This document shows positions 1 through 34,526 of a DNA stretch of 34,526 bases, one piece after another (the stretch's first letter is position 1; the number at the start of each line of letters is the position of its first letter). The position numbers and the translations under genes are program-made. This DNA is from Candidatus Delongbacteria bacterium (GTDB lineage: Bacteria > UBA4055): contig QKDR01000103.1 in assembly GCA_003252515.1 (NCBI GenBank), positions 1 to 34,526 on the forward strand. Reading direction: 5' to 3'. Under the pieces are notes generated by a model, which was given only the letters and a program-made list of their open reading frames with translations, was not told where the DNA came from and searched no databases.

Positions 1-332
1 GTAACGATCCCGAGTATTTGAAATGTGAAGAATATAAGGAATATGAATAATGAAAAAACTGTAAGTGTGATAATAAAAGAACCGCAAAATACGCTCAATG
101 ATTCTTTTTTATCTTTCGGTATAACTATAGCGAATTCATAATTACCGGTCATAAGGATTGATAAAATACCGCTTAAACTTAAGAAATATGCCCAGAAACC
201 GAAATCTTCGGGTGAATAAATTCTTGTTAGGAACGGAAGAACTGCAAAAGGTACCGACTGGGCTATTATAGAAGATCCGAAAAGCTTCCCTGTGTTCTTT
301 ACGAATTCTTTGTCTTTAAGAACGTTATCCAT
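1..332 (-). CDS. Wzx-type polysaccharide flippase, N-terminal part (cut by window edge)
   Basis: The minus strand is open from an ATG at 330-332 to the window edge, giving 110 codons with no stop. The protein starts MDNVLKDKEFVKN and continues through hydrophobic segments with the pattern PFLTRIYSPEDFGFWAYF at about residues 33-50. That pattern is characteristic of the first two helices of oligosaccharide flippases of the MATE/MOP superfamily (Wzx, RfbX). Such proteins move lipid-linked sugar units across the inner membrane. The start overlaps the end of rfbD by 8 bases (ATGGATAA holds both the ATG and the rfbD stop), so it is the next gene of the same operon and probably translationally coupled; no clear Shine-Dalgarno is visible. 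Only the first quarter or so of a typical flippase is present, so its exact subfamily cannot be told. Confidence 0.82.
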   Translation of the reverse strand, partial: MDNVLKDKEFVKNTGKLFGSSIIAQSVPFAVLPFLTRIYSPEDFGFWAYFLSLSGILSILMTGNYEFAIVIPKDKKESLSVFCGSFIITLTVFSLFIFLIFFTFQILGIV

Positions 333-1197
333 TGATCTTGTCAACTGCTTCTTTTAGTGCTTTGTCCCACGATCTGACACCGAGTCCGAATTCCTTAACT
401 GTTCTTTCACAATCAAGCGCGCTGTTATGCGGCCGTTCAGCTTTCATGTTAAGTTCATCAGACAATATTGGCTGAATACTTGTACCGCTTCCTGCATATT
501 CAGCGATTTTCTTAGCTAAATAATACCTGCTGACCTCTCCCGAATTACAGAAATGCAGAATGTCTGTCCGGAAATTTTTTACGGATTTTATTTTTTCTAT
601 TATCTTTATCAGTGCAGAGGCCAGATCATCGACGTTCGTAGGCGAACCTGTTTCGTCGAGTACAACAGAAAATGGCTTTCCTGCTTTTAATCTTGAATAA
701 ATTTTCCTGACGAACGTGTTATGGGTTGTAGAATACAGCCATGAAGTTCTAACAACCAGACAATTATCAGGTATTGTCAATATCTCTTGTTCCCCTGCGT
801 ACTTGCTTTTACCATACACAGAAACAGGTTCGGGAATATCATCTTCTATATAGGGAGAACCTTTCATTCCGCTGAATACAAAATCCGTAGAAAGATGGAT
901 CAGTTTAAATCCTGATGCAAGAGATCTCACTGCTAGATTTCTTGCACCGTCCCTGTTAATAAGATACGCCTTCTCTTTTTCATCCTCGGCTTTTTCCACA
1001 TCAGTATAAGCGGCGCAATTAATAATGACGGAATCAGACATCTCCGTCTTACTAAAAAAGATATCCAGCTTTCCGCTATCGGTAATATCAAGATCATTTC
1101 TGCTTAAGAATATCCAGTCATATTCTGCATAAATGCCCGAAAGAAATTTAAGAGCTGTCCCAAGCTGACCGCTACTTCCTGTAACAATGATCTTCAT
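325..1197 (-). CDS. rfbD: dTDP-4-dehydrorhamnose reductase
   Basis: This 290-residue cytoplasmic enzyme makes the last step of dTDP-L-rhamnose synthesis, the NAD(P)H-dependent reduction of dTDP-4-dehydro-L-rhamnose. It is an extended SDR protein. The nucleotide-binding motif GSSGQLG is at residues 7-13, NCAAYTDVEKAE at 60-71, STDFVF at 103-108, and the catalytic Tyr128-x3-Lys132 lies in VYGKSK. Family-specific blocks follow: DETGSPTNVDDLA at 181-193 and RPHNSALDC at 255-263. Length matches RfbD/RmlD. The ATG directly follows the rfbC stop (TAAATG), and the gene overlaps the flippase downstream by 8 bases. A weak GGGA Shine-Dalgarno lies inside the end of rfbC. The identification is firm. Confidence 0.95.
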   Translation of the reverse strand: MKIIVTGSSGQLGTALKFLSGIYAEYDWIFLSRNDLDITDSGKLDIFFSKTEMSDSVIINCAAYTDVEKAEDEKEKAYLINRDGARNLAVRSLASGFKLIHLSTDFVFSGMKGSPYIEDDIPEPVSVYGKSKYAGEQEILTIPDNCLVVRTSWLYSTTHNTFVRKIYSRLKAGKPFSVVLDETGSPTNVDDLASALIKIIEKIKSVKNFRTDILHFCNSGEVSRYYLAKKIAEYAGSGTSIQPILSDELNMKAERPHNSALDCERTVKEFGLGVRSWDKALKEAVDKING

Positions 1198-1764
1198 TTA
1201 TTTCCCGTATACAAAATTCATTTCGGCATCAGCAAAACAAGGAAAATTTCTGTCCCTGTCAGCAATGATAAGCTCATCCTCGGGTATTTTCCAGTTAATC
1301 GAAAGATCAGGATCGTTGAATTTCACACCTCTTTCGTGCTCAGGTGAATAATAATTGTCACATTTGTACATGATAACAGTATCGTCGCTTAATGAAACAA
1401 AGCCGTGTGCGAACCCTTTTGGTATTATGACCATACTGCTATCTTCGGAATTAAGTTCGACGGTATAGTGTTTCCCGTAAGTAGGAGATCCTTTCCTGAG
1501 ATCTACAACCGCGTCGATTATTCTGCCGGACATTACCGTGAGAAGTTTTGTCTGCGACATCGGGTCAAGCTGATAATGAAGTCCTCTGAGGACACCTCTC
1601 TTTGACCTTGAGATATTATCTTGGACGAAACTATAATCCACTCCAGCTTCTTTCAATTTATGTCTGCTGTAGGATTCAAGGAAATATCCTCTTTCATCTC
1701 TGAATATTCGCGCCTGAATTATCCTCAGGCCTTCTATCCCGGTTTCTATAACGTTAAAACTCAC
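1198..1764 (-). CDS. rfbC: dTDP-4-dehydrorhamnose 3,5-epimerase
   Basis: This 188-residue cupin-fold enzyme epimerises dTDP-4-dehydro-6-deoxy-glucose at C3 and C5, the step before RfbD. Visible family blocks are the FRDERGYF segment (21-28), FVQDNISRSKRGVLRGLHYQ (46-65) with catalytic His63, a VDLRKGSPTYG segment (87-97), IIPKGFAHGF (113-122) with His120, and YKCDNYYSPEHERGV (133-147), which holds the catalytic Tyr region. Length is typical. The start is a GTG at 1762-1764, overlapping the TGA of the upstream outer membrane gene as GTGA, with a good GGGAGG Shine-Dalgarno four bases before it. The rfbA and rfbB genes that would complete the pathway are not in the window. Confidence 0.95.
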   Translation of the reverse strand: MSFNVIETGIEGLRIIQARIFRDERGYFLESYSRHKLKEAGVDYSFVQDNISRSKRGVLRGLHYQLDPMSQTKLLTVMSGRIIDAVVDLRKGSPTYGKHYTVELNSEDSSMVIIPKGFAHGFVSLSDDTVIMYKCDNYYSPEHERGVKFNDPDLSINWKIPEDELIIADRDRNFPCFADAEMNFVYGK

Positions 1765-3611
1765 TTATCCTCCCTGCCGAAGAATCCTGAAAAATAATTT
1801 TTCAATATAAAATTTAACTTTAAAGCGAAAGTATTGTTCGAATATACCTGATACTTTTTCTGAGGTAATATAACATTCTGATAATATTCATCGTAGTACA
1901 ACCTCAATTTCTGCTTTTCCGTAAAATCCGTTGAGGCGCTGCCGTCCCATCCCACAGGATGATAATTATCCGAATCAAACCCATCAATCCATGTATCATC
2001 ATATTTTGGGAGATTATGGTTGTAATTGACTATATCATGGTGAGAGTAGTAAATATCCGCGGAAATATATTTGTTGTATCTGTAAGTTAATTGCGCATAA
2101 TATTTATTTGTCTTCTCGACAGTTCCTCTTAAAAATATCTTGTCCTCGATCTTATAATCAAGCGGCTGATCCCATTGCCCCCATCTGACCTCTCCCCTGT
2201 TCTCCCGGGTATAACCGAGAGTGAGCGATTTATCAAAATCCAGAAAATATTTGAGCATAAAATTTAAAGTCTCGCTGTCCGGACCTGCAGGTATCGAAAG
2301 GAAGTTATCGAGGTTCATATAACGGTTGATGTGATATTTGTGCCCGTAAACATAAGGTTCGACCCTGGCGTATTCGAAATTGAACGAAAGTCCGTCTACC
2401 GTAAGAAATCTCGAATTGTAAATACCTCCCGCGACCGCCCATTTGTTCATATAGTTCTTGGTCCAGCTTTCGGTGAAAGTCTCATCGTCGAACAGGAGTT
2501 CTCCGTAAACCGAATAATTTCTGAGCGGCTGATATGTCATATCGAAACTGATCAGCGAGTTGTCGTGATCGCCGTAATAATGCCCCATCCAGAAAAGAGG
2601 AAGTACAGGAACAAGATAGCCCATCTCTATCGTTCTGTCGCCTGAAATGACCATTTCATTCACACCGAAACTTAAATTGTTCAAGGCTCTCCATTCCAGT
2701 CGGTGCGCGGAAAGATATTTTTCACGCTTAGTATAATCCGATCTTATAACCTCGGTATCGTTAGATATAGCGTAATCCGGATTCGCTATTTCGTATCTTG
2801 ACTGGTAGTCGGCGAGCAGAAATCCGGTCAAAGTAGTGAATTTGAACCTGTCCGAAGCTACCGAGATCATAAAATTCTCGTAATAAGCATCCATCTGCGA
2901 AAGTGTCAGCGAATGCATCATCCCGGCTCCCATAGATACGGGGTATTTACCGAGAGAGAAATTTATGTCTTCACCTGCAAGCGTCAGTACCGTCTCGGTA
3001 TGATCCTCGCTTGAGAAATCTGCCTCGCCACCGGACGGAACCAGAACAATCGTAGTAAACTCATCCCTAAGGTGATCGGTATAATCGTGCTTCAGCATCA
3101 CGCCTGAATTAGTCCTAAGAGATAGAAAATCCTTATATCCAAAATATGCTTTTATGCCCCCGTCAGTAATAGGTTGCGATATCTCCGGATATTTATAACC
3201 CCTCCTTTGTGCTGGAAGTACCAAATAATCATAAAAACTCATACATAAATATGACGGTTCTGCAACAGCTCTCTGGCTGATATAATAAAAATTCATGTAC
3301 GGGTCGAACCATCCGACAGTATTTTCCGACTCCGCTTTGCCGAATTTGTTATCAGTTCTTACATACTCTTCCTCGAACCTTTCAATGAAATTCATTGTTC
3401 TCTGATCAGGGTCTTTTATTCCAGTCAGTTTTTCATATATTTCATCTGTTCTGTACGGCTTTGCTCCGGTGAAAGATATGTCTATGATCCCTGAAATATC
3501 TAAATAATTAAGGTAATCGTAAGTTTCACTGTCAGTCATCGGTATCATCGTCGGAGCTTCTCCAAAGGCCAAAGTCACTAAAACTATCAGTAATAGAACT
3601 GATCTTTTCAT
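1761..3611 (-). CDS. Wzi-like outer membrane beta-barrel protein
   Basis: The protein has 616 residues and begins with a clear signal peptide (MKRSVLLLIVLVTLAFGEA). After it comes a short helical region, with a PYRTDEIYEKLTG segment near residues 52-64. This resembles the N-terminal part of capsule-assembly Wzi family proteins, where a similar segment precedes the barrel. The rest is rich in alternating aromatic and polar strands, for example DISFTGAKPYR, EYARVEPYVYGHKYHINR and TYRYNKYISADIYYSHHD, as expected of an outer membrane beta-barrel. In the Wzi family such proteins anchor or organise surface polysaccharide. It overlaps the upstream gene by ATGA and has an AAGGAG Shine-Dalgarno. Its place inside the polysaccharide operon supports a surface-polymer role. 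Assignment to Wzi itself is by pattern only. Confidence 0.65.
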   Translation of the reverse strand: MKRSVLLLIVLVTLAFGEAPTMIPMTDSETYDYLNYLDISGIIDISFTGAKPYRTDEIYEKLTGIKDPDQRTMNFIERFEEEYVRTDNKFGKAESENTVGWFDPYMNFYYISQRAVAEPSYLCMSFYDYLVLPAQRRGYKYPEISQPITDGGIKAYFGYKDFLSLRTNSGVMLKHDYTDHLRDEFTTIVLVPSGGEADFSSEDHTETVLTLAGEDINFSLGKYPVSMGAGMMHSLTLSQMDAYYENFMISVASDRFKFTTLTGFLLADYQSRYEIANPDYAISNDTEVIRSDYTKREKYLSAHRLEWRALNNLSFGVNEMVISGDRTIEMGYLVPVLPLFWMGHYYGDHDNSLISFDMTYQPLRNYSVYGELLFDDETFTESWTKNYMNKWAVAGGIYNSRFLTVDGLSFNFEYARVEPYVYGHKYHINRYMNLDNFLSIPAGPDSETLNFMLKYFLDFDKSLTLGYTRENRGEVRWGQWDQPLDYKIEDKIFLRGTVEKTNKYYAQLTYRYNKYISADIYYSHHDIVNYNHNLPKYDDTWIDGFDSDNYHPVGWDGSASTDFTEKQKLRLYYDEYYQNVILPQKKYQVYSNNTFALKLNFILKNYFSGFFGREDK

Positions 3612-4531
3612 TCATTCTCCTTATTATTTGAAAAATACTTCCTGTCAAGATGCCTGACAGCTATAGTACCGGTTATTAAAGTAAGAATAAGATTAACTCC
3701 TCTGTCAGCCAGTGATGCCACTACACCTATGCCGGCGTTACCGAATAGAATAAACGATATACCTCCGACAAATCCTTCTTTAACACCCAATCCGCCCGGT
3801 GTGAATGAAAAAAAGAAGGAAAGGTTCGCTATTACTCCGATCAGTAAAGAATCGTACAGTGTAATTTCAGAACCTGCGATCCTGAAAGCAAAATACATCC
3901 TCATTGAAAACAATACAATACCGGTAAATATTAAAACAAACAGATAAAACATATTAAGTTTGTTTCTGAATATCATATCTTTATTACTTAAGAAAAGCAG
4001 ATAGTATTTTGAAAGAGCATTATCCTTTTTCTTACGTGCCAGATTTATACTTATTATCAGAGCAATTAATAATAAAGCAAACAGCATTAGGATGTATGAC
4101 AAATTTATTTTCACATATAATCTGATCATTCTTTCGTCAAATATGAAAAACAGGGATAAAAGCAGCGTGAATATTGTTACAAGTATATAAATAAGCATAG
4201 TACTGAAAACAAATTTATTTACCGGTACTTTCTTTTTCACCTTTAAAAATGTGCCAAATGAGATCATTCCTCCCTTTGCAGGAAGATAGTTTAAGAGATT
4301 GGTGGCCAGAGACAGCATACAAATATTCTTTCTTTCCTCTTTCACATCAAGGAGCCTGAGCTGTATCGCGATAGATAAGAACGTGGAAAAGTAGGACAGC
4401 AAAATAACTGCACCAAGAAATGTCAGGTCCTGAGCTGAAGCGTTTAATATTACTTTAAAATCATAATCAGATCTTGAAATAAATATAATAAGGATAATTA
4501 CCAGAATTATGTAGACCGATATTTTTTTCAA
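3608..4531 (-). CDS. Lysylphosphatidylglycerol synthase TM-family (UPF0104/AglD2-like) membrane protein
   Basis: This 307-residue integral membrane protein has about eight hydrophobic helices. The motif PGGLGVKEG at residues 245-253 and the segment NLLNYLPAKGG at 78-88 are the two signatures of the LPG_synthase_TM (UPF0104) family. Members are the flippase part of MprF or stand beside glycosyltransferases in polysaccharide and lipid-linked sugar pathways. The MprF aminoacyl-transferase domain is absent, so this is the stand-alone type; its substrate cannot be told. The start is a rare TTG at 4529-4531, overlapping the TGA of the glycosyltransferase gene as TTGA. No ATG is available near the N-terminus, and an AAAGG Shine-Dalgarno lies six bases upstream. 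It probably acts with the adjoining GT2. Confidence 0.8.
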   Translation of the reverse strand: MKKISVYIILVIILIIFISRSDYDFKVILNASAQDLTFLGAVILLSYFSTFLSIAIQLRLLDVKEERKNICMLSLATNLLNYLPAKGGMISFGTFLKVKKKVPVNKFVFSTMLIYILVTIFTLLLSLFFIFDERMIRLYVKINLSYILMLFALLLIALIISINLARKKKDNALSKYYLLFLSNKDMIFRNKLNMFYLFVLIFTGIVLFSMRMYFAFRIAGSEITLYDSLLIGVIANLSFFFSFTPGGLGVKEGFVGGISFILFGNAGIGVVASLADRGVNLILTLITGTIAVRHLDRKYFSNNKENE

Positions 4532-5487
4532 TCTTTACCTTTGTAACGAGATGATTTACTGATTATTTTTAAAGCTGCACCCGAATAGAACAACATGCCT
4601 AACATTGGAAAGATTTTCATTACTATTATAAAATCCTTAAGATTTTCTGCGAGATAAAGAGCGGCCAGGAAATATATTACTGCAACACTTACAAGAAAAC
4701 CGGCTATATTCGTAAATAATAAATATAAAATCATTACGGTGATTAATATAAACAGTATTGAATATCTGTTAATAAAACTCAGATAATAATCGGCCCAGAT
4801 CTTCCCTCTATGAAATATCCATGAATTTATGTTGCCCCCTGTTCTCTGATTGTAGTCAATCTTAACATCGGTATGTCTTAGTATTTGAGTTTTTTTATCA
4901 AATACTATATTTTTCATGATCTTTGTATCATCGCTGGTATCTTTTGATTCAGAATCAGGAAGCGTGCTCAGAAAGAGATCCTTATCTACAAAAAAACAGG
5001 TCGTACCTTTAGGAGCTTTAAAGAAATTGTCCTCGCTAATATACAGCTCTTTTGAAAATTTTGTCTGTGGAAAGTACGGCGCGTATATCTTACGCCTGAT
5101 CAGATAAAAGAATGTATCGTAATCGCTTCTGTATTTTTCATGCTTTATACCTCCAGCCAGAAGAGGCTGGTAATCTATTTCAGAGATTTTTCTCAAAATA
5201 TCTTTTTCAACTGTAACTCTTGAATCAATGAAAAGAAGATTCTCATAAACAGCAGCCTCAGCTCCGGTTTTTCTGGCAATAATTCTTCCCATATTATTTT
5301 TAAGATCAACAACCCTGACAGACGGATATTCTAATGCAATATCAAGCGTTTTATCAGTGGACCCGTCATTAACAAGTAGTATTTCGACCTGGGAATCTTC
5401 AGGAATTTCTGCATTAACTGAAGCATCAAGACAGCTTCTTAAAGTTTCTTCGCCGTTATATACAGGTATGATTACAGAAATATCCAC
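4528..5487 (-). CDS. Family 2 glycosyltransferase, membrane-anchored
   Basis: This 319-residue protein has an N-terminal GT-A fold: SVIIPVYNGEETL at residues 4-16, LVNDGSTDKTL at 38-48, and a conserved Asp in LLFIDSR at 84-90. The usual DxD metal site reads Asp-Ser-Arg here, which is a variant. The C-terminal third holds about three hydrophobic helices (roughly 245-312) that would anchor it in the inner membrane. It probably transfers a sugar from a nucleotide or lipid donor during surface-polysaccharide assembly. It is the first gene of the operon. The start is a GTG at 5485-5487 with an AAAGGA Shine-Dalgarno eight bases upstream; the nearby ATG at 5487-5489 is out of frame. The sugar specificity is unknown. 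Confidence 0.88.
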   Translation of the reverse strand: MDISVIIPVYNGEETLRSCLDASVNAEIPEDSQVEILLVNDGSTDKTLDIALEYPSVRVVDLKNNMGRIIARKTGAEAAVYENLLFIDSRVTVEKDILRKISEIDYQPLLAGGIKHEKYRSDYDTFFYLIRRKIYAPYFPQTKFSKELYISEDNFFKAPKGTTCFFVDKDLFLSTLPDSESKDTSDDTKIMKNIVFDKKTQILRHTDVKIDYNQRTGGNINSWIFHRGKIWADYYLSFINRYSILFILITVMILYLLFTNIAGFLVSVAVIYFLAALYLAENLKDFIIVMKIFPMLGMLFYSGAALKIISKSSRYKGKD

Positions 5488-5532
5488 ATAAATCCTTTGA
5501 TATTAAGCTGTAAATATAAGAAAAAAATATTT

Positions 5533-5538
5533 ATTATA
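5533..5538 (-). promoter_or_regulatory. Candidate -10 element of the polysaccharide operon
   Basis: The minus strand carries a perfect TATAAT here, about 46 bases before the GTG start of the glycosyltransferase, in the 84-base gap after the FG-GAP gene. No good -35 hexamer lies at the usual distance, so the assignment rests on the -10 and on its position upstream of a five-gene overlapping operon. Confidence 0.35.
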
Positions 5539-5571
5539 ACAGATTAATTCTGATTAAATGACTTATTATTG

Positions 5572-8142
5572 TTAATTTGAACCCTTTACCAAATAGAATT
5601 TCATCACAAAATCTGCGGTATCTATCACATATGAATTTCCAGTAACAGTCGCTTCGAGTATGAAGTCTCCGTCAGGTGAATCAGAAGTATATATATTATA
5701 GGATGATGCCGCAGATACTGTATCCCATGAAATTGTAACAATACTGCCTTCAGATAGCACCGACACATTTCCCGGAGCCTCAATATAAGCCTCAATAGCG
5801 CCTATATCTATTGTATCCCCGAATATTCTGCTGTTATTAAGGACGTCCAGCTCTTCAACTGGTATTTCCGCAATAAACTCAAGAGTTCCGGCATCGATAC
5901 ATGGCGAATCTAAAGCCAGGTTGAATTCGATCCCGTTCCCGTTGTCTTCGTATTTCGGATCTTCGTCAATGTTGTTCACCCAAGCTCCAGTGAAAGTAAA
6001 CTCAGGATATTTGAACCCGAAATTCTCTTTACCGCCTTCAATGTTATTATGATAGAAGTTGGGATCTGATTCGTCGTCGTCAAAAAATATCTGCTGCTCG
6101 AGTACAGCGGCTTCATTTCCTCTTATTATATTATTATGGAAATCAGGACATGACAATTTGAACCATAATGCTCCGCCTTCACGTGCAGAATTCGTTTTGA
6201 TCGTGTTATTAATCAGTTTTGCGTTCGAAGAATAGAAAAAGATCGCTCCTCCGGAACCGTGACCAGTAGCCGGTTCAATATAATTGTCATAAATGAGATT
6301 GTTCATTATGATCGGATCTGAAGTGTGAATATACATCGCAGTACCTTCTGAGAGATTACCGTCAGATTCTATCCAGTTATTCCTTATGATATTGTTCTTT
6401 ATCATTGCGTCTGATCCGAATACACATCTTATCGCGGCTCCGGCGCAATAGTTCTCCCCTATAAGCCAGTTCTCTTCGAAAATATTATTGTCGATAGTCG
6501 GAGAACTGTTATACATGCAGTTAATCGTTCCGTATCCTGAAGTAGTTTCATATCCTGCTCTGTTGGCTGTGAATGTGTTATTGGATATTGCCGGATTTGC
6601 ATTATTATTGCAATTGATTGCTGATCCAGCCCCGGCGCGGTTCTCAGTAAACAGATTATTGAATATCTCAAGCTTGGAGAAATTTTCAACTGATATCGCC
6701 CCACCGTACAGATCAGTACCTCCGGTAACGTTTGCGTTTCCGTCTTTAAGGATACAGTACTTTATCTCTGATTTGGGATTCCCGACCGGAGTGTTAATAA
6801 ATCTGATACCCATCCATCCCTGTTCATGATCCTGTGAATGGAAATTGATCGCCGCATCATCAGTTCCCACTGCTTCGATACAGCCTTGTACATTTATCCT
6901 GTAATGCCCCATAAATATTATCTCGCATCCCGGTTCGATAGTCAGCACTTCACCGTCAGGGACAGTAATGTCGCCGTAAACGTAGAAAGGAGAATCTGAT
7001 AAATGCCAGATACCCGAAACTTCAGGTCCGTAAATTAATGTCCCGTCAACAGGAGTTGATTGAAGACCATTTGAATAAAGTTTTGTTATAGCATTTCCGT
7101 TCATTATAAAATCAATATCACCGTCAACATCATAGTCGCCCCATCTTGCCCAACCCCACTTCGCACCTGTAAATCCTCCATTAATATCAGTGAAAACACC
7201 ACAGTCATTCTCATATACTTTCACATACATATCCACTGATGAATATCCTAATAAAAGTGCATCCAAATCGCCGTCATTATCATAGTCTCCCCAGTCGGTA
7301 CTTCCGGCATACATCTCTGTCATACCTGTACCGATAGAAGTAAAATCAGATCCGTCATTTCTGTACACTTCTGTTATTATGTCTGAGCCTGTCCATCCTG
7401 TAAAGAGAAGATCAAGATCACCGTCGTTATCAAAATCACCCCAGTCAACCGGACCTGATTCCACTGCAGGTAGTGAAGTGCTTACAAGCGAAAAAGTTCC
7501 GCCGGTATTTCTGTACAGGTTCGTAACACGGTACGATCCTGTATAACCCGTAATTATTAAGTCAATATTATCATCATTATCATAATCACCCCATGAGGCA
7601 TTTGAATAAATAAGACCTGGAAATGACATCCCGCTGTTCACAAATGTACCTGAATCATTCCTGTACAGTTTTGAAATATAACCAACTGAATTGGTGTTGC
7701 CGGTAATAAAAACATCCAGATCGCCGTCGTTATCATAGTCAGCCCAAGTACTTACACCATGTAGTATTCCTTGAAGTCCGGCGTTTATATCCGTAAAAAT
7801 CCCGTTTGAGTTACTGTATATTTTAGTATAAACCGATCCGTTAAAACCTGAAACCAGAATATCAAGATCCCCGTCAGCGTCATAATCACCCCACTCGACC
7901 GATCCGTAACCGACACCGATCAATCCTGCACTAATGTCACTAAAAACACCGTTGTCGTTCCTGTATACTCTTGTGAGACTGCTACCGCTGATCAGAATGT
8001 CCGGATCTCCGTCATTATCGTAGTCTCCCCATGCGACACTCGCTCTGTCAACGCCGGGTAAATCTGTTGTGATTTCTGTAAAACCCTGACTACATAAGGA
8101 AATGAAAAACATCAAAACAAATAAAACATAGAACCTCTTCAT
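5572..8142 (-). CDS. Secreted FG-GAP repeat / beta-helix / FN3 protein
   Basis: This 856-residue protein has a signal peptide (first 20 residues). Seven FG-GAP/VCBS-type repeats follow (about 31-358), each with a WGDYDNDGDLD-like calcium-binding loop at residues 40, 86, 135, 186, 236, 286 and 336. They should form a complete seven-bladed propeller. A right-handed beta-helix region follows (about 365-785), with IEPGCEIIFMG and repeated NNTF/NNIF turns of the kind seen in parallel beta-helix proteins. The end (789-856) is a fibronectin type III-like domain containing SYNIYTSDSPDGDF. No catalytic motif was seen; a role in adhesion or surface binding is an inference. There is no recognisable type IX sorting domain. 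The gene has a GGGGAAG Shine-Dalgarno and a candidate promoter of its own. Confidence 0.85.
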   Translation of the reverse strand: MKRFYVLFVLMFFISLCSQGFTEITTDLPGVDRASVAWGDYDNDGDPDILISGSSLTRVYRNDNGVFSDISAGLIGVGYGSVEWGDYDADGDLDILVSGFNGSVYTKIYSNSNGIFTDINAGLQGILHGVSTWADYDNDGDLDVFITGNTNSVGYISKLYRNDSGTFVNSGMSFPGLIYSNASWGDYDNDDNIDLIITGYTGSYRVTNLYRNTGGTFSLVSTSLPAVESGPVDWGDFDNDGDLDLLFTGWTGSDIITEVYRNDGSDFTSIGTGMTEMYAGSTDWGDYDNDGDLDALLLGYSSVDMYVKVYENDCGVFTDINGGFTGAKWGWARWGDYDVDGDIDFIMNGNAITKLYSNGLQSTPVDGTLIYGPEVSGIWHLSDSPFYVYGDITVPDGEVLTIEPGCEIIFMGHYRINVQGCIEAVGTDDAAINFHSQDHEQGWMGIRFINTPVGNPKSEIKYCILKDGNANVTGGTDLYGGAISVENFSKLEIFNNLFTENRAGAGSAINCNNNANPAISNNTFTANRAGYETTSGYGTINCMYNSSPTIDNNIFEENWLIGENYCAGAAIRCVFGSDAMIKNNIIRNNWIESDGNLSEGTAMYIHTSDPIIMNNLIYDNYIEPATGHGSGGAIFFYSSNAKLINNTIKTNSAREGGALWFKLSCPDFHNNIIRGNEAAVLEQQIFFDDDESDPNFYHNNIEGGKENFGFKYPEFTFTGAWVNNIDEDPKYEDNGNGIEFNLALDSPCIDAGTLEFIAEIPVEELDVLNNSRIFGDTIDIGAIEAYIEAPGNVSVLSEGSIVTISWDTVSAASSYNIYTSDSPDGDFILEATVTGNSYVIDTADFVMKFYLVKGSN
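7069..8052 (-). repeat. Seven in-frame FG-GAP coding repeats
   Basis: Seven tandem coding repeats of about 46-51 codons each carry a D-x-D-x-D-G-x-x-D type loop followed by a short hydrophobic strand and an LYRND-like turn. The fourth repeat is degenerate (DYDNDDNID). They are diverged at DNA level and align clearly only as protein, so this is an old domain repeat and not a recent tandem duplication. Confidence 0.85.
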
Positions 8143-8178
8143 GATAACTTCCCCTTCTAGTATTAAAACTTAATAATG

Positions 8179-8207
8179 AAATTAATGAAAATCACTTGCA
8201 AAGTCAA
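8179..8207 (-). promoter_or_regulatory. Candidate sigma-70 promoter of the FG-GAP gene
   Basis: Read on the minus strand, TTGACT (8202-8207) is followed after 17 bases by TAATTT (8179-8184), 36 bases before the ATG. The -35 is good and the -10 is poor (3 of 6). It suggests that the FG-GAP gene can be transcribed separately from the RND operon upstream. Confidence 0.35.
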
Positions 8208-8231
8208 CAATAATAAATATTTTTTTACATT

Positions 8232-11200
8232 TCAGTTTCTGAATAAGGCACCAAATCTCAGCCTTACTCTTTCGAAAAACGCGTACATTACGGGAAGTAC
8301 TGTAAGTACAAAGAAAGTCGATGCCGAGAGACCTCCTATGGTCGTTATTGAAAAAGAATACCAGAAGTTCTTTTCGGCGTCAGAGTTGATAATCAGCGGA
8401 AGTACACCTAGAATAGTTGTTATTGATGTCATCAGGACTGGTCTGATCCTTTCGATCGTGCCTGAAATAATGGCATTCATCAGGTTGAGACCGATATGCC
8501 GCTTGGAATTTATATGATGTATGAGTATTATTGAATTATTTACGACTATCCCTTCCAGAAGGATCACGCCCATGTATGAATCTTCATTGAAAAGCTCACC
8601 TAGCCCGAAAAAGATCAGAAAAACACCTGTAAGACTTAAAGGAATACTCAGTATTATAACGAAAGGATGTAGCAGGGACTCAAACAAAGCTGAAGTTACC
8701 ATGAAAACCAATGCAACAGCCAGCATGATCAGCCACATGATCTCCTTCTTTTCCTCTTCGGTCATATAAGTTTCATCCTGTTCATCGAACCTGTAACCCA
8801 TCGGAAGAGGGTATGTTTCTTTAACTGTATTCATGAATTCACTGGTCTGCTTGGTCGAGGCGTTGTAATCGTATCTGATATATCTGGTATAGCTCTGGTC
8901 TTCCTTTGAAATGCTGTTCATTACAGGCTCTTTAGTTATCTGCGCCACTTCTTTTATTCTGAATTCCGAAGATCCTGATTTAATCACTTTGTCCATAAGC
9001 TGGCGTACATTAAAATCTTTATAATCGGAATATTTAACGCTCATTTCGATCTCTTCACCGCCGAAGAACACATTCGTTCCGGCTCCTCCCGTAGACGATC
9101 TTATTTCTCTGACGAGATCGGTAACAGATACGTAGTATGAAGCTAGTTTTTTTCTGTCTATTTTGATCGTATAATTAAACAGATCCGAAGAATTCCACCA
9201 TCTGCCCGTACCTGAAATATCGACATCTGATATTCTCGGATTGTCCTTAAGATACCGTTCGAGTTTTTCCGCTTCTGTTTTCAGACCCTCGTAATCGAAT
9301 CCTTTCATTAGTATAGTTGAATTATACGATTTTGAAGTAGTTCCGCCTGATCTGTACCCTCCCGACTGATTCAGCGGGTTGTATATAGAGATGAAAGGTC
9401 CTGAGAAATTAACTGCCATGGATACGAGTTCGTTCTCCATCTCGAAAGGAGCGGTGGAATAATACTGTTCATCCGTATACAATATCTGAACGTATGACAT
9501 TGACGGAGAAACAGTTGTGGTGAACTTGTCATAGCCGCCTGTCTGAATAATTCTTTCCTCGAACTTTTTGATAATATCGTCGCTCATGTCTATTGTTGAC
9601 CCTACAGGCATGGAAATATAAACCCTGACAGTATTTTCGACATTCCAGCTGAACCTCCTGCCTTTATCAACATAGCTGTCGAACAGAAAATATGAAACAT
9701 AAAAAACAAGTCCTGTTATGATCAGAACTACCTTTCTGTTATTAATGAAGAATTTCAAAAACCTGCTGTATCCCGCGAACTCTCTGAGATCATCTCCGGC
9801 TATTGCATTTCTGTATTTCTCGGTCAGGAAGAGTCCCGTAAGAATGGGAGTAAATGTAATTGACACAAAAAATGAGGATAACAGGCTTACACCGACTGCA
9901 ATTGCCATAGGTATCCAATACAGCCTTCTCTCACCGGACATGTAAAGGAACGGAATGAAAACTACCACCGTCGTTAGGGTTGAGCTTAGCACAGGCATAA
10001 TCACTTCTCTGGTTCCATCCACTGTTGCTCTGAACCTTTCCAACCCGTGATTGTAAAGTCTGACTATATTTTCAAGCACTACGACCGAGTTGTCTACAAG
10101 CAGACCGAAACTGAGCACAAGTCCCGAAAGTGTTACAATATTGAGAGTAAAATCAAAGAAATAAAGGACAAATCCGCTTGTAAGAAGACTCACGCCTACG
10201 GAAAGAACTATCACGACAGACAGTTTAACGTTCTTGAGAAAAAAAAGCAGAACAAGCATAATAACGATCAGGCTAAGCAGTCCTCTGAACTTAATATCTC
10301 CCAGTTCTTCTCTTATTGATTCAGTTGAATCAAGTTTTATCTCTGATCTAAGTTCATATCTGGAATGATCATTAATAAATTTATCAACCGCCTCGTAAAC
10401 TTTATCGCAGGTAGAGATCGCATTAGCTCCCGGTTCTTTAAAAACCGATATATCAACAGATTCTCTTCCGTTTATTCTCTGAATGCTGGTATGTTCCTTG
10501 TTCGCAATTGATATCTCGGATACATCTTTTATCCTGATGGGAACGCCGTTGCTGTATTTTAGAACTATATTCCCGATCTGCTCTGCACTTGTAAGTTCAT
10601 TGTCAATATCAACAGTAAACTGAAGCCCGGCGTCATCACGCACTTCTCCCGCATTAATAAGATTCCCGTACTGATACAGTTTGCTGAAATGAGAAATATT
10701 AATACCGTAGAATTCCGCCTTGTTTCTGTCAAGAAGTATTCTGAGCTCGTTCTTCGGGATGCCTGATATCTCGACCGAATTCACTCCCTCGATCGAAGTA
10801 AGTACATGCTCAAGATCGTTTTCGATGATAAGCCCCAGTTCCTCCAGACTGATATGACCAAATATATTGTAACTGATGAGCTCCCTGCTTTCATCTGCTT
10901 CCTCTCTGGGTACGTATTTCCTGATATAGACTCTGTTTCTGACGGCTTCAGGAAGATCTTTTTTTACCTGAAAAAGCTTTTCATTCAACGCAAGGTACGC
11001 GAAATTCATGTCCGTATCCATTTTATACTCGATCGAGATCGAACCGTATGAACTTCTGGACTCGGAACTAACTTTATAAATATTTTCAAGAGTATAGATC
11101 TCGGCTTCAATAACACTGATGACCTTTTTTTCAATTGTTTCTGGTGATACGTTCGTCCAGGACACGCTTACAATAAGCTGGGGATATTCCGTATCGGGTT

Positions 11201-11303
11201 TAAGCTCGAGCGGTATCAGATTGAATGCTATTATTCCGAGTATGAACATGCTGGCGAAGAACATGAGGATGGTAACTGGTCTTGAAAGGATCTTCTCGAA
11301 CAT
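8232..11303 (-). CDS. RND efflux transporter permease subunit (second of tandem pair)
   Basis: This 1023-residue inner membrane proton-driven transporter of the AcrB/HAE-1 type has the family's usual length. TM1 follows ILSRPVTILMFF at residues 5-16. TM2-TM4 are near 341-412, with the TM4 proton-relay site reading LLVDNSVVVLENI (Asp404, Asn405), so the second of the two AcrB aspartates is Asn. In TM10 the position of AcrB Lys940 is Asn922 (GIVVNNSIILI). Both substitutions are common in HAE-1 proteins outside the proteobacterial AcrB group. Two large periplasmic loops follow TM1 and TM7. The ATG directly follows the stop of the first permease gene (TAAATG), with an AGAGGA Shine-Dalgarno, so the two are co-translated. 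The substrate is unknown. Confidence 0.93.
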   Translation of the reverse strand: MFEKILSRPVTILMFFASMFILGIIAFNLIPLELKPDTEYPQLIVSVSWTNVSPETIEKKVISVIEAEIYTLENIYKVSSESRSSYGSISIEYKMDTDMNFAYLALNEKLFQVKKDLPEAVRNRVYIRKYVPREEADESRELISYNIFGHISLEELGLIIENDLEHVLTSIEGVNSVEISGIPKNELRILLDRNKAEFYGINISHFSKLYQYGNLINAGEVRDDAGLQFTVDIDNELTSAEQIGNIVLKYSNGVPIRIKDVSEISIANKEHTSIQRINGRESVDISVFKEPGANAISTCDKVYEAVDKFINDHSRYELRSEIKLDSTESIREELGDIKFRGLLSLIVIMLVLLFFLKNVKLSVVIVLSVGVSLLTSGFVLYFFDFTLNIVTLSGLVLSFGLLVDNSVVVLENIVRLYNHGLERFRATVDGTREVIMPVLSSTLTTVVVFIPFLYMSGERRLYWIPMAIAVGVSLLSSFFVSITFTPILTGLFLTEKYRNAIAGDDLREFAGYSRFLKFFINNRKVVLIITGLVFYVSYFLFDSYVDKGRRFSWNVENTVRVYISMPVGSTIDMSDDIIKKFEERIIQTGGYDKFTTTVSPSMSYVQILYTDEQYYSTAPFEMENELVSMAVNFSGPFISIYNPLNQSGGYRSGGTTSKSYNSTILMKGFDYEGLKTEAEKLERYLKDNPRISDVDISGTGRWWNSSDLFNYTIKIDRKKLASYYVSVTDLVREIRSSTGGAGTNVFFGGEEIEMSVKYSDYKDFNVRQLMDKVIKSGSSEFRIKEVAQITKEPVMNSISKEDQSYTRYIRYDYNASTKQTSEFMNTVKETYPLPMGYRFDEQDETYMTEEEKKEIMWLIMLAVALVFMVTSALFESLLHPFVIILSIPLSLTGVFLIFFGLGELFNEDSYMGVILLEGIVVNNSIILIHHINSKRHIGLNLMNAIISGTIERIRPVLMTSITTILGVLPLIINSDAEKNFWYSFSITTIGGLSASTFFVLTVLPVMYAFFERVRLRFGALFRN

Positions 11304-14300
11304 TTATTTCCTCTTGAAAGCTTCATATATTACCGGAAGAATCACCAGCGTAAGAAGGGTTGCGAATGACAGACCGAAAATAACTGTCACAGCCAGTGGT
11401 TTTCTAAGTTCAGACGATCCTCCGTATGAAATTGCCATAGGTATCATTCCGAATACGGTTGTTATTGTTGTCATCAGTATCGGTCTTAATCTCTTTCTGC
11501 TTGCATCGTATATAGCTTCCCTTATACTCATTCCTGCCCTTACGGTATTCTCTATAAAGTCTATTTTAACTATAGCGTCGTTAACAACAATCCCTATCAG
11601 CATTATCATACCTATACCCGACAGAATATTTATTGTCTGTCCGGTAATAAAAAGCCCGAGTGCCACTCCGATAAAAGCGAAAGGAACGCTCAAAACTATA
11701 ATGAACGGACTCAATAATGATTCGAACTGGGAAGCGAGTACCATATAGACCAGCACAAAAGAAAGCAGAAACATGAAAATTATCTGTACCATAGATTTCT
11801 GCATTTCCTCGTTTTGACCGCCCACCTCTATTCTCATACCTCTGTACAGATCGATTTTATCTATTTCTTCCTTAACTTTCTTAACCGCCTGATCAAGTCT
11901 GCCCGTAGTAAGATTGGCGGTCACGGTTATTACTCTGCCCTGACTCTGATGTCTGACCGATTCGGGTCCGCTGTAGTAATTAACATTGATCAGCGAACTC
12001 ACCGGATAGGATTTCCCCGATTTTTTATAGACAGTACTTACAATATTTTTAATATCTTCGTTAAAACTCTCGCTTGTTCCCACAATTATATCGACCGTTT
12101 TATTATTTTCAGTAATCTGGGTTGCGGTTTCACCTTTTACTGACGCCGTTATGAACGATGATATCTCAGATTCGGTCAGATTGTTTTCTTCAAGAAAAGT
12201 ATCGTTGAAATCTATTATGATCTGCGGTTTGCTGCCGCTGAAATCTGACTTGATCTCCGAAAGCAATCCTGTGCTTTTCATTGCAGAAGAAACCTTATCC
12301 GATATTTCTTTAAGATCGGAAAGTTCATTCCCGAATATTTTAACACTCAGATCGCCTTCCTCGCTCTGGAGCATATCACCCAACACCGACACATCTGTGT
12401 TGAAGTTTATTTTAAGGTTTATATCCTTTTTAAGATTATACTCCGCTATGTCTTTTCTTAACGCATTGATAAACTCATCGGTAGTAACTTTATCTTCCAG
12501 CTTAACCTGAAGATCGCCCTTGTATACAGTTGCGCCGGTCAGCAGCGATTTTTCATCCGAGATCCCGCCGGTCGCGAAAACTGATACTGCACCTTCTTTC
12601 GACAGTATCATCTGCTCAAAATCCCTGATCACACTCTCGGTAGTCCAGATGCTCGTTCCGGGATTAAGCTCAACAGAAAGGATGAATTCCTTCCCGTCAA
12701 CTTCAGGCATCACTCTTTTTTCTGTCTCAACCAGTATCAGTCCCGAGAGCAAGAATGCCAGTATCGAAAATGTGAATGTTTTCGTTTTATGATCAAGCGC
12801 GTAAGTCAGTACCGAATGGTATTTATTTTCAAAATATGAATAGGACGAATCAAAAGCTTTAAGAAGCGGTCTGGATACAAATTTAATAAACGAAACGAAT
12901 AATTTGAAATAGAACACAAACAGACCGGCAAAGAAACTGAAAATAATCCTGAAGAACGCCCTGATGTTTCTTCTGATACCCTCAATCTGGAAAATTTCCG
13001 AAGCCATTTCTTTTGTAAATCCGTAAAATTTTCTGTTGTTAAGCAGGCCGAACAGATTGATGAAAAATGTTATTCCGCCCAGAATATAAGCGTAAAGCAT
13101 AAAGGTTTTCGTGCTCAACTCTTCTTCGTAAGGCTGAAACATTTCATTGATAAAAGATGATATATCATAGAGCAAACTTTCAAATCCGTTAAGGAAATCC
13201 AGGCCGGTAGCGGCAATAAGCGCATGAACCGGTTCAAAATAATCGATCTTAGCTATGTATGCCGACGGAATAGTCAGAAGCAGAAGGACAGTGAACCAGA
13301 CAATATTTACAATAACTGTCCTGACAACGGCTTTCTTAGGAAGATCCGTGTTCTTTCTGTTGAAGATCAGAAATTCGAAAGTTTTAACGAACGGATCCGT
13401 CAGTACCGCAAGAAAAAGAATGTAAACGAATGCGGACTCGTCAATCGGGATCTTGCTGAGCATTATGATACCGAAGTACGCGAGTGTCAGAACGGTCCAG
13501 TAGATGCCGGTCTTAAATATCGGACCGTTATCTTCCTTTATACTATCGTCAGAAGTTTCAGCCTTTTTATTCTCGATACTGAACTTTTTGTACAGTACGG
13601 GAACCAAAGTGACGGAAACGAAAAGAGAACTTACGAGGGCAAAAGCGACCGATACAGACTGATCTTTGAAAAGTTCACCCGCTACACCGGATACGAACAC
13701 GACCGGCATAAATACAATAATGGTTGTGAAAGTCGATGCGGAAACCGGCAGAATAACTTCTTTTACCCCCATCCAGCATGCCGTAAATATATCGGCTGTC
13801 TCCCTTTTCTTCCTGTCGATATTCTCCAGCACGACGATTGAATTGTCCACAAGCATTCCTATACCCAGAGCGAACCCCGACAGTGACATCAGGTTAAGTG
13901 ATATCCCTGAAAAATAAAGCAAGGTGAAAGTAGAGAATATACTTATCGGCATTGCAAGAGCTATATTGAACGGCGACCTGAATTCGCGGAGGAAAAGAAA
14001 AAGCGTTAAAAACGACAGTATTCCGCCCAAAAGGATCGCCTGTACGACATTGTTGATGGAGTCGGTTATAAATTCCGACTGGTCGTAAACTGTGTTTATA
14101 TTGACGTCAAGAGTAGTGTTAAGTTCGTCAGTGATCTCTTTTACTAGCTTGACGACCGTTACAGCGTTAGCGTCTCCGTCCTTTCTGATGAGAATGGCGG
14201 TCGATGCGGCGGCGTTGAATCTGGTGAACGATCTCTTTTCCTTTGTCCGGTAGCTGACTTCGGCCACATCTTTAAGATAGATATTTCTCTTGTTATCGAG

Positions 14301-15032
14301 TTGTTTTACGAGCGTATTCTCAATATCCGCAAGGTTCTCGAACTCTGAAGAGATGACGAGATCGTAGATGTAGACGTCGTCCTTGACCGTGCCGCCGGGA
14401 GAATTTGTACTGGCTGATCTGACGGCGCTGATAACTGTATTGAATGATATCCCGTAAGTATTGAGCTTGTCGATGTCGGCCTCGATCCTGATCTCGTTCT
14501 CCTCACCGCCGATAACGTCCGCCATCGCGACGCCCTCAATCTGTTCGATCCTCTTTTTTATTATATGTTCGGAGATGTCGCGTACGGTCTTCTGGTCGTT
14601 TCCCGATATTGAAAGTATCATTATCGGCTTTGCGGCGGGGTCGACCCTTAAAATGTTGGGGCGTCCGGCCGTATCGGGCAGTGTGGCGGCATCTAGCTTT
14701 TCTCTCAGATAGAGTACCGCGAAATCCATGTCGGTTCCCCATGTGAAATCAATTGTGATCAGTGAGATAGATTCCTTAGATTCGGACTTAATGCTGATTA
14801 TATCCTTAAGACCGGCGATCGAATTTTCCAGAGGCTCCGTAACCAGTCTTTCGACCTGTTCCGGAGAACTGCCTTCAAGCTCCGTCCAAACCGTAAGTGA
14901 AGGATATTTTATGTCTGGAAGAAGATTGACCGGAAGTTTCTTGTATGAAATTATGCCGAACAGAGTTACGGCTGTAAATACCATAATAACTGTTATCGGT
15001 CTTGAAAGGATCGTTTTAAGCATATTATTCAT
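11304..15032 (-). CDS. RND efflux transporter permease subunit with extra membrane insertion
   Basis: This 1242-residue AcrB/HAE-1 type permease is about 200 residues longer than usual. TM1 follows ILSRPITVIMVF (8-19); TM4 holds GMLVDNSIVVLENI with Asp396 and Asn397; the TM10 segment is GIVVNDAIVKIDFI, with Asn1151 at the AcrB Lys940 position and a Lys at 1156. The extra length lies between TM6 (ends near 483) and TM7 (starts near 751). It includes about five hydrophobic stretches near 510-527, 533-549, 568-588, 642-664 and 692-715. The chosen ATG overlaps the adaptor gene by 8 bases. An ATG three codons later (15021-15023) would start just past the adaptor stop and is equally plausible. No strong Shine-Dalgarno is visible, so coupling to the adaptor is likely. 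Confidence 0.9.
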   Translation of the reverse strand: MNNMLKTILSRPITVIMVFTAVTLFGIISYKKLPVNLLPDIKYPSLTVWTELEGSSPEQVERLVTEPLENSIAGLKDIISIKSESKESISLITIDFTWGTDMDFAVLYLREKLDAATLPDTAGRPNILRVDPAAKPIMILSISGNDQKTVRDISEHIIKKRIEQIEGVAMADVIGGEENEIRIEADIDKLNTYGISFNTVISAVRSASTNSPGGTVKDDVYIYDLVISSEFENLADIENTLVKQLDNKRNIYLKDVAEVSYRTKEKRSFTRFNAAASTAILIRKDGDANAVTVVKLVKEITDELNTTLDVNINTVYDQSEFITDSINNVVQAILLGGILSFLTLFLFLREFRSPFNIALAMPISIFSTFTLLYFSGISLNLMSLSGFALGIGMLVDNSIVVLENIDRKKRETADIFTACWMGVKEVILPVSASTFTTIIVFMPVVFVSGVAGELFKDQSVSVAFALVSSLFVSVTLVPVLYKKFSIENKKAETSDDSIKEDNGPIFKTGIYWTVLTLAYFGIIMLSKIPIDESAFVYILFLAVLTDPFVKTFEFLIFNRKNTDLPKKAVVRTVIVNIVWFTVLLLLTIPSAYIAKIDYFEPVHALIAATGLDFLNGFESLLYDISSFINEMFQPYEEELSTKTFMLYAYILGGITFFINLFGLLNNRKFYGFTKEMASEIFQIEGIRRNIRAFFRIIFSFFAGLFVFYFKLFVSFIKFVSRPLLKAFDSSYSYFENKYHSVLTYALDHKTKTFTFSILAFLLSGLILVETEKRVMPEVDGKEFILSVELNPGTSIWTTESVIRDFEQMILSKEGAVSVFATGGISDEKSLLTGATVYKGDLQVKLEDKVTTDEFINALRKDIAEYNLKKDINLKINFNTDVSVLGDMLQSEEGDLSVKIFGNELSDLKEISDKVSSAMKSTGLLSEIKSDFSGSKPQIIIDFNDTFLEENNLTESEISSFITASVKGETATQITENNKTVDIIVGTSESFNEDIKNIVSTVYKKSGKSYPVSSLINVNYYSGPESVRHQSQGRVITVTANLTTGRLDQAVKKVKEEIDKIDLYRGMRIEVGGQNEEMQKSMVQIIFMFLLSFVLVYMVLASQFESLLSPFIIVLSVPFAFIGVALGLFITGQTINILSGIGMIMLIGIVVNDAIVKIDFIENTVRAGMSIREAIYDASRKRLRPILMTTITTVFGMIPMAISYGGSSELRKPLAVTVIFGLSFATLLTLVILPVIYEAFKRK

Positions 15033-16245
15033 CCGTGACTATTATATCGGCATCGTGCGCTAAAGTATAGTTGTTTGTAACAATGACCCTGTCCCCGAGT
15101 TTTATCTTCTGATCATCCTTGTCCAGAATGATCTCAGTAAGATCGGGATTAGACAATCCTGTATTGACATAGACCCATTTTGCCTTATCGTCCCTCGCGA
15201 TGAAAACGAGCTTTCTGTTGTCTCTTGTAAGTACCGCCTCGTTTGGAACTACGACTTTGTTATTATAAACTCTGCCTTCTATCCTGACATTTCCGCTCAT
15301 TCCTGATTTGATCAGAAGATCCCTGTTGGATATCCTGACCTGCGCCATACCTGTCCCTGTAGCTTTGTCAACGACAGGGCTGATGCTTTTTATCGTACCT
15401 GTAAATAAAGTATCTTTCATTGCCTCGAATCTGACCTGAACTTCCCTGCCTTCTTTAAGTTGAGATATCTCGCTTTCGAGCACAGGTATTTCCATTATAA
15501 CGGTACCATAATCGACTATGCTCATTGATATAGTGCCGGAATTAACATACTGACCGACCACAATATCAAGATCGGCTACATAACCGTCAAGATTAGCCTT
15601 AACAACAGTATAATCGAGATCTAGTTTCGCTTTCTTATAGCTTATCATAGCCTGCGTCAAACCGGTCGAAGATTTCAACACATCGATATTGCCGCCTTTG
15701 TTGAAAATATATTCTATCTCAAGATCAAGTTTTTTATTCTCATACTCATCAGCTGTTATCTGTCCTTCTTTCCTTAACTCGTCCAGTTTTTTCAATTCAT
15801 TGTCAAGTTTCTGCATATTCCCGGTCTGGTCCGATTCAACTATCTCGTTCTTTCTTATTCCGTACTCGATCTTAGCTTTTAAGAGATTGTCCTGTGCGCT
15901 CTGAAAATTAAGCTCATACTGTTCGTTGTCGATCGTAAACAGTATATCTCCTTTTTTTACGAATGAATTTTCGGTCACATGGATCTTTGTCACGAACCCC
16001 GATATCTGGGGATATATGTCCACCGTTCTTTCGGCCTTAGCGGTACCGGTCGTGTTTATATACATGATAAGAGGAGCCTTTTTCAGTTCTACAGTCTTGA
16101 CTTTTACGAACGACTTCTTCGATTCTGTCTGATTCTTCAGATCCTTAAGCTTTTCCTCATCTTTCTTAGATTCAGGCTTGAAAACTATTACTGAAATTAC
16201 TGAAATTAAAATTATCGTAAAACCTATGTATATCTTGTTCTTCAC
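15025..16245 (-). CDS. RND efflux periplasmic adaptor subunit (membrane fusion protein)
   Basis: This 406-residue HlyD/AcrA-type adaptor links the permeases to the outer membrane channel. It has an N-terminal membrane anchor (about residues 5-23) and no lipobox cysteine. The lipoyl half-motif is VDIYPQISGFVTKIHV, followed by GDILFTIDNEQYELNFQSAQ. A lysine- and glutamate-rich helical hairpin comes next, then the second lipoyl half (VKANLDGYVADLDIVVGQYV), and then beta-barrel and membrane-proximal domains (GMSGNVRIEGRVYNNKVVVP). The start is a GTG at 16243-16245 that overlaps the TolC-like gene's TGA as GTGA. One adaptor serves both permease genes that follow, since no second adaptor gene is present in the operon. 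Confidence 0.93.
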   Translation of the reverse strand: MKNKIYIGFTIILISVISVIVFKPESKKDEEKLKDLKNQTESKKSFVKVKTVELKKAPLIMYINTTGTAKAERTVDIYPQISGFVTKIHVTENSFVKKGDILFTIDNEQYELNFQSAQDNLLKAKIEYGIRKNEIVESDQTGNMQKLDNELKKLDELRKEGQITADEYENKKLDLEIEYIFNKGGNIDVLKSSTGLTQAMISYKKAKLDLDYTVVKANLDGYVADLDIVVGQYVNSGTISMSIVDYGTVIMEIPVLESEISQLKEGREVQVRFEAMKDTLFTGTIKSISPVVDKATGTGMAQVRISNRDLLIKSGMSGNVRIEGRVYNNKVVVPNEAVLTRDNRKLVFIARDDKAKWVYVNTGLSNPDLTEIILDKDDQKIKLGDRVIVTNNYTLAHDADIIVTDE

Positions 16246-17486
16246 AGTTTTCTCCCCAGAGAGTTATACAGATCGTATTTCGTTAAAATTAAATTGTACT
16301 GATAGCTGATCTCGCTGTATCTTGCCTGAATATAGTCGTTCCTTGCCTGCAGGTAATCGGTGGCGGATTTGTTGCCTATGAAGAACAATTTGTCGGCAAG
16401 ATCGAGGTTCTCCTGCGCCAGCTCGACGTGCTTCTTAGCCAGTTCCAGGTTGTTCTTCTGGTTGTCCAGCTCAATAAGCTTAAGCCTGATCTCGTTCTTT
16501 ACCGATTCCGTTCTGCTGTCGAACTGAAGCCTGCTCTTAGTCACTTCGACCTTTTCCTTGTCTATCCCGTTCAGCCCCGAGTAAGTCAGGTTCAGCGCAA
16601 GCCCGACTTTCGCGACGATCCCGTCGCTGCTGTATGAGTAAAGATCGTCGTTGAAATCATCGTGCTTATTGTATTCATAGTTGACCGAGGCCGAAAGCGA
16701 CGGCAGATAATTGTCGTACTGTATTTTCAGCGACAGCATGCTCTGATCTAAAGAATTCTTCATCATTTTCATGTCGGGACGGTTGTCCACGGCCTCGTTT
16801 ATAAGATCGTCTTCTTTAAATTCGATATTCTCCGGGCCATCCTTCATCGTGAAAGTCAGGTTCAGAGAATCAGGAGTAAGATCGGCGTTCATATAAAATA
16901 TCAGGTTCTGCTTGTTCTTTTTAAGATTCGACTCCGCCGCTTTCATATCCATCTGGTCTGAAGACTTCGACACCTCAAAGCTCAACAGATCCGATCTTGA
17001 AATATTACCCATGTTGAACTTAAGCTGGGCTTCCTCGAATTTCTTGGCGCTGTATTCCGATATTTCCTTCTGCAGCTTAAGATTCTCTTCGGCGAGCAAT
17101 GTCTGGAAAAAAGAGTTTATAACATTGTATCTTACAGTGTTAAGAACGTCCGAATGATTGACTTCAGTCGTGTTCGCGGTGATTTTTGTATAACTGTAAT
17201 TGTGGAACAGGTAGGGACTGACCGTTCCGGATACTCCGGCTGAAGCCGATAAATTCGAATAGAGCTGATCGTCGTCATCGCCGTTAAGGATGTATGAACC
17301 GCTTCCCGTTACATCCCAAAATCTGTTACCCGCTCCTTTAAGACTTAATTCTGAAGAACGCAGATCCCTGTCCGATATCTTTATATCAAGATTGTTCTTC
17401 TCCGCTTCAGATATGCAGTCGTTAAGGGTCATCGTTCTGGCTGTAAGCAGGCTCGCCGTCATCAGTACTAATATTATTCTCTTCAT
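16242..17486 (-). CDS. TolC-family outer membrane efflux protein
   Basis: The family is outer membrane efflux proteins (OEP/TolC), which form the trimeric exit duct. The protein shows the two long coiled-coil repeat regions, with EISEYSAKKFEEAQLKFNMG in the first and KHVELAQENLDLADKLFFIG in the second; both end in the helical-hairpin pattern typical of TolC. An upstream ATG at 17523-17525 would add 13 charged residues ahead of the signal peptide and has no Shine-Dalgarno. The ATG at 17484-17486 gives MKRIILVLMTASLLTA, a proper signal peptide, with GGGATAAAG upstream, and is preferred (414 residues). The gene follows a propeller lipoprotein gene closely and overlaps the adaptor gene by four bases. 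Confidence 0.9.
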   Translation of the reverse strand: MKRIILVLMTASLLTARTMTLNDCISEAEKNNLDIKISDRDLRSSELSLKGAGNRFWDVTGSGSYILNGDDDDQLYSNLSASAGVSGTVSPYLFHNYSYTKITANTTEVNHSDVLNTVRYNVINSFFQTLLAEENLKLQKEISEYSAKKFEEAQLKFNMGNISRSDLLSFEVSKSSDQMDMKAAESNLKKNKQNLIFYMNADLTPDSLNLTFTMKDGPENIEFKEDDLINEAVDNRPDMKMMKNSLDQSMLSLKIQYDNYLPSLSASVNYEYNKHDDFNDDLYSYSSDGIVAKVGLALNLTYSGLNGIDKEKVEVTKSRLQFDSRTESVKNEIRLKLIELDNQKNNLELAKKHVELAQENLDLADKLFFIGNKSATDYLQARNDYIQARYSEISYQYNLILTKYDLYNSLGRKL

Positions 17487-17539
17487 CACTTTATCCCGAA
17501 ATAATTTTTTTCTGTAAACGGTCATATATATATTTTATT

Positions 17540-18673
17540 CTAATACTCATAAACATCTATTGAAAGATCTTGAATACTCATAACATAGAGCCTGTCGCCA
17601 ACATAGAACTCCTGGCCTGAAAGCATCTTCAAAAGACCTACATCTTCCTTGTCCTGTATTTTGCTGTAATCCGCCCTGTTAAGAAATTTACCGTCTTTAA
17701 AAATGTCAACATATACGCCTGTACTGTCAAGATTCCTGTCAACATTGGGTATCACAAGCAGTCTTCCGTATTTATCGGTGTGTATTGATGAGATCGCTTT
17801 CTTAAAATTCCCGATCTTAATATCCTGTGTCCCGCGGGAGTTTTTCTTCATCTCATCCAGATATTTTTGTTTCTCCTCAGGTGTGTAACGGATCATATTG
17901 TAATCTTTTCTGATCTCGAATTTCTTATTTCCTTCATAATCATAGGCCAGTATTCTATACTGATTGTCCGAATTCTCTGAAACGTAAATGAACTCGTCCC
18001 CGGGTACGAAAGGGATAATAAGATCGTTGATATCTATCTTACCCTGCATTATATCGTTAACTGAAAAAATTCTGCTTCTCAGAACAGATTTCGCCTTAAG
18101 ACTGTCGGTGCCGATAACAGCAAGAGAAAAATCAATATCCGGCATGTCTCCTTCCTTCATCATGACTTTCTGTACATATGAAGCCATGTGTTCACCGTTT
18201 CTGGACATTCTTAGACTCTGAAGCTGCGCCTGCTCTATGTTCTTTTCATAATACAGATTGCCGTCAAGATCGAATTTCACAAGTTTCGGAGGCTGCATAC
18301 TTGTTACATTCAAAGTATCATTCTCAATAAACATGACGATCGGGTTTATAAATTCTCCCGGCCCCTGTCCCGATCTTCCGATATTCATTAAATAATTACC
18401 TGAACTGTCGAATTTTTTAATATTCATATCTCTCATATCAAGAACATAAATATTATTACTTTTATCTGCCGTCAGAGATATCGGCATTTTCAAGTATGCT
18501 GCGGTATCGGTCTGATTCTCTGAAGATATACTGAACAGTTTCTTCAGGTCTAAAGCAGCTGTCGGATCTCCCGGTTTATCAGTATTTGAGAATACGGAAG
18601 AGTCCGTGTTCTTTTTCCCGCAGGAAATTATAACCAGTGCGGTTATTATTATGGTGTAAATGATCTTTTTCAT
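17540..18673 (-). CDS. 6-bladed beta-propeller lipoprotein
   Basis: This 377-residue exported lipoprotein has a signal peptide that ends in the lipobox IISC with Cys18. The body shows NHL-like blades such as NIYVLDMRDMNIKKFDSSGN, followed by GRSGQGPGEF and KLVKFDLDGNLY. This pattern is typical of the 6-bladed beta-propeller proteins abundant in Bacteroidetes-like bacteria. No enzyme motif was seen and the function of the family is poorly known. It is the first gene of the efflux operon, only 53 bases before the chosen TolC start, with an AAGGGG Shine-Dalgarno and a TATAAT upstream. A paralogue lies at 24897-26000. Its place suggests a periplasmic or outer membrane accessory of the pump, but this is inference. 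Confidence 0.8.
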   Translation of the reverse strand: MKKIIYTIIITALVIISCGKKNTDSSVFSNTDKPGDPTAALDLKKLFSISSENQTDTAAYLKMPISLTADKSNNIYVLDMRDMNIKKFDSSGNYLMNIGRSGQGPGEFINPIVMFIENDTLNVTSMQPPKLVKFDLDGNLYYEKNIEQAQLQSLRMSRNGEHMASYVQKVMMKEGDMPDIDFSLAVIGTDSLKAKSVLRSRIFSVNDIMQGKIDINDLIIPFVPGDEFIYVSENSDNQYRILAYDYEGNKKFEIRKDYNMIRYTPEEKQKYLDEMKKNSRGTQDIKIGNFKKAISSIHTDKYGRLLVIPNVDRNLDSTGVYVDIFKDGKFLNRADYSKIQDKEDVGLLKMLSGQEFYVGDRLYVMSIQDLSIDVYEY

Positions 18674-18697
18674 TTTATCCCCTTTTTTTCGTGTTCA

Positions 18698-18703
18698 ATT
18701 ATA
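18698..18703 (-). promoter_or_regulatory. Candidate -10 element of the efflux operon
   Basis: A perfect TATAAT on the minus strand lies 24 bases before the ATG of the propeller lipoprotein gene. There is no convincing -35 at the normal distance. It is the only good -10 in the 129-base gap after the protease gene. Confidence 0.35.
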
Positions 18704-18802
18704 AATAAATATCAGCTTACAGACTCTGTTTTTCTGATGAACTGAATTATCAAAGGGATAAAATACGAATATTCAGGTTAAATCGAAAGAGTAAAAATAA
18801 AT

Positions 18803-21262
18803 TTATTTAAATGAATTAAACGCGGTAATATAATAGAAGTATTTTTCAGCTCCGGACACATCGGTATCTTCATAACTTAACGATTCCGACGATCCTATCA
18901 GAGTAAATCCGCTGTAAGGTAATTCTGATCTGTATACATTATATGAAGCGGCACCGGAAACTTTCTCCCAGATTAAAAGAACAGATGATTCATTTTTATC
19001 AACGGCTACCATTACCAGTACAGACAAAGCCGCAGCGGGGTCAGAGAGAGATAGGGAGAGCTCTTTTACATCGGTATAATTATTAGCATCGGTCACCTTG
19101 AAGAGAATATTCCATTCTTTGAAATCAGTAGGCAGGACGGTACCGCTAAATATCCCCTCGCCGTTTATCTCCAGGCCGTAAGGGTACGGTTCCGTATAGA
19201 ATGTGGTTTTCTGACCTCTGGGGTCGATCGTAAAGATACTGGAATAGTAAATTGAAGACAAGGTTCCGTTAGATATCCCTGTGCACCATGAAAGTCCCGT
19301 AGTGAAATTCTCACCGTAAATGAATAGAATCCTGCCGTCGGAATATAACTTCGCCGCGAAATCAAGATCAGCTTTGGAATTCCTGTACATCGAGGTTATC
19401 CATCTTATGACCACATAGTCATCGCCTTCATAATAGAATATTCCGTCACCTCCCGCAGAATATAATTTCAGGTTTGCTACGCACGGCCCGATCGCTACGG
19501 TATTTTTCAGCTGATCCCTTGTCTGAACATCTTTGTATGTATCGAAAGATATTGATCCGTTCGTAGATATAAAGAGATTTCTGTACAATTTTCCGAAATA
19601 AGGGAAATCGAATCCTATATTAACCGTGGCATACCCGTCATTTTCACTTGTAACGGAAAGCATTTCCATCTGCTCCGAAGGGAAATCATCTGAATTCGCG
19701 ATTTGTATATAATCGAATTTTATTTCCCAGTTATACGGTGGTGTCCCCCCTGCGGCCTGCATCGTATTCGAATAAGGCGTGTCGGGAAAGGCATCGGGCA
19801 GCACATCGTTCTTTACAAAAAAAGTTCTCGGATAATTTACTCCAAGATGCGTTGTCGAGTTAAGCCTTACCGGCATATCAGTATACTCACTTGCGAATTC
19901 CCTTCCTTCTTCATCGATCACTGAAAACGATCGTATTACAGGTATGTCTTCCGTATCTCCGGAATGTACAATGCTGAGAAATATCGTCGCTCCTTCTTCA
20001 AGGGTCGTATAATTAAGAAGTAAAGAAATATCCAGTTCCAGACTGATAATACCAGAGTCTCCGGACATACCGATCTGGTCTCCTCCCTGAAAACTGAAAT
20101 AAGGAAATACTATGGTGTTACGGGGTTCTGGGGCTGAAAGTGCTTCAGTAATACCGGCCATCAGTTTCAGATCATCCCTGTCACTGCTTTCAATATTCAC
20201 TTTCATCATTAATTTAGGACCCGTTGTACCTGTTGCTTTGATACCGTATACCGCGTTATTAGCTATACCGCCGTCATCAAGGCTCTGCGCCAGAGTCCTG
20301 TACATTACCCAAGCCTTACCGCTGTCGCACCATCCTGTTCCCCATGAATTGACCATCCTGAACGCGCCGATCTCCCAATCCTGAAGATCCACCATGCCGT
20401 CGCCATTAATGTCAATATCATTCGTATATTTCCCGTCCCCGTTATAATCCCAGCGTATCGAATCATTATATCCTACGAAAGTCATGATGTGATCAGATAA
20501 AGGGTCCCATTTTACGACAGCCGGCTCCCCCGGACAAAATGAATCTCCAGACAGTTTTCTTATATCTATCTTAGAACCTACTCCGGCTGCGAAAGCGACT
20601 ACTCCCCCGTATGTCGAACCGTCGCAATGATCGTTGAACCACTGCTTTAACACTTCCAGCTCGTCTTGGGTATGTACCCGTATCACTGTCTGACCGGATA
20701 TTCTGTTCTTCATTCCGGATTCATATATGCGGGGATCAGATATCCATAATTTATTCATGATCTCGCGATCTGCAGAAGGCCAAAGCATACCTCCGTAATC
20801 TGCGACGCTGGGACAACCTCCGGAGGCTATTATATTCCAGCCGTCAGTATGCCACGAACCGTTAAGACCGCTTCCGTCGTTTAAAAAATTGTAAGTATAA
20901 TGCGTCGGGTACTGATTCTCCGGTAAACTCGCGTTCGTACCTCTGATCAGGTTCATTTCGTATGTATAGATATAACCGACCCCGCTTGCCTGCGCGCAAC
21001 TTGCGCCTTCCTGACAGAAAACAGGTCTGAAAAAAGGTAACAGAGAATTGTCAACATAATACGGAAGCGCTTCTTTTCTGTTCTTATATATTTCCGGCAT
21101 TTCAAGGACAGGTATCTCTGATATCCTTTTCAGCTGTTCCTGAGATAATCTGATCGCATCCGCAGAGTACCATGGTTCTCCATTCGGATCAGGATTGTGG
21201 TTTACCAGACCTGCATCAGCAAGAGATATAATTATAAAAAGTATATAAAAACAGTTCCTCAT
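18803..21262 (-). CDS. Secreted papain-like (family C1) cysteine protease with C-terminal accessory domains
   Basis: Counted from the chosen start, this 819-residue protein has a signal peptide (MRNCFYILFIIISLADA) and a papain-fold catalytic domain. Gln84 and the nucleophile Cys89 lie in CQEGASCAQASG, His258 in SDHIMTFVGYND, and Asn305 in VNSWGTGW. Between His258 and Asn305 sits an insertion with two D-x-N-x-D-G loops resembling a dockerin or EF-hand pair. The C-terminal half has beta-sandwich segments, including GFDFPYFGKLYRNLFISTNG, and an FN3-like tail at about 741-819. The longer start at 21298 adds 12 residues ahead of the signal peptide; the ATG at 21260-21262 has a GGGAAG Shine-Dalgarno eight bases upstream and is preferred. 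The protein is probably an extracellular or surface protease; its substrate is unknown. Confidence 0.85.
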   Translation of the reverse strand: MRNCFYILFIIISLADAGLVNHNPDPNGEPWYSADAIRLSQEQLKRISEIPVLEMPEIYKNRKEALPYYVDNSLLPFFRPVFCQEGASCAQASGVGYIYTYEMNLIRGTNASLPENQYPTHYTYNFLNDGSGLNGSWHTDGWNIIASGGCPSVADYGGMLWPSADREIMNKLWISDPRIYESGMKNRISGQTVIRVHTQDELEVLKQWFNDHCDGSTYGGVVAFAAGVGSKIDIRKLSGDSFCPGEPAVVKWDPLSDHIMTFVGYNDSIRWDYNGDGKYTNDIDINGDGMVDLQDWEIGAFRMVNSWGTGWCDSGKAWVMYRTLAQSLDDGGIANNAVYGIKATGTTGPKLMMKVNIESSDRDDLKLMAGITEALSAPEPRNTIVFPYFSFQGGDQIGMSGDSGIISLELDISLLLNYTTLEEGATIFLSIVHSGDTEDIPVIRSFSVIDEEGREFASEYTDMPVRLNSTTHLGVNYPRTFFVKNDVLPDAFPDTPYSNTMQAAGGTPPYNWEIKFDYIQIANSDDFPSEQMEMLSVTSENDGYATVNIGFDFPYFGKLYRNLFISTNGSISFDTYKDVQTRDQLKNTVAIGPCVANLKLYSAGGDGIFYYEGDDYVVIRWITSMYRNSKADLDFAAKLYSDGRILFIYGENFTTGLSWCTGISNGTLSSIYYSSIFTIDPRGQKTTFYTEPYPYGLEINGEGIFSGTVLPTDFKEWNILFKVTDANNYTDVKELSLSLSDPAAALSVLVMVAVDKNESSVLLIWEKVSGAASYNVYRSELPYSGFTLIGSSESLSYEDTDVSGAEKYFYYITAFNSFK

Positions 21263-21306
21263 ACACTTAGCTTCCCGATATTGAACTATATAAAACATAA
21301 TAACAC

Positions 21307-21332
21307 AATAATTATTTTACAACATAATTATT
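21307..21332. repeat. AT-only inverted repeat in the divergent intergenic region
   Basis: A perfect 9-base inverted repeat (AATAATTAT / ATAATTATT) is separated by 8 bases, between the protease and the TetR gene. It could be a second protein-binding site or simply a product of the very high AT content of this gap. Confidence 0.3.
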
Positions 21333-21346
21333 TATTTTTTTAACAC

Positions 21347-21375
21347 TTGACAACGCGGGATTTCTTTCATAAATT
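21347..21375 (+). promoter_or_regulatory. Sigma-70 promoter of the tetR-hcp operon
   Basis: A perfect TTGACA at 21347-21352 is followed after exactly 17 bases by TAAATT (21370-21375), 41 bases before the ATG of the TetR gene. It is the best promoter match in the window. It lies directly before a palindrome that would cover the transcription start. Confidence 0.6.
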
Positions 21376-21381
21376 TCAATA

Positions 21382-21395
21382 AGTAAATATTTACT
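21382..21395. promoter_or_regulatory. Palindromic operator candidate for the TetR-type regulator
   Basis: The 14 bases AGTAAATATTTACT are a perfect palindrome. They lie 7-20 bases past the -10, so a bound dimer would block transcription start. A palindrome placed like this next to a divergent TetR-family gene is the usual arrangement of an autoregulated repressor. Confidence 0.6.
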
Positions 21396-21416
21396 CACAA
21401 CAAACAAGGTGCGATT

Positions 21417-21986
21417 ATGAGCGGAATAACTGAAAGACAGCAGCAGATACTTACGGAAGCAATAAGGATCATCGCGTCCGAAGGAATACAGAATCTTACT
21501 ATAAAGAATCTTGCTAAGGCGGTAGGAGTGACTGAAGGCGCTTTATACCGGCATTATGAAAATAAACACGCGATTCTTCTGGGAATAGTCGATCTTTTCG
21601 AGGACTTCTCGAAAAATTACACCCCGGGAAAAGGTCTCGCAGGCATAAAATCTTTCGTTATGGACAGATACATAAGGTTTTCTGAAAATCCGGAACTTGC
21701 TAAAGTTATGTTCTCCGAAGCTCTTTTTATTAATGATAAAGAATTGTCCGAAAGAATGAGGCAGATAATGCACTCTCACCGAAAAGATATTGAAACTATG
21801 ATCGAAGAAGGAAAGGAAGCAGAAGAAATAAATACTGATATTGATCCGAAATCACTGTTCAGAATGGTTGTGGGATCAATGAGGCTTCTCGTGACACAGT
21901 GGTGCTTCAACGGCTATGCATTCGAACTTGAAAAAGAAGGGAATACCCTTTGGAATAATCTCGAATTAATAATAAGGCCGAGGTAA
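21417..21986 (+). CDS. TetR/AcrR-family transcriptional regulator
   Basis: The protein has 189 residues. The N-terminal helix-turn-helix is classical: EAIRIIASEGIQNLTIKNLA followed by KAVGVTEGALYRHYENKHAI, within about residues 14-55. The rest is an all-helical ligand and dimer domain with no recognisable specificity. It probably represses its own operon (ferredoxin-like protein, cupin, Hcp) through the 14-base palindrome just upstream. The start is fixed by an AAGGTG Shine-Dalgarno five bases before the ATG. The next gene begins four bases after the stop codon. The inducer is unknown; the hcp context suggests a nitrosative or redox signal, as an inference only. Confidence 0.92.
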   Translation: MSGITERQQQILTEAIRIIASEGIQNLTIKNLAKAVGVTEGALYRHYENKHAILLGIVDLFEDFSKNYTPGKGLAGIKSFVMDRYIRFSENPELAKVMFSEALFINDKELSERMRQIMHSHRKDIETMIEEGKEAEEINTDIDPKSLFRMVVGSMRLLVTQWCFNGYAFELEKEGNTLWNNLELIIRPR

Positions 21987-21990
21987 TATT

Positions 21991-22812
21991 ATGAAAAGAC
22001 AGATAATTAAGATCGATGAGGAAAAATGCAATGGCTGCGGTCTATGTATCCCCGACTGTCCCGAAGGCGCGCTTCAGCTTATCGACGGCAAGGCGAGACT
22101 GATCAGCGACCTTTTCTGTGACGGTCTCGGAGCATGCATCGGTAACTGTCCCCAGGAAGCGATATCGACGGAGGAGAGAGAGGCGGGAGAATACGACGAA
22201 ACTCTCGTCATGGAGAATATAATCAAAGCCGGACCGAACACGATAAAAGCGCATTTGAAGCATCTTAACGATCACGGGCTGGATAAATACGTCAATCAGG
22301 CGGTGCAGATACTCATGTCCAGAGGGATAGATATTCCGGATTTCAGAGAAGCTCTTTCGGCTTGCGCGACGGGAAGCTGCCCGGGAAGCAAGTCAGTAAC
22401 GATCCCCGACAATCATGACATAGGAAGTGTCCTTTCGAGCGGGAAGTCGCAGCTTAAACACTGGCCTGTCCAGCTTCACCTGATCAATCCCGCCGACCCG
22501 AGCTTCGACAATGCCGACATCCTGATCGCAGCTGACGGAGCGATGGCCTCATACGGTAACTTCCACGATAAATTTCTCAAAGGCAAAAGACTCATCATCC
22601 TCTGCCCCAAGCTTGATCAGGGCATCGAAAGATACATCGCGAAACTGTCGCAGATATTCAAAACAAAGAATCCGCGTTCGATACATGTCGTCAGGATGGA
22701 GGTCCCCTGTTGCGGAGGAATCGAGGTGATCGTTCAGAAAGCGCTCGAACTCGCGGGAGTATCAATGATGGTCAAACTCACTGTGATCGGTATCGACGGC
22801 GAAATACAATAA
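21991..22812 (+). CDS. Ferredoxin-like 4Fe-4S protein of hcp neighbourhoods
   Basis: The protein has 273 residues. A first 4Fe-4S site is complete (Cys13, 16, 19, 23 in CNGCGLCIPDCP). The second, CDGLGACIGNCP, shows only three cysteines (43, 49, 53). A C-terminal domain of about 150 residues carries further cysteines in SACATGSCPGS (125, 130), ILCPKLD (205) and VPCCGG (240, 241), suggesting another metal or redox site. Proteins of this build occur next to hcp in anaerobes, as remembered from family knowledge, and are likely electron donors or maturation partners. The GAGGT Shine-Dalgarno overlaps the end of the TetR gene, so translation is coupled. Base composition is visibly richer in G and C than the surface operon, perhaps because of expression level. 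Confidence 0.82.
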   Translation: MKRQIIKIDEEKCNGCGLCIPDCPEGALQLIDGKARLISDLFCDGLGACIGNCPQEAISTEEREAGEYDETLVMENIIKAGPNTIKAHLKHLNDHGLDKYVNQAVQILMSRGIDIPDFREALSACATGSCPGSKSVTIPDNHDIGSVLSSGKSQLKHWPVQLHLINPADPSFDNADILIAADGAMASYGNFHDKFLKGKRLIILCPKLDQGIERYIAKLSQIFKTKNPRSIHVVRMEVPCCGGIEVIVQKALELAGVSMMVKLTVIGIDGEIQ

Positions 22813-22841
22813 AAAGATTCATTGAAATAACAGGAGATGAT

Positions 22842-23159
22842 ATGGAACTGAAAGACCCGAAGATGTTTGAACCGGTTTACAACAAGAATGGAGTTGTAGG
22901 CAGAAAGATGACCGTTGATCCGAATTTCGAGATCATTTACATGACGCTTGAACCCGGCTCTGACCTTCCTCCGCACACGACGCCTTTCGATGCCGATTTC
23001 TTCGCGCATAAAGGAAACCCTACATACTCCATCGGAGGAAAAGAAATTAATGCCTCTGAAGGAAAGATGATCGGATGCCCGGGAAACATTGAGCACGGCA
23101 TCAGGAATGATTCTGATAATGAAGTAACAGTATTAGTCATAAAACATCTTAAAAAATAA
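22842..23159 (+). CDS. Small cupin-domain protein
   Basis: This 105-residue single-domain cupin starts at the ATG 22842-22844, which has AGGAG five bases upstream. A longer open frame starting at 22710 runs inside the ferredoxin-like gene and is not credible as the start. The fold is shown by [20 protein letters not shown] (29-48), then [20 protein letters not shown] (66-85). The metal site is degenerate: His45 and His85 remain, while the second histidine of the first motif is Thr47. It could bind a small molecule or one metal with altered ligands. It lies between the ferredoxin-like gene and hcp in one operon, which points to a redox or nitrosative-stress role, but no reaction can be assigned. 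Confidence 0.8.
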
Positions 23160-23173
23160 ATAAGGAGGATAAA

Positions 23174-24844
23174 ATGGGCATGTTCTGCTATCAGTGCCAG
23201 GAAAACATCGGTAACAAAGGCTGTTCGTTCGCGAAAGGCTTCTGTGGGAAGACCGACGACGTGGCCAATCTTCAGGATCTGCTGATCTATGCTTTAAAGG
23301 GAATGTTAATCTTTAGGTCAAAAGCTCCTCTCGAACTGAGAAAACAGTACGCCGAATCATGCGGCGAAGTTGATAAATTCGTGCTCGAAAAACTTTTCTC
23401 GACAATAACCAATGCCAATTTCGACAGGGCATATTTCGTTAAAGCTGTAAAGGATACCATTGAAATGCGCGAGACGGGAAAACAGAAAACCGCTGAATTA
23501 AATATACCTGCCGGGATACTTGATACTCACGACGCTGCAACATTCTTTGTAACCGATGACAATATCGACGAAAAAGCCGCGCAGGTCGGAGTGCTGAGAA
23601 CCGCTGACGAGGATGTCAGATCGTTAAGGGAACTGCTTACTTATGGAATTAAAGGTATGGCTGCTTACGCCGATCACGCTCTCAGACTCGGAAAACCGGT
23701 CAAGAAGATCGTCATGTTCATGGAGAAAGGACTTCTCGCGACCCTCGACGATTCTGTCGGAGTCGCGGAACTTATACCTCTCGTACTGGAAGCCGGAAAA
23801 TATGCGGTCGATGCGATGGCGGCTCTGGATGCGGCTAACACTGAAACGTACGGCAATCCTGAGATCACCGAGGTCAACATAGGCGTCAGAAACAATCCCG
23901 CGATACTTATTTCAGGTCACGATCTGAAAGATATGGAAGAGCTTCTGAAGCAGACCGATGGAACAGGAGTTGACGTCTATACGCACAGCGAAATGCTCCC
24001 TGCCAACTATTATCCCGCATTCAAGAAATATGCGCACTTCGTAGGAAACTACGGAAACGCGTGGTGGAAGCAGAACGAGGAGTTCGAATCTTTCAACGGA
24101 GCGATCGTCCTTACGACCAACTGCCTGATACCACCTAAAGATTCGTATAAGTACAGAGTTTTCACGACCAACATTGTAGGATTTGAAGGCGTGAAGCACA
24201 TACCTGATCCTCTGAAAGAACAGCCGAAGGACTTCTCCGAAGTAATCGCGCTCGCAAAAACGCTTCCAGCGCCGACGGAGATCGAGACCGGAAAGATCGT
24301 CGGAGGATTCGCACACGCTCAGGTCATCGCGCTCGCGGACAAAGTTGTCGAAGCTGTAAAATCCGGCGCTATCAAGAGATTTATCGTTATGGCCGGCTGC
24401 GATGGCAGGCACAAAGAGAGGGATTATTTCACTCAGGTCGCGAAAGAACTGCCGAAAGATACAATTATCCTTACAGCCGGATGCGCCAAATACCGCTACA
24501 ACAAGCTAGATCTGGGCAATATCGGGGGCATCCCGCGCGTTCTGGACGCCGGACAGTGCAACGACTCCTACTCGCTCGCTGTCATCGCGCTCAAGCTGAA
24601 AGAACTTTTCGGCCTTGACGACATCAATAAACTGCCCATATCGTTCGATATAGCGTGGTATGAACAGAAAGCTGTTACCGTTCTTCTAGCGCTCCTCTTC
24701 CTCGGCGTCAAAGGCATCAGACTCGGTCCGACGCTGCCCGCGTTCCTGTCGCCTAATATGGCTAAAGTCCTCGTCGAAAATTTCGACATTAAACCTATCG
24801 GAGATATTAAAGCTGACGTTGAGGCTATGATGGCCGTGAAATAA
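23174..24844 (+). CDS. hcp: Hybrid-cluster protein (hydroxylamine reductase / NO reductase)
   Basis: This 556-residue cytoplasmic enzyme carries one cubane and one hybrid Fe-S-O cluster. Hcp proteins reduce hydroxylamine in vitro, and in enteric bacteria Hcp acts as a nitric oxide reductase. The N-terminal cubane ligands are Cys5, Cys8, Cys17 and Cys24. The hybrid-cluster ligands are all present: His249 (ISGHDL), Glu273 (HSEMLPA), Cys317 (TTNCLIPP), Cys409 (MAGCDG), Cys437 ([10 protein letters not shown]), Cys462 (GQCNDSYS), Glu497 and Lys499 (WYEQKAV). The short N-terminal spacing is that of the anaerobe type. A perfect AAGGAGG lies five bases before the ATG, so strong translation is expected. 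The gene ends the tetR operon and is followed by a strong terminator. The separate reductase Hcr is absent; the ferredoxin-like protein upstream may replace it. Confidence 0.96.
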
Positions 24845-24860
24845 TTTCCACTCGCCCAAG

Positions 24861-24893
24861 AAAAAAGCCCCGTGAGTTTTCTGGGGCTTTTTT
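24861..24893. terminator. Bidirectional rho-independent terminator
   Basis: AAAAAAGCCCC and GGGGCTTTTTT form an 11-base perfect stem with an 11-base loop, with a T-run on each strand. It lies 17 bases after the hcp stop and three bases past the stop of the convergent propeller lipoprotein gene, so it serves both genes. Confidence 0.93.
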
Positions 24894-24896
24894 AAT

Positions 24897-26000
24897 TTAA
24901 TAGTTATAATACTTCATCTTGTTATTGAACGCGTCGAAAACAACGAGTTTATCCTCCACAAAGTCGACGATGTCCGTGCTGTCTGCCTGAACTTCAACGG
25001 TGTTCTGATAGATACCGTCCTTGAAGATATCGTAAAGTCTTCTTGTCTCAGCATCCGGAAGAGCCGCCTGAACCCACAGCCTGTCGTACTTGTCCATAGT
25101 GATCAGCACTATCGAGTTCTTGAACCTCCCTTTTGCCGTCAGGTTGTTCCTGTCCAGCTGCCTCTGGATCCGGGTAAGTTCATTTTCTGTATACGGAATC
25201 CTCTGATACCTTTTCTTTATTATCATCTTTTTATTGCCTTCGAAATCAAAAACGTCAAGTGTGTACTCGTTCTCATTATATCTGGGCAGATATACCATGC
25301 TGTCTGAAGTCACCGACACACAGGGGTTACGCACGAAGTTCAGATCGAAGACTGGATTCTGGAAATCGAATTTGTCCTCCCTGAATGTTCTCAGGCAGTT
25401 GAATCGGTCATCGAAGAGATTTAAATTCCTGATGACCATTCCGGGACCTTCCTCGGGCACAGGAGTAAAACTCATCCCCGTAACGAAGTTCCTCGTCTTC
25501 CAGAAAGTGCCCGGATATTCGGACGACTTGCTGTACCGTTTGTCAGTTATAAAGTTGCCGTCCGTGTCGAATTTGATGATCTTGAGCTGCTGGGGAGACG
25601 GAACATACACCGTGTCGTGCCATACCACGAAAAACCCGACGTTTAAAAACTCCCCCGGTCCGGTCCCTCTTCCGCCGAATATTTTGACCCTCTTCCCCGT
25701 CGGATCGAACTTATGGATCTCGGATCTCCTGCTGTCCAGAACATAGACGTTCCCCCGTCCGTCCAGCTCAACGTTATTCAGCTGTACCGCATGAGCAGTA
25801 TCAGCCTCGCTTATCGCGTTCAGGTCCAGCGCCAGCGCAGGTTTTTCCATGTCGATCTTCAGATCCGGATCAGCCGGCCCGTTATGATTTATTATCACCC
25901 TCACTCCGTCCACATCCTCAACTTTGTAGCTAAGATTCTTATCTGCGCATGAAACAAGCAGCATGACAGCCGCCGCACATACTATTATCAGCTTTTTCAT
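24897..26000 (-). CDS. 6-bladed beta-propeller lipoprotein (paralogue)
   Basis: This 367-residue exported lipoprotein has a signal peptide ending in lipobox LVSC with Cys18. It is clearly related to the protein at 17540-18673: both have a GN(V/I)YVLD blade, a short HKFD or KKFD strand, a GPGEF motif, and a KFDTDGN or KFDLDGN turn in the same order and spacing. The shared order shows that they are paralogues. No catalytic motif was found. A very good GGAGG Shine-Dalgarno lies five bases before the ATG. A TATAAA at 26068-26073 on the minus strand may be its -10. It ends at the terminator shared with hcp. No role can be assigned beyond a cell-envelope lipoprotein. Confidence 0.8.
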   Translation of the reverse strand: MKKLIIVCAAAVMLLVSCADKNLSYKVEDVDGVRVIINHNGPADPDLKIDMEKPALALDLNAISEADTAHAVQLNNVELDGRGNVYVLDSRRSEIHKFDPTGKRVKIFGGRGTGPGEFLNVGFFVVWHDTVYVPSPQQLKIIKFDTDGNFITDKRYSKSSEYPGTFWKTRNFVTGMSFTPVPEEGPGMVIRNLNLFDDRFNCLRTFREDKFDFQNPVFDLNFVRNPCVSVTSDSMVYLPRYNENEYTLDVFDFEGNKKMIIKKRYQRIPYTENELTRIQRQLDRNNLTAKGRFKNSIVLITMDKYDRLWVQAALPDAETRRLYDIFKDGIYQNTVEVQADSTDIVDFVEDKLVVFDAFNNKMKYYNY

Positions 26001-26006
26001 TACATC

Positions 26007-26097
26007 CTCCGTTTTGTTAATGCAGACTTCATGTGATTAATTTAACGGTCAGGACGGACGGAACATATTTATAATCTACGAAACGCTGAAAACGGAG
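26007..26097 (-). promoter_or_regulatory. Long-range inverted repeat that could mask the Shine-Dalgarno of the second propeller lipoprotein gene
   Basis: On the minus strand CTCCGTTTT (26089-26097) is perfectly complementary to AAAACGGAG (26007-26015), which contains part of the GGAGG Shine-Dalgarno of the 24897-26000 gene. The arms are 73 bases apart. Pairing would hide the ribosome site only in transcripts that begin further upstream. This is a weak structural prediction. Confidence 0.25.
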
Positions 26098-26143
26098 TGT
26101 AAAAAATATGATTTAACGGACAGAATGAAAAATATTTGACGGA

Positions 26144-27265
26144 TTATTTCATGAACTTACCTTCAGGTGGAAGCTGTCTTTTTCCTTTATCGAAGGATAT
26201 TGCTTTGACGGGGCATTTTTCGATGCAGGTCCCGCACGAGAAGCAGTCGGGTATGATCCTGTCTCTTTTGAGTATCGCGCCCATAACGGTCGAGGGACAT
26301 TCCTTTTCGCAGGTCCCGCAGGCTATGCATTTTCCGTAATCAACTTTGATCTTAAAGAAACTGAGCTTTTCGAAGAACCATCCCGCAATACCGAAGGGAC
26401 ATAAGAAGTGGCACCACGGTCTGTATACGAACAGCGAGGCAATCAGCATAACCACAATAAAGACTATTCCCGATACAAGCAGGACCGCCGGATTGAATAT
26501 TTTGAACGGATCAATAGGTTCGACGATGTCTGTGCCTGATACGAAAGCGAAAACGGCTATGAGTACAAGAAAAAGTATCCTGACCGTATTAGTAACCGCG
26601 AACGGGACTTTGAATTTCTTAAACCCGATTGAGATCCTGAACAGGTAATCCTGAAGAACGCCGAACTGGCAGCCCCACGAACAGACGAACTTGTTGGCGA
26701 CTACAACCATAAGAATAAAAACGGTGAAAGCGATCATCCTAGGCGGGAATATCACTTTATCCCTGCCGAAAAGAACCACAGCATCCTTGACCGTACCCAT
26801 CGGGCTTGGATCGGAACCCAATACTATACCGAAAATAAAGATCGACGCCAGATAGAAATAAATGCCTGCTTTCCTGCTTATCTTCCATTTACGCATATAA
26901 ACGAAAATGACCGTCATGAAAATGATCCACACTGCGAATTTGGAGGCTATCTTTACCCAGTTTTTGCTCTGATGCTCCTTCTCGATCGCAATGTTCTTTT
27001 TAATATTCTCCGCAACTTTCCCCGTGTTCAGCCCGAGTTCGGACAGGCTTATATCCTTATTTTCCGTCCCGAGAGCTTTAAGAACGACCTCGTCAGGCAG
27101 CGAATATGCTTCGATTATCTCAGAAGCCGTCATGGTATCAGTAAGCTTAATATCCGCAGTACCTTCCACCGTTTCCGGTTTGCCTCCCCAAAGAATCATC
27201 GAATAGTACGAAAGCACGACCACAGCAGCAACAGTAACTATAATGCTCAGAATTTGTTTAATCAT
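26144..27265 (-). CDS. Polytopic 4Fe-4S membrane protein of NapH/CcoG type
   Basis: This 373-residue inner membrane electron-transfer protein has about six helices (near 5-25, 106-124, 135-150, 175-193, 225-243, 258-280) and a small extracytoplasmic domain at about 30-100. Two CxxxC motifs at helix ends, CSWGC (195-199) and CHFLCP (285-290), are the mark of the Fer4_5/NapH-like fold. Two complete ferredoxin sites follow: Cys313, 316, 319, 323 and Cys341, 344, 347, 351. The motif SDPSPMGTVKD (151-161) is a further family trait. It probably passes electrons from quinol or a cytoplasmic carrier; the partner is unknown. Its AAGGAGG Shine-Dalgarno overlaps the stop codon of the giant AddB-AddA gene, so the two are co-transcribed and coupled. 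Confidence 0.85.
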   Translation of the reverse strand: MIKQILSIIVTVAAVVVLSYYSMILWGGKPETVEGTADIKLTDTMTASEIIEAYSLPDEVVLKALGTENKDISLSELGLNTGKVAENIKKNIAIEKEHQSKNWVKIASKFAVWIIFMTVIFVYMRKWKISRKAGIYFYLASIFIFGIVLGSDPSPMGTVKDAVVLFGRDKVIFPPRMIAFTVFILMVVVANKFVCSWGCQFGVLQDYLFRISIGFKKFKVPFAVTNTVRILFLVLIAVFAFVSGTDIVEPIDPFKIFNPAVLLVSGIVFIVVMLIASLFVYRPWCHFLCPFGIAGWFFEKLSFFKIKVDYGKCIACGTCEKECPSTVMGAILKRDRIIPDCFSCGTCIEKCPVKAISFDKGKRQLPPEGKFMK

Positions 27266-27269
27266 AATG

Positions 27270-27276
27270 CCTCCTT
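27270..27276 (-). promoter_or_regulatory. Strong Shine-Dalgarno overlapping the addBA stop codon
   Basis: AAGGAGG on the minus strand ends four bases before the ATG of the Fe-S membrane protein and shares two bases with the TAA (27275-27277) of the fusion gene. This fixes the start and suggests translational coupling. Confidence 0.8.
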
Positions 27277-30200
27277 ATTCGATCTCTTTTAATTCGGATT
27301 TGTCCTTGCCTATGAAGAATAGATATTTTTTAATATTTTTATCCTGATATATTTTTCCCAGCGCTTCGGCATATATACCGACCTGCGTTTTATACTTATT
27401 TATAAGTTCTTCGTCAGGCGACTTGTACAGATAAGTTTTATAATCAAGCACAACAACTTCATTCCCGCACAGCAGAACAAGGTCTATATATCCCTGAACA
27501 TTCCTGTCAGCCATAACGATGTTCTTTTCGCAGAGGACGCGTCCGCACTCAGCGTAACTTCTGAACAGCCTGTCAGACATTATATTCGAGATCATTTTTT
27601 TGACTGTCACAAGGCTGACAGATGAAGGCTCGCTCTCTTTCTTTTTAAATTCCTTAAGCTCTTGATCAAGATCGAACCCCGGCTTGAACAATTCAGTTAT
27701 CTTTTTACTCATAAACAGGTGGACGAAATTACCTGTGTCTATTGCAGTCGTACTGCCTTTTTCGTTCGTTACTTCATTATCATCGTGCACTATACCCGTA
27801 ACTGAATAAAGGCCTTCCTGTCTTATATGTCCGCTCAGGTCGTATTCCTTTTCCGCCTGATACGTACCTTCACTGAGGCCATCTTTTTCATAATATCCGC
27901 CCAGGTCGAATTCGCTTATGTCTTTCTGAATGAATCTGAAGCCGCCAATACTTCCTTCGTTCTCACTCCCGAATTTTCTGAGATACTTTGCCCAGCTCTC
28001 CCTCTTTCCTTCGTCATTGTTCCCGCTTTCGTCTTTTGTCTGTATCACAACCGTCAGAGAGCTCTTCGCCCTCGTCAGCGCAACGTAAAGCAGATTGGCT
28101 CTTTCCTGTTCACTGAAAAATTTATTCTTATGTTTTATATATTCGTTAAGGAAAAAATTCCTTTTATCACCGCCGCCTGGGGTCGAATATCCCGACATGG
28201 AAAAGTCCCTGTAACAGCCGTCCTCTCCGCACAAGTTCAGATAATTGAAAAGAGTCGAAAAATTTCCGCCGTTTTCATCAACGTTGGCCACGATCAGATC
28301 GTCGAACTCCAGTCCTTTCGCACTGTGGACGGTCATTATCGTCACCGATCCCGGATCTTTCACTTCCACACCAGCAGAATTGGCTTTAATGTTCTTTTCG
28401 AGCACTGTCAGGAACCTTTCCCTGTCGTTATCGGACTTATTCAGAAGTGAGATCAAGGTCTTTTTCAGTATCCCGATATTGGCAGATCTGGTTTCACAGT
28501 CGTCAAATGTAGAAATGTATTTTCTGTATATTTTATTGTCCGACAAGCTGAATATAAGCGAAAGCAGAGGGACGTCTTTGTCCATTGATAAAAGCAGATC
28601 CATGTATTGCGGAATGAACTCGATCTCCTCAGGCGCGGCCGCTCCCAGAACAGCCTTCAGTATCAGAACGAACTCCTTTACCTCGTCAAGTTTGAAAAGA
28701 TCTTTTTTTAGTATAAGAGTATAAGGTATGCTCTTTTTCCTGAACGCTTCAGTGATATAACCGATATGCGTGTACTTCCTGATCAGCACAGCCCATGAAC
28801 CGTATTTCTTTCCCCTCTTTGCGTTCTCATCTATCGTATCCGCAACAAAAGCCGCCTCGCACATTTTGCTGATCCTTCCAAGTTCGTTCCTGCTCAGATC
28901 AACGTTGTCCTTTTTCGCCTTTTCCGTACAGATATTGATAAAATTAACTGACCATGGGTATATGTTGTCTTTTTTTACGGGTATCAGAAGTTCATCTTTA
29001 TTTTTAATTATATCGTAACCGTTAGACACGCCGGGCTCGAAGACCATATTGTTGAAATTAACGATTTGCGGCACTGACCTGTAATTCTCGGAGAAATACA
29101 GCGTGAGAAACTTATCCGACAGCCCGTATTTTTCGAATATCTGGACGTCGCACTGCTGAAACCGGTAGATCGACTGTTTTTTATCACCCACGAAGAAAAA
29201 ACGGTTGTTTCCGCCGGCCAGAGCTTCTAATATCCTGTCCTGAAGCCAGTTCGTGTCCTGGAACTCGTCTACCAGAACATGTCTGAACTGATCCTGTAAT
29301 TTATTCCTGAGTTCCTGATCGTTTAGCATTTTCAGGAAGTGCAGGTGCAGATCGCTCTGCTCGAGAAGTCCCTTTTCCAGCTTGAATTCTTTAATATGGT
29401 TGTCGAGCGCTTTAATTATGCCGAAAACCGCTTTTTTAATGATCCATTCCTTTCCGTTCAGGCTAAGATCCACGTTCTTCTTATTGAATATCCTGTATCC
29501 TTCCGTCTCTGACAGAGCTTCAGCCGAGTCATATATCTCAGGATATTTCTTTGTATCCCGTTTGTAGCTGAATTCCTGATGATTTTTCACTTTTACACCG
29601 AGCGCCGTAAGTTTTTCATCCGTTTCATTTCCTATGAGGTCCAGCAATTCATCTTTCAGCCTGAAGTAATCACCGAACTCAGTTCGCAGCCTGTTCTCAA
29701 CTGAGCTGAGATAATCATCGAGAGACTTTATCCAGTCTGCAGAATCGAATCCTCTACCGCTAAGCTTAATTTCATCGTATATCCTTAATATGTCGGGAAT
29801 AAAACCGCCCTCATTGTCGCCGGAATAGATAAGATGCCTTGACTCAAACCAGTCCGCGAATTCAGCGTATTCCCCGTCAGTAATATCAGGGCATATAACG
29901 TTCTTGAATTTTGTATTGAATTTGCTTTTCAGAAATTTTACCGCTTCCTCTCCGGCAGTGAAATCTTCAGATAGTTCCATGGCTATGTCGTAGCCCTTCA
30001 GTTGATCTGAAGAATAGCCGAATTCAGTTATGAATTTATTGCAGAACGAATGGAATGTGGAGATCAGATTCTTATCGTAAAAATCGTCTTTTATTTTTAA
30101 GAGTTTTTCCTTCTGTCTTTCAGTTATCCTGTATGAAGCAGATTCACTGTCTTTGAATACCGCGAAAAAATACCCGCTGTCAAGGATGTCATTCAGTTTC

Positions 30201-33200
30201 GAATATATCCTTTTCTGCATCTCACCCGCAGCTTTTTTCGTAAAAGTTATGCAGACTATGTTCTCAAGACCGACATCGGTATTAATGAGAAGACTGATGT
30301 ACTTTGAGGACAGCACCTCGGTCTTTCCCGCTCCGGCTCCTGCCGAAATAATTATATTACCGGAAGAGATCAGTGCTTTTTCTTTCTGATCTTCGAAAAT
30401 TATGAATTTCTTCGTTCTTTCTTTATCTCTTTCATCATTTCTATCAGCTTCGAAGATCAGGTTTTGACGTCCGGCTTCAGGCTTTACTTCGAAGCTTTCA
30501 ATCAGTTCGAATTTCCTGTTCTCAAACTCAGGACACGATTGAGATAACGGGCAGTATTCACACTTGGAACACGCTTCCGGTTTATATTTCATCCCGTCTC
30601 CTAGTCTTGCTTTGAGTTTATCGAGAAATCCTTCAAAAGTCTGACCGCTGACGGACAGTTTATAAGGGCTGTTCGGCGAATAGTAAACAGCCTCCATTTT
30701 CGCTCCGGCGCTGATCTTCCCGAAATACTCATCACCCAGTATCGTGCAGTCCTTATACTGAAGTTTATCATCTTGTCTTTCCGGTGAGAAATTCACGCCC
30801 GGCAAGCCTCCCGCACGCCTTAACACAGCCTCGCGGTACAGAAGTATTTGCACTTTTTGGTAATTTTCGATCTCCTCTTCGAATTTGTCGAATTTCCTGT
30901 TAGATTTGATATCGATTATTCTGATAGTTCCCGAATAGTCTATGTAGAGAAAATCAATATAGCCTATTTTTATGCTTATTTTCGGATCGCTGAGAACATT
31001 CAGATCAGCGAATTTGACCTCATTCTCGAAAGTTGATGTGACTGAAGCCGGAGTAGGGCCGAGCTCTAACATAAGCCATGCGAGAAATCCGATGATCTCC
31101 GACTTCTGCTTCCGACGGGCGTAATACGAATATGGATCATTATCTTCCTGCTTGGTCAACTCTTCATCGATGATCGTCAGTATCCCCGAGCGGGTGATCC
31201 TTTCGGCAAGGATATCGAACGGTTCACTATATTTTTCACTCGGTACATTGTATAAATAATATTCCGGGAACTCGTTGAACCTTGATCTTGCGATATCGTC
31301 TTTCGTCTTACCGCTGCTCAGAAGAGAAACTGCCGTACTGTACACGGTTTCGTCCAGAAGACCGCCGTCTTTAAAATATTTAAGGAACCTTTCAGTCACA
31401 TGATGATAGAAAATCCCTCTCACGAACGGGAACTGGGGCTCTATCATATCGTAATTCATGTTCAGATCATGTACGTGGGCTGCCGGGCATGCCATGAAGC
31501 TCTCTATCTTCGATGCAGAGACAAGAAATTCTTCGATATGTCCTTCTTTAAGGCTTATGCCGAATTCCTCTTTTAACGGCCTCGGTACAGCTTGAGTTAC
31601 TGTCAGACCCCCGAAATTCTTTTCTTTGAGTTTATCGCTCAGAGCTACGCTGAAGTCCGCACTAAGGTCTTCCGATACTTTTCCCTTCGGTACTACTTCC
31701 AGCTTCATATTTCTCTTCGGGTACAGTCCGAATATCCTGTCCAGCTTCGTTGACGGTATGAACTCCTCTCCCCACTGCGGAACGAGAAATGCTACTTGCT
31801 CTGTATCGCCCGAGGTTATTACGCCCAGATCCTCAAATAGTGATTTTTCCGGGTCTATGCCGTAAACGCTTTCGTACAGGCTGAAATAATTATCTTTGCT
31901 GAGGATCTTTATTGGATTTGAAGCTTTAAGGAACACATCTTCGGTCATACCTGCGAAGATCAGGCATTTCCCTGCCGGAGCAGGTTCATTAAGCATCGTT
32001 ATACGCACACCGTTATAGTCTTTATTAAGCTTTCCAGTGTTCGTCTTGGTAGCGATCAGATATAAATAATCAATGTAATCTGTAAATTTCCTTTCCGTAT
32101 CGCCGAATATTCTCTTTACTGTGTCCTCGTATGTATAAATATCTGTTTCCAGCTTTTTGCCAAGCATTCCGAACACATCTTTTAGAGCATTCAGCTTATC
32201 CTTGATCTGTTTCAGAGCCCTTTGAGCACTCATATGTTCGTCACGCAGTAGAACAGCCTTCAAGAACGCTTTTATAAAATTCTTCTGACCGCTCTTGATT
32301 TTCAGCTTCAGATCGCTTCCTTGGATTTCGAACAACTTCGCGATAAATGTCTTTAAGTCCAGATCTGTCAGATCGTTGAACAGCAGCGGTTTATGAGCGA
32401 TATAGAGATTTAAGAAGTTAAGAATGCTTTGGACGTCTCCATCAGCGCCTGCCTTGAAAAGCCTCAGAATATCCGTATTGATATCATTACCTGCGAACTT
32501 GTATGACGAGTAGGCCGATATGCCTTCAGCGAAGAAGTAATTATTCAGTATTCTGTAATATTCTTCATCCGGGCAGACGACAGTAAAATCATTCAGGATG
32601 TACCCTGACTGTTCAGTTAGAGTATGCAGAATAATATGTTTTATTCTTTTAGCTTCGTCGAGCTTTGAAGCCGATATAAAAAAACCGACACTGTCAGGAT
32701 CGAATTTCACGCCAGGTTTGCCTTCGAACACATCCGGAAGTTCCGAATATTTTCCCTCTGATCTGAACAAGATATCCTGTGCTCCGAGAGCTTTTAAAAA
32801 TTCTTTTTCCTTATATGAATACTCTCCGGCGCTGAAATTCACATAATATAAGTTTTCTTTACGATCAACTGATTTTATCGCCTTATCGAATATCTGGCCT
32901 TTGAAATAATAACCCTGCTCACTGACGAACTTCTTTATTTTTTCAAGAACTTCAGGCACGAGATTATTCTTTTCAAGATCGTTCAGGATAGCCTTGTCTT
33001 TAAACTCACCAGGTCCGAGATCGGTAAGGTTTAAAAGCTTTAGCAGGCTTTTCTTATAATTCCTGAAATGCGGTTTTTTGAACTTGTCTGGCAGGCCTTC
33101 CGTATCGCATCTTTCCATGAGCACCAGAAAGTCCTCTTCTCTGATCTCTCCGCCTGTCCCGATCCCCGAAAGTTCCCTCGCATGGTCATGTACAGCCTTT

Positions 33201-33376
33201 ATTTCAGGTAAGAACGAGACCTGTATTCTCTGTTCTTTCAGCCATTCCGTCATCGCCAGCTTGATCCTATGGCTCTGGGAAACGTCCTTTACCAGCAGAA
33301 GCGATTCGGCTATATCTTCAGGCTGTCTGAAGCTTCCATCTTCATTTAGAAATATAGGAGTAAAATTTATAAACAT
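27275..33376 (-). CDS. AddB-AddA fusion: dual-nuclease UvrD-family helicase for double-strand-break processing
   Basis: This 2033-residue chain holds both subunits of an AddAB-type helicase-nuclease. Residues 1-600 resemble the inactive helicase part of AddB, with GMTEDVF at 476-482. Residues 615-960 are an AddB-type PD-(D/E)XK nuclease (Asp808, Asp822, Lys824, then QILLY) with an iron-sulfur staple: Cys630 and CSKCEYC...C at 936, 939, 942, 948. From about 990 comes AddA: Q-motif Gln997, Walker A GAGAGKT at 1013-1019, Walker B DEFQDT at 1370-1375, TVHSAKG at 1682-1688, and YVALTRAK. The end is a second nuclease (GYID with Asp1965; DYK with Asp1978 and Lys1980). No methionine lies in the joint region, so this is a true fusion in the addB-addA order. 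The N-terminus lacks the P-loop seen in Bacillus AddB. The protein would resect DNA ends for RecA. Confidence 0.92.
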   Translation of the reverse strand: MFINFTPIFLNEDGSFRQPEDIAESLLLVKDVSQSHRIKLAMTEWLKEQRIQVSFLPEIKAVHDHARELSGIGTGGEIREEDFLVLMERCDTEGLPDKFKKPHFRNYKKSLLKLLNLTDLGPGEFKDKAILNDLEKNNLVPEVLEKIKKFVSEQGYYFKGQIFDKAIKSVDRKENLYYVNFSAGEYSYKEKEFLKALGAQDILFRSEGKYSELPDVFEGKPGVKFDPDSVGFFISASKLDEAKRIKHIILHTLTEQSGYILNDFTVVCPDEEYYRILNNYFFAEGISAYSSYKFAGNDINTDILRLFKAGADGDVQSILNFLNLYIAHKPLLFNDLTDLDLKTFIAKLFEIQGSDLKLKIKSGQKNFIKAFLKAVLLRDEHMSAQRALKQIKDKLNALKDVFGMLGKKLETDIYTYEDTVKRIFGDTERKFTDYIDYLYLIATKTNTGKLNKDYNGVRITMLNEPAPAGKCLIFAGMTEDVFLKASNPIKILSKDNYFSLYESVYGIDPEKSLFEDLGVITSGDTEQVAFLVPQWGEEFIPSTKLDRIFGLYPKRNMKLEVVPKGKVSEDLSADFSVALSDKLKEKNFGGLTVTQAVPRPLKEEFGISLKEGHIEEFLVSASKIESFMACPAAHVHDLNMNYDMIEPQFPFVRGIFYHHVTERFLKYFKDGGLLDETVYSTAVSLLSSGKTKDDIARSRFNEFPEYYLYNVPSEKYSEPFDILAERITRSGILTIIDEELTKQEDNDPYSYYARRKQKSEIIGFLAWLMLELGPTPASVTSTFENEVKFADLNVLSDPKISIKIGYIDFLYIDYSGTIRIIDIKSNRKFDKFEEEIENYQKVQILLYREAVLRRAGGLPGVNFSPERQDDKLQYKDCTILGDEYFGKISAGAKMEAVYYSPNSPYKLSVSGQTFEGFLDKLKARLGDGMKYKPEACSKCEYCPLSQSCPEFENRKFELIESFEVKPEAGRQNLIFEADRNDERDKERTKKFIIFEDQKEKALISSGNIIISAGAGAGKTEVLSSKYISLLINTDVGLENIVCITFTKKAAGEMQKRIYSKLNDILDSGYFFAVFKDSESASYRITERQKEKLLKIKDDFYDKNLISTFHSFCNKFITEFGYSSDQLKGYDIAMELSEDFTAGEEAVKFLKSKFNTKFKNVICPDITDGEYAEFADWFESRHLIYSGDNEGGFIPDILRIYDEIKLSGRGFDSADWIKSLDDYLSSVENRLRTEFGDYFRLKDELLDLIGNETDEKLTALGVKVKNHQEFSYKRDTKKYPEIYDSAEALSETEGYRIFNKKNVDLSLNGKEWIIKKAVFGIIKALDNHIKEFKLEKGLLEQSDLHLHFLKMLNDQELRNKLQDQFRHVLVDEFQDTNWLQDRILEALAGGNNRFFFVGDKKQSIYRFQQCDVQIFEKYGLSDKFLTLYFSENYRSVPQIVNFNNMVFEPGVSNGYDIIKNKDELLIPVKKDNIYPWSVNFINICTEKAKKDNVDLSRNELGRISKMCEAAFVADTIDENAKRGKKYGSWAVLIRKYTHIGYITEAFRKKSIPYTLILKKDLFKLDEVKEFVLILKAVLGAAAPEEIEFIPQYMDLLLSMDKDVPLLSLIFSLSDNKIYRKYISTFDDCETRSANIGILKKTLISLLNKSDNDRERFLTVLEKNIKANSAGVEVKDPGSVTIMTVHSAKGLEFDDLIVANVDENGGNFSTLFNYLNLCGEDGCYRDFSMSGYSTPGGGDKRNFFLNEYIKHKNKFFSEQERANLLYVALTRAKSSLTVVIQTKDESGNNDEGKRESWAKYLRKFGSENEGSIGGFRFIQKDISEFDLGGYYEKDGLSEGTYQAEKEYDLSGHIRQEGLYSVTGIVHDDNEVTNEKGSTTAIDTGNFVHLFMSKKITELFKPGFDLDQELKEFKKKESEPSSVSLVTVKKMISNIMSDRLFRSYAECGRVLCEKNIVMADRNVQGYIDLVLLCGNEVVVLDYKTYLYKSPDEELINKYKTQVGIYAEALGKIYQDKNIKKYLFFIGKDKSELKEIE

Positions 33377-33400
33377 AACATTTCCAGATATTTATAATAA

Positions 33401-33429
33401 AATAAAACAACTTCGACAAATAATGTCAA
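33401..33429 (-). promoter_or_regulatory. Candidate sigma-70 promoter of the addBA operon
   Basis: On the minus strand a perfect TTGACA (33424-33429) is followed after 17 bases by TTTATT (33401-33406, 4 of 6), 24 bases before the ATG of the fusion gene. TATAAA-like bases also occur slightly downstream. Confidence 0.4.
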
Positions 33430-33430
33430 A
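33412..33430. promoter_or_regulatory. Imperfect inverted repeat over the addBA -35 region
   Basis: TTCGACA and TGTCAAA flank five bases and match as an inverted repeat at six of seven positions. It covers the proposed -35, so it could be an operator. It does not match the well-known E. coli or Bacillus LexA boxes. Confidence 0.25.
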
Positions 33431-33458
33431 GTCAAAATTAGTTATATTTAAAATTATA

Positions 33459-34478
33459 TTATTCTTTAACCCATCTTAAATATTCGTCAAATATTACCGG
33501 GAAATTTTCTGAGAATTCATGCCCCAAATCCTGATTCACAAGCAGTTTAACCTTCCCGTTCAGATTTTCAATATCACTAATTAATTTCTTCTGTGCGGCC
33601 AGAGCAAAATCTTTTTCGCCTGTGATTATTCCGATCCTTTTATTCTTTTCAGCAAATTGTTTTACTTCCTCTTCAGTAATATCAGCCGGAATAACAGGGC
33701 AGTTAAGTACCAGTCCTGACACGGGGACAAATTCACTGAATGCATATTCAACTGCTTTTCTGCCGCCTGCCGACATCCCCGCAAAAATGATCCTGTCCGT
33801 GTCGACAGAATATGTCTTAATTACATTGTCATATATTTTCCTGAACTCTTCATTGGTCTTCCCATCGTCTGTCGTCAGCCATTGAAAAGTGCTGTCGTTC
33901 ATTGGAACATATGACTGAAGAAAAACTGAAATATACTCATTCTTCATTGTTTCCGACACCCACGACAATTTCGATGTTTCTATATTTCTGTTGTTCCCGT
34001 GAAAAATGAACAGTACAGGATAACGCTCTTTATTATCATAATTTTCAGGTAAAAGAACTTCAGTCAAGATATGAAGGGCATTTATTTTATCTTTCTCGAT
34101 CTTCGCAAGTTTTGCGAACTCAATATTGTCTTTATATAATCTCTGATACACCTCATTGTTAAGATCATAATAATACCCTTTATAGATACCTTCTTTCCAG
34201 ACCGATACCGCTTTTGAGAACAGACCGGCTTTAGTGTACATTTGTCCGAGTATTTTCAATGACTGCATATCGTTCTCAGGAAATTTTTTATGCGCAAATT
34301 CCATATAATAGATAGCCGAGTCGATACTGTCTTTCCTTAAATGATCAATAGCTGTCGAACGTAACTCGCCGTAAGACAGACTTTCGTCGATCTTTTCTGC
34401 TGATCTGTCCTGACAGAACAGATTACCGCTCAAGAAAATAGAAAAGACCAGTATGCGGCGAAGTGAAAATTTTCTCAT
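33459..34478 (-). CDS. Exported TPR / alpha-beta hydrolase (esterase-like) protein
   Basis: The protein has 339 residues with a signal peptide of about 22 residues; the cysteine at 22 does not follow a good lipobox. Residues 35-130 are helical and TPR-like (AIYYMEFAHKKFPEND, then LGQMYTKAGLFSKAVSVWKE). The C-terminal part is an alpha/beta hydrolase of the esterase D / PHB depolymerase-like group: nucleophile Ser236 in GMSAGG, Asp290 in TGEKD, His320 in LGHEF, and an early PVLFIFHGNN strand (154-163) that would form the oxyanion hole. It likely cleaves esters in the periplasm; the substrate is unknown. An AGAGGA Shine-Dalgarno lies 10 bases before the ATG. It is followed after about 80 bases by the addBA gene, which seems to have its own promoter. 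Confidence 0.8.
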   Translation of the reverse strand: MRKFSLRRILVFSIFLSGNLFCQDRSAEKIDESLSYGELRSTAIDHLRKDSIDSAIYYMEFAHKKFPENDMQSLKILGQMYTKAGLFSKAVSVWKEGIYKGYYYDLNNEVYQRLYKDNIEFAKLAKIEKDKINALHILTEVLLPENYDNKERYPVLFIFHGNNRNIETSKLSWVSETMKNEYISVFLQSYVPMNDSTFQWLTTDDGKTNEEFRKIYDNVIKTYSVDTDRIIFAGMSAGGRKAVEYAFSEFVPVSGLVLNCPVIPADITEEEVKQFAEKNKRIGIITGEKDFALAAQKKLISDIENLNGKVKLLVNQDLGHEFSENFPVIFDEYLRWVKE

Positions 34479-34526
34479 TCGTTCGTCATCCTCTTTTTAC
34501 ATTAACATCTCTTCTTCCACACTTAC

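Follow-up and report, generated by a model that had tools for sequence, protein, structure and literature searches.

The window analyzed here, the whole 34,526-nucleotide stretch of contig QKDR01000103.1 from a Candidatus Delongbacteria bacterium, contains a gene that is a real single-chain fusion of AddB and AddA, whose function we infer. The earlier note on this DNA had described an uninterrupted AddB-AddA frame, and this was borne out: a single open frame runs on the minus strand from an ATG at position 33376 to a stop codon at position 27275, comprises 2033 codons (2033 amino acids) and has no internal stops. The sequence elements that the note had read by eye (GMTEDVF, the Walker A and DEFQD motifs and the catalytic residues of two nucleases) were all found at the residues it gave for them. 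The layout of the gene is as follows.

27275..33376, minus strand: AddB-AddA fusion gene, 2033 aa, one open frame; full-length homologues in G001, G005, G006, G007 and G008
31532..33376, minus strand: AddB helicase-like region, residues 1-615, without Walker A, GMTEDVF at 476-482; profile-profile match to split AddB across the whole half, best fold match 4ceh_B (AddB)
30530..31522, minus strand: AddB PD-(D/E)XK nuclease, residues 619-949, with D808, D822 and K824 and Fe-S cysteines C630, C939, C942 and C948; PF12705 match at 619-949, invariant columns
30404..30529, minus strand: AddB-to-AddA linker, residues 950-991, variable in sequence, similar in length, predicted to be disordered, without a conserved internal start (alignment, start scan, models)
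28040..30403, minus strand: AddA SF1A motor, residues 992-1779; PF00580, PF13361 and AddA model TIGR02785 (E = 7.7e-62), motifs invariant
30320-30343, minus strand: Walker A of the AddA motor, residues 1012-1019
29255-29269, minus strand: DEFQD motif of the AddA motor, residues 1370-1374
28064-28087, minus strand: motif VI (YVALTRAK) of the AddA motor, residues 1764-1771
27347..27751, minus strand: AddA C-terminal PD-(D/E)XK nuclease, residues about 1876-2010, with invariant D1965, D1978 and K1980; second PF12705 match at 27299-27748, invariant columns

Identity of the two halves

Pfam placed PDDEXK_1 at residues 619-949, the UvrD N-terminal domain at 996-1416 and UvrD_C at 1629-1778 of the 2033-residue protein, and the only Walker A of the chain lies in the C-terminal half. 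The earlier note had proposed that each half be checked with family profiles, and the outcome differed between them. The AddA half matched the AddA model, which was the best of all NCBIfam models for the fusion protein, at a score well under the curated cut-off. The AddB half had no curated AddB match: neither Pfam ADDB_N nor NCBIfam AddB gave a hit at E <= 1 in any of the ten fusion members, and no DNA-repair family was matched by residues 1-600 in any of them, while the nuclease domain PF12705 was matched in nine of the ten. Since a PDB sequence search with the AddB half also came back empty, this half was identified by profile-profile and fold comparison. Aligned by hhalign with four AddB sets, split as well as fused, it reached probabilities of 95-99%, against 14% for an AddA control, and in global mode the alignment spanned the whole half with the Fe-S cysteines superposed. 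The region that follows GMTEDVF aligns to AddB; the latch arginine of the Bacillus protein is not mappable in that alignment.

Structure modelling, likewise suggested in the earlier note, led to the same assignment. AlphaFold2 models were built on lineage alignments (mean pLDDT 69.6 for the N-terminal half and 71.4 for residues 850-2033) and compared with the PDB by Foldseek. AddB chains took ranks 1-5 for the N-terminal half (E about 1e-11), with AdnA also among the matches, and AddA chains took ranks 1-4 for the C-terminal half (E from 1e-38 to 1e-43). TM-scores were low (0.36 to AddB, 0.48 to AddA), and the models therefore support the identity of the domains and not the mutual arrangement of the halves. 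Thus, the C-terminal half is supported as AddA by its sequence and the N-terminal half as AddB by profile-profile comparison and fold search.

Conservation of the fusion and its joint within the phylum

The gene was found in 12 of 13 sampled genomes of the phylum, all from one family. Six of the 13, representing five genera (G000, G001, G005, G006, G007 and G008), carry the whole fusion in a single frame, about 2000-2060 codons long; contig-edge fragments in G002, G009, G010 and G012 cross the joint in a single frame, and in G003 and G011 both halves are present on separate contig pieces with the joint outside them. Identity among the full-length homologues falls to 28%, and since frame, order and catalytic residues are conserved over this distance, the arrangement is more than chance. 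The active-site residues of both nucleases, Walker A, DEFQD, motif VI and cysteines 630, 939, 942 and 948 are invariant in the six full-length proteins. The earlier note had assigned five cysteines to an Fe-S staple; all five are present in the window's protein, but Cys936 is shared only by G000, G001 and G008 and is replaced by Asn in the other homologues that cover the position, so the conserved set is reduced to four. These four make up a signature C ... C-x2-C-x5-C around the AddB nuclease, from which an Fe-S cluster is predicted. Separate addA or addB genes were not found in the genomes of the phylum, where PDDEXK_1 is essentially confined to the fusion gene. The genes that flank the fusion in the window are not common to other fusion loci.

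The linker is the most variable part of the protein, with 23-40% identity in the three closest homologues, compared to 49-73% elsewhere. Despite this, Walker A follows the last Fe-S cysteine at a distance of 62-68 residues in every one of the six full fusions. The pLDDT of the linker was below 50 in the AlphaFold2 models, which suggests that a segment of about 40 residues is probably disordered. Residues 949-995 contain no methionine, as had been claimed. Comparison of homologues revealed no conserved internal start at the joint and no conserved Shine-Dalgarno sequence near it; a near-joint ATG or GTG is present in two homologues. No conserved motif was found in the linker.

Recurrence in other phyla and possible origin

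A search of related genomes had been proposed in the earlier note, and it showed that the fusion is not unique to the source genome, being kept across the lineage and recurring in other phyla. In a survey of 386 genomes sampled across bacteria, 111 gave an AddA/RecB-type match at E <= 1e-32, and 108 of these belong to phyla other than the window's. In three of the 108 positives (G168, G208 and G409) the match lies in a genuine AddB-AddA frame of at least about 2000 codons; the survey undercounts fusions, since several of those in the window's own phylum missed the threshold. Altogether, at least three other phyla have fusions of the same order, and some of these fusions are without the second nuclease; the architecture is thus recurrent and uncommon. 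The proteins are 1995 (G208), 2123 (G168), about 2040 (G222), about 1940 (G224) and 2460 (G409) residues long. In the phylum of G168, fusions were found in further families too (G221, G222 and G224); the frame of G226 comprises just the AddB nuclease and AddA. The fusions of this phylum stop after the motor and have no second nuclease (loci L137, L142, L151 and L152), and those of G221, G222 and G224 are devoid of the C-x2-C-x5-C motif as well. G208 and G409 were each the only genome of their phylum observed to have a fusion, and in three relatives of G409 the AddA frame is of normal length. A profile of the AddB half of the window's lineage did not find the AddB halves of the other phyla at E <= 1e-5.

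The 2460-residue fusion (L147:4159-11541) has a second C-x2-C-x5-C motif at its C-terminal nuclease, a sequence feature that suggests two Fe-S clamps in one chain. High-GC long frames in G187, a case among the survey positives that is an artefact of its GC content, and in G129 were rejected as fusions, for AddB and AddA lie there in different, overlapping frames; overlapping long frames on both strands in G149 were set aside in the same way, with their domains unread. A scan of contigs with a profile of six fusions relied on patterns that were generic helicase motifs, and it therefore retrieved 80 loci of AddA/UvrD type without any additional fusion. A 2036-codon frame on a Calditrichota contig (L047:12015-18122) lies on the strand opposite to the AddA match. 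A plasmid search returned helicase-domain matches only, none of which covered 80% of the query.

The order addB-addA, to which the earlier note had drawn attention, is also the usual one in split operons, and most of the split loci examined have addB immediately before addA. In a Chloroflexota locus (L056; ADDB_N and PDDEXK_1 confirmed) the two genes are in the same frame and one stop codon apart, and L156 looks the same. Loss of a stop would thus be a short step, and stop loss, as had been suggested, or a small indel is a plausible route to the fusion. In trees of the motor, the window's fusions form one clade (support 100) apart from the other fusions; three state changes are needed in a 78-row tree but two in a smaller one, and the AU test did not reject the grouping of all fusions in a single clade (p = 0.35). 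It is, in our estimate, an even call that single-chain AddBA is an architecture that has been overlooked and has evolved repeatedly from addB-addA operons, and that one branch later lost the AddA nuclease together with some of the Fe-S clamp to give a one-chain, one-nuclease resection machine.

Proposed role and relation to known enzymes

We consider it very likely that the product of the gene is a single-chain helicase-nuclease of AddAB type and acts as the lineage's enzyme for double-strand-break resection. In AddAB, the motor is AddA, the nuclease of each subunit cuts one strand, and AddB is the site of Chi scanning in Bacillus. Correspondingly, the C-terminal half would be an ATP-driven 3'-5' motor with one nuclease and the N-terminal half a motor-dead AddB scaffold that carries another nuclease, pinned by Fe-S. 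The AddB Fe-S clamp would be followed by a flexible linker, about 40 residues long, that ends where the AddA motor begins; since it joins AddB to AddA, the halves would be made at a presumably fixed 1:1 stoichiometry and could dock in cis. By analogy with AddAB, we infer the activity itself, the assignment of the nucleases to strands, RecA loading, control by Chi and the persistence of an uncut chain.

The enzyme shares with AddAB (AddA and AddB in Bacillus subtilis, RexAB in some Gram-positives) the SF1A motor with a C-terminal nuclease, the helicase-like half with an Fe-S nuclease, the order addB then addA and the presence of two nucleases. It differs in that both halves are parts of one polypeptide connected by a flexible linker rather than separate subunits, and in an AddB half too divergent for the Pfam and NCBIfam AddB models. 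The fusions of other phyla have the same order and the same position of the joint, between the AddB nuclease and the AddA Walker A, but those of G168's phylum lack the C-terminal nuclease and in part the Fe-S cysteines, and that of G409 has a second Fe-S-type motif at the C-terminus. RecBCD has a shared task and an AddA homologue in RecB; however, it consists of three subunits with one nuclease and two motors, and RecC and RecD are absent here. AdnAB of mycobacteria also pairs UvrD-like halves and has two nucleases, but both of its subunits have a UvrD-like motor, whereas the N-terminal half here is without Walker A.

The distribution of AddAB and RecBCD was reportedly surveyed by Cromie in 2009. 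G004, alone in the family in lacking the fusion, encodes a RecB (L040:6944-10279, 1111 aa) whose score of 602 bits falls a little short of the curated cut-off (696), and a RecD (G004:C67:58850-60544) that scores 463 bits, over its cut-off. Neither RecB nor a RecD over the cut-off was found in the 12 other genomes of the phylum, and none of the 13 had a match to RecC (PF04257). RecBCD of G004 is therefore incomplete as seen; its RecC may be divergent or absent from the draft. RecBCD, AddAB or AdnAB was reported in 88% of genomes, with RecBCD and AddAB together in only 16 genomes, and the latter two are known as mutually exclusive alternatives (PMC6452273). Because the fusion alternates with RecB/RecD as AddAB does with RecBCD, it is most likely the break-resection enzyme of the lineage.

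These data also bear on other explanations. The source is a draft genome of 183 contigs, and one could suspect an assembly artefact or a recent, pseudogene-like stop loss in a single genome; since ten genomes have the same joint, at identities as low as 28% and without loss of any catalytic residue, this view is refuted by the conservation of the fusion and has next to no probability. It is very improbable that the protein is a RecBCD-type, AdnAB-type or Gabija-like defence helicase instead of AddAB. Such a reading could draw on the UvrD-domain matches to RecB, PcrA and GajB profiles and on AdnA among the fold matches of the N-terminal half. However, AddA was the best NCBIfam model, AddB chains stood above AdnA and RecC in the fold search, and the chain has a single Walker A, unlike AdnAB; RecC is absent, RecD occurs only in the relative without the fusion, and the GajB matches are limited to the shared UvrD motor of a protein that has two nucleases of its own.

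An ordinary AddA-AddB heterodimer would result if the chain were cut at the linker or if translation also began at an internal start. A linker that is variable, predicted to be disordered and hence protease-accessible, as well as the near-joint ATG or GTG in two homologues, would permit this, but we regard it as unlikely, since joint starts are not conserved, none nearby has a conserved Shine-Dalgarno sequence and the linker carries no conserved motif.

In many bacteria, recombinational repair begins with AddAB-type enzymes, which have been studied in heterodimeric form. A naturally occurring single chain of fixed stoichiometry would be handy to express for single-molecule work and would offer a natural test of how closely its halves need to be held in position. 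A literature search, with most subscription journals outside its reach and prior notice thus possible, did not reveal any account of natural AddB-AddA fusions. The fusion would be missed or mislabelled by annotation pipelines in which addA and addB are counted apart, because its AddB half is recognized by neither ADDB_N nor NCBIfam AddB and its AddA half scores far under the cut-offs.

Two further observations concern the surroundings of these genes. Lipoprotein-like proteins that carry a GPGEF motif and, by eye, resemble beta-propellers are encoded at positions 17540-18673 and 24897-26000 of the window and at L040:5443-6582 beside recB in G004; they apparently form a paralogous family. At positions 11304-15032, the window encodes what by eye is an RND-type efflux protein of 1242 residues, compared to 1023 in its neighbour, with an apparent extra hydrophobic insertion in mid-protein; it adjoins likely membrane-fusion and outer-membrane partners.
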